Made by a program: the position numbers and the translations under genes
Notes under the pieces: generated by a model
What the model saw: only the letters and a program-made list of their open reading frames with translations
What the model was told of the DNA's origin: nothing
Databases searched by the model: none
Shown: positions 1-64,000 of the stretch, piece after piece
Numbering within the stretch: position 1 is the first letter of the stretch
How the letters are laid out: every line of letters begins with the position of its first letter
Source of the DNA: Hahellaceae bacterium
Lineage (GTDB): Bacteria > Pseudomonadota > Gammaproteobacteria > Pseudomonadales > Oleiphilaceae
Assembly (NCBI GenBank): GCA_016744695.1
Contig: JADGDV010000013.1
Span: 25,223-89,222, forward strand
DNA length: 64,000 nucleotides
Direction of reading: 5' to 3'

Positions 1-276
1 TATCCAATAACCTACAAACTCATCCCAAACAATGCCTCCATGATCATGCACACCCAGCGTTTTTGAAGCCCTATCACAAAGCCACACACCTAAAGCAAAC
101 GTCACAACAATAAACCCTAGATACAGCCAAATAGACAAATACTGAAGCGGTAAATAAAATAACACCGCAGCCGCCGTACCGAAGGTTCCAGGGGCTTTAG
201 GGGCACAGCCACTACCAAGACCAAAAGCCAAAAAATTCACAGGATCTTTCAAAAAACCTTGAGGCAACTTTGCCAT
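1..276 (-). CDS. pgpA: phosphatidylglycerophosphatase A (PgpA), N-terminal 92 residues; cut by window start
   Basis: This gene is not in the ORF track because it runs off the left edge. The reverse strand reads from ATG at 276 with no stop to base 1 (exactly 92 codons). It shows the PgpA signatures GSGCAPKAPGTFGT near residue 21 and DHGGIVWDEFVG near residue 79, with a hydrophobic stretch between them. PgpA dephosphorylates phosphatidylglycerol phosphate at the inner membrane, the last step of phosphatidylglycerol synthesis. It lies 30 bases downstream of thiL on the same strand; nusB-thiL-pgpA is a common gammaproteobacterial order. The C-terminus is outside the window. Confidence 0.93.
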   Translation of the reverse strand, partial: MAKLPQGFLKDPVNFLAFGLGSGCAPKAPGTFGTAAAVLFYLPLQYLSIWLYLGFIVVTFALGVWLCDRASKTLGVHDHGGIVWDEFVGYWI

Positions 277-306
277 TTACATCCACCTTACTGTCACATT
301 AAATAA

Positions 307-1293
307 TTAAAAGTGTTGATACCCTTTTGGGGATACCTGTCGCTCACTACCGCTTTCATCAACCACTATAATCCCTGGTGACGCTGTCACCTCCCCTATA
401 ATCACGACCTCATCAAGCAAGCTATTCTCCCTCATCACCCCAACTAAAGAGGCAGGAACACAAAAGCAAAGCTCATAATCATCACCTGCTGTCAAAGCCA
501 AAGACATGGCCCCTCCCTTTTTTTCAGCCAACAATTCAGCCGATATAGGAATACTACTCTCATAGATCAGCCCTCCCACCTGAGAGGATTCAGCAATATG
601 GTTAAAATCAGCAAGCAAGCCGTCAGAAATATCTATAGCAGCCGATGCAATCCCTCTAATAGCTAGCCCTTCTGAAATTTTAGGCTGAGGATAATAATAC
701 CGATTCAAAAAATGCTGAATATTTACATTCAAATCATCCGCAAAGTCATCAAGGTGAAGATAATCTAATGCCGCACCCGCATCACCCAATGAACCCGTAA
801 TACAAATAAGGTCTCCTGGATTTGCACCCGATCGCTTAATAGCCATTTCCGATGGGGTAAGCCCATGAACCTGGATAGAAACAGTTAGGGGACCTTTAGT
901 GGTATCACCACCAATTAATCGCACGCCGCACTCATTAGCAATTCGAGATAAGCCTTTAGAGAAGCCTTCAAGCCATTCTTCATTATTGTCAGGCAAGGTG
1001 ATGGCTAGAGTAAAAGCAACAGGGTTCGCCCCCATCGCAGCCAAATCACTCAAGCTTACAGCTAAGCTACGATAGCCCAATTTATCTGGGACAATATCTT
1101 CAGGAAAGTGTACACCGCAAACAAGGGTGTCTATAGATAAACAGGTTTCATACCCTGCAGGTGAACGCAAAATAGCACAATCATCACCGATACCAAGCGC
1201 GACAAGGGAATCATCAGAAAAAGGCTCTCCAACTCTCCCCACGCCATTAAAAAAACGAGAAATTAAACTAAACTCATCACTCGAGTGCCTCAT
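307..1293 (-). CDS. thiL: thiamine-monophosphate kinase ThiL
   Basis: ThiL phosphorylates thiamine monophosphate to thiamine pyrophosphate with ATP, the last step of cofactor synthesis. Family motifs are visible: EFSLISRFF at the N-terminus, GIGDDCAIL (metal/ATP-binding acidic residues), LSDLAAMGA, LIGGDTTKGP, ITGSLGDAGAAL, AIDISDGLLADF and GDDYELCF. The ORF track begins at a GTG at 1308. I prefer the ATG at 1293 because GGAAAGCGAG sits just upstream and the protein then starts a few residues before EFSLI, as in E. coli ThiL; this gives 328 residues, close to the family length. The nusB stop is about 20 bases upstream, so the genes are probably cotranscribed. Confidence 0.95.
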   Translation of the reverse strand: MRHSSDEFSLISRFFNGVGRVGEPFSDDSLVALGIGDDCAILRSPAGYETCLSIDTLVCGVHFPEDIVPDKLGYRSLAVSLSDLAAMGANPVAFTLAITLPDNNEEWLEGFSKGLSRIANECGVRLIGGDTTKGPLTVSIQVHGLTPSEMAIKRSGANPGDLICITGSLGDAGAALDYLHLDDFADDLNVNIQHFLNRYYYPQPKISEGLAIRGIASAAIDISDGLLADFNHIAESSQVGGLIYESSIPISAELLAEKKGGAMSLALTAGDDYELCFCVPASLVGVMRENSLLDEVVIIGEVTASPGIIVVDESGSERQVSPKGYQHF

Positions 1294-1312
1294 TCTCGCT
1301 TTCCGCACATTT

Positions 1313-1816
1313 TTACGAACGACCGCGTGTTCCGCGAGTCTCTTCCGGGCGCAACCGTGGCGCTAACTTATCAAGCACACTATTTATGTACTTATGGCCA
1401 TCCGTTCCACCAAATTTCTTAGCTAACTCTACCGCCTCATTAATAACCACACGATAAGGCACATCAACACGATGCATCATTTCGTAGGTACCCATTCGTA
1501 ATAAAGTCATTTCTATAGGGTCTACATCCGCGGATGCACGGTCAAGCAGGGGCTCGATCTGACGATTTAAATCAGATAGGTTACTTGGAACCCCTTTAAG
1601 TAGCTCTCGAAAGTATGATACATCAACCTTACCCATATCATTATCAGCAGCAAACTCCGCCTCTATCTGAGAAACATTAGCCCCAGATAACTGCCATTGA
1701 TAAAGAGCCTGCAAGGCCAATGTACGAGACTTGCGACGCTGTGCAATACCAGGCTTCCCTGGATTACCGCCTTTTCCCGGTGTTGACTCTTGTTTATTGG
1801 TTGGCTGATCTGTCAC
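1313..1816 (-). CDS. nusB: transcription antitermination factor NusB
   Basis: NusB binds boxA RNA with NusE (S10) and supports antitermination on rRNA operons. The 167-residue product has a low-complexity N-terminal tail of about 25 residues, then the all-helical core: RRKSRTLALQALYQWQLSG, DRASADVDPIEMTLLRMGTYE and YRVVINEAVELAKKFGGTDG, ending near YINSVLDKLA. The start is GTG, with a GGAG about ten bases upstream inside the end of ribH. The gene follows ribH by 5 bases, the usual rib-nusB coupling. The tails at both ends make it longer than E. coli NusB (139 residues) but do not touch the core motifs. Confidence 0.95.
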   Translation of the reverse strand: MTDQPTNKQESTPGKGGNPGKPGIAQRRKSRTLALQALYQWQLSGANVSQIEAEFAADNDMGKVDVSYFRELLKGVPSNLSDLNRQIEPLLDRASADVDPIEMTLLRMGTYEMMHRVDVPYRVVINEAVELAKKFGGTDGHKYINSVLDKLAPRLRPEETRGTRGRS

Positions 1817-1821
1817 TGGGA

Positions 1822-2298
1822 TTACGCTCCCATATCATTAAATAAACTAACCATCTCTAAAGCAGAAAGTGCAGCTTCTCCGCCTTTGTTACCAGCCTTA
1901 GTGCCTGAACGCTCAATAGCCTGCTCAATAGTATCAACTGTAAGCACACCAAAAACGACAGGAAGATCCAAGTTCAAGGATACCGCACCTAACCCCTTCA
2001 CACACTCACCTGCAACATATTCAAAATGAGGCGTTCCACCACGAATAACTGCACCCAATGCAATAACTGCATCGTAATTACCTGTTTTAGCTACACGCTG
2101 AACTGCTAATGGAATTTCAAATGCACCCGGAACTCGATAGATTTCGATATCCTGCTCAGCAATACCGTGACGCTTTAATGTATCAATCGCACCTTCAAGC
2201 AGGCTTTCTACAACAAAGCTATTGAAACGACCAACAACAATCGCGTAACGACCACTACAATTTCGAAAGTCACCTTCGAATGTTTTTATAGACGACAT
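1822..2298 (-). CDS. ribH: 6,7-dimethyl-8-ribityllumazine synthase
   Basis: RibH condenses the RibD-derived pyrimidine with 3,4-dihydroxy-2-butanone 4-phosphate to make lumazine, the substrate of riboflavin synthase. The 158-residue protein has the family signatures [20 protein letters not shown] (residues about 18-37), [12 protein letters not shown] and [21 protein letters not shown] (the catalytic His is in the PHFEYV segment), and [11 protein letters not shown] near the C-terminus. Length is normal. It sits between ribBX and nusB on the minus strand with short gaps, so it is part of the nrdR-rib-nusB-thiL transcription unit. Confidence 0.96.
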
Positions 2299-2346
2299 TT
2301 AAATCTCCAACATTAACTATGTGGCTAGCCACTTAAATTCTTAAAA

Positions 2347-3459
2347 TCAAGACTCGTAAGGAATACACTCAACCACTTCCAGATCAAAACCTGAAATAGC
2401 CGAGAATTTCATTGGCGCACTAAGCAATTGCATTTTACGCACACCCAAGTCGTTTAATATCTGAGACCCAGTACCTACAGTCTGGTAAACACCAGAGCTT
2501 GCTTGGGCTGAGCTTCTAGGCTTTTTAGGTGCAAAAAACTCAGTAACACGTGCCTCAAGGTCTACATCTGAATTAGCGCCTAATAAGACAACAACGCCCG
2601 CGCCTTCTGATGCCACTTTCTCAAGCGCACGATGCAAGGGCCAACTTGATGATCCCTGCTTCCTAGCACCCAATAAATCTCTCAAGGTATCAGCCATGTG
2701 CACCCTAACAGTAACAGGGCTATCTGGATTAATATCACCCTTAACCATCGCTAAATGAGTATCACCCTGAATGGTATCTTTGTAAGTAACTAGTTTGAAC
2801 TCACCGTATTCAGTATCTAAAGCATATTCATCAACTCTATCAACGGTTTTTTCATTTAATGCTCGATAATGTATAAGATCTGCAATCGTACCAATTTTTA
2901 AATTATGCTCTTTAGCAAAAATCTCAAGATCGGGGCGACGGGCCATAGTGCCGTCTTCATTCATTATTTCAACAATCGCAGCAGCGGGCTCAAAGCCTGC
3001 CATTCTAGCCAAATCACACCCCGCCTCAGTGTGCCCCGCACGACTAAGAACACCACCTGGTTGAGCCATTAGTGGGAATATGTGACCTGGCTGAACAATT
3101 TCTTCGGCCTTGGTAGTACGGCCAACTGCAACACGAATAGTATGCGCTCTGTCTGCCGCAGAAATACCCGTAGTTACACCTTCTGCCGCTTCAATAGAAA
3201 TTGTGAAATTGGTTTGAAACTGAGCCTGATTCGAATGAACCATTAAAGGCAAACCCAAAAACTCACAACGCTCTTGCGTTAATGTTAAGCAGATTAAACC
3301 TCGAGCATGCTTCGCCATGAAGTTAATATCTTCAGGACGCACCTGCTCTGCAGCAATAATCAGATCGCCTTCATTCTCACGATCCTCATCATCCATCAGA
3401 ACAACCATTTTACCCTGACGAATATCTTCAATAATCTCTTCTATGCTATTGAGCTCCAT
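2347..3459 (-). CDS. ribB: 3,4-dihydroxy-2-butanone-4-phosphate synthase with degenerate GTP cyclohydrolase II-like domain (RibBX type)
   Basis: The N-terminal ~200 residues are a complete DHBP synthase, which makes the four-carbon riboflavin precursor from ribulose 5-phosphate: MVVLMDDEDRENEGDLI (acidic metal ligands), FMAKHARGLICL, RAGHTEAGCDLARMAG and CE-type glutamates in IVEIMNEDGTMARRPDL. The C-terminal ~165 residues align with GTP cyclohydrolase II (VRVHMADTLRDLLG), but the zinc-binding Cys cluster (family pattern CxxGDxxxSxRCDC) is absent, as is the RQEGRGIG-type loop. It is therefore probably a RibB enzyme with an inactive RibA-like tail, the RibBX variant known in proteobacteria. 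A separate ribA would be needed elsewhere. It lies between ribE and ribH in one operon. Confidence 0.93.
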   Translation of the reverse strand: MELNSIEEIIEDIRQGKMVVLMDDEDRENEGDLIIAAEQVRPEDINFMAKHARGLICLTLTQERCEFLGLPLMVHSNQAQFQTNFTISIEAAEGVTTGISAADRAHTIRVAVGRTTKAEEIVQPGHIFPLMAQPGGVLSRAGHTEAGCDLARMAGFEPAAAIVEIMNEDGTMARRPDLEIFAKEHNLKIGTIADLIHYRALNEKTVDRVDEYALDTEYGEFKLVTYKDTIQGDTHLAMVKGDINPDSPVTVRVHMADTLRDLLGARKQGSSSWPLHRALEKVASEGAGVVVLLGANSDVDLEARVTEFFAPKKPRSSAQASSGVYQTVGTGSQILNDLGVRKMQLLSAPMKFSAISGFDLEVVECIPYES

Positions 3460-3552
3460 TGAGCGACCTTTTCAAAAAGTTGAACATTTTAAGACCATTT
3501 TGTTAAGCCTGTGGCTTATCAGTGAAGTCTAACCGCTTATACCGTTTCGTGC

Positions 3553-4212
3553 CTACATAAAACCATTAGTCGCTAAAAAAGACAGGTTGATTTTCGAACC
3601 TTGAGGCGAGTCAGTTGAATCTTGGCACGACAAAAGCCGCTCCAAGTAGCGTGCAACTAAATCTACCTCCAAATGTACTTTACATCCCTGTTTATAACTT
3701 TCAATAACGGTTTCTGCCGCCGTATGAGGAACCACATTCAATACGAACTGATTTTTTTCAACCGAGTTTACAGTTAAGCTTACGCCATCAACCGTTATTG
3801 AACCTTTTTCAGCAATATACTTAGCCAATGCCTCTGGCGCCTGAATAACAAAACGTATTGAACGTCCATCATCATATCGCTCAAGTACAACACCCACGCC
3901 ATCAACATGACCACTCACCATATGCCCGCCAAGACGCGTATTGAGCGTAAGGGCTTTTTCAAGATTTACCCGCGAACCCACACTGTAATCAGTCATTCGG
4001 GTATGAGCCATAGTTTCATTGGAAACATCAGCCCAAAAACCATGAGACTCTAGATTAGTCACCGTTAAACAAACACCATTTACAGCGATGCTATCACCGA
4101 GCTTTACATCTGAGTAATCAAGCTGCTCTGATGTAATGAACAGTCGACTATCTCCACCTTGTGAACGAATAATGCCAATTTGGCCTACTGCTTCAATAAT
4201 ACCGGTAAACAT
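3553..4212 (-). CDS. ribE: riboflavin synthase, alpha subunit
   Basis: This enzyme dismutates two lumazines into riboflavin plus the pyrimidine precursor. The 219-residue protein shows the characteristic start MFTGIIEAVGQI and two lumazine-binding repeats. The first has VNGVCLTVTNL, and LGGHMVSGHVDGVG marks the junction; the second has GSITVDGVSLTVNSVEKNQF with VVPHTAAET. The C-terminus carries a short tail after ARYLERLL that is less conserved. It starts 5 bases after the ribD stop and precedes ribBX by 93 bases. The symbol ribE follows E. coli use; others call it ribC. Confidence 0.95.
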   Translation of the reverse strand: MFTGIIEAVGQIGIIRSQGGDSRLFITSEQLDYSDVKLGDSIAVNGVCLTVTNLESHGFWADVSNETMAHTRMTDYSVGSRVNLEKALTLNTRLGGHMVSGHVDGVGVVLERYDDGRSIRFVIQAPEALAKYIAEKGSITVDGVSLTVNSVEKNQFVLNVVPHTAAETVIESYKQGCKVHLEVDLVARYLERLLSCQDSTDSPQGSKINLSFLATNGFM

Positions 4213-4217
4213 CTACG

Positions 4218-5378
4218 CTACCCTCGTGGCCTTAGTGACGACTCTAATTGATAAATTAAACGAATATCATCACCAATCACTCTAATATCACTTACTTTCA
4301 TCGGTATTTGCTGTGCCATGGTATCGAATGGCAAACCTAATAATGGGCGAGCATTACTCCCCAACAGCTTTGGAGCCATGTAAACCCACAGCTCATCTAC
4401 CAACTCCTGAGAGACAAACGCACCAGCCAGCGTAGCACCAGCTTCGACTAAAACTTCATTACACCCTTGTGCAGCCAGCCAGCTTAACAGTAATTTAAGA
4501 TCAACACGCCCACTCGCTACAAAACCAGCGCTTGAAGGAAATGACTTAAATTCAACACGATCAAGCTTTATTTCCGACTCATCAAGAGCCTTGTTACTCG
4601 CCATTGCAATGATCGTCTTACCGGGCAACTGCAATAGCTTTGAATCTAGTGATATATCACCATCAGAATCAACAACAACACGCAGCGGTTGTTGCTCTGC
4701 CAAACCAAACTCTTCACTCCTTACCGTTAAAGAGGGGTTGTCATAATTAACCGTGCCTGAGCCTGTCACAATAGCTGAGCTTCGCGCCCTTAGACGCTGA
4801 ACATCTTGTCGAGCAGCGCCGCCTGTAATCCACTGACTTTCGCCCGATGCCATCGCTGTTCGACCATCAACACTCATGGCCAGTTTGACTCTAACTAACG
4901 GATAACCAGTTCGCATCCGCTTAATAAAACCTGGATTAATCGCTTCGGCTTCTGCCTGAAGCACGCCACACTCGACGTTTATTCCTGCATCCCGAAGAGT
5001 CTGAAAACCATTACCGGCCACTAAAGGATTAGGGTCCTGCATTGCTGCAACAACTCTTTTAACTTTAGCTGCAATAAGCGCATCAACGCAGGGCGGGGTT
5101 TTGCCCGTGTGACTACAAGGCTCCAGTGTCACATAAGCAGTCGCGCCTTCTGCGAGAGAACCCGCATCACGAAGCGCATTCACTTCAGCGTGACCTTCGC
5201 CCGCCTTTACATGCCACCCACGCCCAACAACCAAACCTTCATCAGATGATTCATTGCTAACAATGACACAACCAACACGAGGGTTAGGGTCTGTAGTATA
5301 AAGCCCTTTATATGCCAGCTTTATCGCTTCAGCCATATAGCGCTGATCTTGAGATGCAAAGGTTAAACTATTAGTCAT
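4218..5378 (-). CDS. ribD: bifunctional riboflavin deaminase/reductase RibD
   Basis: RibD deaminates and then reduces the GTP cyclohydrolase II product. The N-terminal deaminase domain (residues about 12-150) has the zinc motif GHAEVNAL and the [11 protein letters not shown] motif. The C-terminal reductase domain (about 155-380) has [41 protein letters not shown] and [14 protein letters not shown]. The 386-residue length is typical. The start overlaps the end of nrdR by 8 bases, indicating translational coupling. nrdR-ribD adjacency is widespread in gammaproteobacteria. Confidence 0.96.
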
Positions 5379-5835
5379 CCTGTCCCGGTCTTGTTAAGCG
5401 GTCAATCTCTTCCTTGAATTCATTAATATCCTGAAAGCTACGATAAACTGAAGCAAAACGAACATAGGCTACTTCATCCAACTTTTGCAGTTCAGTCATA
5501 ACTTCTTCACCCAGGATTCGCGATTTTAGCTCACGTTCACCTGTGGCCCGAAGACGGTGCTTGATGCGATTAATAGACTGCTCTATTTCTTCCGTGCTGA
5601 CAGGGCGCTTTTCAAGTGCTTTGGAGATACCGGCAATGAGTTTTTCTTCATCAAAAGGCTGTCGAGTTCCATCATGCTTTACAATTTTAGGCATGACTAA
5701 TTCAGCAGATTCATACGTCGTAAAACGCTCCCTGCAAGACAAGCATTCACGACGACGCCTAACCTGGCCGCCACCGGCGACCAGTCGGGAATCAATTACT
5801 TTTGTATCTTCAGCACTACAAAATGGACAATGCAT
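5371..5835 (-). CDS. nrdR: transcriptional repressor NrdR
   Basis: NrdR represses ribonucleotide reductase operons by sensing ATP/dATP. The 154-residue protein has the N-terminal zinc ribbon [14 protein letters not shown] with the second pair [12 protein letters not shown], then the ATP-cone: [24 protein letters not shown] with [25 protein letters not shown]. It starts with ATG 41 bases after glyA and overlaps ribD. Its targets would be nrd genes outside the window, through paired NrdR boxes; I see none here. Confidence 0.96.
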
Positions 5836-5876
5836 TATTGCACCCTGTGAAGAGAAAGATCGTCAGCAACGACTAG

Positions 5877-7133
5877 TTAGTTAGCATAAACCGGAAAATT
5901 TGCACAAAGCGAGGTTACTTTTTCTTTTACGCTGGCAATAACATCTTCATTGTTAATGTCATCCAGAATGTCGCAAATCCACTCTGTTAACTCACGCACT
6001 TCAGTTTCTTTAAAGCCACGACGAGTCACTGCCGGCGTACCAATACGTAAGCCACTGGTAACAAAAGGAGATCTTGGGTCATTAGGCACGGCATTTTTGT
6101 TAACCGTAATATTAGCGCGACCTAATGCGGCATCAGCATCTTTACCCGTAATATCCTTTTTGATCAGATCAACAAGGAATAAATGGTCATCGGTTCCGTT
6201 AGATACGATATCAACACCACGCTCAATAAATACCGCAGCCATTGCTTTAGCATTATCTGCAACCTGCTGCTGATACACTTTAAACTCTTCAGTCATTGCT
6301 TCTTTAAAGCAAATAGCTTTAGCAGCAATAACATGCATTAAAGGACCACCCTGACTTTCAGGAAAAACAGCAAAGTTTAATTTCTTTTCTAGCGCTTCAT
6401 CGGCTCTAGCCAGAATCAAACCGCCACGTGGTCCACCCAATGTTTTATGAGTAGTGGTAGTAGTAACATCAGCGATATTAACTGGACTTGGGTAAACACC
6501 CGCAGCAATTAAGCCTGCAACGTGCGCCATATCAACAAATAAGTAAGCGCCCACTTCGTCGGCAATATCACGAAAACGCTGCCAATCAACAACACGAGAA
6601 TAAGCAGAGAAACCAGCAACGATCATCTTAGGCTTATGCTCACGCGCTAATTCAGCAACCTGCTCATAGTCAATCTCACCTGTTTCAGCATTCAATCCAT
6701 ATTGAATCGCATTATAGATACGACCAGAAAAGCTAACCGATGCACCGTGAGTTAAATGACCACCATGCGCCAAACTCATACCTAAAATAGTATCACCAGG
6801 CTTACATAAAGCCATGTAAACAGCCGCATTAGCTTGAGAACCAGAGTGAGGTTGAACGTTTGCATAGTCGGCGCCAAACAATTCTTTAGCACGATCAATA
6901 GCTAGCTGCTCAATAACATCTACATGCTCGCAACCACCATAGTAACGCTTACCAGGATAACCTTCGGCGTACTTGTTTGTTAAAACAGAACCCTGCGCTT
7001 CCATTACTCTAGGGCTGGTATAGTTCTCTGAAGCAATCAGTTCAATATGTTCTTCCTGACGCTTGGCTTCTGCTTCAATTGCAGAAAAAACTTCGTCATC
7101 AAATCCAGCAATAGTCATATCACGAGTAAACAT
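5877..7133 (-). CDS. glyA: serine hydroxymethyltransferase
   Basis: GlyA is a PLP enzyme that interconverts serine and glycine with transfer of a one-carbon unit to tetrahydrofolate. Hallmarks are [67 protein letters not shown] and the PLP lysine in [14 protein letters not shown]. The ORF track extends to a TTG at 7145. I chose the ATG at 7133 (MFTRDM..., 418 residues) because it fits the family start and length. The upstream 209-base gap is shared with divergent ettA and must hold both promoters. Confidence 0.97.
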
Positions 7134-7342
7134 CTGTCGCCCCAACCCTTATTTTCTAAAAAACTTAATGGATAGAACCCCGCAGAAAGCGAGACCCAAT
7201 AAAAAGGCGATATTTTAACCTAAACTTCGTCATACATCACTAAGCAGCATCGATTTATTGCCATTCATTCAATTATCAGCTAGTTTTTGCACCCACTTAC
7301 TCATTTTTGCTTACATTTTTAAAACAAACAGGATTCAACTCA

Positions 7343-9004
7343 ATGGCTCAATACGTATACAGCATGAATAGGGTGGGAAAGGTTGTCCCCCCGAAAAGAG
7401 AAATCCTCAAAGATATTTCACTATCCTTTTTCCCTGGCGCTAAAATTGGTGTTTTAGGCCTCAACGGTTCAGGTAAGTCCACACTATTACGCATTATGGC
7501 CGGTGTAGATACCGATTTTCACGGCGAAGCACGACCACAGCCAGGCATCAACATTGGCTATCTCCCCCAAGAACCTGAGCTCGATGAAACCAAAGATGTA
7601 CGAGGCAATATCGAAGAGGGCGTAAAAGCCGTTAAAGATGCCCTAGTTCGTATTGAAGAAGTCTATGCCGCTTACGCAGAACCAGATGCCGATTTTGATG
7701 CTTTAGCTGCTGAACAAGGTAAACTTGAAGCTATTATTCAGGCGTCTGACGGGCATAATCTTGAACGCACCCTAGAAGTCGCTGCAGATGCGTTGAGACT
7801 CCCCCCATGGGATGCTGACGTAAGTAATTTATCAGGCGGAGAAAAACGTCGAGTGGCACTTTGCCGCCTATTACTCTCAAAGCCCGATATGCTATTACTC
7901 GACGAACCCACCAACCATCTTGATGCAGAAAGTGTGGCTTGGCTTGAGCGCTTCCTCCATGATTATACTGGCACCGTTGTAGCCATCACTCACGATAGAT
8001 ATTTCCTTGATAACGTTGCGGGCTGGATACTGGAGCTCGACAGAGGCTATGGCATTCCACATGAAGGCAATTACTCGCAATGGCTAGAAGCTAAAGATCA
8101 GCGACTAGATCAACAAAATAAACAAGAAGCAGCCCATCAGAAAGCTATAAAATCTGAGCTTGAATGGGTGCGAAGTGGCACTAAAGGACGTCATACCAAG
8201 AGCAAAGCACGCCTACAACGTTTTGAAGATCTAAATTCTCAGGAATTTCAGAAGCGTAACGAGACCATGGAGATTTATATCCCACCAGGGCCTCGTTTGG
8301 GCGACCTAGTAATAGAAGCCAATAACATAGAAAAAAGCTTTGGTGATAAACTCTTGTTTAAAGACCTTACCTTCAAAATACCTCCCGGCAGTATTGTGGG
8401 CGTTATTGGTGGTAACGGCGCAGGTAAATCGACACTCTTCAAAATGGTTGCAGGACTTGAATCACCCGAGCATGGCGATATAAAAATCGGTGAAACGGTG
8501 GAAGTTGCCTATGTTGACCAAACCAGAAACCTTGAAAGCGATAATACCGTTTGGGAAGAACTCAGTGGTGGGCAAGATATATTGCAAATTGGTAATTACC
8601 AAACACAATCTAGAGCGTATGTTAGCCGTTTTAATTTCAGAGGCACCGACCAGCAAAAACGTGTAGGAGATCTTTCTGGAGGTGAACGAAATCGCCTACA
8701 CCTAGCTAAACTACTAAAGCAGGGAGCCAACCTTCTACTGCTCGATGAACCAACCAACGACCTTGATGTAGAAACCCTGAGAGCACTGGAAGAAGCTATT
8801 TTGGCATTTCCTGGCTGCGCCATTGTTATCTCTCACGATCGATGGTTCCTTGACCGAATTGCCACCCACATTCTAGCGTTTGAAGGTGATAGCGAAGTGG
8901 TCTGGCATGAAGGCAATTTCTCTGATTATGATGAAGACCTTAAAAAACGCAAAGGGGAGTCAGCACGAACGCCTAAGCGAATGAAATATAGGAAATTAGC
9001 TTAA
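7343..9004 (+). CDS. ettA: energy-dependent translational throttle protein EttA (ABC-F ATPase)
   Basis: EttA is a ribosome-associated ABC-F protein that gates entry to elongation according to ATP/ADP ratio. It has two soluble ATPase cassettes: Walker A GLNGSGKST and signature LSGGEKRRVALCRLL followed by LLLDEPTNHLD; then Walker A GGNGAGKST, signature LSGGERNRLHLAKLL and LLLDEPTNDLD. The linker includes the EttA-type sequence ELEWVRSGTKGRHTKSKARL. There is no membrane domain. The ORF track starts 12 codons early; the ATG at 7343 has AGGA nine bases upstream and gives the family start MAQYVYSMNRV and 553 residues. It is divergent from glyA and followed by a 13-bp hairpin. Confidence 0.96.
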   Translation: MAQYVYSMNRVGKVVPPKREILKDISLSFFPGAKIGVLGLNGSGKSTLLRIMAGVDTDFHGEARPQPGINIGYLPQEPELDETKDVRGNIEEGVKAVKDALVRIEEVYAAYAEPDADFDALAAEQGKLEAIIQASDGHNLERTLEVAADALRLPPWDADVSNLSGGEKRRVALCRLLLSKPDMLLLDEPTNHLDAESVAWLERFLHDYTGTVVAITHDRYFLDNVAGWILELDRGYGIPHEGNYSQWLEAKDQRLDQQNKQEAAHQKAIKSELEWVRSGTKGRHTKSKARLQRFEDLNSQEFQKRNETMEIYIPPGPRLGDLVIEANNIEKSFGDKLLFKDLTFKIPPGSIVGVIGGNGAGKSTLFKMVAGLESPEHGDIKIGETVEVAYVDQTRNLESDNTVWEELSGGQDILQIGNYQTQSRAYVSRFNFRGTDQQKRVGDLSGGERNRLHLAKLLKQGANLLLLDEPTNDLDVETLRALEEAILAFPGCAIVISHDRWFLDRIATHILAFEGDSEVVWHEGNFSDYDEDLKKRKGESARTPKRMKYRKLA

Positions 9005-9011
9005 GTTTTAA

Positions 9012-9044
9012 CCTGTGATAGTGCGAAGACTGCATTATCACAGG
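9012..9044 (+). terminator. hairpin downstream of ettA
   Basis: A 13-pair inverted repeat (CCTGTGATAGTGC / GCATTATCACAGG, one G-U pair) with a 7-base loop begins 8 bases after the ettA stop. It is not followed by a T-tract, so it may be a 3'-end stabilising stem or a weak or Rho-assisted terminator rather than a classical intrinsic one. Confidence 0.6.
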
Positions 9045-9130
9045 GCGCTCCAATATCGTTTATACCTAGCCATCCCCCAAATAAAAGCTATAGTTAACGT
9101 AAGCATTAAAATCATTCGTTAGGGGGAACT

Positions 9131-9526
9131 GTGAGCCATAACAATACAACCGAAGACAAGCGTCACTTTAGTCGCATATTATTTGATGCTTCTTGCACCC
9201 TTATTCAAAACAATAAAGAGTGGAAGACAGAGCTACTTGATATTTCGCTACGCGGAATCTTGGTAAAACGCCCTGACGACCTAGACGCTGATTTTAATAA
9301 ACCTTTCGAAGCCGTCATTTCATTATCTGAAGCAGGCGACTCAATTATTATGTCAATTAAACTGATGCACAAAGAGGCTAATCACTTAGGCTTTGAGTGT
9401 GAATATATTGATATTGATAGCATCACCCATCTCAAGCGTTTAGTAGAGCTCAATTTGGGTGATCATGACCTTCTAAACAGAGAGTTAAGCGCATTAACGA
9501 TTTATCATCTCGAACCAGAGAGTTAA
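9131..9526 (+). CDS. PilZ domain protein
   Basis: This small (131-residue) soluble protein is made mostly of one PilZ domain, the common c-di-GMP receptor fold. The binding motifs are visible: an RxxxR-like element in DKRHFSRILFD (residues about 9-19) and a D-x-S-x-x-G element in LLDISLRGIL (about 36-45). The start is GTG preceded by a strong AGGGGGA. It is separated from ettA by about 120 bases and converges on radA. Two GGDEF genes lie at the far end of the window, but no direct link is shown. Its output partner cannot be named. Confidence 0.85.
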   Translation: MSHNNTTEDKRHFSRILFDASCTLIQNNKEWKTELLDISLRGILVKRPDDLDADFNKPFEAVISLSEAGDSIIMSIKLMHKEANHLGFECEYIDIDSITHLKRLVELNLGDHDLLNRELSALTIYHLEPES

Positions 9527-9567
9527 CTCACCGCTCTTTTGTAGCCGTGATTCCCTGCGCCTTAAAT

Positions 9568-10932
9568 TCAGGTAATAATATTCAAAGCCTCAGACAATTT
9601 ATTTACAACAATAATTTCCATTCCATCAATTGATTTCTTAGGCGCATTGGCTTTGGGCACAATAGCCTTTTTGAAGCCATGCTTTGCCGCTTCATAAACT
9701 CGCTCCTGACCACTAGGCACAGGACGAATTTCTCCCGAAAGACCGACCTCTCCAAAAATGACCATATCCTGAGGCAAGCAAATATCCCTAAAGCTTGAGA
9801 CAACCGCTAACAGCGTAGCTAAATCGGCACTTGTTTCACTGACTCTAACACCACCTACCACATTAACGAATACATCCTGGTCGCCACAATGCAAGTTACC
9901 GTGGCGATGCAATACAGCCAAAAGCATTGCCAAACGGTTCTGGTCCAAACCAATCGCGACCCGCTTAGGGTAATCCATTTGGCTATCATCAACCAAGGCT
10001 TGTAGCTCGATTAAAAGCGGGCGAGTTCCTTCCCAAATAACGGTCACACAACTTCCTGGCATCGGCTCTTCTGAACGATTCAAAAAAATAGCACTCGGGT
10101 TAGTTACTTCTTTCAAACCGGTTTCAAGCATAGCAAACACACCTAGCTCGTTAACCGCACCAAACCGATTTTTAATACCACGCAAGGTACGAAAACGGCT
10201 ATCGTTAGACCCTTCAAGCATGATTGAGCAATCAATCATGTGCTCCAACACCTTAGGACCAGCCAAAGAACCATCTTTAGTTACATGTCCAACCAAAAGA
10301 AGTACCATCCCCGTCTGCTTAGCATAACGAGTCAACATAGCAGCACTCTCTCGAACCTGAGAAACACTTCCTGGAGAAGATTCAATTCCCTCCATATGCA
10401 CCACCTGAATACTGTCTACCACCAAAACCTTAGGCTGAATTTTATCCGCAGCGGCAATTATCGATTCAACATTCGTTTCAGAAAGCATTTGTAGATTATT
10501 AGTTTTAACCCCTAAACGCGTGGCTCTCATGGCAACCTGCTGCAAAGATTCTTCACCGGTTATATAAAGAGCGGGCATTGCACCAGCCAAATAACACATT
10601 GTTTGAAGCAGCAGCGTGCTTTTCCCCGCGCCAGGGCTTCCCCCAACAAGGATTGCAGAGCCTGGAACCAGCCCTCCACCTAACACTCGGTCAAATTCAC
10701 CTATACCGGAAGTAAAACGGGTCTGATCTTGTAAGTCGATAGAATCCAAAGATTGTATTTCGGATAATTTCCCCGCATAACCATCAAAGCGAGCGCCTTT
10801 GGAGGGAGCTGTCTTTCCGACTCTAAACTCACTGATCGTATTCCACTCTTTACATTCAGCGCACTGCCCTTGCCATTTACCGTACTCGCTTCCGCAATCC
10901 GTACATACATAAGCGGTCTTTACTTTTGCCAT
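9568..10932 (-). CDS. radA: DNA repair protein RadA (Sms)
   Basis: RadA is a RecA-like ATPase/helicase that processes recombination branches. The 454-residue protein shows an N-terminal zinc finger (CTDCGSEYGKWQGQCAEC), Walker A GGSPGAGKST, the RadA-specific KNRFG motif (RGIKNRFGAVNELGVF) and a Lon-like C-terminal domain (VNVVGGVRVSETSADLA, FGEVGLSGEIRPV). Length is normal. It converges with the PilZ gene and diverges from metY. Confidence 0.97.
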   Translation of the reverse strand: MAKVKTAYVCTDCGSEYGKWQGQCAECKEWNTISEFRVGKTAPSKGARFDGYAGKLSEIQSLDSIDLQDQTRFTSGIGEFDRVLGGGLVPGSAILVGGSPGAGKSTLLLQTMCYLAGAMPALYITGEESLQQVAMRATRLGVKTNNLQMLSETNVESIIAAADKIQPKVLVVDSIQVVHMEGIESSPGSVSQVRESAAMLTRYAKQTGMVLLLVGHVTKDGSLAGPKVLEHMIDCSIMLEGSNDSRFRTLRGIKNRFGAVNELGVFAMLETGLKEVTNPSAIFLNRSEEPMPGSCVTVIWEGTRPLLIELQALVDDSQMDYPKRVAIGLDQNRLAMLLAVLHRHGNLHCGDQDVFVNVVGGVRVSETSADLATLLAVVSSFRDICLPQDMVIFGEVGLSGEIRPVPSGQERVYEAAKHGFKKAIVPKANAPKKSIDGMEIIVVNKLSEALNIIT

Positions 10933-11092
10933 AACAATTCCACGTTTTATCGAACCACCAATTGCACCAAAATGGCTCGATTATTATTTCTATTTTCTGG
11001 TACTCTTTCACTATCTGCCGTAAAGAGCAAAATGCTTTAGTCATATAATAACAACAACCCTTTCACTGAATAGTATAGGAGTTTTACCCTCT

Positions 11093-12370
11093 ATGAAACT
11101 AGAAACACTGGCTATCCATGCAGGTTATACCCCAGACCCAACCACCAAAGCTGTTGCCGTCCCTTTATTTCAAACAACCTCTTATGCTTTTGACAACACC
11201 CAGCATGGCGCAGACCTGTTTGACTTAAAAGTTCCGGGTAATATTTACAGTCGCATAATGAACCCAACTAATGACGTTCTCGAACAACGACTAACACAGA
11301 TGGAAGGTGGTATTGGAGCCTTGTCGATGGCATCGGGTATGGCGGCAATCACCGCGTCTATTCAGGCTATTTGTGAGGTAGGCGAAAACATTATTAGTGT
11401 TAGCCAACTCTACGGCGGCACATACAACTTATTTGCCCACACGTTCCCTAAGCAAGGGATTGAGGTTCGATTTGCAGACGGTGATAACCCTGCTTCTTTC
11501 GCGAGTTTAATTGATTCAAAAACAAAAGCTATTTTTTGCGAATCTATTGGTAACCCTTTAGGTAATATTATTGATATCAAGGCACTTGCAGATGTTGCGC
11601 ATCAGCATGGTGTACCTCTGATTGTAGATAATACCGTTGCCACTCCGGTTCTTTGCAGACCCTTTGAGCACGGTGCAGATATTATTGTTCACTCATTAAC
11701 AAAATACATCGGCGGACACGGAACGACTATTGGCGGTATTATTGTTGATTCAGGTAAGTTCCCTTGGGCTGAGCATAAAGAACGCTTTGCTGTGATGAAT
11801 GAACCGGATCCTTCTTATCATGGAGTAGTCTATTCAGAAGCGCTTGGAGACGCAGCCTACATTGGTCGCTGTCGTGTTGTTCCACTAAGAAACATGGGAG
11901 CGGCACTCTCGCCATTCAATGCAATGATGATAATGCAAGGCCTCGAAACACTTTCGCTGCGTATGGAACGACATTGCGAGAACGCTCAAAAGGTGGCTGA
12001 GTTCTTAAACCAAAGAGAAGAAGTTGAATGGGTTAACTATGCAGGGCTCGAAAGTAGTAAATACCATAAACTAGCAAAAGACTACATGAACGGGACACCA
12101 TCAAGCATTCTTTCTTTTGGCATTAAAGGCGGAGTTGCAGCAGGCTCTAAATTTATTGATGCGCTAGAATTAGTCGTTAGATTGGTAAATATTGGCGATG
12201 CAAAATCACTAGCCTGTCACCCCGCATCAACCACTCACAGACAGTTAAATGAAGAAGAGTTAAAAAGTGCTGGAGTTTCTACCGATATGGTAAGGCTTTC
12301 GGTTGGTATAGAGCATGTAGACGATATTCTTGAGGATATTACTCAGTCTTTAGAAGCTTCTCAGAGGTAA
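11093..12370 (+). CDS. metY: O-acetylhomoserine (or O-succinylhomoserine) sulfhydrylase, Cys/Met PLP family
   Basis: This is a PLP enzyme of the Cys/Met metabolism family that makes homocysteine from acylhomoserine and sulfide. Evidence: start KLETLAIHAGYTPDPTTKAVAVPLFQTTSY, substrate loop NIYSRIMNPTNDVLEQRL, SGMAAITAS, and the PLP lysine at about residue 204 in HSLTKYIGGHG. The 425-residue length and the long insert after WAEHKERF match the O-acetylhomoserine aminocarboxypropyltransferase branch. A TATAAT lies at 11044-11049 upstream, with AGGAG before the ATG. I found no clear MetJ box or SAM riboswitch. Downstream is a compound inverted repeat. Confidence 0.93.
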   Translation: MKLETLAIHAGYTPDPTTKAVAVPLFQTTSYAFDNTQHGADLFDLKVPGNIYSRIMNPTNDVLEQRLTQMEGGIGALSMASGMAAITASIQAICEVGENIISVSQLYGGTYNLFAHTFPKQGIEVRFADGDNPASFASLIDSKTKAIFCESIGNPLGNIIDIKALADVAHQHGVPLIVDNTVATPVLCRPFEHGADIIVHSLTKYIGGHGTTIGGIIVDSGKFPWAEHKERFAVMNEPDPSYHGVVYSEALGDAAYIGRCRVVPLRNMGAALSPFNAMMIMQGLETLSLRMERHCENAQKVAEFLNQREEVEWVNYAGLESSKYHKLAKDYMNGTPSSILSFGIKGGVAAGSKFIDALELVVRLVNIGDAKSLACHPASTTHRQLNEEELKSAGVSTDMVRLSVGIEHVDDILEDITQSLEASQR

Positions 12371-12380
12371 AATACCAAAA

Positions 12381-12472
12381 TGGCACACTCAAGTAGGGTG
12401 TGCCATGCGCGCCGTTTTTATAATTGGGCACGGGCATTTTAAACATCTTTCGGTGCGCATGGCGCACCCTAC
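12381..12472. repeat. compound inverted repeat between convergent metY and hemE (REP/MITE-like)
   Basis: Two 21-base arms, 12393-12413 (GTAGGGTGTGCCATGCGCGCC) and 12452-12472, are reverse complements at 19 of 21 positions and are separated by 38 bases. The left arm also contains GTGTGCCA (12398-12405), which pairs perfectly with TGGCACAC at 12381-12388, giving an alternative short hairpin. The arms resemble abundant GTAGGGTGCGCCATGCGCACC-type intergenic repeats that I recall from proteobacterial genomes. As RNA it could end or protect both metY and hemE transcripts; it stops 8 bases short of the hemE stop codon. Confidence 0.75.
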
Positions 12473-12479
12473 ATATTAT

Positions 12480-13544
12480 TTACTGGTGGTACTTCGCACT
12501 AAACTCATGTACAGCTTCAACAAATACCTTAGCCCGCTCTGGGTCAACAAATTGATGAATTCCATGCCCAAGGTTAAATACGTGCCCAGGGTTCGATCCA
12601 TAAGCCTTTAAAATACTTTCTACTTCTTTTCTAATGGTCGCAGGTGAAGCATAAAGCACACTTGGATCCATATTACCTTGCAGAGCAACTCTATCACCCA
12701 CCTGACTTCTTGCGTGCCCAATTTCCGTCGTCCAATCCAGACCTAGCGCATCTACACCGGTATTAGCCATCTGCTGTAACCACTGACCACCACCCTTTGT
12801 AAACATAATAACAGGCACTTTTCGTCCGTCATGCTCACGTATTAAACCATCTACAATTTTCTGCATATACTGCAATGAAAACGTTTGGTAAGCCGCATGA
12901 CTTAAATTACCACCCCATGTATCAAAAATCTGAACAGCCTGAGCCCCTGCTTTAATTTGCTCATTCAAGTAGTCAATAACAGACAACGCTAGTTTATCCA
13001 ACAACTTATGCATTACTTCAGGCTTGTCATACATCATCGCCTTAACGTGTCTAAAGTCTTTAGACGAGCCACCTTCAACCATATACGTTGCTAGCGTCCA
13101 AGGACTGCCAGAAAAACCAATTAAAGGCACACGACCATTTAGCTCACGACGTATTGTAGTCACCGCATTTAAAACATAATCTAAATCAGAGCTTGTTTTA
13201 ACCACAGGTAACGCATCAACATCAGCCTCTGTGCGAACAATCTTTTTAAAACGTGGACCTTCACCCGTTTCGAAGTAAAGCCCCAAACCCATTGCGTCTG
13301 GAATAGTCAGAATATCAGAGAATAAAATTGCCGCATCTAAAGGGAAACGTTCAAGAGGTTGAATAGTTACTTCACATGCAAACTCTGCATTCTTGCATAA
13401 GCTTAAAAAATCACCTGCCTTGCTACGTAACGCTCTATATTCAGGCAAATACCGACCAGCCTGACGCATCATCCATACAGGCGTTACATCCACAGGCTCT
13501 CTTAATAATGCTCTTAGAAAGCGATCATTTTTTAGTTCAGCCAT
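12480..13544 (-). CDS. hemE: uroporphyrinogen decarboxylase
   Basis: HemE removes four carboxyls from uroporphyrinogen III to give coproporphyrinogen III in haem synthesis. Diagnostic sequences are [16 protein letters not shown] (substrate-binding Arg), [41 protein letters not shown] and FNLGHGI near the C-terminus. It is 354 residues, as expected. The gene is downstream of gltBD but separated from it by a clear intrinsic terminator. hemB lies elsewhere in the window (44.7-45.7 kb). Confidence 0.97.
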
Positions 13545-13633
13545 GCAATTTCTCTCTATAAAAATTATTAAAGGCTGGATAATACCCGCCTTTAAAGTGA
13601 ATTCGGTTGTTAAATGTCAATAATTAGCAAGAT

Positions 13634-13664
13634 AGAAAAAAGCACAGCGATTGCTGTGCCTTTC
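13634..13664 (-). terminator. intrinsic terminator after gltD
   Basis: On the minus strand GCACAGC-aatc-GCTGTGC is followed at once by TTTTTTC. It sits about 40 bases beyond the gltD stop and separates gltBD from hemE. Confidence 0.88.
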
Positions 13665-13699
13665 TTCTATCTAAAAACATGTAACTTTTCAGTTTTTAT

Positions 13700-15121
<1,422 letters not shown>

Positions 15122-15169
15122 TTAAAAGCCTCTTTAACCTTCACACGCAACTAAATATCGCCGTCTGCC

Positions 15170-18100
15170 TTATTCTGGCTGGGCTCTTGTACTGTCTAGC
15201 AAGTTTTTAAGGCTCGCCGCTTTTGGCTTCACTAGCCAAAAACGAACAATATAATCATCAAAGTTATCAATGATATGCTGAGCCCACTCACTGCCTGTTT
15301 CAGCAACGTGTTCTTCAATTACACCCCGTAAGTGATTACGGTACGGTTCCATATGCCCGCTTGAAATACGATGAATCTCAACGAGCTCATGGTTATATTG
15401 ATCTACAAAACCATTCTTCCGATCAAGAACGTAGGCAAAACCACCGGTCATGCCTGCACCAAAGTTATAACCCGTCTCACCAAGAACAGTAACCAAGCCA
15501 CCTGTCATGTACTCACAACCGTGATCTCCCACACCTTCTACAACAGCGTGAGCGCCTGAATTTCGAACGCCAAATCGCTCCCCTGCAGTACCTGCAGCAA
15601 AGAGTTTTCCGCCCGTAGCACCATAAAGACAAGTATTACCCGCTATAGCAGTATCTTGTGTTTTAAACGAGCTGCACTGTGGAGGGCGAACAACCAACTT
15701 ACCACCGGTCATTCCTTTACCAACATAGTCGTTTGCATCGCCCTCAAGGTACATATGCAAACCACCAGCATTCCAAACACCGAAACTCTGGCCAACCGTT
15801 CCTGTAAGATCTAACTGAATAGGCGAACCACTCATTCCTTGGTTGCCATGCTGCTTAGCAATTTCACCAGACAATCTAGCACCAACAGAACGATCACAGT
15901 TAGTTACTTTATATGTGAACTTACCACCAGACTTGGATTCAATAGAAGACATGGCATCAGCCATCATTTTCTCTGCTAATAAACCCTTATCAAAAGGTTC
16001 ATTTCTCTCAACTTGGCAAGTATGAGGCTTATCTGCCGGAATATAATCATTGCCAAGCATTGGTGTCAGATCAAGGCCCTGCTGCTTACTTGTCTTGCCT
16101 GGCAGTACTTCTAACAGATCCGTACGCCCAACAAGCTCTTCCAAAGAACTAACGCCTAGTTTAGCCATCCATTCACGCGTCTCTTCAGCAACAAATTTGA
16201 AGAAATTCATAACCATTTCAACGGTGCCAATAAAGTGCTCATCACGTAAGCTCTGATTTTGTGTCGCGATACCTGTTGCACAGTTATTAAGATGGCAAAT
16301 ACGCAAGTACTTACAACCTAAAGCAACCATAGGCATTGTGCCAAACCCAAAGCTTTCTGCACCAAAAATAGCGGCCTTTACAACATCCAGACCGGTTTTT
16401 AAACCACCGTCTGTTTGTAGTCGAATTTTTCCACGAAGATCATTACCACGTAGTGCCTGATGAGCCTCAGTTAAACCCAACTCCCATGGAGATCCAGCAT
16501 TACGTACAGAGGTCAATGGACTTGCTGCGGTGCCACCATCATAACCAGAAATAGTGATCAAATCAGCGTAAGCCTTTGCTACACCAGCAGCGATTGTTCC
16601 AACACCGGGTTCAGATACCAACTTAACAGATACCAAGGCGCTTGGGTTTACCTGTTTTAAATCGAAAATTAGCTGAGCTAAATCTTCAATTGAATATATG
16701 TCGTGATGAGGCGGTGGTGATATCAGTGTCACACCGGGTACAGAGAAGCGCAGGGTCGCAATCAGGTCATTAACCTTACCGCCTGGAAGCTGCCCACCTT
16801 CACCTGGCTTAGCACCCTGGGCTACTTTAATTTGTATAACATCAGCACTACTCAAGTAGTGAGGTGTTACGCCAAATCGGCCAGATGCAACTTGCTTAAT
16901 TTTAGAGCGTTTGTTAGTTCCGTATCGAGCAGGGTCTTCGCCCCCCTCACCTGAGTTTGAACGTCCACCCAAGGTATTCATTGCAACGGCTAGAGCTTCA
17001 TGAGCTTCTGGTGATAACGCACCCAGAGACATTGCCGCAGAATCGAATCGTGCAACAATTTTCTCCATCGGCTCTACATCACTGAGTTCAATAGCTGTCT
17101 GCTTGTCACTAAGCTTTAATAAGTCTCGAATCGTAGCAACCGGACGCTCATTTACCAGCTTGGCATACTCATGGTAAACACCATAGTCACCGGTCTGAAC
17201 CGCCTTTTGTATCGTGTTAACAACGTCAGGATTATAAGCATGATACTCACTTCCGTGAACATATTTCAGCAATCCACCTTGAGAAATAGGCTTCCGCTTC
17301 TTCCATGCGTCGTTAGCTAATAGCTGCTGTTCAAACTGAAAATCTTCAAAGTTAGCGCCTTTAATTCGACACGCCACACCTTTAAAACAAAGTTCTTCTA
17401 CCTCATCGGCCAAACCTACGGCTTCAAATAACTGAGCACCACGATAGGAGGCAATAGTAGAAATACCCATCTTGGAAAGAATCTTCATCAGACCTTTGCC
17501 AATCCCTCTACGGTAATTGTTTTTGGCCTCAACAGGGTCAATCAGCATCTCACCCGTATTAATCAGGTCATTAAGCACCTGATAAGCAAGATAAGGATAT
17601 ACAGCGGTTGCACCAAAACCAAAGAGTACAGCGAAATGATGCGGATCACGCACATAGCCACTTTCAACTACGATGTTTGAATCACAACGTAATCCGGTTT
17701 TAACTAAATGATGGTGAACAGCACCCGTTGCCATAAAGGCATTAATTGGCAACTTGCCTTCGGTGATGTTTTTATCACTTAGCATTAAAATAACATTGCC
17801 ATCTCGGACGGCGCTTTCAGCTTCATTACAAACCGCTTTAATCGCCTGCTCTAAACCTTGCTCTGCACTATAACTTAGCTCTATACGCGCTACGTCAAAA
17901 CCAGAAATTTCTTTAGTTGATAAACACTTAAATTTAGCAGGAGATAATACGGGGGTTCCTAAGATAACACGCCTTGCATGTTCGGGTGTCTCTTCAAATA
18001 TATTCTGTTCAACACCAATGCAAGTTTCTAAAGACATTACAATGGATTCACGTAATGGGTCGATAGGCGGGTTAGTTACCTGAGCGAACTTCTGACGAAA

Positions 18101-19618
18101 ATAATCAGACACAGAACGAACACGTTCTGATAAAACGGCCATTGGGGTGTCATCCCCCATAGAACCAACCGCTTCCTGACCAGCTTCGGCCAGTGGTCGT
18201 AGCACCTGATCACGCTCTTCAAAAGTAACTTGGAACATTTTCATATGAGATTTCAACTCATCTTGTTCCATCACGTTATATTCAAATCTCGACTTACCCA
18301 ATGTAGCTTCAAGACGTGTTGCATTATCCCTTAACCATTGCTTATAAGGGTGCGCCGTCTTAAGCACTCCGTCGATATCTTCAGTATTTAAAATTTTTCC
18401 GGTTTGTGTATCAATAGCCAAAATCTGACCAGGCCCTACACGCCCCTTTGCAACCACATCTTCTGGCAAGTAGCCATAGGTGCCAATTTCAGATGCAAGA
18501 GTGATATAGCCGTTCTTAGTAATAACCCAGCGAGATGGGCGTAAGCCGTTACGATCCAGTAAACATACCGCGTAACGACCGTCAGTCATTACAACGCCTG
18601 CGGGTCCATCCCATGGTTCCATGTGCATAGAATTATATTCGTGAAAGGCACGAAGATCCGCATCCATTGTATCAACATTCTGCCAAGCTGGCGGAATCAT
18701 CATTCTTACTGCACGGAACAGGTCAACTCCGCCTGCCAGTAATATCTCAAGCATGTTATCCATACTTGATGAATCTGACCCCGTTAAGTTAACAAGAGGA
18801 CTTAGCGACTGAAGATCAGGTATATCATCCGTTTTAAATTTAGAAGTTCGTGCCAAAGCCCAATTACGATTACCTTCAACCGTATTAATTTCACCATTGT
18901 GAGCCAGCATTCTGAAAGGCTGAGCCAAAGGCCAGCGTGGGGCTGTATTAGTAGAGAAACGCTGGTGAAATACACAAATAGCCGTCTCAAAAAGCTCGTC
19001 ACCCAAGTCAGTATAAAAACTTGGAAGATCAACAGGCATCATTAAGCCTTTATAAGACAACACTTTCTCAGAAAGACTACATACATAAAACTCACCATCT
19101 GAAATAAGCTCTATTTCTGCTTTACGACGAGCTAGAAATAACTTAATTGAGAGTTCTTTTTCAGAAAGCTCTGCACCAGAGATAAACACTTGCTCTATAC
19201 CAGGCAAGCAATCAATGGCCATTGGACCCAGGCAAGACTCGTCGGTAGGGACAACACGCCAGCCAACAACACTTAAACCTTCGTTAACAAGGTGCTTTTC
19301 TAGCACTTTTTTAGAAGCTACCGCTTTTTCAGGATCTTGATTTAAGAACACCATCCCGATGCCGTAACGCGCACCTAAATCTACACCAAAGCTCTCTTTT
19401 GCAACATGACGCAGAAATGTATCAGGCTTTTGCATAAGCAAGCCACAGCCATCACCTGTTTTACCATCTGCAGCGATACCGCCTCTATGGGTCATGCAAG
19501 TCAAAGATTCTATGGATGTCGTAAGCAAATCATGACTTGCTTGTCCTTCCATATGGGCAATCAAGCCAAATCCACAGTTATCCTTGAAATCATCAGGATG
19601 ATACAAACCTGTCATCAT
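15170..19618 (-). CDS. gltB: glutamate synthase [NADPH] large chain
   Basis: GltB makes two glutamates from glutamine and 2-oxoglutarate. The 1482-residue protein begins with a short propeptide and the catalytic Cys15 in [11 protein letters not shown], marking a class II glutaminase domain ([19 protein letters not shown]). The central domain is followed by the FMN/synthase domain ([42 protein letters not shown] for the 3Fe-4S cluster). A C-terminal beta-helix domain is rich in GGKL/MTGG repeats. It follows damX but is separated from it by a terminator, so the 200-base gap probably holds its own promoter. Confidence 0.97.
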
Positions 19619-19764
19619 ATTTCACACTCTCGCGTTTATTCTTTACTAATCAAAAGCTTACAAAAAACAAAATACTCGGCAAGCTTCTAAACGTCAAAAT
19701 TGGGGGTGGCTATTTTACACGCCTAGGGGGAGTCACACAAATTTATCGAAATTTTATATTAGAG

Positions 19765-19805
19765 CTACCTGACAACGATCAATAAAATCGTTTAAAGTCA
19801 GGTAG
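19765..19805. repeat. inverted repeat in gltB-damX intergenic region
   Basis: CTACCTGAC (19765-19773) and GTCAGGTAG (19797-19805) are perfect 9-base complements. CGAT/ATCG pairing inside them could extend the structure. It lies immediately beyond the damX terminator on the minus strand and upstream of gltB. It could be a second terminator stem or a regulator site for gltB; the sequence does not decide. Confidence 0.55.
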
Positions 19806-19847
19806 TAAGAAAAAATAACACTGCAGAGTAATTATTTACTCTGCAGT
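19806..19847 (-). terminator. intrinsic terminator whose loop contains the damX stop codon
   Basis: On the minus strand ACTGCAGAGTA and TACTCTGCAGT form a perfect 11-base stem around a 6-base loop, followed by a T-rich GTTATTTTTTCTT. The damX TAA (19832-19834) lies in the loop, so the 5' arm of the terminator is coding sequence. Confidence 0.85.
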
Positions 19848-21427
19848 CCTTTAACACTTCTCAGCCAAGGCTTTTGCTTTTTAATTACCACCGGTAATGA
19901 GGACATCGCCTTTCTTGCAGCCTCTTTATCGGTGTAGACACCCGAAATAACAACAAACCAAGCCCCGCCTTTATACGTTGACTCTATATATAAAAGGCTG
20001 GCCGAAGCACTTGCCTTATCAATATACTTTATAGCTGTCTTTTCATTTCTACTTCCCAAAACCTGGATAGTATAAGCAGAAGAAGCCTGCTTATTAATCC
20101 AAGCTTCTGACCTAAACCCTGAGTGCCTACTTTCAGTTTTATCAACCACTTCGACCGCCACCTTTTCAGGCTCACTTTCAGTTACAAGGGTCTTTTCCTG
20201 AACGACGATTTTCTCAACACTTACAGGCATAACAACATCAGAAGCAGATATTTCACCCTTATCTTTAGGAACCTCAACCTCAACTACATCTATAGCGGCT
20301 TCTTCAACAGTATTATTAAGACCTTCCTTTGATTCTTCTGGCAATACAATCGAAGGCGTGCCATAAACATCTTCCACTGGCTTAATTTCGCCATCAGGTG
20401 TGTATGACGGTATAAGAGGCTCATTTTCATGAGCAACAATCTCCGCTAGTTTATCTCTAGCATTAAGGACACTAGGATCTACAGTAAGGTTATCTTGCAA
20501 CTCAACAGGTGAAATATTTTCGGAAGACACAAAAAACAAATTGTACTGATAAGCAACCACTAAAAATGAAAATAGCAAAGCAACAGAAATACCGGCTAAC
20601 ACCCAGCCAAGTCCCTTAGGGTTTCTTTTTTTCCTTTCAGAAGTGCCAAACACATCAAGTAAAACTGCTGGAGCAATTCGATTGATTCTGCCAGGACAGC
20701 CTTTTCCAAGCTCATGAAGCGCAGACCTTTGTGCACCTGAGAAGTCTAACTCTCCACTGGCTCCCGCCCTAACCAACCTCAAATTCACATAGGCGGCAGC
20801 ATCGTCAAGAGAGAAAGGTTTAAGTTGTATTTGGTGTATCCAGCCACAGTTATCAGGATCAACACCCTCCAAAGTCATACTATGAAGAACACTCTTTCGG
20901 CCAGAAATAAGCAAGCATACTCCCGCATCACCGCCTAACGGCTTAAAAGTCGAGATAAGTAACTGAAAACTTTCTTTGTTTGTTTTATGCGCATCATCAA
21001 CAACTAGAAGGGTACGCTTACCTTCAGTAATTTCCTGGGAAAAATGTTGTGTAACTTTATCCATTGAGCGATCTGTGGGCTCGCCATCAACCTGGTGAAT
21101 ATTGAATTTTTTACACAATTCAGATACAAGTTTTCTAGGGGTTGATATAAGCGAGGGGTTTAAACTAACGACATCAACATCATCTACTTGTCTTGCCAAC
21201 TCACTAATTAAGGTGGTTTTGCCACTCCCAGTGTCACCCGTTAGTAGCAATACCATATCACCAAAGTTTACAAGATGACGAAGCGTCTCAAGGTTGTGTT
21301 GCCGTTGTGCACCTTGAAAAAACAAGTGAGTAACATCACCAAAAGGCTCAAGTTTTAGATGATATTTATTTCTCAACTGATCATTCAGGGATTGCTGATA
21401 TTCACTTTCCTTGGTAACAGAATTCAT
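19832..21427 (-). CDS. damX: DamX-like cell-division protein: AAA ATPase plus SPOR domain
   Basis: The 531-residue protein has an ExeA-like AAA domain (Walker A GDTGSGKTT at about 64-72; Walker B LLVVDDAHKT), a basic stretch, one transmembrane segment near residues 275-297, an acidic/Val-Glu-rich periplasmic linker, and a C-terminal SPOR domain (AYTIQVLGSRNEKTAIKYI onward). SPOR domains bind denuded septal peptidoglycan, so the protein probably acts at the division site. The position downstream of aroB matches DamX loci in enterics and pseudomonads. The N-terminal ATPase is the form seen in pseudomonad-like lineages; its role there is not settled. Confidence 0.88.
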   Translation of the reverse strand: MNSVTKESEYQQSLNDQLRNKYHLKLEPFGDVTHLFFQGAQRQHNLETLRHLVNFGDMVLLLTGDTGSGKTTLISELARQVDDVDVVSLNPSLISTPRKLVSELCKKFNIHQVDGEPTDRSMDKVTQHFSQEITEGKRTLLVVDDAHKTNKESFQLLISTFKPLGGDAGVCLLISGRKSVLHSMTLEGVDPDNCGWIHQIQLKPFSLDDAAAYVNLRLVRAGASGELDFSGAQRSALHELGKGCPGRINRIAPAVLLDVFGTSERKKRNPKGLGWVLAGISVALLFSFLVVAYQYNLFFVSSENISPVELQDNLTVDPSVLNARDKLAEIVAHENEPLIPSYTPDGEIKPVEDVYGTPSIVLPEESKEGLNNTVEEAAIDVVEVEVPKDKGEISASDVVMPVSVEKIVVQEKTLVTESEPEKVAVEVVDKTESRHSGFRSEAWINKQASSAYTIQVLGSRNEKTAIKYIDKASASASLLYIESTYKGGAWFVVISGVYTDKEAARKAMSSLPVVIKKQKPWLRSVKGLQSK

Positions 21428-21483
21428 TTTTCTGATATATTCCTATGAGCTCAACAACTAGACTTTAAAGTTAAACAACCGCA

Positions 21484-22557
21484 CTAAATAGTAGAGAGTG
21501 TCTCATCAAAACTAGACACATCAAATTCATCAGTTACTATCGCGTCACCAATTTTTGACATAAGAACCAAGCGTACACGTCCATCAATTACTTTTTTATC
21601 TACAGCCATTAAAGATTTAAATAAGTCTATCGTCATTTCTTCAGGTGATGTCACAGGTAAATCCACCCGTTTCAATAAAGTAGTAATGCGCTGTACATCC
21701 TCTTTCTCTATCCAACCCTGCCGGTAAGATAAGTCTGCAGCCATTACCATCCCTGTTGAAACGGCCTCACCATGCAACCACACACCATAGCCCATATGAG
21801 TTTCAATAGCATGACCAAAGGTATGACCAAGATTCAAAATTGCACGAACCCCACCCTCTTTTTCATCCTCACTCACAACCGAAGCCTTACATTGACAAGA
21901 AACTTCTATCGCATAAGTGACCGCTTCAGGGTCAAGTGCATATAAGCGATCTATATTAGATTCAAGCCATTCAAAAAAGCTTACATCACGAATAAGCCCG
22001 TATTTCACAACTTCAGCTATTCCAGCAGAAACTTCCTGCTGAGGCAAAGTGTTCAGAGTTTCAATATCAATGATCACGGCTTTCGGCTGATGAAACGCAC
22101 CAATCATATTCTTGCCTAAAGAATGATTTACCCCTGTTTTTCCACCAACCGAAGAGTCTACCTGTGAAAGCAGAGTTGTGGGGATCTGAATAAATTCAAC
22201 ACCTCGCTGATAACAAGCCGCAGCAAAACCAGTCATATCACCAACGACCCCTCCACCAAGGGCAACCATCGTCGTTTTTCTGGTGTGTCGTCTCTCAAGC
22301 AATTGATCAAATATTTTGTTCAGTGTCTCTAGGTTTTTATAACACTCACCGTCAGGTAAAATAGTCACAGATACATCAAAAGCCTTAAACAAGGTTTTCA
22401 CTCGCTCAAGGTAAAGAGGGGCCACCGTGTCATTAGTAACAATCATAACCTGGCTACCAACCACGTAAGGGGCAACCAAATTAGTATCATCAATTAATCC
22501 TGCACCAATAAAAATAGGATAACTTCGTTCACCAAGTGCTACTGTTAACTGTTTCAT
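21484..22557 (-). CDS. aroB: 3-dehydroquinate synthase
   Basis: AroB converts DAHP to 3-dehydroquinate, the second shikimate step, with NAD and zinc. Motifs: [11 protein letters not shown] at the start, [71 protein letters not shown] and [12 protein letters not shown] (zinc His). The ORF track extends to a TTG at 22566; I take the ATG at 22557 ([15 protein letters not shown], 357 residues), which matches the family N-terminus, although the Shine-Dalgarno evidence is weak for both. It lies between aroK and damX. Confidence 0.95.
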
Positions 22558-22597
22558 TTCAACCAAACAACCTTTTAATTACTAATATACCGCCCTA

Positions 22598-23134
22598 CTA
22601 ATCTTGAGCAAGTACCTGATCCAGAATCTGTCTAACAACCGCTTTGGGGTTTTTTTTATCCGTTAGGATAATAACATTAGCCACTTCAGAGTATAGTGGA
22701 TCTCTGATTTCAAAAATGTCAGTTAGCGCCTTTAGAGGGTTATCATTTTGTAGTAGTGGCCTATTACGATCACGCCTTGTCCGCTCAAACTGCTGCTCTA
22801 CCGATGTTTTTAAATAAACCACCTGAGCTCCAATTTTAAGATGAGAGCGATTGTTAGGGTTAAGAACCGCACCACCTCCCGTAGCCAATACAATGCCATC
22901 AGTCTGACTTAGATCTGCTATCACACCACACTCACGTTCACGAAACCCGGCCTCGCCTTCCACATCAAATATCCATGGAATATTCGCTCCGCTACGAGAC
23001 TCAATTTCACTGTCTGAATCACAAAAAGAAAACCCTAGCTCGCGAGAAAGCAGTTTGCCAATTGTTGTTTTACCAGCCCCCATAGGGCCAACTAGCACAA
23101 CTCTTTTTGCATTATTTTTTAATAAACTAAGCAT
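22598..23134 (-). CDS. aroK: shikimate kinase
   Basis: AroK phosphorylates shikimate with ATP. The 178-residue protein has Walker [14 protein letters not shown], the shikimate-binding acidic motif [11 protein letters not shown], the glycine-rich substrate loop [10 protein letters not shown] and the lid arginines [11 protein letters not shown]. Its 40-base gap to aroB on the same strand gives the classical aroKB pair. A bidirectional-looking terminator separates it from the pil operon upstream. Confidence 0.96.
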
Positions 23135-23209
23135 GTAAACCTATAAATGGATCTGACTTTAATGAGGCGAGAGCATAACACAAGGCATTATATTCAGAAT
23201 ACCCCAGAC

Positions 23210-23246
23210 AAAAAAAAGCCATCACCTAATGGTGATGGCTTTTTGT
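23210..23246. terminator. symmetrical intrinsic terminator between pilQ and aroK
   Basis: AGCCATCACC-TAAT-GGTGATGGCT is a perfect 10-base stem flanked by an A-run on the left and a T-run on the right, so it can act on both strands. Its role here is to end pilMNOPQ (minus strand), about 20 bases after the pilQ stop. Confidence 0.9.
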
Positions 23247-23261
23247 TCAATACACTAAAAC

Positions 23262-25373
23262 TTAATTTTCAATCAATCCACGCTTAAGTATTTTAGGTGT
23301 AATAAATATCAATAACTCAGCACGCTCATCAACTTTTTCAGTCTTTTTAAACAGAGCACCAAGATAAGGGATATCACCTAAATAAGGCGTTTTAGTAATT
23401 GTGGTCGAAACTTCAGACTGGAATATCCCGCCTAAAACTACGGTCTCACCATTACCAACCAACACCTGGGTTTGGATCTCATTAGTTTCTATACTTGGGA
23501 TACCCGCAGTAACCTCACCACGATTGTCTTGATTAATACTAAGATCCATAATCACCTTACCATCAGGGGTGATCTGTGGAGTAACTTCCAACTTCAAAAC
23601 AGCCTCTTTAAATGAAACAGAAGTTGCACCACTTGAAGATGCTTCCTGATAGGGGATTTCCTCACCCGACTTTATCATAGCGGTTTGTCGGTCAGCCGTT
23701 ACTACTTTAGGCTGAGAAACAATCTCCCCCCGCCCATCAGACTCTAGTGCAGAAAGCTCCATTTGAAGCAGTACATGATCATTAGCAAACCCTAAAGCAA
23801 AAGACGATGCACCCGCCTTAGTGATACCTAAATCAACTACATTGGCTCCAGGAAAGGTAATTGTCTCGCCTTGAGAAATCTGAGAGGTGGTCTCAAAGCT
23901 ACCACCGCCAAACGCGGTATGGTTATCACCTGTGTCAGTAATAGCCCCACCCCACTGAACACCTAGATCACTTGCAATATTGGTTCTTGCACGAACAATT
24001 CTTGCTTCAATCAATACTTGCCTAACAGGAATATCCCAAGTAGCGATCAATCGACGAATTTGCTCTTGCTTGTCAGCCGTCTCTCTTACGCTAATGGTAT
24101 TTGTTCTTTCATCTGAAGAAATAAAGCCTCGGCCAGAAATTAACTCACTATCAGCCTTAAGCAATGAAACGATATCCTCTGCCTTTGCATAGTTTATTTG
24201 GATCACTTCGAGTCGCACTGGCGCTAAAGCAGCAACCTGTTTATTGGTTTCCAGCTCTAATTTTTCTCTCGCTGCAATTTCATCAGCTGGCGCAACTAAC
24301 AGAACATTGCCGATTTTACGCTTATCTAAACCCTTTGTTTTAAGTACAAGTTCAAGCGCTTGGTCCCAAGGAACATTTTGTAACCTTAAAGTAATACGAC
24401 CACCTACTGTATCACTGGCTACCAAATTAAGACCTGTAAAGTCAGCGATCAACTGCAGCACTGAGCGTACTTCTATATCCTGAAAGTTCAAAGAGAGCTT
24501 CTCACCAGTGTACGGAAACTTATCTTGCTTGCGTCTTTCAACTTCATCAGCAGTCAATTCTTCAACACTGATCGTAAATTGGTTGTCAGCCTGATAAGCA
24601 AGGTAATCATAATTCCCTTCTGGCTTGATGGTTACAACAACACCCTCATCACTCTGCATTGCGTCAATTCGTTTAACCGGTGTAGCGAAGTCAACCACAT
24701 CTAAACGTCGCTGCAATGCTTCAGGTAGCTCTGCACCAGGCAAAAACAACTTGATCAGACCACCTTCTTCTGACATATCAACATCAATTTTTGGTGTCGA
24801 GAATGACAAGACAACTTGGCCATCTCCTTTCTCGCCTCGACGAAAATCAATATCAGTAACCTTTGGAGTCATACCTATTTGAGGAGATGAGACCTTTGGC
24901 TGAGCTGAAGAAGATCCTGAGATCGCCGTCTGAGGTACTTCAGAAGAACCAATTAATAGAATTATCTTATTCCCATCAACTGTCGATGCATAAGGAACAA
25001 GCTCAACCAAGTTCACAATAAGGCGCGTCCTATCTTTAGCGCCAACTACCGTCAAACCCTGAGCATTACCCATACCCAAACTATGGTATTTTGTGCTAAG
25101 CGCATTACTAACACCTTTAAGGTCAATAGCAATTCTAGCGGGTTTTTCAATCGTATACCCTTTTGGCTCTGGCGGCACCCCGTCAAAACTTAATGTAACT
25201 TCAGTTCTATCTCCCGTTAGAGAAGCAAAACTTACATCATTTAAAACTACAGCTCTCGCCTGCATTGATAACAATGCCAGACAAAGCGTTCCTAATAGCA
25301 ACAGCGCCCGATAATACATGTTATTTTTCGACCTCAATTGTTTATTATCGATTTCAGCATAATAATTATTCAT
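23262..25373 (-). CDS. pilQ: type IV pilus outer-membrane secretin PilQ
   Basis: PilQ forms the outer-membrane pore for the type IV pilus. The 703-residue protein has a secretory signal (MYYRALLLLGTLCLALL..ARA at about 19-41), two AMIN peptidoglycan-binding domains in the first ~280 residues, an STN domain (LNFQDIEVRSVLQLIADFTGLNLV), a secretin N domain, and the C-terminal secretin core (VLIEARIVRARTNIASDLGVQWGG, VVLGGIFQ, PYLGDIPYLGALFK). The start at 25373 has a strong AAGGGGG 5 bases upstream and adds an 18-residue tail before the signal. The ATG at 25319 is an alternative with GAGGT about eleven bases upstream. Confidence 0.95.
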   Translation of the reverse strand: MNNYYAEIDNKQLRSKNNMYYRALLLLGTLCLALLSMQARAVVLNDVSFASLTGDRTEVTLSFDGVPPEPKGYTIEKPARIAIDLKGVSNALSTKYHSLGMGNAQGLTVVGAKDRTRLIVNLVELVPYASTVDGNKIILLIGSSEVPQTAISGSSSAQPKVSSPQIGMTPKVTDIDFRRGEKGDGQVVLSFSTPKIDVDMSEEGGLIKLFLPGAELPEALQRRLDVVDFATPVKRIDAMQSDEGVVVTIKPEGNYDYLAYQADNQFTISVEELTADEVERRKQDKFPYTGEKLSLNFQDIEVRSVLQLIADFTGLNLVASDTVGGRITLRLQNVPWDQALELVLKTKGLDKRKIGNVLLVAPADEIAAREKLELETNKQVAALAPVRLEVIQINYAKAEDIVSLLKADSELISGRGFISSDERTNTISVRETADKQEQIRRLIATWDIPVRQVLIEARIVRARTNIASDLGVQWGGAITDTGDNHTAFGGGSFETTSQISQGETITFPGANVVDLGITKAGASSFALGFANDHVLLQMELSALESDGRGEIVSQPKVVTADRQTAMIKSGEEIPYQEASSSGATSVSFKEAVLKLEVTPQITPDGKVIMDLSINQDNRGEVTAGIPSIETNEIQTQVLVGNGETVVLGGIFQSEVSTTITKTPYLGDIPYLGALFKKTEKVDERAELLIFITPKILKRGLIEN

Positions 25374-25388
25374 TTTGCCCCCTTCATA

Positions 25389-25928
25389 TTACTGATCATC
25401 CAGTGCGATAGAACGGGGTCTTTCCAACCAGCCGCCACGACCATTTGGTACAATTTCTATCAGTTCAAGTTGGCTATCGTCAATCATAACAATACGCCCA
25501 TGATTTTTCCCCATAAACTGCCCCAGCTTCACTCGATGAATACCGCCATCATTATCACTAATTAAAGCCCATAATGTATTCTCTTCCTGACGCTGTAAGG
25601 TCCCTACCATTTTAAGCCCCCCTAACCCGAAGGTTTCAAGTAGCTCTTTGGGTCTGTCAAAATTGGGTTTCACACTATTCTCAGGCTTATCTTCAATGAC
25701 AGCACTTAACACCACATCAACCGGTGGAGTAAATGGCGCACGTCGATTGGCCGCACTATAGGTAAAGGACTGATAGGCTTTAAACTCAGGCAACGGTTCG
25801 ACCTTTCCACGAGGCTTCGCCTTTGTTGCATCCATAAACTGATCTATGTCTGAGAACCCGTTTCCACCACTACACCCAGTGAGGGCAAGCGTAACAGATA
25901 ATACTATAAGCAGGCTTTTTAGTTTCAC
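25389..25928 (-). CDS. pilP: type IV pilus inner-membrane lipoprotein PilP
   Basis: PilP links the inner-membrane PilMNO platform to PilQ. The 179-residue product starts with a lipoprotein signal ending in LTGCSGG. It then has a disordered Pro-rich segment with APFTPP and the C-terminal HQ-like beta domain (GLGGLKMVGTLQRQEENTLWALI, HRVKLGQFMGKNHGRI, DDSQLELIEIVPNGRGGW). The GTG start overlaps the pilO TGA in a GTGA junction, indicating coupling. Confidence 0.94.
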   Translation of the reverse strand: MKLKSLLIVLSVTLALTGCSGGNGFSDIDQFMDATKAKPRGKVEPLPEFKAYQSFTYSAANRRAPFTPPVDVVLSAVIEDKPENSVKPNFDRPKELLETFGLGGLKMVGTLQRQEENTLWALISDNDGGIHRVKLGQFMGKNHGRIVMIDDSQLELIEIVPNGRGGWLERPRSIALDDQ

Positions 25929-26542
25929 TTACCTTTCCTCCCTGCTTTATATCGATAGGTTTTAGCCTCAATAGACATACTTAACACCTCGTTTGCCATT
26001 GACGGCGAAATAGAGAAGTCATGAAGCGTTACAATTCTAGGCAAACTAGCCACCCCACTAACAAACGAGGAAATATCGTGATACGTTCCCGAGACTTCAA
26101 TCTGGATAGGCAACTCAATATAAAATTCTTTCTTGAGCTCTGGTTTTAGCTTAATGGATTTAAACTCCAAACCACTACCAATACCTGTATTTGTAATATC
26201 TTCTAGCAAACCTGGCACTTCTGTGTCTGTGGGTAGCTGTTTTAATAAAGCACCAAATGATTCTTCCATTTCAAGCATTTGCAACTTATAAGCAGCCAAG
26301 TTGGCGACCTTATAAGCCTTCGACTCATATTGCTGCCGAAGATCAGACTCTTTAGAAGTAACCTGCTCTAGCTGAGAAAACTGATCTTTAATTAAAAACC
26401 AATATCCTCCACCAACCACTAATGTAATGACAATTAAAAATACAATCGCTTTTATTGGTCCGGGCCAAGAGCCTGCATTATTAAAATCCAGCTCATTGAC
26501 GTCGAAACCTTTTAGACTTTCGAGGGATTCAGCAAAACTCAC
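25925..26542 (-). CDS. pilO: type IV pilus inner-membrane protein PilO
   Basis: PilO is a bitopic inner-membrane protein that dimerises with PilN. It has a short cytoplasmic N-terminus, one transmembrane segment near residues 30-52 (IKAIVFLIVITLVVGGGYWFLI), a coiled coil (about 55-95), and a ferredoxin-like periplasmic domain with PTDTEVPGLLEDITNTGIGSGLEF and GTYHDISSFVSGVASLPRI. The GTG start overlaps the pilN stop (GTGA). The 205-residue length fits the family. Confidence 0.94.
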   Translation of the reverse strand: MSFAESLESLKGFDVNELDFNNAGSWPGPIKAIVFLIVITLVVGGGYWFLIKDQFSQLEQVTSKESDLRQQYESKAYKVANLAAYKLQMLEMEESFGALLKQLPTDTEVPGLLEDITNTGIGSGLEFKSIKLKPELKKEFYIELPIQIEVSGTYHDISSFVSGVASLPRIVTLHDFSISPSMANEVLSMSIEAKTYRYKAGRKGK

Positions 26543-27101
26543 TTATTCTTCTCCTTCTTATCTTCTGGAGTTTGTTGAGCCACCGTCATGGTAAATTCAC
26601 TGGCCGGCTCCCCCCTCGCTACAGCTTTAACCGCTGTTAAATTAGGCTCTCCAAACCATTCTGAAGCTTCGAAGTTCCGCATCAATCCAGCAATTCTGTT
26701 ATTTGACTCTGCCAAGCCAACAAAGCTTAATTGCTCACCCTCTTTATTCAACTTGCTATAGTAAAGCCCATCAGGGAGTGTTCTTACTAACTCATCAAAC
26801 ACTCTAACAATAACAGGGCGTGTTCCTTGAAGGTTCTGAATAACTTTCATTCGAGCCAGGAGCTCTTTTTTCTGTTTCTTCAGCCCTTCAATTTCTTTTA
26901 TCTTTTTATCCAGCGCTTTCATGGAAGTTTGAAGGTAGTTGTTACGAGACTCTTGATACTCAATCTCTGAACTCATATTACCCTGCCAGAGAAAAACAAT
27001 TCCCACTGCAATAATAAGTACACCAACAAGCACCGCAATAAATTGCTTCTGCCTTTCTACACGCAGCTCTTCGCGCCAAGGCCTAAGGTTAATCTTTGCC
27101 A

Positions 27102-27102
<1 letters not shown>
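26539..27102 (-). CDS. pilN: type IV pilus inner-membrane protein PilN
   Basis: PilN binds PilM through its conserved cytoplasmic N-terminus, here MAKINLRPWREE (the INLxPWR motif). It then has one transmembrane helix (about 22-40), a coiled coil with many Lys/Glu, and a periplasmic fold (TRPVIVRVFDELVRTLPDGLYYSKL). The start ATG overlaps the pilM stop by one base (TAATG). Length is 187 residues. Confidence 0.94.
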
Positions 27103-28181
<1,079 letters not shown>

Positions 28182-28213
28182 CTATAAATTCTAGCAAGTT
28201 ATAATTCTTAATT

Positions 28214-28287
28214 AGCGCAGAATCTGAAGTTGCGCTGCAGAGTTAAACAATTCTTAACTAAACCCATTAACAAAAAACACGTATAAT
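28214..28287. promoter_or_regulatory. pilM-ponA divergent control region
   Basis: The 177-base gap holds an inverted repeat AGCGCA-11 bases-TGCGCT (28214-28236) and a TATAAT hexamer at 28282-28287, 63 bases before the ponA ATG. I could not pair a convincing -35 with that hexamer, so the promoter call is tentative. Confidence 0.35.
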
Positions 28288-28349
28288 GGAAGCAATTTAA
28301 AGCAATTTCTTAAATAATAGACATAAATTCATCACTTGTCAGGAAAAAC

Positions 28350-30833
28350 ATGTTGCGATTTGTTAGTTTTTATCGTTTTTTAGGCTGGAGTTTGGTCACA
28401 ACCCTTTGTGGAACAGGCTTAATATTTGCCTCTTTTTATCTTTACCTTACCCCTAACCTGCCAAATGTCGAACAACTTAAGAACACTCAATTACAGATAC
28501 CATTGCGCATTTTTTCTGCTGACAATAAATTAATAGCAGAGTTTGGCGAAAAGCGCAGGTCTCCTATTACCATAGACCAAGTTCCCGAAAAACTCACTAA
28601 AGCTTTTATTGCAGCAGAAGACAATCGTTTCTACCAACACCACGGTGTTGATATTAAAGGACTTTTGCGCGCAGCAACCCAGCTCATTGCCACAGGAAGA
28701 ATCAAATCAGGTGGCAGCACCATCACCATGCAGGTTGCAAAAAACTTCTTTTTGTCACGAGAAAAAACATTTTCACGTAAATTTAACGAGATACTCCTAG
28801 CACTTCAGATTGAGCAAGAACTAAGCAAATCAGAGATTCTCGAGCTCTATTTTAATAAAATTTATCTGGGAAATAGAGCCTACGGCATTGAGGCTGCGGC
28901 AAAAGTTTATTATGGAAAAAGTATTGCAGAGCTAAATCTTGCACAAATGGCTATGATTGCAGGCTTGCCAAAAGCCCCATCCCGATACAACCCCATAGCA
29001 AATCCCTCTCGCGCACTACTCCGAAGAAACTGGATATTAGGTCGCATGCTAAGCCTGGAATTTATTAATAAAGAGCAATATGACACAGCACTTTCAGCGA
29101 TAATAAGCGCTAAGTATCATGGATCAACACCCGAAACAGAAGCACCTTATCTTGCAGAAATGACACGAAAAACACTTGTTGACCAATACGGTGACAAAGC
29201 TTATTCGGATGGGTTTAATGTTTATTTAACTGTTAATAGCAGACTTCAGGAGGCGGCCAACAGCGCGATTAGAGAAGGGCTTGAGAGCTACGATAAACGT
29301 CATGGATACCGAGGCCCTGAAGGAAAAGTCCCCACGGAACAGATCAATAACATAAGCTATATCAATTCAGCTATAAACAACCTCACCAACTATGGAAACT
29401 TAACCGTTGCTGTTGTCATAAGCGTTAGCGATTCCAAAGCAACACTGTTCACCCAAAAACACGGAGAAATCACACTAACACTTAATGACATTAAGTGGGC
29501 TAAACCGTACATCAGCGTTAACCGGCTAGGAAAAGAACCAAAGACCATCTCCAACACCCTTAAAACAGGTGATATTATTCGGATTAAGCCAAGCAATATT
29601 GCCATCCCGAATGATGAAAACGCTGGCTGGCAACTGGCTCAAGTCCCTAAAGCTCAAGGTACTCTAGTGTCGATTACGCCAAATAGCGGCGAAATTAAAG
29701 CGCTTGTAGGCGGCTATGATTTCGCACAGAGCAAATACAATCGGGCGTTACAGGCCGAACGGCAGCCTGGTTCCAACTTCAAACCTTTTATTTATCTTGC
29801 AGCGCTTGAGAAGGGATCAACAGCAGCAACACTTATTAATGACGCGCCCATTGTTTTTGAAGACAAAAATCTAGAAGCCTCATGGCGCCCGGAGAACTCT
29901 AGTGGGAAATTTTACGGCCCCACAAGACTAAGAACAGCCTTATACAAATCACGAAATCTAGTTTCCATTCGCCTTCTTAAGAAAACGGGCATACGCGCTA
30001 CACGTAATTTTGTAAGCCGTTTCGGCTTTGATAGCGAAAAACTACCCAACGATCTATCGCTTGCCCTTGGCAGTGCAGTTGTGACTCCTATGGACGTTGC
30101 CACAGGTTATAGCATTCTTGCTAATGGAGGGTACGCAATTAAACCTTATTTTATCGAGAGAATAGAAAGTCGCACAGGAGAGGTACTCTTTAAGGCAAGA
30201 CCGTCCCTAGCTCCAAATGCTATAAATCAACGTGAAAAGAGTGTCCCCACAACACTGCCGAGCACAATCTCCGAGGAGCTCGAACTACCCGAGATTCAAG
30301 AACCAGAAATGCCGAAATACTATGCAGCCGAAAAGATAATGGATAATCGAACCGTTTATATCATGCATAGCATATTGAGAGATGTGATAAAAAAAGGCAC
30401 TGGGCGAAGAGCTCAGAGACTTAAGCGCTCAGATCTGGCAGGCAAAACAGGCACCACCAACGACCAAAAAGATGCATGGTTCTCAGGGTTCAACACTGAT
30501 ACAGAGACAACCGTATGGGTTGGGTTTGATCAACCAAAAACCTTAGGGAGAAGGGAGTATGGCGCAAGTGCGGCACTTCCTATCTGGATTGATTATATGA
30601 GGGTAGCCCTCAATAACACGCCAAGGGCAGTCATGAGGCAACCCGAAGGAATAGTCACAGTGAAAATAAATTCAGAAACAGGGAAGCTGGCCGCAGCAAG
30701 TGATACCAATGGCATTTTCGAAATTTTTCGAAAGGAAAATATACCTTTAGCCGACGATATGACGACAGAATCTCAGCAAACGAAACAACAAGAACAGGAT
30801 GAAGACGATATATCTACTGAAGATATATTTTAA
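28350..30833 (+). CDS. mrcA: penicillin-binding protein 1A (bifunctional glycosyltransferase/transpeptidase)
   Basis: This class A PBP polymerises and cross-links peptidoglycan at the inner membrane. The 827-residue protein has a transmembrane anchor (about 12-32), then a glycosyltransferase domain with catalytic Glu90 in AAEDNRFYQHHG and GGSTITMQVAKNFF. An OB-like insert precedes the transpeptidase with SxxK at Ser475 (PGSNFKPF), an SRN-type second motif (YKSRNLVSIRL) and KTG at 699-701 (GKTGTTNDQKDAWF). Length matches pseudomonad PBP1a (symbol also ponA). Its stop codon overlaps the stop of the convergent downstream gene. Confidence 0.96.
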   Translation: MLRFVSFYRFLGWSLVTTLCGTGLIFASFYLYLTPNLPNVEQLKNTQLQIPLRIFSADNKLIAEFGEKRRSPITIDQVPEKLTKAFIAAEDNRFYQHHGVDIKGLLRAATQLIATGRIKSGGSTITMQVAKNFFLSREKTFSRKFNEILLALQIEQELSKSEILELYFNKIYLGNRAYGIEAAAKVYYGKSIAELNLAQMAMIAGLPKAPSRYNPIANPSRALLRRNWILGRMLSLEFINKEQYDTALSAIISAKYHGSTPETEAPYLAEMTRKTLVDQYGDKAYSDGFNVYLTVNSRLQEAANSAIREGLESYDKRHGYRGPEGKVPTEQINNISYINSAINNLTNYGNLTVAVVISVSDSKATLFTQKHGEITLTLNDIKWAKPYISVNRLGKEPKTISNTLKTGDIIRIKPSNIAIPNDENAGWQLAQVPKAQGTLVSITPNSGEIKALVGGYDFAQSKYNRALQAERQPGSNFKPFIYLAALEKGSTAATLINDAPIVFEDKNLEASWRPENSSGKFYGPTRLRTALYKSRNLVSIRLLKKTGIRATRNFVSRFGFDSEKLPNDLSLALGSAVVTPMDVATGYSILANGGYAIKPYFIERIESRTGEVLFKARPSLAPNAINQREKSVPTTLPSTISEELELPEIQEPEMPKYYAAEKIMDNRTVYIMHSILRDVIKKGTGRRAQRLKRSDLAGKTGTTNDQKDAWFSGFNTDTETTVWVGFDQPKTLGRREYGASAALPIWIDYMRVALNNTPRAVMRQPEGIVTVKINSETGKLAAASDTNGIFEIFRKENIPLADDMTTESQQTKQQEQDEDDISTEDIF

Positions 30834-31708
30834 AGCTCATCGCCATAGCCGCAAGGAAGCGCTATATCTAAACCAATAGGCAAATGATCTGATACAGGGT
30901 ACATAACAACCCCTGCTTTTAATACCTCTAAGGAAGCGCTAACCAATATATGGTCCAGCGCTTTACCAGGCCTCCAGCTTGGAAAACTATGCGCCGCATC
31001 CGGCAGTGAAACCAAACCCATACCTTTTAATGGCGAATTTTCAAGAAGCTGCTCTGCATGAGTATTCATATCCCCCATTAACACTACATGACGATAACCA
31101 GATAACAACTCCCGAATGAAACCCAGCTGTTTATTTTGAGCTTTAAGGCTTAGTGATAAATGCATAACGACCAGAACTAAAGGATCATCTTCTTTGCCAT
31201 ATTTAATGACAATAGCCCCTCTCCCAGGAATAAGCCCTGGCAAACGGTACTCCTCAACACTTAAGGGCCGGAGTCGGCTCAAAAAGCCATTACTATGCTG
31301 TGCTACGCGCCCCAAGTCTCGGTTTAACTGCTGATACCAAAAAGGAAAACCTCCCGCCTCAGCCAAATATTGAACCTGATTAACAAACCCACTGCGGAGA
31401 CTACCACCATCAACCTCTTGTAGCGCAACGGCATCATAGTGCTGCAATAACATCGCTATTTTATTAAGATTTTCAGTGCGCGCTTTATGAGGTAAGAAAT
31501 GCTGCCAACTACGCGTCAGATAATGTTTGTAGGAAGATGTTGAAATGCCAACCTGAATATTAAACGTCAACAAGCGAATATGTTGACGAGAATTAAATGC
31601 TGCACCGCAATCCAGACCAGAACAAAGCCCCCGTACTTTTGTAGCACCACTATCAGAACGGGCGCTCCGCCGGAGACTATCAATTCTAGACCTGAGTTCA
31701 CGGTACAT
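30830..31708 (-). CDS. endonuclease/exonuclease/phosphatase family protein
   Basis: The 292-residue protein has the EEP-fold catalytic set in order: LLTFNIQVG (Asn), VALQEVDGG (Glu), MHLSLS, GDMNTH (Asp/Asn), ALDHILVS and SDHLPIGLDI (Asp-His). There is no signal peptide, so it is probably cytoplasmic. The fold covers DNA repair nucleases, phosphatases and sphingomyelinases; the substrate cannot be read from sequence. It is 34 bases downstream of dsbA on the same strand. Its stop codon overlaps the ponA stop (TTTAAA), leaving no room for a terminator between them. Confidence 0.85.
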   Translation of the reverse strand: MYRELRSRIDSLRRSARSDSGATKVRGLCSGLDCGAAFNSRQHIRLLTFNIQVGISTSSYKHYLTRSWQHFLPHKARTENLNKIAMLLQHYDAVALQEVDGGSLRSGFVNQVQYLAEAGGFPFWYQQLNRDLGRVAQHSNGFLSRLRPLSVEEYRLPGLIPGRGAIVIKYGKEDDPLVLVVMHLSLSLKAQNKQLGFIRELLSGYRHVVLMGDMNTHAEQLLENSPLKGMGLVSLPDAAHSFPSWRPGKALDHILVSASLEVLKAGVVMYPVSDHLPIGLDIALPCGYGDEL

Positions 31709-31742
31709 AAATATATATAACCCTTTACCTTAGAAGGCAAGA

Positions 31743-32429
31743 CTACTTAGAAGTAGCTCCTTTTTCTTTCGCTATAAGAAAATCAACCACCTTTAGCATA
31801 TTTTCATTACTGCCTGCTTCAGACGCACTCACTCTGTACTTACCATTTACAATTAGAGCAGGAACACCTGTAGCGCGATAACTTCTTCCACGCGCATTAG
31901 CTTGATCAACCATTGATTTTACACTAAATGAATTATAAGCCTTTTTAAAATCTTTAGGATCAACGCCGTAATTTGCAAAGAACTTAGCTAATTCACTTTC
32001 GCTACCTAGCGGCTTTCTATCTCTTATAATGGCATCAAACAAAGGCTGATGCATCTTTTCTTGGATCCCTAAAACCTCGGCAGCATAAAATGCCTGGGCA
32101 TGAACGACCCAAGCCTTGCCAAATGTGGCTGGGGACAACCAAAAATCAACATCATCAGCTAAGCCTTCAGACCAGTGATGCACCATTGGGTTAAATTTAT
32201 AGCAGTGTGGACAGCCATACCAAAACAGCTCAACTACCTCAACCTTACTTGCATCACGGGTACGCACAGCATAAGGCAGCACTTTATAATGCTTTCCAGC
32301 TACCCACTCAACGCTCTCAGATTCTTTAGCCCCTTCAGCCAAAACAGCACTAGAGATAAATGAAAAAGGCAGAACAACCACCACAAAAAACAACTTAACT
32401 AACAACCGATTAATCGACAACCGCCTCAT
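31743..32429 (-). CDS. dsbA: thiol:disulfide interchange protein DsbA
   Basis: DsbA introduces disulfides into periplasmic proteins. The 228-residue precursor has a Sec signal (about 1-31, ending SSAVLA), the thioredoxin-fold active site CPHC in ELFWYGCPHCYKFNP, the inserted helical domain, and the cis-Pro loop RATGVPALIVNGKY. It lies between cytochrome c4 and the EEP gene on the minus strand; the cytochrome-c4/dsbA pairing is common in pseudomonads and relatives. Confidence 0.95.
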   Translation of the reverse strand: MRRLSINRLLVKLFFVVVVLPFSFISSAVLAEGAKESESVEWVAGKHYKVLPYAVRTRDASKVEVVELFWYGCPHCYKFNPMVHHWSEGLADDVDFWLSPATFGKAWVVHAQAFYAAEVLGIQEKMHQPLFDAIIRDRKPLGSESELAKFFANYGVDPKDFKKAYNSFSVKSMVDQANARGRSYRATGVPALIVNGKYRVSASEAGSNENMLKVVDFLIAKEKGATSK

Positions 32430-32546
32430 ATATTCGCTCTCTTATTTATTTTTTACAACAAACCCACGCCGTACTTAAACAGCATAACTTTGTAGATATT
32501 AGCATTTTTATTAACCTGTACAATTAAATTTTGGCAATGTGCAGGC

Positions 32547-32577
32547 ACAAAAAAACCCCTAATAAGGGGTTTTAATT
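32547..32577 (-). terminator. intrinsic terminator after cytochrome c4
   Basis: On the minus strand AACCCCT-tatt-AGGGGTT is followed by a run of T residues (TTTTT). It lies about 20 bases past the cytochrome stop and separates it from dsbA. Confidence 0.88.
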
Positions 32578-32593
32578 GTTAGGCTAATGCAAC

Positions 32594-33199
32594 CTAGTGT
32601 AGACCTGAAATATAACTGGCCACCGCCTCAATCTCAGAATCACTCAACTTTGCAGCAATATCGCGCATCATACTTGCGTCGCCATCATTAGTACGCTCGC
32701 CAGAGCGAAACTTCTTGAGCTGAGTTGCTATATACATAGCCTGCTGCCCAGCAAGTGCCGGGAATGCAGCGGGCTCATTACCCATTCCGCTAGGACCATG
32801 ACACGCAGTACAGGCTGCTGCACCCGTCGCCATGTTGCCCGCTCGATACATGGACTGACCTTTTTCAACCAAATCAGCGTTAGCCTGACCTGTCGTTGTT
32901 TTCTTAGATGCAAAATAAGCAGCAATATCTTGAAAATCCTGATCATTTAAATTATCAAGCAGTCCTGTCATTTCAGGAACGAGTCGATCGCCCTTCTTAA
33001 TGTCATTCATCTGCTTAACAAGGTACTTCTCACCCTGGCCAGCCAGTTTTGGGAAAGTAGGCACCATGCTATTACCATCAGCACCATGACAAGCACCACA
33101 TGCAGCCGACTTCTGCTGCCCAGCCGCTGCGTCACCTTCTGCTTGAGCCATGCCAGAAAACCCTATGACTAAAACCAGACCTGCTAAAATATTTTTCAT
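32594..33199 (-). CDS. dihaem cytochrome c4
   Basis: This is a periplasmic electron carrier, 201 residues, with a signal peptide (about 1-20, ending AQA) and two c-type haem sites, CGACH (residues about 34-38) and CTACH (about 130-134). Distal methionines are likely in NSMVPTFPKLAGQ and in the MGNEPAAFPALAGQ half. The two-fold internal repeat is typical of cytochrome c4. It could feed a cbb3-type oxidase elsewhere. It is divergent from engB across 187 bases. Confidence 0.94.
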   Translation of the reverse strand: MKNILAGLVLVIGFSGMAQAEGDAAAGQQKSAACGACHGADGNSMVPTFPKLAGQGEKYLVKQMNDIKKGDRLVPEMTGLLDNLNDQDFQDIAAYFASKKTTTGQANADLVEKGQSMYRAGNMATGAAACTACHGPSGMGNEPAAFPALAGQQAMYIATQLKKFRSGERTNDGDASMMRDIAAKLSDSEIEAVASYISGLH

Positions 33200-33386
33200 G
33201 TCAGCCCTACTCTCTCTTGTTAGTTCTTAAAAAATCAATGCGACATTATACACTATGAGGCTTCTGTTTAAAGTATTGATAACATTTACAGTTAAAAATG
33301 ACATCTCACGCACACTATGCTCGAAGCAAACGGTAATTAACTATATAATCTGATGATTAATCACTCATCATATAAATGATACCCCC

Positions 33387-34007
33387 ATGACCGATAAGAA
33401 ACCGAAAGTCTCATATAATAGCGCCCGCTTCATGCTGAGCGCTCCTGATTTAGCTCGATGCCCTGCAGATACAGGCTATGAAATTGCCTTTGCAGGCCGC
33501 TCCAATGCTGGCAAGTCTTCAGCTATTAACACTATTACCGTCAATTCAAAGCTGGCTCGCACCAGTAAAACCCCAGGCCGAACACAACTCATTAACTTTT
33601 TCACGCTTAACGTCAAAGGCTGCAGACTGGTTGATTTACCAGGATACGGTTACGCCAAAGTATCTAAAGAAGTTAAAACGGAATGGCAGGAGAATATGGA
33701 TGAATACCTTCATGCAAGAAATAGCCTTAAAGGCTTAATGCTTGTAATGGATATTCGAAAGCCTTTGTCTGACTTTGATACGATGATGCTTGAATGGGCT
33801 GAAGCCAGCCAACTCCCTATCTCTATATTGCTCACCAAGGGCGATAAGCTCCGCCCTGGCGCAGCAAAAAACATGCTAGCAAAAGTGAAAACAGAGCTAA
33901 AAACCTTTGAATATCTAAGCTCTGTTATTCTATTTTCAAGTCTTAAAAAAGTAGGCGTTGAAAACGCCCGAAACCAGCTAGATCAATGGCTAATGCCATT
34001 AGAGTAA
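33387..34007 (+). CDS. engB: ribosome biogenesis GTPase EngB (YihA/YsxC)
   Basis: EngB is an essential TRAFAC GTPase required for assembly of the 50S subunit. The 206-residue protein has G1 [13 protein letters not shown]2 region [16 protein letters not shown]3 [12 protein letters not shown]4 LLTKGDKL and G5-like FSSLKKVG. Length is normal. The start ATG at 33387 follows an AT-rich leader that contains the palindrome TGATTAATCA (33354-33363). The gene converges with the TetR gene with 4 bases between stop codons. Confidence 0.95.
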
Positions 34008-34011
34008 TGGC

Positions 34012-34674
34012 TTAAGCCTCCGAGAGGGGGCGGGGGCGGTATTTATCCTGCAGCACTCTAATTTCTTCAAGATAGTTATCGGTAAGGTAAGGCACAGTAA
34101 AAGAAAGCACTTGATAAATACCCTGCTTAAGCATGCTTTTATCAATTATTTCATCAGCCTCGCCTGCATGAGCTGTTTTGAGATAAGCCATCCAGTTAGT
34201 TACCGCCAACCATACGTTCAAAGCCATTGACTCCAAGTGTTCATCATCCAGCTCGACTAATACACCATCCAACCCTTTCTGCAAACCTTTCAAGATTTTC
34301 TTTATGGCATTTAAGCAACGAAAGGTAAAAGCTCGGTAATCTTTTCTTAATCTCTCATCGCTTCCCAGTAGAAACTCTAGATCACGATGAAAAAACCGAT
34401 AAGCCCACAAACCTTCAAAAACAGCTTCCAAATAACCCACTAAGTGATCTAGGGTCAGCGCCTGATCATCAGGAATATGCAAATAATGATCAACCAACAA
34501 CTCATACTGCACAAAAATCTCATAGATAATGTCGGATTTATTTCTAAAGTGATAATACAAATTACCTGGCGACATGTTTAACTCAGCCGCAATATGATTC
34601 GTGGTTATATTTCGCTCACCCTTCTCATTAAAAAGATCAAGACTTGCCAAAATTATTTTATCTTTTGTTTTCAT
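34012..34674 (-). CDS. TetR-family transcriptional regulator
   Basis: The N-terminal ~50 residues form a TetR helix-turn-helix (KIILASLDLFNEKGERNITTNHIAAELNMSPGNLYYHFRNKSDIIYEIF). The remaining ~165 residues are a helical ligand/dimer domain that I cannot assign to an effector. It is divergent from an aldehyde dehydrogenase, and the intervening 209 bases carry a near-perfect 20-bp palindrome. By the usual TetR logic it probably represses the dehydrogenase and/or itself, with an aldehyde, acid or acyl-CoA as possible inducer; that is inference. Confidence 0.9.
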   Translation of the reverse strand: MKTKDKIILASLDLFNEKGERNITTNHIAAELNMSPGNLYYHFRNKSDIIYEIFVQYELLVDHYLHIPDDQALTLDHLVGYLEAVFEGLWAYRFFHRDLEFLLGSDERLRKDYRAFTFRCLNAIKKILKGLQKGLDGVLVELDDEHLESMALNVWLAVTNWMAYLKTAHAGEADEIIDKSMLKQGIYQVLSFTVPYLTDNYLEEIRVLQDKYRPRPLSEA

Positions 34675-34789
34675 ATAAGGTTAACCAAAAATCCCTGAAT
34701 ATCTATTGTTTACAACGACACATTATAAAATGTCTTACCAAAAAGAATACATCTAAATTTTATTTCTCATAACAGGGCAATAAAAAGTG

Positions 34790-34818
34790 TTGACCAATTA
34801 GAGCATATACTCTAATCT
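34790..34818 (+). promoter_or_regulatory. candidate TetR operator overlapping the ALDH promoter
   Basis: ATTAGAGCATATACTCTAAT (34797-34816) is a 20-bp palindrome with 9 of 10 base pairs matched. It lies between TTGACC (34790-34795, -35-like) and TAATCT (34813-34818, weak -10) spaced by 17 bases, upstream of the aldehyde dehydrogenase. A repressor bound there would block RNA polymerase. The same site could also serve the divergent tetR promoter. Confidence 0.6.
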
Positions 34819-34883
34819 TAGAAATACAAACTGAAATTATTACCTACACCTAACACAGAAAACACGTTATTTGGAGATAAGCC

Positions 34884-36329
34884 ATGGTCACTAATGTTGT
34901 TCAGCTTACCGAGAGCAAAAAACACATTCAGCATATGAGTCGAGTATTCGATGATCAGAAAAGTGCTTATCGAAAAAATCCGATGCCGACCATAGAGCAA
35001 CGAATAGAAAACCTACAGACACTTAAAGATATCCTGCTAAAAAATCAAGACCGTTTTATTGCATCGATAAATTCAGACTTTAGCAGTCGCTCAGCCGATG
35101 AAACTTTATTAGCCGAAATAATGCCCGCTATACAAGGCATCAACTATGCGATAAAGAATCTTTCAAAATGGATGAAGCCATCTAAACGCCATGTGAGCTT
35201 ATTATTCCAGCCTGCCAGCAATAGAGTTGAATACCAACCTCTTGGTGTTGTGGGTGTTATCGTTCCTTGGAATTATCCATTATTTCTTGCAGTAGGACCT
35301 CTTACGGGAGCTTTAGCCGCAGGCAACCGCGTAATGATTAAGATGTCTGAGTACACACCAGAAACATCTCAGTTATTTAAAGATATTATCGAAGAATTTT
35401 TCCCTGAAAATTTAATCAGCGTAACAACCGGCGAAGCAGATGTAGCCATCGAGTTTGCTAAAAAGCCTTGGGGACATTTAATATTTACTGGATCTACAGC
35501 TGTTGGTCGCCATGTAATGCGTGCGGCAGCAGAGAATTTAACACCAGTAACACTAGAGCTAGGAGGTAAGTCACCAGCCATTATTTCAGCTGATGTACCA
35601 ATGAATGATGCAGCTGAACGTATTGTATTCGGTAAAGCCTTTAATGTTGGTCAAACTTGCGTAGCACCTGATTACGTTCTTTGCCCATCTGATCGCATTG
35701 AGCAATTTGTAGAATCATTCAAAACTAATTTTGCAACAATGTACCCATCTATTGCAGATAACAAAGACTTCAGCAGCATAATTGACGCGCGCCAAAAAGC
35801 ACGCCTAGAACACTATTTAGAGGATGCTAAGAATAAAGGGGCGACGGTTATTCAGATAAACCCTAAGAGCGAAAAGTTCCCTGAAGGCGTTCGCAAAATG
35901 CCTATACACTTAGTCTTGAATGCCAACGACACAATGCTGGTGATGCAAGAAGAGATTTTCGGTCCAATTTTACCCGTCGTGCCATACAGCCAACTTGATG
36001 AAGCAATAAACTACATCAACGACAGACCACACCCTCTGGCACTTTATTACTTTGGTTACGATAAAGATGCTCAGCAGCATGTATTAGAAAATACGCACTC
36101 TGGCGGCGTATGCATTAACGATACGCTTATGCACGTAGCCCAAGATGACATGCCCTTTGGTGGTGTAGGTACCTCTGGCATGGGACACTACCATGGAGAG
36201 GAGGGTTTCCGCACATTTTCTAACGCAAAAGGTGTGTTTGCTAAACAGAAAATTAACAGCGGCAAAGCAATACACCCACCACACGGCAGCTTACTTCACA
36301 AAGCAGTCTACTCCCTCTTTATTCGTTAA
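34884..36329 (+). CDS. coniferyl-aldehyde-dehydrogenase-type NAD(P)-dependent aldehyde dehydrogenase
   Basis: The 481-residue protein is an ALDH-fold enzyme oxidising an aldehyde to the acid. Motifs: EYQPLGVVGVIVPWNYPLFLAVGPL (oxyanion Asn), FTGSTAVGR (cofactor), the general base Glu at about 225 in LELGGKSP, and the nucleophile Cys at about 259 in NVGQTCVAPDY. The short C-terminus and early sequence resemble coniferyl aldehyde dehydrogenases (CalB), but the true substrate may be another aromatic or fatty aldehyde. GGAG lies 8 bases before the ATG. It is controlled, I infer, by the divergent TetR. Confidence 0.88.
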   Translation: MVTNVVQLTESKKHIQHMSRVFDDQKSAYRKNPMPTIEQRIENLQTLKDILLKNQDRFIASINSDFSSRSADETLLAEIMPAIQGINYAIKNLSKWMKPSKRHVSLLFQPASNRVEYQPLGVVGVIVPWNYPLFLAVGPLTGALAAGNRVMIKMSEYTPETSQLFKDIIEEFFPENLISVTTGEADVAIEFAKKPWGHLIFTGSTAVGRHVMRAAAENLTPVTLELGGKSPAIISADVPMNDAAERIVFGKAFNVGQTCVAPDYVLCPSDRIEQFVESFKTNFATMYPSIADNKDFSSIIDARQKARLEHYLEDAKNKGATVIQINPKSEKFPEGVRKMPIHLVLNANDTMLVMQEEIFGPILPVVPYSQLDEAINYINDRPHPLALYYFGYDKDAQQHVLENTHSGGVCINDTLMHVAQDDMPFGGVGTSGMGHYHGEEGFRTFSNAKGVFAKQKINSGKAIHPPHGSLLHKAVYSLFIR

Positions 36330-36343
36330 TAATCGTCAAATTA

Positions 36344-36385
36344 AGAGCCCCTTCCATTTTGGATTTGTACTGGGGCTCTAATTTG
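36344..36385 (+). terminator. hairpin after the aldehyde dehydrogenase
   Basis: AGAGCCCC (36344-36351) and GGGGCTCT (36372-36379) pair perfectly around a 20-base loop, followed by AATTTGGTT. It is a probable terminator between the aldehyde dehydrogenase and coaD, with only a weak T-tract. Confidence 0.65.
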
Positions 36386-36426
36386 GTTAATATTCCGCCC
36401 AAAATCTAGATTCACCTTTGGGCTGA

Positions 36427-37193
<767 letters not shown>

Positions 37194-37237
37194 ACAGTCT
37201 CCCCTCCAAAAAAGAGTGAGATCAGCCAGGGATTGGA

Positions 37238-38920
37238 ATGATGAAAGCTAGATTATTACCACTTACCACACTACTGCTAGCTCTATTCTTAGTGACGGGG
37301 TGCGCGAGCACTCCGCCAATCACATCTACAGCAGCCATTGCAACCGCTCACCCTCTTGCTACACAAGCAGGGTTCCGAGCACTAGACCAAGGAGGGAATG
37401 CCTTTGATGCGGCCGTTGCTGCAGCTTCCGTATTATCTGTCGTTGAGCCCTATAGTGCAGGCCTTGGTGGTGGAGGGTTCTGGTTACTTCAAGACAAAAA
37501 CGGAAAATCAGTCGTTATTGATGCCCGAGAAAAAGCACCAGAACACGCTCACAGAAATATGTACATCAACAAAAGCGGCGAACTGCTTCCAGATCACCCC
37601 TCAATCAATGGGCCAATGGCTGCGGCTATCCCGGGTCAAGCTGCGGCTTTTGCTCACATATCAAAACATTACGGAATCCGCCCTTTAGCAGCAAACCTTT
37701 CCGACGCCGTTCGGTTCGCAAATGAAGGTTTTCGGGTCGACAAAAAATACCAAATACAAGCAGGCTACCGCTTGGAAGCCCTCAAACAACACCCCTACTC
37801 TAAAAAAATATTTTTAGAAAATGGAGAGGTACCGTCTAAGAATTTTATCGTTAAGCAACCCAAGTTAGCAGGCACTCTTCGTTTACTTGGCAGGAAAGGA
37901 CACGAGGGGTTTTACACAGGGTTATTTGCTGAAAATCTTGTAGCCGATATCAATGCGAGTGGCGGCTTGTGGACACTTGAAGACCTTAATGAGTACCAAG
38001 TTATTGAACGCCCCCCGATAGTTTTTAAATATAAAGGCAGCACCATTATAAGCCCACCGCCACCATCATCTGGAGGGGTTGCTCTACAGCAAATGCTTAA
38101 TATTTTTGAGCGGTTTGACACCAGTGAAATAAGTAAGGTTAAAAGAACTCATCTTATTACAGAGATTATGCGCCGAGCATACCGAGACAGAGCAGAATGG
38201 CTAGGGGATACAGATTTTGTTGAGGTTCCTTTTAAGCAACTGACCTCTAACCCCTACCTAAACTACCTAGCAAGTACAATTGACCTAACAAAGGCTACGC
38301 CAAGCAATCAGTTATCACCCGCTGGATACGGAGACGAAGGCACACATACAACTCATTTATCAATAGTCGACAAGTGGGGAAATAAAGTCTCCGCCACACT
38401 CAGTATCAACCTCCCCTTTGGATCAGCATTTACGTCTTCATCTACTGGCGTACTACTTAATAACGAGATGGATGATTTCTCAATTAAGCCAGGCACACCA
38501 AATGCCTACGGTCTAGTAGGAAATGACCAGAATGCCATTGCCCCAAAGAAGCGTCCATTATCCAGCATGACCCCAATAATTATAGAATCTCCTGAATCTT
38601 CGGCTATTATTGGCACCCCCGGCGGTAGTCGAATTATTACGATGGTTTTACTGGGAGTACTAGATTACATGGATCAAAAAACCGCCGACGAATGGGTGAA
38701 CACCCCTCGATTTCATCATCAGTACCTCCCTGACGTCATTCAACATGAACCTGATACGTTTACCAAAAATGAAGTACGATCCTTAAAAGGAATGGGGCAT
38801 ACGCTCAAAGAGGTTATGCATGAATACGGCAATATGCAGGTAATTCACATCAATAAATTAACAGGCGCCATTGAAGCGGCATCAGATCCTAGAGGGAAAG
38901 GTCAAGCCATTGTTCGCTAG
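37238..38920 (+). CDS. ggt: gamma-glutamyltransferase, predicted lipoprotein
   Basis: GGT hydrolyses or transfers gamma-glutamyl groups, for example from glutathione, in the periplasm or at the cell surface. The 560-residue precursor has a lipoprotein signal ending LVTGCAS. The large subunit contains GGNAFDAAVAAASVLSVVEPYSAGLGGGGFWL. Autocleavage should occur before the conserved Thr at about residue 371 in THTTHLSIVD, followed by NLPFGSAF and LSSMTPIII, and GTPGGSRII in the small subunit. The lipobox suggests outer-membrane anchoring (residue +2 is Ala). Confidence 0.93.
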   Translation: MMKARLLPLTTLLLALFLVTGCASTPPITSTAAIATAHPLATQAGFRALDQGGNAFDAAVAAASVLSVVEPYSAGLGGGGFWLLQDKNGKSVVIDAREKAPEHAHRNMYINKSGELLPDHPSINGPMAAAIPGQAAAFAHISKHYGIRPLAANLSDAVRFANEGFRVDKKYQIQAGYRLEALKQHPYSKKIFLENGEVPSKNFIVKQPKLAGTLRLLGRKGHEGFYTGLFAENLVADINASGGLWTLEDLNEYQVIERPPIVFKYKGSTIISPPPPSSGGVALQQMLNIFERFDTSEISKVKRTHLITEIMRRAYRDRAEWLGDTDFVEVPFKQLTSNPYLNYLASTIDLTKATPSNQLSPAGYGDEGTHTTHLSIVDKWGNKVSATLSINLPFGSAFTSSSTGVLLNNEMDDFSIKPGTPNAYGLVGNDQNAIAPKKRPLSSMTPIIIESPESSAIIGTPGGSRIITMVLLGVLDYMDQKTADEWVNTPRFHHQYLPDVIQHEPDTFTKNEVRSLKGMGHTLKEVMHEYGNMQVIHINKLTGAIEAASDPRGKGQAIVR

Positions 38921-39063
38921 GCACTATAATATTTAACATTAGAGCAACTTCATTACAAAAGACAAAAACTAACCCTTCTATCCCATTATTTTTACAAGTC
39001 TTTATTTTTGTCTACACTATAACTAATAATCAATCATAATTATCTTTTGGGGAGCAAATACAA

Positions 39064-39618
39064 ATGGCAGATGCAGATAGAGATGAATCTGATGAGCATG
39101 ATGATTTATCAGAAGAGCAGCGTATTTCTCTATTGGAAAAAAGCGTCACCACGAATAAGGTAGTCCTCCTTATTTTAGCGCTCATCCTGATTGTAGGGAT
39201 ATCGGTTACACTGACGGTGATGATTATTTCTGGGATGAGTGACGAAGAGTCTCTGGTTGGACAAGAGGCGTTTGTGCAAGTTCAACAAGAAATAACATTA
39301 CTAAACCAACAAATTGCAGAACAGAAAAATACTATTACCAAGCTCGAGCAAGAATACACAGGCTTAAAAGGCCTACTTGAAAATAGCAGCGCACCTACAT
39401 TTCAAAAGGTTTTATTGCAGCAAGAAAAAAGCTACCAAGATTTCATTAAATCAATGCAATCTGGTATGTATGACCTAGCTCATATGGTGCCTGGATCACG
39501 TACCTGGCTTGAGTTATATAATGAGCAAATGAATAAAGCAGTGCAATTAAGCCAAAAAAGAGAACGAGAACTTAAACGCCTTCAAACGGGAGAAGTACTT
39601 ATCGAGCCTGACTTTTAA
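39064..39618 (+). CDS. unknown bitopic membrane protein with coiled coil
   Basis: I do not recognise this 184-residue protein. It has a very acidic N-terminus (about 1-25, rich in Asp/Glu), one transmembrane segment (about 35-58, VVLLILALILIVGISVTLTVMII), then a long predicted coiled coil (about 68-105 with QQEITLLNQQIAEQKNTITKLEQEY) and a charged tail. The topology suggests a cytoplasmic acidic tail and periplasmic coiled coil. It has its own leader with TTGGGGAG before the start. An 8-base hairpin encloses its stop codon. It converges with the DUF945 gene. Confidence 0.7.
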   Translation: MADADRDESDEHDDLSEEQRISLLEKSVTTNKVVLLILALILIVGISVTLTVMIISGMSDEESLVGQEAFVQVQQEITLLNQQIAEQKNTITKLEQEYTGLKGLLENSSAPTFQKVLLQQEKSYQDFIKSMQSGMYDLAHMVPGSRTWLELYNEQMNKAVQLSQKRERELKRLQTGEVLIEPDF

Positions 39619-39628
39619 CATCAGGCTC
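39604..39628. terminator. hairpin with the stop codon of the preceding gene in its loop
   Basis: GAGCCTGA (39604-39611) and TCAGGCTC (39621-39628) form a perfect 8-base stem around a 9-base loop that contains the TAA of the unknown membrane-protein gene. No T-tract follows on either strand, so terminator activity is uncertain. Confidence 0.5.
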
Positions 39629-39648
39629 AATGAGTCAACGCTTTGTCA

Positions 39649-40944
39649 TCACATTAGTGGAGGTAACGGAATTTCCATTCCATTCACGTTAATGATCATA
39701 TTCTCAAGCGTGGCTTCTGTTTTATAGACGCCACCTTCTTTCACGATGAATTTCTGCGCTATAAGAGCATCTAATTGATTCTGCATCTCAGGTGTTCCGC
39801 CCTCGACTAGCAAGGCAGGAATCGAAAGTGTCAAATTGCCCTTAGTTGTTTGCAGTAACACCCCTGGTCCTGCGTCAGTTGCAACATCAGACTCTGGCTG
39901 CTCTAAGTGAAGCTGGCCATTAACATCTCCTTTTGGCGTGTTCACAAACAACTCAGAAATATCTATTTTAAGCCCTTTGTTCAATAAATTCGTCACATCT
40001 TGCCCAATGCGAGCAAACTGTTCCATTTGCGCCATAGCTTGCTGCTGAGGATCGCTTATCTGCGCGGTCTCCTCCAGCTTATCAAGGGTTTCCATTAACG
40101 CATCAAATTCTTCTACGGCTAAATCACGTAAGCTGAAAGTCAATTTTTGATTTTTAAACTCATCGTCATTAAGCTTAACGCTATCAAAAGCCATATTAAA
40201 ACTTGAGTTAATACGACCCGCTGATGCCTCTTCTGTTAGAGAGCTAAATTTCAATGATTTAAGGTCAAATTTCTGCCCATTCTCAGCGCCACTAATAGAG
40301 CCCAGTGTCATAGACATATCACTGGTCCATAAATAATCAGTCAACTGACTACCCGTTTGCACCATAGACAGCTTGCCAATATTTAAAACATCACCACCTT
40401 CGCCCTTTACACTCATACCTGGCCAGCTTATGTTAGCCTTAACCTTCTTATGGTTTGACGGCACATCAACTGTCATTTGAAAAACCGCAATAGATGCAGT
40501 TTCGCCACTATCTTCTTTGGTAAAGTTAACTTCTGGGGTGCTTGCAACAATAGAGGCGTCACCCAAAAGGTTCACCTTAGTTACAATTTCAACAGGAGGT
40601 TTATCACCCAAAAACTCTTTAAACTCAGCTTTTGTAGCCTCGTCCAAAACCACGTGCGTAATTGCACTAACTGAATAAATACCATGTGACATATGGGTAT
40701 TTAGCTTTACTTCCTGAGGCAGTTCTTCATCAAGTTCAGTTCCGTCGATTTTTATGATCGTAACGACATCCGCACCTAAATAACCCTTTTCGTAACTCTC
40801 AGAAACAGCAGTAATGCCTGTCTGCATATTCAAAGATTCAATAGCCTGATAATATTGAGTCTCTGCTTCGGTGCCACTTAGATACGGCCCTCCAAGAGCA
40901 ACAACACCTAAGCCAACCAAACCTACACCTACCCATTTATTCAT
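39649..40944 (-). CDS. DUF945 (YdgA-like) family protein
   Basis: The 431-residue protein begins with a hydrophobic anchor (WVGVGLVGLGVVALGGPYLSGTEAE), then the YdgA-type region YYQAIESLNMQTGITAVSESYEKGYLGADV. It continues with long beta-rich repeats of the kind seen in AsmA/DUF945 proteins and ends with MIINVNGMEIPLPPLM. It is predicted to be periplasmic and anchored in the inner membrane. The function of DUF945 is unknown. It is the last gene of a possible hemB-ppk1-permease-small protein-DUF945 run on the minus strand with gaps of 24-40 bases. Confidence 0.78.
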   Translation of the reverse strand: MNKWVGVGLVGLGVVALGGPYLSGTEAETQYYQAIESLNMQTGITAVSESYEKGYLGADVVTIIKIDGTELDEELPQEVKLNTHMSHGIYSVSAITHVVLDEATKAEFKEFLGDKPPVEIVTKVNLLGDASIVASTPEVNFTKEDSGETASIAVFQMTVDVPSNHKKVKANISWPGMSVKGEGGDVLNIGKLSMVQTGSQLTDYLWTSDMSMTLGSISGAENGQKFDLKSLKFSSLTEEASAGRINSSFNMAFDSVKLNDDEFKNQKLTFSLRDLAVEEFDALMETLDKLEETAQISDPQQQAMAQMEQFARIGQDVTNLLNKGLKIDISELFVNTPKGDVNGQLHLEQPESDVATDAGPGVLLQTTKGNLTLSIPALLVEGGTPEMQNQLDALIAQKFIVKEGGVYKTEATLENMIINVNGMEIPLPPLM

Positions 40945-40981
40945 TTACATCTCCGTCTTCATATTTTTATTTAAACCGCTA

Positions 40982-41320
40982 TTATTGTTTATTGCATGTC
41001 ACGTCTATATTTAGCCTAACAATAGATCTGTTCATATTTGCAGAAATCATCTTTTTGACCCCAGGATTAATCTTCTCCCTTCTGGTAGTAGGCAATTCTG
41101 GGCCATTTTTAAACACAACCTGGCACTCAACCACCTCCTGCTCTTTATTTTCAATAAAGACCATTCCACGAAGACCAACAAGACTGCTTTCAACTAAAAT
41201 ATCGAGTTTATTAAGCTCCTCATTAACAAACACAGGGGTGGCCGAAACAGGAAAAGAAGCCCCGATAACCAAGAGTGAGGCAACAAACAAACGAGCCAAA
41301 AACCTTTTTATAATATACAT
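40982..41320 (-). CDS. small secreted protein of unknown function
   Basis: The 112-residue product has a signal peptide (about 1-28, ending PVSA) and an ~84-residue mature domain with two cysteines (VECQVVF and VTCNKQ at the C-terminus) that may form a disulfide. The KNGPELPTTRREKINPG stretch resembles short periplasmic proteins of pseudomonads that databases often mislabel as a kinase; I do not accept any kinase function. An AGGA precedes the start. It lies between the permease and the DUF945 gene. Confidence 0.72.
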   Translation of the reverse strand: MYIIKRFLARLFVASLLVIGASFPVSATPVFVNEELNKLDILVESSLVGLRGMVFIENKEQEVVECQVVFKNGPELPTTRREKINPGVKKMISANMNRSIVRLNIDVTCNKQ

Positions 41321-41354
41321 AATTTATCCTACTTTATATTTTTTAGGTGACTCT

Positions 41355-42389
41355 TTAGTCTTTAATATCTGGCCCCATAATAATCGCAATCCATTTAGTA
41401 TCATCACTACTTTCAAAAGCCATTTTTAATAACATGGTCAAGGGTACAGACAATAACATACCTACCGGACCCATAACCCAGCCCCAAAATACCAGGGACA
41501 AGAACACAATCAGCGTCGAAAGCCCAAGTCCCTTCCCCATATACCTAGGCTCTATAACATTTCCCATTATAATATTAGCTAGCAAATAACCTAAACCAAC
41601 AAACAGCGATGACAAAGGCCCTAATTGAATGAGCGCCAATAACATCGCAGGCACCGCGGCAATAATAGAGCCAATATTCGGCACAAAGTTAAAAAGGAAA
41701 GCAACCAATCCCCACAGCAAAGCATAATCAACGCCTATAGCTAGCAGCCAGCAATAAATGAGCGACCCTGTCATTAAGCTAATCACGGTCTTAATCGTCA
41801 TATAGCGTTTCACATTATCTAGAAACTGTGAGATATGCGCCATATGCAAGCTATCTTCACCAAACGCATGTTTTAACTTATGAGGAAGGCTCGAACCTTC
41901 AAATAACATAAAGATAACCGTAAGAATAATCATAAAAGAGTTAGAAAGTACCCCCCCTAAGCCTCCTAGCGTACTTGCGGCTACTTTCAGGATCACTCCT
42001 GGGTCAAAGTGCTGTTTAAGAACATCTGCAGGTACATCAACCCCCCACCCGTTCAGCGTGTTGATAAAATCATGAAATATAACCTGTAAACGCTCTTGAT
42101 AAAGCGGAATATCTTTTGAGAAGTCGGAAACAGAAGAGGCAATAATCGTAATAAACACAACTTGCACGCCTGTTATGCCCACAACAACAATCAAAAGCGA
42201 AAGCCAATCAGGCACACCTTTACGTAGCAGAAGCATAAAGGGTGGAGCACAGATAATTGCAAAAAAACCCGATAGTAAAAATGTAACCATCAAAGATTCC
42301 GCAGACTTAACGCCTGCTACAACCACAATAAATGCAGCGAATATGATAAGTAAACGCCCTGCACTAGAGAACCCAGAATGCCCCTGCAT
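41355..42389 (-). CDS. AI-2E family transporter (PerM/YdiK-like permease)
   Basis: This integral membrane protein of the AI-2E exporter superfamily has about seven to eight hydrophobic segments. Signatures are LLRKGVPDWLSLL, the hydrophobic block PNIGSIIAAVPAMLLALIQLGP, and NVIEPRYMGKGLGLSTLIVFLSLVFWGWVMGPVGMLLSVPLT. The ORF track starts at a TTG (42404); the ATG at 42389 has GTGGAA upstream and gives 344 residues. The transported substrate is unknown: family members move AI-2, sodium/proton or polyamines. It follows ppk1 after about 55 bases. Confidence 0.88.
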   Translation of the reverse strand: MQGHSGFSSAGRLLIIFAAFIVVVAGVKSAESLMVTFLLSGFFAIICAPPFMLLLRKGVPDWLSLLIVVVGITGVQVVFITIIASSVSDFSKDIPLYQERLQVIFHDFINTLNGWGVDVPADVLKQHFDPGVILKVAASTLGGLGGVLSNSFMIILTVIFMLFEGSSLPHKLKHAFGEDSLHMAHISQFLDNVKRYMTIKTVISLMTGSLIYCWLLAIGVDYALLWGLVAFLFNFVPNIGSIIAAVPAMLLALIQLGPLSSLFVGLGYLLANIIMGNVIEPRYMGKGLGLSTLIVFLSLVFWGWVMGPVGMLLSVPLTMLLKMAFESSDDTKWIAIIMGPDIKD

Positions 42390-42443
42390 ATTAATTCCAC
42401 TCAATTCTGTGAGCTTGACGCCCAGTTAACATAACAATAAAAC

Positions 42444-44654
42444 CTAAACAGCAGACAGCGTCTCCAGCAAGGTTTGTTGCACACAAATACGTTCTTCGCC
42501 CTCTTCAGGCTGAATTTGTGTATACCCACCATCGGACTGCAACAACCAACTTTGGCAATTATCCTTAAGATAGGTTTCTAACTCATTTTTTACACGTAAA
42601 GATAATTTTTTATCCTCTATAGGGAAGCAGGTTTCCACTCGGTGTACGAGGTTACGAACCATCCAGTCAGCGCTAGCACCGTAAACCTCAGGGTTACCAT
42701 CATTTTCAAAATAATAAACGCGCGTATGCTCCAGAAAACGACCAATCACAGAGCGCACCGTTATATTTTCAGAAACGCCAGGAATACCTGGTCGCAAACA
42801 ACAAATGCCACGAATCACTAACTCAATTTTCACTCCAGCCTGAGACGCTTTTAGCAAAGCTTTCATTATTTTAGGGTCAGTAAGCGAGTTCACTTTAATC
42901 AATATATATGCAGTTTTCCCTTCCTCTGCATTTGTTGCCTCTCTCTCTATCAGTTCCATCATCTTACTGTGCAAAGTGAAGGGAGCGTGATATAACTTTT
43001 TAATTTTTAGCGCTTTACCCATTCCTGTTAGCTGTTGGAATATTTTATGCACATCTTTTGTTAACGCCTCATCACAGGTCATGAAACTATAATCAGTATA
43101 AAGGCGAGCATTTCCGGCATGATAATTTCCAGTGCCTAAATGAACATAACGCTTAAACCCACCTTCTTCTCGGCGCACAATTAAGATCATTTTTGCATGG
43201 GTTTTATAACCCACTACACCATAAACAACCACAACACCGGCTTCTTGAAGTCTGCTGGCCAGTTCTAAGTTCTCCGCTTCATCAAATCGTGCCCGCAGCT
43301 CTATAACCACAGTAACTTCTTTGCCTCGACGAGCAGCATCAACCAATGCCACAACTATTTCCGAGTCAGCACCACTTCGGTAGAGTGTCTGTTTAATAGC
43401 CGCGACACTTGGATCTTTAGCCGCTTGCCTCAATAAATCAACAACAGGGGTAAAGCTTTGATAAGGATGAAGCAACAAAATATCTTTTTGACGAACGGCT
43501 TCGAATATATCCTGTTTGCTATTCAGTGTTTTAGGAATACCCGGCGTAAAGCTCGGATAAACAAGATCATTACGGTTAATCACGGCCCCAAGATTCATTA
43601 AGCGAGTTAGGTTAACCGGCCCTCGCACTCTATAAAGCTCTCGCTCTGACAAGCCAAACTCTTTTAGCAAAAAGCTAACTAATTCTTCAGGGCAGTTATC
43701 TGCAACTTCCAGACGAACAGCATCACCAAAACGTCGGCTCAACAACTCCCCTCGTAATGCAGAGGCTAAATCTTCCATATCATCATGTGCTAACACAAGG
43801 TCAGCATTACGCGTCAATCTAAACTGGTAACAGCCTTTTACAACCATGCCTGGAAATAAACTGTCTGTATGATTGTGAATAATAGAAGATAGAAAAACAA
43901 GGTTATCGCCGCCATCACAAATCTCATCAGGCAATCGAACCATACGAGGTAATGAACGTGGTGCAGGAACAATCCCCATCCCCGTTTCACGGCCAAAAGC
44001 GTCCTTTCCTTCCAACTCAACAATAAAGTTTAAGCTCTTATTAACCAAACGAGGGAATGGGTGTGAAGGGTCAAGACCAATAGGGTTAATAACCGGCAGA
44101 ATTTCTTTTTCGAAGTAATTAGCAACCCACTCTGTTTGCTTGTCACTCCATTCTCTACGTCTCAGGAATCGGATATTTTCTCGCTGCAAAGCAGGAATAA
44201 GTTCTTCGTTTAGTACTCTATACTGTTCATCCACAAATGCATGTGTAATCGTATCAATTTTTTCGAGCACCTGATCTGGCGTTAAGCCATCAGGGCCAAC
44301 CGTTTCACGTCCATATTTAATTTGGTGCTTAAGCCCGGCTACTCTGATCTCAAAAAACTCGTCCATATTGCTACTAAAAATACAGCAAAACATCATGCGA
44401 TTAAGTAGAGGATGATTTTCATCAACTGTTTGTCTTAAAACGCGATAGTTGAACTGTAGGTGGCTAAGTTCTCGATTAATATAATAATCATGAGAATTAA
44501 GATCAAACCCCTCAACCGATGATGCCGCATCCGCCTCTGGTGTACTTACTGTCGTATTTGCAACGTCGGCATCTATGGCAGGTTTATTAACGGCCGCCCT
44601 CGGGGTCGTTACTTTTGACGTTGTTGTTTTTGAAACTATCTTATTTACCGTCAT
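42444..44654 (-). CDS. ppk1: polyphosphate kinase 1
   Basis: PPK1 makes long-chain polyphosphate from ATP reversibly. Core motifs: [69 protein letters not shown] (the first catalytic His), LGTGNYH, and a second histidine in the [23 protein letters not shown] region. It is 736 residues because of an N-terminal extension of about 45 residues rich in Thr, Ala and Val that precedes the normal start region. GAGGTGATAG lies before the ATG. It is 24 bases downstream of hemB. I see no Pho box. Confidence 0.96.
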
Positions 44655-44678
44655 CTATCACCTCAATTATTTTGTTAC

Positions 44679-45731
<1,053 letters not shown>

Positions 45732-45879
45732 TCACTGCCTCAAGCATAACAAAGTTCTACACATATTATTACTGACATGTGACAACTGGACTACTTTGAG
45801 AACGTAATAAAAGGGAAAACATCAAGGGAAGTTAATTAGCATGAGCCTAGCCTAGTTTATGACGGTGGCAGCTACACTC

Positions 45880-45906
45880 AAGAAAGAAAAAGGCTTTTAA
45901 TAAGCC
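45880..45906 (-). terminator. intrinsic terminator with the DUF3592 stop codon in its loop
   Basis: On the minus strand GGCTT-(ATTAA)-AAGCC is followed by TTTTTCTTTCTT. The TAA of the DUF3592 gene lies in the 5-base loop and the 5' arm encodes its last alanines. Confidence 0.75.
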
Positions 45907-46655
45907 GCGTAAGCTATATCAATTAAAAACACCGATGCAATAATAGCCATGCCACTCATCAAACACCCTGCACCAAAAATCTGAGAACCAAAAATGCGTC
46001 GCTTTTGGGTTTTATCATCAATCATCGCTCTCCAGTGATTGAATGCTGACGGCTCCAAAATCAACACACGCATACGACCTCTTCCATCAAGCTCATAACG
46101 CGCTTTACTGCTTTCATCTCTATTACAATAATAAGCAACCATAATAAAAAGGCAAAAGGTCAAAATAATAGAAGAAAAGCAGATATGAGCAATCGTTAAA
46201 CCAACCGATGAAAATACAGCACCAATGACTAGCCCAACAGACAGTACCGCAAGCATGAGAATTAAAGATACCGTTGAGCGACTAACACGCCCCTGACCCC
46301 TTCTTGACCGACAGAACCTTAAATCAACAGCATCGCCTATATGATACTGGTCAGACGATTGACCGCTTATCATAGTAAAACGAACCGCCTCACCATTGGA
46401 CAAGTACTCTATTACGGGATAAAGACTATATTGCTTGTCACTAGAATATAAGGATTCAGAAGAGACATGCTCCGGTTTATTAGCCAGCGTTGTTTGCTGA
46501 GTTAAATTTGAATAACCATGTAACGAAGATTGTTGAATAGAAACGACATTGCCCTTAACGATATAACCGCTCGTTAAAAAGCGCACATAATCCCGTAGCA
46601 TAAACCAACCTGCAGCTAGCAGAGTTAGCCCCATCGCAAGAGTGAAAACATCCAT
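45897..46655 (-). CDS. DUF3592-like membrane protein
   Basis: The 252-residue protein (ATG at 46655 with AAGGG upstream; the ORF track begins at an earlier TTG) has an N-terminal transmembrane segment, a soluble region with YPVIEYLSNGEAVRFTMISGQ and VDLRFCRSRRGQGRVS typical of DUF3592, then two hydrophobic segments (SLILMLAVLSVGLVIGAVFSS and IAHICFSSIILTFCLFIMVAYY), a charged loop, and a final hydrophobic C-terminus. No function is known. It is a single-gene unit ended by its own terminator; the lipase foldase gene lies upstream. Confidence 0.7.
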   Translation of the reverse strand: MDVFTLAMGLTLLAAGWFMLRDYVRFLTSGYIVKGNVVSIQQSSLHGYSNLTQQTTLANKPEHVSSESLYSSDKQYSLYPVIEYLSNGEAVRFTMISGQSSDQYHIGDAVDLRFCRSRRGQGRVSRSTVSLILMLAVLSVGLVIGAVFSSVGLTIAHICFSSIILTFCLFIMVAYYCNRDESSKARYELDGRGRMRVLILEPSAFNHWRAMIDDKTQKRRIFGSQIFGAGCLMSGMAIIASVFLIDIAYAAY

Positions 46656-46842
46656 TGTTATATCCCTTCTTGTAATACTCAAAACCCTTATTAAAGCAGG
46701 TTAGATGTACCACTGAAGCCACTTCATGCGGCCTCTTCTTATTATATGGTCGAGAGTATAAATAAGCGGCTCACCTTACACAAGATTTTGTGATGGGTTT
46801 CTCGGAATAAATGTCTACTAACAACAGAAGTAGCGCTGAGGG

Positions 46843-47883
46843 TTAACCACCATTGATGCGGTCAAGCGCTTTAACCCGGCGAGTTTCAATATCGGAGAAA
46901 TGATGACTTCGAAGCTGCTCTATCTGTTCGACTAGGTCTTGCTGACTTAGCCCCGAACTATCTAATTGCGCTTTTTCTATTCGGTACTGCTTAAGTCGTA
47001 ACTCCCACTCCCCTCGCTTCTGGTCAAGCTCGGCTAAACGCACAGCCGCTTCTTCACCGAACTCCTGAGACCTTAACTGGTGAATTTCTGCGGGTGATGC
47101 ATTTTGTTTTTCAAGCTTCGTTTCTTCAACAAGGTAGCGTTGATATTGTGTTACTTCGGCACGCTGCTGGCGAATATCCTCAGGCAAAGTGTCCTCTAAT
47201 TGCGCTAACTGCTCTTTTCTTTCCTCTTCAGTTAAAGCCTTATCGTGTAATACACTCAAACGATTTAGCGTATAACGATCAACCGCCTCATCTTCAGAAA
47301 AGAATGCATCCACTACCTCCGCACTTAGATGAGTACGACGCGCATCAAATATTGCTTCTAAGCGGCTAGCCAACATCGGTAACTGACTACCATTAAAAGA
47401 AGCTGGGTTAAACTCTCCTATTTGCTGCTCTAACTCATACAATTGTGTTTTATATGACAAGTAGTCTTCGAGAATCGTTAGCGCCTGAGATCTTGCAGGC
47501 TCCTCAAGCTGGGTCATAATAGCATCGTGAATTCTTGCTGTTATTTCAGCAATAGACTCTTCCCCCACTGTCGCCATAAAATAATCAAAGTAGCGCTTAA
47601 TGCCCTGTTCAACAATTAAGTCACCATTTTCATCTACCCGAAAACCCCCGTCCACCTCAGTACCTCTTAACGATGCAGGTAACTCAGAATCTGACAAATC
47701 TATTTTATTGGCCTCTTGTACTAGCTGAGCCCCTAGGCTTGCGCTGTTATTGGTGGGCGATACAAGTGATTTAGAAGAGTCTTGATTAAACGTGACCTTT
47801 TTTGGCGGCACTTCGTTTTTCCAAAAGAATACGGCAAGCAGAACAATAGCGGAAACAAGAACGATCCATTTAAGGTGCTTCAT
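46843..47883 (-). CDS. lipase chaperone (lipase-specific foldase, Lif)
   Basis: Lif proteins are anchored in the inner membrane and fold a cognate secreted lipase in the periplasm. The 346-residue protein has an N-terminal anchor (about 5-21), a variable linker, then the family motif LPASLRGTEVDGGFRVDENG with IVEQGIKRYFDYFMATVGEE (the RxxFDY(F/C) element). The long charged helical domain has regular Glu/Gln/Leu, including EERKEQLAQLEDTLPEDIRQ. Length is normal. Foldase genes usually sit right after their lipase gene, but no lipase (GxSxG hydrolase) is present here on either side. Confidence 0.88.
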   Translation of the reverse strand: MKHLKWIVLVSAIVLLAVFFWKNEVPPKKVTFNQDSSKSLVSPTNNSASLGAQLVQEANKIDLSDSELPASLRGTEVDGGFRVDENGDLIVEQGIKRYFDYFMATVGEESIAEITARIHDAIMTQLEEPARSQALTILEDYLSYKTQLYELEQQIGEFNPASFNGSQLPMLASRLEAIFDARRTHLSAEVVDAFFSEDEAVDRYTLNRLSVLHDKALTEEERKEQLAQLEDTLPEDIRQQRAEVTQYQRYLVEETKLEKQNASPAEIHQLRSQEFGEEAAVRLAELDQKRGEWELRLKQYRIEKAQLDSSGLSQQDLVEQIEQLRSHHFSDIETRRVKALDRINGG

Positions 47884-47959
47884 TAATAATCCTATTTTTT
47901 ATTTTTATAACTTCGGAACGATGGTGCTAGAAGAGTAACTATAAAGAATAATCAAGAAC

Positions 47960-47984
47960 TAAAAAAGGGTGCACGTCGCACCCT
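47960..47984 (-). terminator. intrinsic terminator after the SutA-like gene
   Basis: On the minus strand AGGGTGC-gacgt-GCACCCT is a perfect 7-base stem followed by TTTTTT. It lies about 40 bases beyond the stop of the small gene and isolates it from the foldase gene. Confidence 0.9.
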
Positions 47985-48023
47985 GAAGAGACAGTTTTAT
48001 GGAAATGTAAACACTAAAGCCGT

Positions 48024-48239
48024 TTAGATAGGGGTGGATCCATAGCTCATGGACGGCTTGCGTGGAGGGTCAGCGCGAACATTATTATCAATTTTGGTCA
48101 CTTCCCCGCCACCATTTAAAAACAACTCTACATCAGATAGCAACTGAGAGCGCACTTCTGCTCGCTCCTCTATCGACAAAGCTTCAACTTCTTCTTTTTT
48201 TGACTTGCCCTTTTTTGCTTTAACTGGAGCATCAATCAT
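48024..48239 (-). CDS. sutA: SutA-like small RNA-polymerase-associated regulator (short form)
   Basis: The 71-residue protein has a Lys-rich N-terminus (KAKKGKSKKEEVE), a helical segment (IEERAEVRSQLLSDVELFLNGG) and a C-terminal tail GGGEVTKIDNNVRADPPRKPSMSYGSTPI. The tail matches my memory of P. aeruginosa SutA, which ends ...ADPPKKPDSKYGSRPI and acts on RNA polymerase during slow growth. This copy lacks the long acidic N-terminus of the Pseudomonas protein. AAGGGGA precedes the start, and it has its own terminator. The assignment rests on recalled similarity without an alignment. Confidence 0.68.
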   Translation of the reverse strand: MIDAPVKAKKGKSKKEEVEALSIEERAEVRSQLLSDVELFLNGGGEVTKIDNNVRADPPRKPSMSYGSTPI

Positions 48240-48483
48240 ATATTTTCCCCTTTATGCTGACATTTTCTTATTTTAGTTTTTTAATACAACATAAATAAAC
48301 GCTGCGATTAAAAATTTTACTTTATATTAGTCTACCTTAACGTCAATACCACTAGATCCTAACTGATTGTTTGTGTTTTTTTGTATCTATTTAACTATAT
48401 ACAACAATCTGTTGGCTTAATTATATAAACCATACAGTTACATCATTAAGGTAAAATATTGAATTAAATGACATTTTAGTCAT
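48240..48483. other. AT-rich intergenic region upstream of the SutA-like gene
   Basis: This 244-base AT-rich stretch separates the DUF1415 gene from the SutA-like gene. It presumably holds the promoter of the latter. I see no strong stem-loop, repeat or small ORF with a ribosome-binding site. Confidence 0.4.
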
Positions 48484-49035
48484 TTATCTTTTCAAGCATG
48501 CACTCAGCTTTGCCTGCATCGCACTCAAACCCTTCTCTCTTGCATATCGAACATTACGCTCAGGGATTTTTTCAGGGTTTTGAATATCCTGTAATGCACG
48601 CTCAATGCTCTCTTCACGAATCAAATGCAAGGTAGGATAAGGGGAACGATTTGTATAATTAGCAGGGTCATCTGTTGAACTGTCAGCAAAACAATAATCG
48701 GGGTGAAAGCTCGCTAACTGATAAACCCCCTCATAACCCTGGTCGGCCATTAAATTATCAGCAATAGCCACTAACTCCAAAAAGACCTGAAATTCACTGA
48801 ACCCCTCAGGGTAAATTAATAAGGTTGTTTCAGTCGAAGGGGTATTATCAAGGTGTTTACACTCAGAGATCAGAGTCACTAGCATGTCTTCTAAGGTCTG
48901 AGTGCAAACAACATAACGAATCGAATTGTTGACCATTTCCTTTTTGGCAAAGGGGCAAAAGTTATCTCCAATAACGACGGTAGAAACCCACTCTCTAGTT
49001 TGGGAGATAATCACTTCATCAGTACACATTTTCAT
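48484..49035 (-). CDS. DUF1415 family protein
   Basis: The 183-residue soluble protein has the DUF1415 signatures REWVSTVVIGDNFCPFAKKE near the N-terminus, LIYPEGFSEFQVFLELV, QLASFHPDYCFADSSTDDPANYTNRSPYPTLHLIRE and IPERNVRYAREKG. The function is unknown; conserved Cys and His residues suggest a metal or redox site, but that is only suggestive. It follows the small membrane-protein gene with 4 bases between, so they are probably cotranscribed. Confidence 0.82.
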   Translation of the reverse strand: MKMCTDEVIISQTREWVSTVVIGDNFCPFAKKEMVNNSIRYVVCTQTLEDMLVTLISECKHLDNTPSTETTLLIYPEGFSEFQVFLELVAIADNLMADQGYEGVYQLASFHPDYCFADSSTDDPANYTNRSPYPTLHLIREESIERALQDIQNPEKIPERNVRYAREKGLSAMQAKLSACLKR

Positions 49036-49039
49036 TCCA

Positions 49040-49360
49040 TTAATACAAAAACAAAGTCACAGCAACGGTTATCGCATAAGCCACGATACACCAGTTTAAT
49101 CGGGCAATATTTTTAGCTATTCGGTTTTTATTATGTGTACGCAAATAAGCAAGCAAGCCAAAAGCAGTGACAACCAACGTTATTTCTGAGAAAAACACGC
49201 CGATGACGAAAGCAGCTTTAGTATCCCCCCCCCACAACTGAAAATAGGCAAGCAAGGTAATTAAGGTGCCTAACAATGCAAACAGCGTAGGCGCCATAGA
49301 GACAATAGGCCAAACTATTTGCTTAGCCGGTTGGTTTGGTGCAGTATTTTCCTGAATCAT
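49040..49360 (-). CDS. small three-helix membrane protein, unknown
   Basis: The 106-residue protein has a short polar N-terminus and three hydrophobic segments: IVSMAPTLFALLGTLITLLAYF, AAFVIGVFFSEITLVVTAFGLLAYL and LNWCIVAYAITVAVTLFLY, with a basic loop (RTHNKNRIAKN) before the last. I do not recognise it. It is immediately upstream of and probably cotranscribed with the DUF1415 gene. Confidence 0.65.
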   Translation of the reverse strand: MIQENTAPNQPAKQIVWPIVSMAPTLFALLGTLITLLAYFQLWGGDTKAAFVIGVFFSEITLVVTAFGLLAYLRTHNKNRIAKNIARLNWCIVAYAITVAVTLFLY

Positions 49361-49449
49361 TGATCACTCTCTTCTTTAAAAGGCTGACATTATTTTAAAA
49401 GAAGAAGACAGCATTACTTTTGACACAGATTAGGAAAGCACCAAGCACT

Positions 49450-51681
49450 TTAACTAAAAGTAGAGTATAAACGTAGCAGCGACTTCACTCCCGTTACAAG
49501 CACGCTATTTAATTCTTTTTTTCCTGTTAGTTTAAGCTCAGATATGACCAAAACGGCCGATCTCTTTTGCAGCACCCTGCGAATAAGCACGGACACTTCA
49601 AGTTCGCTACAGCCCCCCACCAAAACCTTATTCTGCACAGCCCAAACAAGCAACACCCAAACAGACAAACTACAACTCTCATAGATTCTTTGATGTTCAG
49701 AAAAGGCATGTAAATCGAGGCAGTCCTGTTCACTCAATGGTATCTTTGTTTGATAACTCTCACGTAACAACGAGATAACGACAGAGGAATCAAGGTCATT
49801 AAATACATCATTCAAATCAAAGATAAACTGTTCATAAAATCGTTTTTGAGCCTTGTTGCATAGGGTCTCTCCTTTATCAGATATGGCAGAAAACATGATA
49901 ACTGAATGCGCTCCACTCGCTGCTTCACGCTGTAATCCAAGCCGTAAAGGATAAAAGCCATTGCTACTCCAAAAACTGAGCAACTCAGACGTTGCACCAA
50001 AACTCGCTCCTACGTAATCCAAGCATGCTTTTTTTGCATCATCCTTAATCGCACCAATCAAATACGTGCCTAAACCCTGCTGATGCAGCTCAGGGTGAAC
50101 GGCAATACGCATAATACGATCACCCTGTAACCCTGTTGCCTCTTTAAAACCACTAAAACTTGATAAAGCCTGAGGAATTAAGTGTCCACGAGGACGACGC
50201 TGCCCCTGCCAAATAAGCTCTCCCAGCTCAGAATCTAAACCACCTTCCCGTCCAACTAGCGCGACAGCAATTACGTTCGAACTCTGCCCTTCATCATTAG
50301 AACGATCAAAAAGAGCAGCAATACGGATGGAAGGGCTATCAAGTAACATTCTTAAATCATCTGGGCTTGTTCGGTAATGAGCCAACACTAACAAGCCAAA
50401 CAATTGATTAAGAAGAGGTTCATTTTGAGACAGAGAGTCCTGGTTAATCCACTGAAACGCTATAGAATCCATCATTGCCCCGACCTGCAAGCAAGGATCT
50501 ACAGGGGACGCATTCAATAACAACGCATCAAAAACAAACCGTTCCAAAGGATCATTCTCAGACCAGCGAATAGGCGCCTTAAGATGCAAGGAATTCCATT
50601 GAGGGGTGATTCGGTCTAACACTTTGGTGAATCGCACAGCAAAACCTCGGCCAGTCCCTTCATAACCATGAATCGTTGAGGCAAATACAATACGAGAATA
50701 ACGCTTTAATAAACACTCAAGCATTGGCGCGGGGATTGCCGCAGCCTCATCAACCATAACGAGGTCTGCATCAGGTGAACTAGTAATTAATTCATCTGTC
50801 GCAATAAATTCAACTTCAGCCAGTGCCTCATGATCACTGAGGTAACAGTGAAACATCAGACCATCTCGCTTGCCTAAGGGGAGTAGTGCTTCCAAGCGAG
50901 AAAATGCACTTTCTACCGCTTCGGGGTAAGGCGCTGTGAGTATTATCTTTTGAGCACCCTTTTTAATTAATTTGGCCGCAGCAATCCCTAGCGCCGCACT
51001 TTTACCTCGACCCCGATCAGAGTTTATAACTAAAGGCCGACGACGATGACCTGTCACCACTTTACATACAGCCTCAACGGCTTTTTGTTGATCCTGAGTG
51101 ATGCAATCATCACTTATATCACTCATATCGAATATGGGTTCAGGTATTTTATCACTGTACTCAGAGTTCGAAACAGACTTACCTTGCTCTATGACAAGGG
51201 TACTATTTTCATGGGTAACTGCATGCTTTATACGCTGAATAAACCGTCGATTTAAGCTTTCCCTCTGATAGGGCAGCGAGGTGATCCGTTCATAATCAGG
51301 ATCATCATATGAAGACCATTGTTCAAGTGGCGGTACTATCAAAATAAATAAACCACCTGCTTTTAGAGTACCACTAATCGCCCCAAACCCATCAGGGTGA
51401 AAACCTGCATAAGCATCCATCACAATGAAATCGCACTCGCTGCCTAAGTGATGCAGTGCTTTCTTTGCATGGGTAAATATTACAGGTACAGACAGTTGGG
51501 TAATAACAGGTCTATCAGTCAGCCAAACAACGGACTCACTAACGTAGTTATTCAACACCTCACAAGCCAGAGACTCACCCCAAAGCCTATCACCGGATAA
51601 AACCAAAAGACGCCGGTGCCGAGCCAAAACGGCTTGTTGCTTTATATTAGTAATGGCTTGTAAGTAGCGATCATTATTCAA
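49450..51681 (-). CDS. tmcA: tRNA(Met) cytidine acetyltransferase TmcA
   Basis: TmcA acetylates the wobble cytidine C34 of elongator tRNA-Met, using acetyl-CoA and ATP. The 743-residue protein has the N-terminal domain (VVWLTDRP region), a RecD-like helicase with Walker A NSDRGRGKSAALG and Walker B LVMVDEAAAIPAPML, then a GNAT domain (RPRGHLIPQALSSF, RIMRIAVHPELHQQGLGTYLI, VGASFGATSELLSFWSSNGF) and a C-terminal tRNA-binding region. The only in-frame start is TTG at 51681 with GAGAAG upstream; this explains the N-terminus MNNDRYLQAI. Confidence 0.92.
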   Translation of the reverse strand: MNNDRYLQAITNIKQQAVLARHRRLLVLSGDRLWGESLACEVLNNYVSESVVWLTDRPVITQLSVPVIFTHAKKALHHLGSECDFIVMDAYAGFHPDGFGAISGTLKAGGLFILIVPPLEQWSSYDDPDYERITSLPYQRESLNRRFIQRIKHAVTHENSTLVIEQGKSVSNSEYSDKIPEPIFDMSDISDDCITQDQQKAVEAVCKVVTGHRRRPLVINSDRGRGKSAALGIAAAKLIKKGAQKIILTAPYPEAVESAFSRLEALLPLGKRDGLMFHCYLSDHEALAEVEFIATDELITSSPDADLVMVDEAAAIPAPMLECLLKRYSRIVFASTIHGYEGTGRGFAVRFTKVLDRITPQWNSLHLKAPIRWSENDPLERFVFDALLLNASPVDPCLQVGAMMDSIAFQWINQDSLSQNEPLLNQLFGLLVLAHYRTSPDDLRMLLDSPSIRIAALFDRSNDEGQSSNVIAVALVGREGGLDSELGELIWQGQRRPRGHLIPQALSSFSGFKEATGLQGDRIMRIAVHPELHQQGLGTYLIGAIKDDAKKACLDYVGASFGATSELLSFWSSNGFYPLRLGLQREAASGAHSVIMFSAISDKGETLCNKAQKRFYEQFIFDLNDVFNDLDSSVVISLLRESYQTKIPLSEQDCLDLHAFSEHQRIYESCSLSVWVLLVWAVQNKVLVGGCSELEVSVLIRRVLQKRSAVLVISELKLTGKKELNSVLVTGVKSLLRLYSTFS

Positions 51682-51732
51682 ACGTTTCTTCTCTAATAAA
51701 ATGACGAATGATAGGTCGGATAGACACTTTAT

Positions 51733-52593
51733 TTATTGCGTAAGCCCGTGCTGTTTTAACACCTCTATAAAGGTCTCAGGCTCTGGTCGTACTCTATAGT
51801 TATCCGTCAGATCGGCAAAAATAATCACGCCTTCTTTATCGGTAATAAGTACCGTTGGCATAACTGTGTCAGTATCATATCCCAGCACTTCCAACCCTTT
51901 TGGTGTACCGTTTTCTGCGTCTACCCCCAGTATCTTAGCGGCTTTGTTATCTACATCAACCAAAAATTTTAACGGTACCTTAAACTTCTCCGCGAGCCCA
52001 CGCGTATTTTCGTGGGACTGAGGACTTATCAGCGCAACGGTCGCACCTAAATCGGCCAATGCCTTATATTGCGCTGCCACTTCTTTGATTTGAGCCATAC
52101 ATAGCGGGCACCAATTTCCACGATAAAAAATCAACAGTGAAGGCTGACCAACAAATACATCTGAAGATACGGCATTACCCGACTCATCTTCCAGTTCAAA
52201 CGCTGGCAGTGTCTCACCTGGCACTAAAAACTTAGCTTCTTCACGCTGAAAATGTGAATACCAGTAAACATATAATGCTGTACCTAAGACACCCACACCG
52301 GCACTATAAGCCAATTGCAGAGTTAATTCCTCGCTCTTCCAACCTAGCCCAAGGGTTAGTGCGAAACCACCCCATGTAAATAGTTGAAAAACAGTGAGAT
52401 TAGAACTTGTTCTAACCACATCAGATAAAAACAAACGAACAAAGAAGAACATCATGGGCCAAATGGCGATGCCTACACCTGCCCAACCACTCATAACACC
52501 CGACTCCCACACGCCCACACAGGCATGAACTGAAACAAGTATTAGCAGGGTGACATAAACAGAAATAAAAATTGATTTAAGCAAATTAGTCAT
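51733..52593 (-). CDS. membrane-anchored peroxiredoxin-like (AhpC/TSA) protein
   Basis: The 286-residue protein has an N-terminal membrane part with about four hydrophobic segments (residues about 7-25, 35-55, 68-82 and 90-110). A redoxin domain follows from LVPGETLPAFELEDESGN, with the active site LIFYRGNWCPLCMAQIKEV, a CxxC in place of the single peroxidatic Cys-plus-Thr pattern, and the cis-Pro region TVMPTVLITDKEG. It is probably a membrane-tethered thiol oxidoreductase; which side of the membrane the domain faces is not clear. It is followed by tmcA. Confidence 0.8.
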   Translation of the reverse strand: MTNLLKSIFISVYVTLLILVSVHACVGVWESGVMSGWAGVGIAIWPMMFFFVRLFLSDVVRTSSNLTVFQLFTWGGFALTLGLGWKSEELTLQLAYSAGVGVLGTALYVYWYSHFQREEAKFLVPGETLPAFELEDESGNAVSSDVFVGQPSLLIFYRGNWCPLCMAQIKEVAAQYKALADLGATVALISPQSHENTRGLAEKFKVPLKFLVDVDNKAAKILGVDAENGTPKGLEVLGYDTDTVMPTVLITDKEGVIIFADLTDNYRVRPEPETFIEVLKQHGLTQ

Positions 52594-52909
52594 TGTGATA
52601 TCTCTTATTAGTCCAAAATTGTGAGTGCAGTTTCAATCATCTGCCAGCGCTTTATGTTTATTGAATGTTAACGGCCTCATTAACTTCTCCATTGTTATAA
52701 AACATTCCAAAAATATACAGGAACGATCATTCCAATACAGTGTATTATTAAATAACATTCGACCCAATAAGATGAATCATGGCGCACTATTTTAAGATAT
52801 GGATACTGATTCATGTTATTAATCTAACCCACAAGGTATTAATGAAGACCAACTTATTAAGTCAATTACTCGTTTTTGCGTGCAAGCGGTAACCAGCAAG
52901 GAATAATTT
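52594..52909. promoter_or_regulatory. redoxin/aidB divergent intergenic region with two palindromes
   Basis: This 316-base non-coding stretch serves two divergent genes. It contains GGAACGATCATTCC (52720-52733), matched at 6 of 7 pairs, directly followed by AATACAGTGTATT (52734-52746), a perfect 13-base odd palindrome. They lie about 165-190 bases before the aidB ATG. They could be a regulator site for either gene. I see no small ORF with a good ribosome-binding site. Confidence 0.45.
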
Positions 52910-54571
52910 ATGACAGATCATTATTTTGCAAACACTCACACTGTCGAGAACCAGCCACCAGAGTTAGAAAACTACAATTTATTTGAGCAGGACAACGCCC
53001 TAAAAGAAGCCGTTGAACGCGAAGGGGCCAACTGGGCTAGGCAAGACATTTCTTCATTTGGAGAAAAGGTAGGACAAGCGAGCTACATAGAGCTAGGCTT
53101 TCAAGCCAATGAAAACAAACCCGTGCTTCATAGCCACAACCGGTTTGGACAACGCATTGACCTCGTTAAGTTTCACCCCGCTTACCATGAGCTAATGAAG
53201 ACATCTGTTGAGAATGGGCTGCATTCATCCCCTTGGACAAATCCAAAACAAGGTGCTCATGTTGCCCGTAGCGCAAAGTTCTACCTTCAGAGTCAAATAG
53301 AAGCTGCTCACTGCTGCCCTATCACAATGACCTTTGCAGCCATTCCCGCATTACGCACACAACCGAATCTAGCGAAAATATGGGAACCGCTAATTACCTC
53401 ACAACATTATAATCCAGCAAATACCCCTCCTAACCAAAAACAGGGCATTACCATCGGTATGGCAATGACCGAAAAGCAAGGGGGCTCTGATGTTAGGGCC
53501 AACACAACTAAAGCCCACCCCGTTGGTCAAGGTGGCTCTGGTGAACTTTATGAGCTTGTTGGTCATAAATATTTTGTATCTGCTCCGATGTGTGATGCAT
53601 TTTTAATGCTTGCCCAAACCCCAGCGGGGCTATCTTGCTTTCTGGTACCTAGATGGCTTGCGGATGGGAATAAAAACCCACTTCAATTTCTTAGACTCAA
53701 AGATAAAATGGGTAACGTTGCTAATGCATCTAGCGAAACGGAGCTGCGTGGAGCCTTAGGGTATATGGTCGGTGAAGAAGGTCGTGGAGTGAAAACCATT
53801 ATTGAAATGGTTTCTCTTACTCGCTTTGACTGCATGGTTGGGTCCTCAGCAGGGCAGCGACTCGCTGTCGCCCATGCGACTCATCATTGCCACTATCGAT
53901 CAGCCTTCGGAGCCAAGCTTGATCAACAACCCTTGATGCAAAATGTATTAGCAGACCTAGCACTAGAACAAGAAGGCTCCCTTGCTTTTACTATGCGCAT
54001 GGCTCGCTCGTTAGACAATCAACACGATGAGTCAGAGCAATTATTAATGCGTTTAGGTACCGCTGTTGGTAAATACTGGATTTGCAAACGCACCCCTAAT
54101 CACGCCTATGAGTCAATGGAGTGTATTGGTGGTAGTGGCGTTATGGAAAGCAGTATTTTTCCACGGTTATTTCGTGAATCACCCATTAACTCTATTTGGG
54201 AAGGCAGTGGCAATGTTCAGTGCCTCGACGTATTGCGCGCTATATCAAAAACACCGTCTGTTATTGATGTTTTTTTTAATGAAGTTGATAAAGCAAAAGG
54301 CTCAAACAATACCCTTGATAATTTTGTGCTTAAGTTAAAAAGTGAGTTCACAGACCTCAGCGACATTGAATACCGAGCACGTAACATTGTCGATCGCCTC
54401 GCATTAGCTATACAAGGGTCCTTATTAGTGCGTAACAGCAGCAATATGATAAGTGACTTGTTTTGTTCTTCTCGTTTACACCATAATGGCGGCCATAATA
54501 TTGGCACTATGCCAAAAAGTAAGGTTTGCACACAGATTATTGAACGCGCCAGACCGATGATAAAGACATAA
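52910..54571 (+). CDS. aidB: AidB-type acyl-CoA dehydrogenase family protein
   Basis: The 553-residue flavoprotein aligns along its length with E. coli AidB: FHPAYHELM, CCPITMTFAAIPAL, GMAMTEKQGGSDVRANTTKA, LVGHKYFVSAP, GLSCFLVPRW, RLKDKMGNVANASSE, MVSLTRFDCMVGS and SPINSIWEGSGNVQCLDVLRA. AidB is an FAD protein of the adaptive response to alkylation that binds DNA and has weak dehydrogenase activity. The E. coli gene is in the Ada regulon, but no ada or alkylation gene is seen here. AAGGA lies 7 bases before the ATG. The C-terminal ~60 residues are less conserved than the core. Confidence 0.9.
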   Translation: MTDHYFANTHTVENQPPELENYNLFEQDNALKEAVEREGANWARQDISSFGEKVGQASYIELGFQANENKPVLHSHNRFGQRIDLVKFHPAYHELMKTSVENGLHSSPWTNPKQGAHVARSAKFYLQSQIEAAHCCPITMTFAAIPALRTQPNLAKIWEPLITSQHYNPANTPPNQKQGITIGMAMTEKQGGSDVRANTTKAHPVGQGGSGELYELVGHKYFVSAPMCDAFLMLAQTPAGLSCFLVPRWLADGNKNPLQFLRLKDKMGNVANASSETELRGALGYMVGEEGRGVKTIIEMVSLTRFDCMVGSSAGQRLAVAHATHHCHYRSAFGAKLDQQPLMQNVLADLALEQEGSLAFTMRMARSLDNQHDESEQLLMRLGTAVGKYWICKRTPNHAYESMECIGGSGVMESSIFPRLFRESPINSIWEGSGNVQCLDVLRAISKTPSVIDVFFNEVDKAKGSNNTLDNFVLKLKSEFTDLSDIEYRARNIVDRLALAIQGSLLVRNSSNMISDLFCSSRLHHNGGHNIGTMPKSKVCTQIIERARPMIKT

Positions 54572-54628
54572 TCCTCTGCATAGCATTACTGTTTTTTAAC
54601 TTGAAAGACACACAAAAAGCGACCCGAT

Positions 54629-55669
54629 ATGAACGACAACCAAAGACAGCAAAACCGCAGTAAATTCACCTTCGCCTTTGCCGCATTTGCACTTGGAATG
54701 CTGATATCAGCAACCATTATCAACGCCAACAAAGGCCCGTCAATCGATGACGCAAGCGGACTTATCAACTTTAAAGGTTCTAACTATACACTGAATGACT
54801 TACCGACCAGTGTCGCCATGCCCTATTATGAAATGGAGCATGAACACTTTGAAAAACAACGTGCCTTTCTAGGAGAAGCAGTTATTCAACTTGTTGCCGC
54901 AGAACAGGCAAAAAAAGAAAATATCAGTGAAGAAGCGGCTATGGAAAAACTATTAGCCGTTTCGCCTGCCTCTGAAGAAGAAGTAAGCACATTCTTTGAA
55001 GCAAACAAAGATCGCATCGGTAAGCCTTTTTATGAAATAAAGGCTGATATTGCTCAATACCTCACGCAACAAAAAGAGAGAGAAAAACGCCTTTCTTTAC
55101 TAGAAGAATTAGAGCTTAAAGGTGATTTCTCACTGCTAATTAAAGCGCCAGCATCGCCTACAGTGTTTATCGATACAGAAGGCTACCCAAGCACAGGCAA
55201 CCCTAAGGCAAAAATAAACATTGTTGAATTTGCAGATTATCAATGCCCTCACTGTAAAGAAGCAAGCCAACAATTACACGCCTTGCTAGAAGAATACAAA
55301 GACCAAATACAACTCACTTATATGGACTTCCCTATTAACCGCTCAGGTATCTCGCGTAAAGTGTCTGAGGGTGCGGTATGCGCTGACCAGCAAGGTAAAT
55401 TTTGGGAATATAATAACCAGGCATTTGAAGAACAAGTTCAGCTAAGTGACAACTCGCCTCACACTATCGCTAAAACACTTCAGCTTGATCTTGCGCAGTT
55501 TGACCAATGTATTGCAGACTCTGCCACCGCTAAAAAAGTAAAAGCTTCAGAACTTCAAGCAATTAACTTAGGCGTGAGAGGTACACCAGCGATCTATATT
55601 AATGGGAGAAAACTGGAAGGGCATTACCTTGACAAGGCATTGAGAAAAGCAGTGGTAGAACTGCTTTAA
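54629..55669 (+). CDS. membrane-anchored DsbA-like oxidoreductase with N-terminal SurA/PpiC-like helical segment
   Basis: The 346-residue protein has an uncleaved-looking N-terminal anchor (about 12-33). A helical region (about 75-170) has EAVIQLVAAEQAKKENISEEAAMEKLL and EEVSTFFEANKDRIGKPFYEIKADIAQYLTQQK, reminiscent of SurA-type chaperone segments. A DsbA-fold thioredoxin domain follows with CPHC at residues 206-209 (EFADYQCPHCKEASQ), two further cysteines (GAVCADQ and FDQCIAD) and the cis-Pro loop GVRGTPAIYINGRKL. It is probably a periplasmic thiol oxidoreductase or isomerase. It stands alone between aidB and the lipoprotein operon. Confidence 0.8.
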   Translation: MNDNQRQQNRSKFTFAFAAFALGMLISATIINANKGPSIDDASGLINFKGSNYTLNDLPTSVAMPYYEMEHEHFEKQRAFLGEAVIQLVAAEQAKKENISEEAAMEKLLAVSPASEEEVSTFFEANKDRIGKPFYEIKADIAQYLTQQKEREKRLSLLEELELKGDFSLLIKAPASPTVFIDTEGYPSTGNPKAKINIVEFADYQCPHCKEASQQLHALLEEYKDQIQLTYMDFPINRSGISRKVSEGAVCADQQGKFWEYNNQAFEEQVQLSDNSPHTIAKTLQLDLAQFDQCIADSATAKKVKASELQAINLGVRGTPAIYINGRKLEGHYLDKALRKAVVELL

Positions 55670-55709
55670 CACCCTAAATGTAAGTTATTATAAGTACCCA
55701 GCATGACTG

Positions 55710-56681
55710 TTAATTAGATGTTATTAGCTCATACACGTAATCAACCATATTAGCACTCAACATATCCCTAGCTCTTTGCTCTACCTGCCCCTTATCTGTC
55801 GCTGAGACCTTAAGGGGCCAACGTTTTTTAGCAATAACCTCATCATATTTCATCAAACTAATCTCGGTTGAACCACGTAACCAATACCAACCCTGCTTTT
55901 TTTGTATTTCCTCAGTATCCATGGTCGCTTTAAGTTGATAAAAAGAGCCTTCATCAAGCGTAATTCCAAGCGCACTGACGGCACTTTCTAAACTCTGCTG
56001 TAACTGTACTGAATCAGCTACAACATTAAAATGTAAAGCAACCAAAGCCTCACGCAGTAGCGCCTCAAGCTTAGCTTGATCATAGTGGGCAGGTATACCT
56101 TTTCCACTGACTACGCCAAGGTTACGATTAAGATTACTTCGTTGATTCTCAATCTCTCTTGCTTGCTTAAGAACGGCTAATGCTGCAATGGGGTTTGGAG
56201 CTCTTTGCCCTGCATAAATCACCCGCTCTTCAATTTTCCGATCCGCACTGCGAACCCCTTCACGGAAACGTCGCTCTGCCGGCGCTTTTTCCAAAACAGC
56301 CAAAGCGAAGGATCGCCCATCATCCGACTGCCAAGTTTCCACCACTTGGGCACCTTCAAGCACATGCTTTGCTTCCGTTGAAACATACCTTGCGAGACTC
56401 TGCTTATTAGTCGTCACGCGTCCAGATTGGCCAGTTGTTATCTGTGCTTCTGAAAAATCAAGAGATTGATCTTTAATAGCTACTTCAAAGATCTTAGCCA
56501 GATTAGCCAGCGCCCTATCATTAGCTCCATTGCGACTATCGGCCTCACCAACAGCACTGAGATAACGCTTTTGGGAATAATTTTCTGCGGGCTGGTCAAG
56601 CCACGACGGCTGGCTTGAAGTTAAACTACAGGCCGCTAATAAAAGACTTAAAAGCAATGTTGTTATGATTTTTATATTCAT
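55710..56681 (-). CDS. LPP20-family lipoprotein (long)
   Basis: The 323-residue protein has a lipoprotein signal ending LLLAACSLT (Ser at +2, so outer-membrane sorting by the Lol rule). It starts the LPP20-type domain with SWLDQPAENYSQKRYLSAVGEADSRNGANDRALANLAKIFEVAI, a pattern of small residues and the GxG(x)A(x)R motif that recurs in LPP20 proteins. A long C-terminal extension contains a further repeat-like domain. It is the last gene of the four-lipoprotein operon, 24 bases after the COG3014-like gene. Its function is unknown. Confidence 0.8.
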   Translation of the reverse strand: MNIKIITTLLLSLLLAACSLTSSQPSWLDQPAENYSQKRYLSAVGEADSRNGANDRALANLAKIFEVAIKDQSLDFSEAQITTGQSGRVTTNKQSLARYVSTEAKHVLEGAQVVETWQSDDGRSFALAVLEKAPAERRFREGVRSADRKIEERVIYAGQRAPNPIAALAVLKQAREIENQRSNLNRNLGVVSGKGIPAHYDQAKLEALLREALVALHFNVVADSVQLQQSLESAVSALGITLDEGSFYQLKATMDTEEIQKKQGWYWLRGSTEISLMKYDEVIAKKRWPLKVSATDKGQVEQRARDMLSANMVDYVYELITSN

Positions 56682-56705
56682 TATTATTCAACCCTGAAAA
56701 CTCAG

Positions 56706-57977
56706 CTAAAAATATGAGTAGAATGTTCTACGACTTGCAGAAGAAATAAACAGTACTATTTTATCACCCGCGCGGGCAGTGAACTCGGTCTTTTCTGACG
56801 TTGATGTTACAAAATTGTTTACAGGTAACGGGTATTTACCCGTCGGCACTAAAAACCTGGAAACCTGAATAGTTGATGGCAACATATTCCAACTACGAAT
56901 ATCTGCAGACTCCGTTAATAATGTAGCTAAATTCATTAGCAACCCCAAACTACTATTTTGACCATTCGCCTGCTTAACCATTTCAGCTTTCGCAACCATA
57001 CGAGCCAATGTCATTGTATATATTTGTGCAAAATTATCAGCAAGATCTTCTCTTGCTAGCGCCTCTATATCTTCAAGAGTTTGAGTAATATAATGCTTTC
57101 CATCAAAGTTAACGTTTAATGGCCTTTTCACATAATCTGACTCTGGATACGTGGGCACAGCAAGAGAAACAACTTGCTCTAAAGATGGCACCCACACACT
57201 CAATGACTTTTCACGTTTACTGGTTACTATACCATCCCAGTAAATCACAATAATTTCTGCGGAGTCTGGAGGCAAGGTCGTTGCAACCATATTAAACCGC
57301 TGATTATATTTTTTATAATCAGCATCAAGCCCTAGATCTCGGCTCAAATTAAGAAGACTATATTTCAACGCGGCGGGAAGATGAATGTTGCGCACAGTCA
57401 TTATTTTTTCAGCCTTACGATAGCTGATCATTGCATCGTCTAACTCCCCCCCTAATTCATAAACCAAACCAGCAATATAATGACTACTTGCAAGCTGTCC
57501 ACTGGGGCCACTTGCGCTTGCCAACTCATCCATTACAACACTAGCCTGCAAGACCTCAACCCTTGCTGCATCAAGATCATTTTGCATCAAATAATTAATC
57601 GACATTAACTCATGCAACAATACCCGCTCACTGGCGCTACCATCGTAGCTTGTTAGTGTTTCATTAATAGTGGTAGCCCACACACTTTCACTCACACTTA
57701 CGGCCTGAAGAGCATTAAGTATTTCTTTTGCCAATTGAAGGTCCTTGTTAGCATCAGAGAAATTTCCCCTAATACTTTTCAATAAACCTACATTTAACAA
57801 ATATTGCGCACGATCACGGTCTGAGGCATCAATTTCTTGCAATGCAAGCAATGTTTTTTCAGCGCCTAAGCCTTCAAGTCCTTCCGCTAGAGAATTCACT
57901 TCCGTTTGATGCATGGCGCAAGCCTGCAAAAAAAATGGTAATAAAAAAAAGAGTACGCTCTTTAATTTTAATGGCAT
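56706..57977 (-). CDS. COG3014-like TPR lipoprotein
   Basis: The protein (423 residues from the ATG at 57977; the ORF track uses a TTG at 57989) has a signal with lipobox FFLQACAMH. The ~200-residue helical part shows TPR-like repeats (RAQYLLNVGLLKSIRGNFSDANKDLQLAKEIL, LLHELMSINYLMQNDLDAARVEV, SHYIAGLVYELGGELDDAMISYRKAEKIM). A C-terminal domain follows with VSLAVPTYPES and NLATLLTESADIRSWNMLPSTIQVSRFLVP. I assign it to the COG3014 family from memory of its pairing with LpoB-like genes. The start choice is uncertain: an AAGGT is placed better for the TTG. Confidence 0.75.
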   Translation of the reverse strand: MPLKLKSVLFFLLPFFLQACAMHQTEVNSLAEGLEGLGAEKTLLALQEIDASDRDRAQYLLNVGLLKSIRGNFSDANKDLQLAKEILNALQAVSVSESVWATTINETLTSYDGSASERVLLHELMSINYLMQNDLDAARVEVLQASVVMDELASASGPSGQLASSHYIAGLVYELGGELDDAMISYRKAEKIMTVRNIHLPAALKYSLLNLSRDLGLDADYKKYNQRFNMVATTLPPDSAEIIVIYWDGIVTSKREKSLSVWVPSLEQVVSLAVPTYPESDYVKRPLNVNFDGKHYITQTLEDIEALAREDLADNFAQIYTMTLARMVAKAEMVKQANGQNSSLGLLMNLATLLTESADIRSWNMLPSTIQVSRFLVPTGKYPLPVNNFVTSTSEKTEFTARAGDKIVLFISSASRRTFYSYF

Positions 57978-57989
57978 AAAATCAAACAA

Positions 57990-58580
57990 CTAGTAACGAA
58001 CCTTCGCATTTTCAACCAACTTCTTGATTTTCTTCTGCCCAAGCCACACTTTGCGGTTATCGGCCATACTGATTAGTGTCAGATCAACTTGGTAGTAACG
58101 CACCTGTTCTTTGCCATCAACATCCACGATAGTATTTATCTGACCCTTCAACATAAAATCTGCGCCAACTTCTTTACCTGCTTCATTACGTGTTTTTTCA
58201 GATGAGTTAAGGTCTTGATCTTTTCTTTCTTCACGTATTTCACCACGCTCAGTACTAGACGCTACGAATTCAACCCGCCCAGAATTAATTAACGCTCTTT
58301 CCATATCAGCAACAAAGGTATTTACATTAATGTGTTCATGACTAAGGTTTCGCACAGATCCCACAATCACTGCTGGTGCATGACCTTTTTTGCTAACAAA
58401 ATTTGAAATCCAGGGACGAGAAAGAACATCTGTAATCATCTCCTCGGCCACTAACCGAGAGTCCGTATCGTTCCAGTTTCCACTGAGGTCGATAGTCTCA
58501 TTAACATCCATACGTGTAACCTGTGTGCCACACCCTGCTATTAACAAACTTGATAAAATGACTGCCAAGTAAATTCTCAT
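57990..58580 (-). CDS. LpoB-like outer-membrane lipoprotein (penicillin-binding-protein activator family)
   Basis: The 196-residue lipoprotein has lipobox LLIAGCGTQ and a DUF-type LpoB domain: DLSGNWNDTDSRLVAEEMITDVLSRPWI, APAVIVGSVRNLSHEHINVNTFVADMERALINSGRVEFVASS, the R/E-rich variable loop, then GADFMLKGQINTIVDVDGKEQVRYYQVDLTLISMADNRKVWLGQKKIKKLV. In E. coli LpoB activates PBP1b through the outer membrane. Gly at +2 predicts outer-membrane sorting. It starts 2 bases after the LPP20 gene and abuts the COG3014-like gene, so the group is tightly coupled. Confidence 0.85.
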   Translation of the reverse strand: MRIYLAVILSSLLIAGCGTQVTRMDVNETIDLSGNWNDTDSRLVAEEMITDVLSRPWISNFVSKKGHAPAVIVGSVRNLSHEHINVNTFVADMERALINSGRVEFVASSTERGEIREERKDQDLNSSEKTRNEAGKEVGADFMLKGQINTIVDVDGKEQVRYYQVDLTLISMADNRKVWLGQKKIKKLVENAKVRY

Positions 58581-58582
58581 TG

Positions 58583-59128
58583 TTATTTCTTCTCCATAAA
58601 GCGATCAAAATTGGTGCTAGCGTTTTCTTTATAATACTTTTTAAAAGCATCACTCAAGGACGTTGCCGTTTTCAGCGTAGCCTCAACAGCATCTAAGTCT
58701 AGCTCTGCAAAGGCATAAATATCATTAGTATCGTCATCTTTCCAATGCCCAAGTATTCGAGCACCACTTAACGCTAACTGAGTTGTACTACGTATTTCTC
58801 GTTCAACATTAAGGTCAGCTTCGCCGCCAGAACTTGCGGTGTAATCTTTACTCACGGCGTCAATATAGGTAGACAAAACCCGAGCGACTTCAGCTCGTGC
58901 ACGATTATCAGCCGTTGATTTTTGCAAAGAGACATCTCCCATCGCCGGAGCCATACCTACACCATGTATCAAACGGCCCTCATTATTCTCAACAGCCTGA
59001 CTACCTTCGTTAACCCAATCAGGCGCACCACTGATACCCATATCACTATCAATAGTAGTCTTGCTGGAGCAAGCACCCAGCACCAGTGTAAAAAGTACTA
59101 TATATAAAAAACTCATGAACTTAGTCAT
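58583..59128 (-). CDS. LPP20-family lipoprotein (short)
   Basis: The 181-residue lipoprotein has lipobox LVLGACSSK (Ser at +2) and an LPP20 domain: APDWVNEGSQAVENNEGRLIHGVGMAPAMGDVSLQKSTADNRARAEVARVLSTYI, then STTQLALSGARILGHWKDDDTNDIYAFAELDLDAVE. It is the first gene of the four-lipoprotein operon and starts divergently from panP across 245 bases. LPP20 proteins include the flagellar FlgP, but no flagellar genes are nearby. Confidence 0.82.
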   Translation of the reverse strand: MTKFMSFLYIVLFTLVLGACSSKTTIDSDMGISGAPDWVNEGSQAVENNEGRLIHGVGMAPAMGDVSLQKSTADNRARAEVARVLSTYIDAVSKDYTASSGGEADLNVEREIRSTTQLALSGARILGHWKDDDTNDIYAFAELDLDAVEATLKTATSLSDAFKKYYKENASTNFDRFMEKK

Positions 59129-59373
59129 ACATCAAACTCCCCGATTAAATTACTGTTACTAAGCATACTCAATATTATTAACCTAGGCGAACAAAGTCAT
59201 AAAAATAGATTAAAGAAGTCTACAATTCGTCTCAGTCAAACTCACCCTTTACAGCCCTCTGGTTATCTTATGCATGACAGTTTATACTGTGCATCACTAA
59301 AAACTTACACCTAAATATTATGTCCTATCGAGCCTATAGCAGAAGTCAGTCGTTAACACTCGAAGATAATCCT

Positions 59374-61062
59374 ATGCCGCATAACTCCATAAAAAACAAG
59401 AAAAAACTGGCCTTTGCCAGCATTAAAAGCATGTATAGGGTATTCACTGTACCCGAGGCACCTGACTCAACGCTCAGCCAAATTGATAAAAATATTTCCA
59501 GAAACCTAGCAGGTTTCTTACAAGACCATATTGTTGCTGTCGAAAAAGATTTAACAGAGGTAGAAAAAGACTTTTCTGACTCAAAAATACCTGATAAGCC
59601 CATATTTGTTTCAGAACAAACTCAATTTCTTCTCGATAAATTGGTTGCCCAATCGGTTCACACCGCATCCCCCAGTTTTGTGGGTCATATGACCTCTGCA
59701 CTCCCTTACTTTATGCTTCCTCTATCCAAGATTATGATTGCGCTCAATCAAAACCTTGTTAAAACGGAAACATCCAAGGCGTTTACCCCTATGGAGCGCC
59801 AAGTTACAGGCATGCTGCATCGCCTTGTTTACGAGCAAGACAGTGAATTCTATAAGCACTGGATGCACAACACTCATTTTGCATTAGGCTCCATGGGCTC
59901 TGGCGGCACCATTGCCAATGTAACAGCACTCTGGACAGCCAGAAATTTAGCATTTCCAGCAGAAGGGAGCTTTAGAGGCGTTAATCAACAAGGTCTCTTT
60001 AAAGCACTTCGTTACTACGGCTATGAAGGCGCCGCTATTCTAGTTTCAAAGCGAGGTCACTACTCTCTCAGCAAAACAGCCGATATTTTGGGAATTGGCC
60101 GTGAAAACCTCATAGCCATAGAAACTGATAACGACAACCGTATTCAGTTAGACCTATTAAGAGAGCAATGCATTAAGCTGCAGCATGAGAAAATTAAAGT
60201 AATCTCAATCGTAGGCATTGCAGGCACCACTGAAACAGGAAACATAGACCCACTAGAAGAAATTGCAGAAATTGCCCGAGAATTCAAAGCACATTTCCAT
60301 GTAGATGCTGCATGGGGTGGGCCTACTCTATTTTCTCGTGAGCATAAACATCTGTTAAAAGGCATAGAGAAAGCAGACTCTGTCACACTAGATGCCCATA
60401 AACAATTATATGTCCCTATGGGGTCAGGCTTGGTTATATTCAAAGACCCAGCCAAACTAAGCGCTATTGAACATCATGCCCAGTATGTAGTACGCAAAGG
60501 TTCTAAAGACCTAGGTAGCACAACATTAGAAGGTTCTAGACCCGGCATGTCGATGCTTATTCATTCCGGCCTTAGAATTATAGGCAAAGAAGGTTATGAA
60601 ATTCTCATCGATCAGGGCATTGAAAAAGCCAGAGACTTTGCTGAATTAATTAATAACAATGATGATTTTGAATTAATCACCAAGCCCGAACTTAATATTC
60701 TAACCTACCGTTATTGCCCCCAATGGCTTCAGGACGAGCTAAGCATCGCCGAGCCAGAACACGCTGAGCGCATTAATACGCACATCAATCGAATCACCAA
60801 ATATATTCAAAAAACTCAACGAGAGCTTGGGCGAGCATTTGTTTCCAGAACATTACTAGAACCCCAGCACCACAACAACTTCCCTTGCGTTGTATTCAGA
60901 GTAGTTTTGGCAAACCCCTTAACCACGATGGACATTCTCGAAGAAATTTTGATTGAGCAGAGCAAAATAGCTGAAGATGATAAGATTTCAAGCGAAATCA
61001 ATGCATTTAAAAAGCTTTGCAAGCACTCTGAGCCTGAAAACAAGAAACAAGTAAACCAGTAG
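59374..61062 (+). CDS. panP: PLP-dependent aspartate 1-decarboxylase PanP
   Basis: The protein (562 residues from the ATG at 59374; the ORF track begins 18 codons earlier) is a group II PLP decarboxylase. Motifs are TASPSFVGHMTSALPYF, LGSMGSGGTIANVTALW, VDAAWGGPTLFS and the PLP lysine near residue 343 in LDAHKQLYVPMGSGL. The N-terminal VFTVPEAPDSTLSQID matches PanP, which makes beta-alanine from aspartate for pantothenate/CoA in bacteria that lack the classical PanD. Glutamate or tyrosine decarboxylase is the alternative, but the motif set favours PanP. The downstream cupin starts two bases after the stop. Confidence 0.88.
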   Translation: MPHNSIKNKKKLAFASIKSMYRVFTVPEAPDSTLSQIDKNISRNLAGFLQDHIVAVEKDLTEVEKDFSDSKIPDKPIFVSEQTQFLLDKLVAQSVHTASPSFVGHMTSALPYFMLPLSKIMIALNQNLVKTETSKAFTPMERQVTGMLHRLVYEQDSEFYKHWMHNTHFALGSMGSGGTIANVTALWTARNLAFPAEGSFRGVNQQGLFKALRYYGYEGAAILVSKRGHYSLSKTADILGIGRENLIAIETDNDNRIQLDLLREQCIKLQHEKIKVISIVGIAGTTETGNIDPLEEIAEIAREFKAHFHVDAAWGGPTLFSREHKHLLKGIEKADSVTLDAHKQLYVPMGSGLVIFKDPAKLSAIEHHAQYVVRKGSKDLGSTTLEGSRPGMSMLIHSGLRIIGKEGYEILIDQGIEKARDFAELINNNDDFELITKPELNILTYRYCPQWLQDELSIAEPEHAERINTHINRITKYIQKTQRELGRAFVSRTLLEPQHHNNFPCVVFRVVLANPLTTMDILEEILIEQSKIAEDDKISSEINAFKKLCKHSEPENKKQVNQ

Positions 61063-61064
61063 TA

Positions 61065-61559
61065 ATGCAAGTCAAAGAGTCAATAATACAAAAGCTAAAA
61101 CTTGAACCTCACATTGAAGGCGGTTACTTTAAACGGACATTCGAATCGCCTATCCACACCCAAGCTAATCAGGCGGCAATGAGCTCCATTTTTTATATGC
61201 TCACAAATGAAATGCCCATTGGTTATTTACACAAGAACAAATCAGATATCATTCATTTCTTTCATTCTGGCTCACCGATTAAATACTATATTGTGGATGC
61301 AGAAGGCACATTAAGTATAAAAATACTGGGCCCCGATCTTCACCAAGGCCACCAATTCCAACTAATGGTTAAAGGAGGAGACTGGAAGGCGAGCCAGCTA
61401 ATACAAGAAGGGAATTCTTTGAAAGACTTCGGACTCATTAGCGAAGCTGTTTGTCCTGGATTTGAATATAAAGATATGCAACTTGCAACAATAGAAACAC
61501 TTGTAAAACGGTATCCAAGCTTAGTCAAGCAACTCGAACACCTGATAAAAAGTCAATAA
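61065..61559 (+). CDS. cupin-fold DUF985 protein
   Basis: The 164-residue protein has the DUF985/cupin_5 pattern: KLKLEPHIEGGYFKRTFES, SSIFYMLTNEMPIGYLHKNKSDIIHFFHSGSPIKYYIV, GDWKASQLI and SEAVCPGFEYKDMQLA. Metal-ligand-like His and Glu are visible. The enzymatic role is unknown. It begins two bases after the panP stop (TAGTAATG), so it is likely coupled to panP. Its 3' end overlaps the convergent small gene by 7 bases. Confidence 0.85.
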   Translation: MQVKESIIQKLKLEPHIEGGYFKRTFESPIHTQANQAAMSSIFYMLTNEMPIGYLHKNKSDIIHFFHSGSPIKYYIVDAEGTLSIKILGPDLHQGHQFQLMVKGGDWKASQLIQEGNSLKDFGLISEAVCPGFEYKDMQLATIETLVKRYPSLVKQLEHLIKSQ

Positions 61560-61819
61560 AGCGCAGATTCATCCTCAAGCACGTCTTTTATTATATTTAA
61601 GAACATTTTATCTGCATCACTATGGTTTTCAGGAATTCTAACGATGGTTTCAGAGCTAATTGCTTCCGCCATCTTAAGATCAGCATCGGACTCATTTTTA
61701 ACTCGTCGCGCAATCTCCATGCACTTACTTGCCACGGTAGGATCGCTCAATACTTTCTTAATGAAAACACTTAACTCTGAAATCACCCTTGCTTGACGAC
61801 TTTCTTCTGCACTACTCAT
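61553..61819 (-). CDS. small helical protein, unknown
   Basis: The 88-residue protein is predicted to be all-helical and acidic (SELSVFIKKVLSDPTVASKCMEIARRVKNESDADLKMAEAI...), with no signal or membrane segment. I do not recognise it. It lies downstream of the response-regulator gene by about 70 bases on the same strand and converges with the DUF985 gene by overlap. Composition and codon pattern look coding, but no known motif supports it. Confidence 0.55.
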   Translation of the reverse strand: MSSAEESRQARVISELSVFIKKVLSDPTVASKCMEIARRVKNESDADLKMAEAISSETIVRIPENHSDADKMFLNIIKDVLEDESALY

Positions 61820-61890
61820 GCGTACATTCCCTAAAATTTGTTTATTTTACAATACCCTTCGCTTCTTACAGGATACCATAACAGCAATTA

Positions 61891-62799
61891 TTAGAAGGTT
61901 CCACACACTTGATTGCGTCCACCTTCCTTTGCTTTATACAGGTTTTTATCGGCAGCCTCTAACAAGCCGTCGGGGGTTTGACCTTCCGTTTTTTCTGCAA
62001 CCCCTAGACTCACCGATACGGTATTTCCAACCAGAGCGTGAGCATGGGGTATCGCTTCATCATTAACCACCTTCCGTAGACGCTCAGCAACTAACATCGC
62101 GCCTTCAATTGAGGTATTGGGTAGCAAAACAATAAACTCTTCACCACCGTATCTAGCAACAACATCTGCGGGCCTCAAGATGCAAGAGCCCATTGCCTGA
62201 GCGACTCGACGAAGGCAATCATCACCATCTACATGACCGTAATTATCGTTGTATGCCTTAAATGAATCGATATCAATCATTACAACGGAGAGCGTTGAAC
62301 CCTCCCGACTAGCACGCCCCCACTCCCGCCCATAATTCATAATAAACCCACGGCGGTTAGTTAGTTCTGTCAACGCATCAACATGCGCTAACCGAGATAA
62401 TTCTTCATTAACCTTCTGGAGCTGCTCTTGTATTGACGCAATCCGTCCCATTGCCTGAACCATTGACTGCAAGACAGGGCCGTTTACAGGTTTGGCGAGG
62501 TAAGCATCGCCACCCGCCTTAATACCTTTAACGAAATGCTGGTCCGATGAATTTGAACTAAGAAAGACAATAGGCAGCCACTCATTAGCCAGCCTCGCAC
62601 GCATCCGACGAGTGACCTCAAAGCCATCGATTCCCGGCAGTTCAATATCCATTAAAACAAGGTCTATATGCTCCTGATCAAATAATTCAAGTGCAATCTC
62701 CCCTGTCTCGGCCATTAATACTTTATGCCCCACCTCTTCAACATAAGCCGCAACAAGGTGGCGAATAGCCTTACTATCTTCTACTAACAATACATTCAT
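61891..62799 (-). CDS. response regulator with GGDEF diguanylate cyclase output
   Basis: The 302-residue protein has an N-terminal receiver domain (acidic pair VLLVEDSKAI, phosphoacceptor Asp51 in LVLMDIELPG, Lys103 in AYLAKPV), a short coiled-coil linker (about 110-140), and a C-terminal GGDEF domain with active site RYGGEEFIVLL and an inhibitory RxxD site (RPAD) five residues before it. It should make c-di-GMP upon phosphorylation and be subject to product inhibition. No histidine kinase gene is adjacent in the window. Confidence 0.95.
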   Translation of the reverse strand: MNVLLVEDSKAIRHLVAAYVEEVGHKVLMAETGEIALELFDQEHIDLVLMDIELPGIDGFEVTRRMRARLANEWLPIVFLSSNSSDQHFVKGIKAGGDAYLAKPVNGPVLQSMVQAMGRIASIQEQLQKVNEELSRLAHVDALTELTNRRGFIMNYGREWGRASREGSTLSVVMIDIDSFKAYNDNYGHVDGDDCLRRVAQAMGSCILRPADVVARYGGEEFIVLLPNTSIEGAMLVAERLRKVVNDEAIPHAHALVGNTVSVSLGVAEKTEGQTPDGLLEAADKNLYKAKEGGRNQVCGTF

Positions 62800-62841
62800 G
62801 AAGCAACTTGCCCGTATACGGCTACTTTTTTATTAAGTTAA

Positions 62842-62878
62842 TAATACTATAGCTAATACTATAACTAATGCCATTAGT
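62842..62878. repeat. 12-bp tandem repeat next to a 15-bp palindrome upstream of the response regulator
   Basis: TAATACTATAGC (62842-62853) is followed directly by TAATACTATAAC (62854-62865), 11 of 12 identical. The perfect odd palindrome ACTAATG-C-CATTAGT (62864-62878) overlaps its end. They lie 43-79 bases upstream of the response-regulator start, in a likely promoter. The rest of the gap to the next gene (62800-63250) shows no further clear structure. Confidence 0.5.
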
Positions 62879-63250
62879 GTGATATCGACTAAATCAAAAT
62901 AAGAGAGATCAATTTAAAAAGACGACTTCCACTCCGTTATTAGCCTACATTCATTAATTGGGCGTAAGTACAGAATTATCTTTGATATTATTAAATATCA
63001 GGTCAAGTCTGCAAAAACGATAATAAGACCTGTTTATAGCAAGGTTCCCGCTATTAATTATTTACAATTCACCTAATCTCAACTATCACTTAAGGTTGAT
63101 GGAATTGTAAACGTATGACACAGAGACAGTACAATCGACATAAATAAACCTATCACTCAAGTAAATGGAAGCTCAAACAGCATTCAGGAAAGAGTTAACT
63201 CAAGAATCGTAGCAACACAACAAAATGACGAGCAGCGAGTTGTTGGGTTT

Positions 63251-64000
63251 TTGCGTTTTTTATCTCTGGGTGCGATTTTTTTCCTAGTCGCCATAGGAAC
63301 AAAGTCACACCTTTCAGACCACCACTTTCATGGCAATATTCTTTTTTTCTTTGGTCTTATTACAGTCACAAACCTTATTAATTTTCAATTAAGAGGTAAT
63401 GCTCCTTTTTTTCAAAATGCCTTTATGTATATGGTCGGCATTCTTTTCCTTTATTTAACGGCCTCAGGAGGTGAAAGTAATACAGGGCCCCTCTGGTTTT
63501 ATGTATTCCCTCCTATGGGTTTTTATGTCATGGGGCTCAGGTACGGTTTAACGCTATCTATTGGAGCGCTCATTGCTGTCTTCTTTATTTTTTACTTTCC
63601 TGAGCTACCCTTTGTGACTACAGAATATAATCCTGATTTTAAAATTCGGTTTCTATCAACCTTCTCATTCGTTACCGCTTGCGCTTATATGCTAGATGAC
63701 TCAAGAAGGTCAGCCAGAGATGAGCTCATTGCAATGGCTTCTCTTTATGAGCAAGCAGCAAGAACCGATGAATTAACAAAGCTATCTAATCGAAGGGATA
63801 TGAAGGAATGCATGGAGAAAGAGCTTTACCGCCATCAACGCAGTAATAGCTATTTTTCTATTATTTTGATGGATATTGATCACTTTAAACACGTCAATGA
63901 CACTTACGGGCATGATGCAGGCGATTCCGTATTAAAAGATTTCGCGTCGCTACTTAAGCCTCTTTCAAGGAAAGTAGATATCATATCTCGCTGGGGCGGT
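63251..64000 (+). CDS. membrane GGDEF diguanylate cyclase, cut by the window end; start uncertain
   Basis: Not in the ORF track because it runs off the right edge. The frame ending at 64000 has several hydrophobic segments (FLRFLSLGAIFFLVAIG, ILFFFGLITVTNLI, AFMYMVGILFLYLTAS, WFYVFPPMGFYVMGL, LSIGALIAVFFIFYF), then DELTKLSNRRDM, MDIDHFKHVNDTYGHDAGD and RWGG at the edge, with an RxxD (RKVD) inhibitory site before it. This is an integral-membrane sensor diguanylate cyclase. The frame is open from 63119, but the first usual start codon is TTG at 63251; the first ATG (63425) would remove two membrane segments. Confidence 0.75.
   Translation, partial: MRFLSLGAIFFLVAIGTKSHLSDHHFHGNILFFFGLITVTNLINFQLRGNAPFFQNAFMYMVGILFLYLTASGGESNTGPLWFYVFPPMGFYVMGLRYGLTLSIGALIAVFFIFYFPELPFVTTEYNPDFKIRFLSTFSFVTACAYMLDDSRRSARDELIAMASLYEQAARTDELTKLSNRRDMKECMEKELYRHQRSNSYFSIILMDIDHFKHVNDTYGHDAGDSVLKDFASLLKPLSRKVDIISRWGG

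Follow-up and report, generated by a model that had tools for sequence, protein, structure and literature searches.

The convergent genes metY and hemE are separated by a conspicuous inverted repeat, and the question raised by this locus is whether that repeat is a regulatory switch, an ordinary terminator or a member of a mobile repeat family, and what it does to the two messages. The window (the whole stretch of 64,000 nucleotides that was analyzed) carries the gene for O-acetylhomoserine aminocarboxypropyltransferase (metY, 11093..12370, + strand; family model match of 812 bits) upstream of the repeat and, convergent with it, the gene for uroporphyrinogen decarboxylase (hemE, 12480..13544, - strand; HemE family model, 457 bits). 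An inverted-repeat search in the space between the metY stop codon (12368-12370, +) and the 3' end of hemE (12480, -) returned two arms of 22 nt (12393-12414 and 12451-12472), complementary at 20 of 22 positions (91%) and spaced by 36 nt, which start 22 nt past the metY stop and end 7 nt short of the hemE stop. The compound inverted repeat described by the first-pass annotation, with 21-base arms 38 apart and close to both stop codons, is therefore real, and the recomputed arms simply add one base pair to it. The left arm was also said to pair perfectly with a segment just past metY, and this holds: a third arm (ATGGCACAC, 12380-12388) is 100% complementary over 9 nt to GTGTGCCAT (12398-12406) within the left arm. 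The 109-nt plus-strand RNA of the element folds at -49.1 kcal/mol (z = -7.05 against shuffled sequences), and the short hairpin formed by the third arm (12380-12406) at -18.5 kcal/mol (z = -3.2).

Each long arm taken alone is a full REP hairpin, composed of a GTAG tag and the palindrome GGTGYGC-CRT-GCGCRCC. Unit 1 (12393..12413, + strand) carries the palindrome GGTGTGC-CAT-GCGCGCC with two G-T pairs (-10.7 kcal/mol, with two G-U pairs in the RNA), and unit 2 (12452..12472, - strand) the perfect palindrome GGTGCGC-CAT-GCGCACC (-13.0 kcal/mol). Both are thus imperfect palindromes in the 20-40 bp range that leave GTAG unpaired on one side, as is characteristic of GTAG REPs, and they face each other with the tags outward, forming a head-head dimer of the BIME/REPIN type. 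Read on the minus strand, the spacer between them (12414..12451, 38 nt) opens with GAAAGATGTTTAAA, a start similar to that of several other copies in the genome. These features agree with those that define the GTAG REP super-family (Di Nocera et al., 2013; PMC3733652), which shares the GTAG tag, the 7-bp GC stem and the 3-nt loop. Searches of literature text, which do not cover consensus tables set in figures, did not return GTAGGGTGYGC-CRT-GCGCRCC as an exact consensus. Related units were described in Haemophilus influenzae and H. parasuis (GTAGGGTGGGCTT(c/t)AGCCCACC and GTAGGGTGGGTCTTGACCCACC; Nunvar et al., 2010, PMC2817692), which have the tag, a GGTG...CACC outer stem and an association with RAYT proteins, but differ in the inner stem (GGC/GCC or GGT/ACC there, YGC/GCR here) and in the loop. 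It is close to certain that the metY-hemE element is a GTAG REP dimer and, as such, the dimer itself is an ordinary scattered bacterial repeat of an already known class and not a new type of switch.

The genome to which the window belongs (a draft of 4.07 Mb in 77 contigs) contains 108 matches to the REP pattern at no more than 3 mismatches, antisense readings of palindromes included, and none to the reversed control pattern, which bears out the proposed resemblance to widespread GTAGGGTGCGCC-type repeats. Within the window the 21-mer arm matches at this threshold only twice, both times in the metY-hemE element (0.00 expected in shuffles). Reading of 64 surrounding stretches yielded 103 de-duplicated REP units, arranged as 34 head-head pairs with the GTAG ends outside (two of them collapsed palindromes), 3 pairs of other layout and 29 singles, with pair spacers of 12 to 46 nt; several of the singles are perfect palindromes tagged at either end, which is what the collapse of a REP pair would leave. 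Nearly all copies examined lie at the 3' ends of genes, at a median distance of 12 bp from the stop codon or gene 3' end compared with 46 bp from a gene start. According to simple, ORF-based gene calls, the 61 intergenic sites that were classified are convergent in 21 cases, co-oriented in 39 and divergent in one; two further sites overlap an ORF and two lie at contig edges. High copy number, extragenic placement in convergent or co-oriented spaces and pairing in opposite orientation are all traits of GTAG REPs, and the preference of these copies for 3' ends, the predominance of head-head dimers, the spacer range and the convergent or unidirectional intergenic sites match the published pattern (PMC3733652). 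Five copies share flanks outside the dimer (GAATGCAGACAAGTAACATCTT...ATCGCATTCAACAAGAAGGATCAGACTCAATATAGCC, whole or in part), so that the dimer sits there inside a larger repeat, and contigs C34 and C47 terminate within this larger repeat. Gene ends in the genus, in this genome as well as at congener loci, also bear recurring copies of a second short inverted repeat (ATTCCCGC-CTTC-GCGGGAAT type).

REPs of this kind are associated with RAYT transposases, and the first-pass annotation had suggested a search for further arm copies together with such a gene. As to the copies the expectation stood, about 100 being found rather than none. The RAYT guess was right for the repeat class, since RAYTs flanked by it occur in relatives, but no such gene was found in the genome itself. 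All six Y1_Tnp matches in the draft lack these REPs at their flanks, which rules them out as REP-adjoining RAYTs, and queries with two REP-flanked RAYTs returned distant paralogues only. A near-identical pair of RAYT-like genes (MPRKLRMYLAGMPYHVIQRGNNREACFF...; G000:C76:136948-137280 and G000:C49:2785-3117) is present without REP flanks, one of the two being shorter, near a contig end and diverged at its C-terminus. In a relative from the same family (G014), a RAYT protein (NF047646, 188 bits against a cut-off of 80) has GTAG REPs of the GTAGGGTGYGC type on both sides, and the exact GTAGGGTGCGCCGTGCGCACC unit flanks RAYTs in species such as Pseudomonas kuykendallii and Microbulbifer litoralis. 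The RAYT of the congener G001 adjoins an array of ATAG-tagged REPs with a period of 169 bp (C1, around 912629-914452); this genome has 167 strict REP matches, those among the matches listed all being tagged ATAG, and the congener G003 has no strict match. The G001 REPs listed carry ATAG and mostly a 2-nt loop, those of the window genome mostly GTAG and a 3-nt loop, a change of tag within the genus. The arrangement in G014 and G001 parallels the RAYT/TnpA-REP REPtrons of E. coli, S. maltophilia and Marinomonas sp. MWYL1 (PMC8266576), with the differences that no such gene was found in the window genome and that the congener REPs are tagged ATAG instead of GTAG. Since RAYTs are flanked by this class in relatives, the repeat is, to judge from sequence, a RAYT-type REP. 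A cognate RAYT may possibly be hidden in an assembly gap, given that the assembly is a draft and that two contigs end inside REP dimers.

The third arm raises the possibility of a three-arm RNA switch, in which the 12380-12406 hairpin would mask the terminator-like hairpin of unit 1 and its TTTTT run until displaced by the 22-bp stem, the kinetics setting the ratio of 3' ends. The first-pass annotation had proposed a terminator/attenuator or stability switch of mutually exclusive hairpins, and their order can indeed be computed on the metY strand: in growing transcripts the short hairpin is the minimum-energy fold at 12406-12425 (-17.7 to -18.5), and the long 22-bp stem replaces it once the transcript reaches 12472 (-47.8). 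On the minus strand the long stem comes first, with the short hairpin followed by TTTTGGTATTTT. These are minimum-energy folds, which are not kinetics. For any single copy, shuffling puts the chance of an exact 9-nt match upstream at about 0.0004, but over all copies 3.5% of shuffled sets would contain one. Of 97 REP copies only that of metY-hemE has the third arm, the other long upstream matches being tail-tail REP pairs. The arm was thus rejected as a recurrent family feature. It is also absent from the orthologous sites of the congeners, and the alternative pairing is therefore not conserved among homologues, as it would be in an attenuator or riboswitch. Moreover, the third arm lies past both stop codons, which leaves no coding gene downstream to attenuate. 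Because the arm is confined to one copy of 97 and is lacking in congeners, regulation by hairpin switching is unsupported, and such a switch is very improbable.

The terminator-like traits of the element were considered next to those of its family. In the interval 12200-12700 the sole terminator-like match on the + strand is REP unit 1 followed by GTTTTT (the T run at 12415..12419, preceded by G; sequence 3' of the unit, GTTTTTATAA), a GC hairpin with a direct T-run as in intrinsic terminators; the minus strand gave none under the same definition. In metY transcripts this terminator-like hairpin (-10.7) would be hidden by the short hairpin upstream of it (-18.5). A scan of 11000-14000 against Rfam gave no plausible family, only two snoRNA matches far below the gathering score. 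The convergent location, the hairpin and the GTTTTT would suit an ordinary bidirectional intrinsic terminator that resembles a repeat by chance, but the 21-mer is present about 100 times in the genome, a GTAG tag is needless for a terminator, and most copies do not have a T-tract: at least 4 T follow the hairpin in 27 of 97 copies, compared with 3-5 in upstream controls. This reading is contradicted by the copy number and scarcely conceivable. T-runs are not in excess on the transcribed side (15 of 62 sense units, 12 of 29 antisense units; Fisher P 0.14), and T-tracts were rejected as a selected terminator feature; the lack of a difference between sense and antisense units gives no sign of family-wide selection for terminator function.

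The orthologous site in congeners provides a direct comparison. The two genes are convergent, as here, in G001, G003 and G004 (protein identities 86-92%), and the intergenic space of these three contains AAAAAAGGCGGCC...GGCCGCCTTTTT or a close variant, in which an A-run, a hairpin and a T-run form a two-way intrinsic terminator (fold z -4.5 to -5.7). A similar terminator lies past hemE in G002, in which no adjacent metY was found. In the window genome this terminator is missing, and the metY-hemE space is occupied by the REP dimer instead. As the congener site is a terminator and not a clean empty site, for which the relatives are too distant, insertion of the dimer looks the same as its replacement of the terminator by recombination, and either the loss of the terminator or the gain of the repeat may have come first. 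Seven more convergent sites were examined for the replacement of terminators by REPs, with mixed results. The scan finds terminators in the congeners G002 and G003 at the serB site, which holds a REP in the window genome; the congener sequences at pyrE, inspected visually, contain inverted repeats of other kinds; and at waaA an ATAG-REP occupies the matching position in three of four congeners. No clear picture of replacement emerged at rlmI, hemX, folA and rsmJ. The pyrE, serB and waaA junctions suggest an exchange like that at metY-hemE. At the waaA 3' end the outer ends read GTAG...CTAC in the window genome and ATAG...CTAT in G001, G002 and G004, both ends changing together.

We favor an explanation in which the head-head GTAG REP pair is a non-autonomous mobile repeat that a RAYT-type HUH/Y1 transposase would spread in trans by recognizing the single-stranded GTAG hairpin. 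The dimer would now hold the metY-hemE intergenic space instead of the two-way intrinsic terminator of the congeners; its RNA is predicted to form strong stem-loops at the 3' ends of both messages, where these probably end or trim the transcripts and shield them from 3' exonucleases. Sitting where close relatives have a normal terminator, the dimer probably shapes the 3' ends of the metY and hemE messages; it is likely a stable 3'-end element and possibly a terminating one. A related system is that of the BIMEs of E. coli, inverted REP pairs past stop codons that were reported to assist Rho-dependent termination at operon ends (PMC2817692); their stem sequence differs from that of the metY-hemE dimer. 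A REP dimer with no effect on the messages, a pure genomic parasite that landed or persists in the only space tolerated between convergent genes, would have the same identity; it and the favored explanation differ in function only. The T-tracts, not enriched on the sense side, would fit such a parasite, and REPs in general typically lie at 3' ends, which may mean tolerance only. Against it, the dimer fold is very stable and, with the congener terminator missing, the two genes must either rely on some other 3'-end structure or tolerate readthrough. We regard the inert parasite as unlikely, though a serious contender, and the favored explanation as a whole, from spread by RAYT to replacement of the terminator and an effect on both 3' ends, as reasonably probable.

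One convergent junction thus occurs in two states, with a classic two-way terminator in three congeners and with a REP dimer in the window genome. This comparison gives the old question of whether REPs act as 3'-end elements a single defined locus at which it can be tested. A bolder proposal, which we consider doubtful, is that across the genus REP dimers serve as portable replacement terminators at convergent ends and that the arm captured at metY-hemE tunes termination by three-way competition. If this were true, hairpin repeats of several kinds, with terminators and REPs among them, would be exchanged between species at shared 3' ends.
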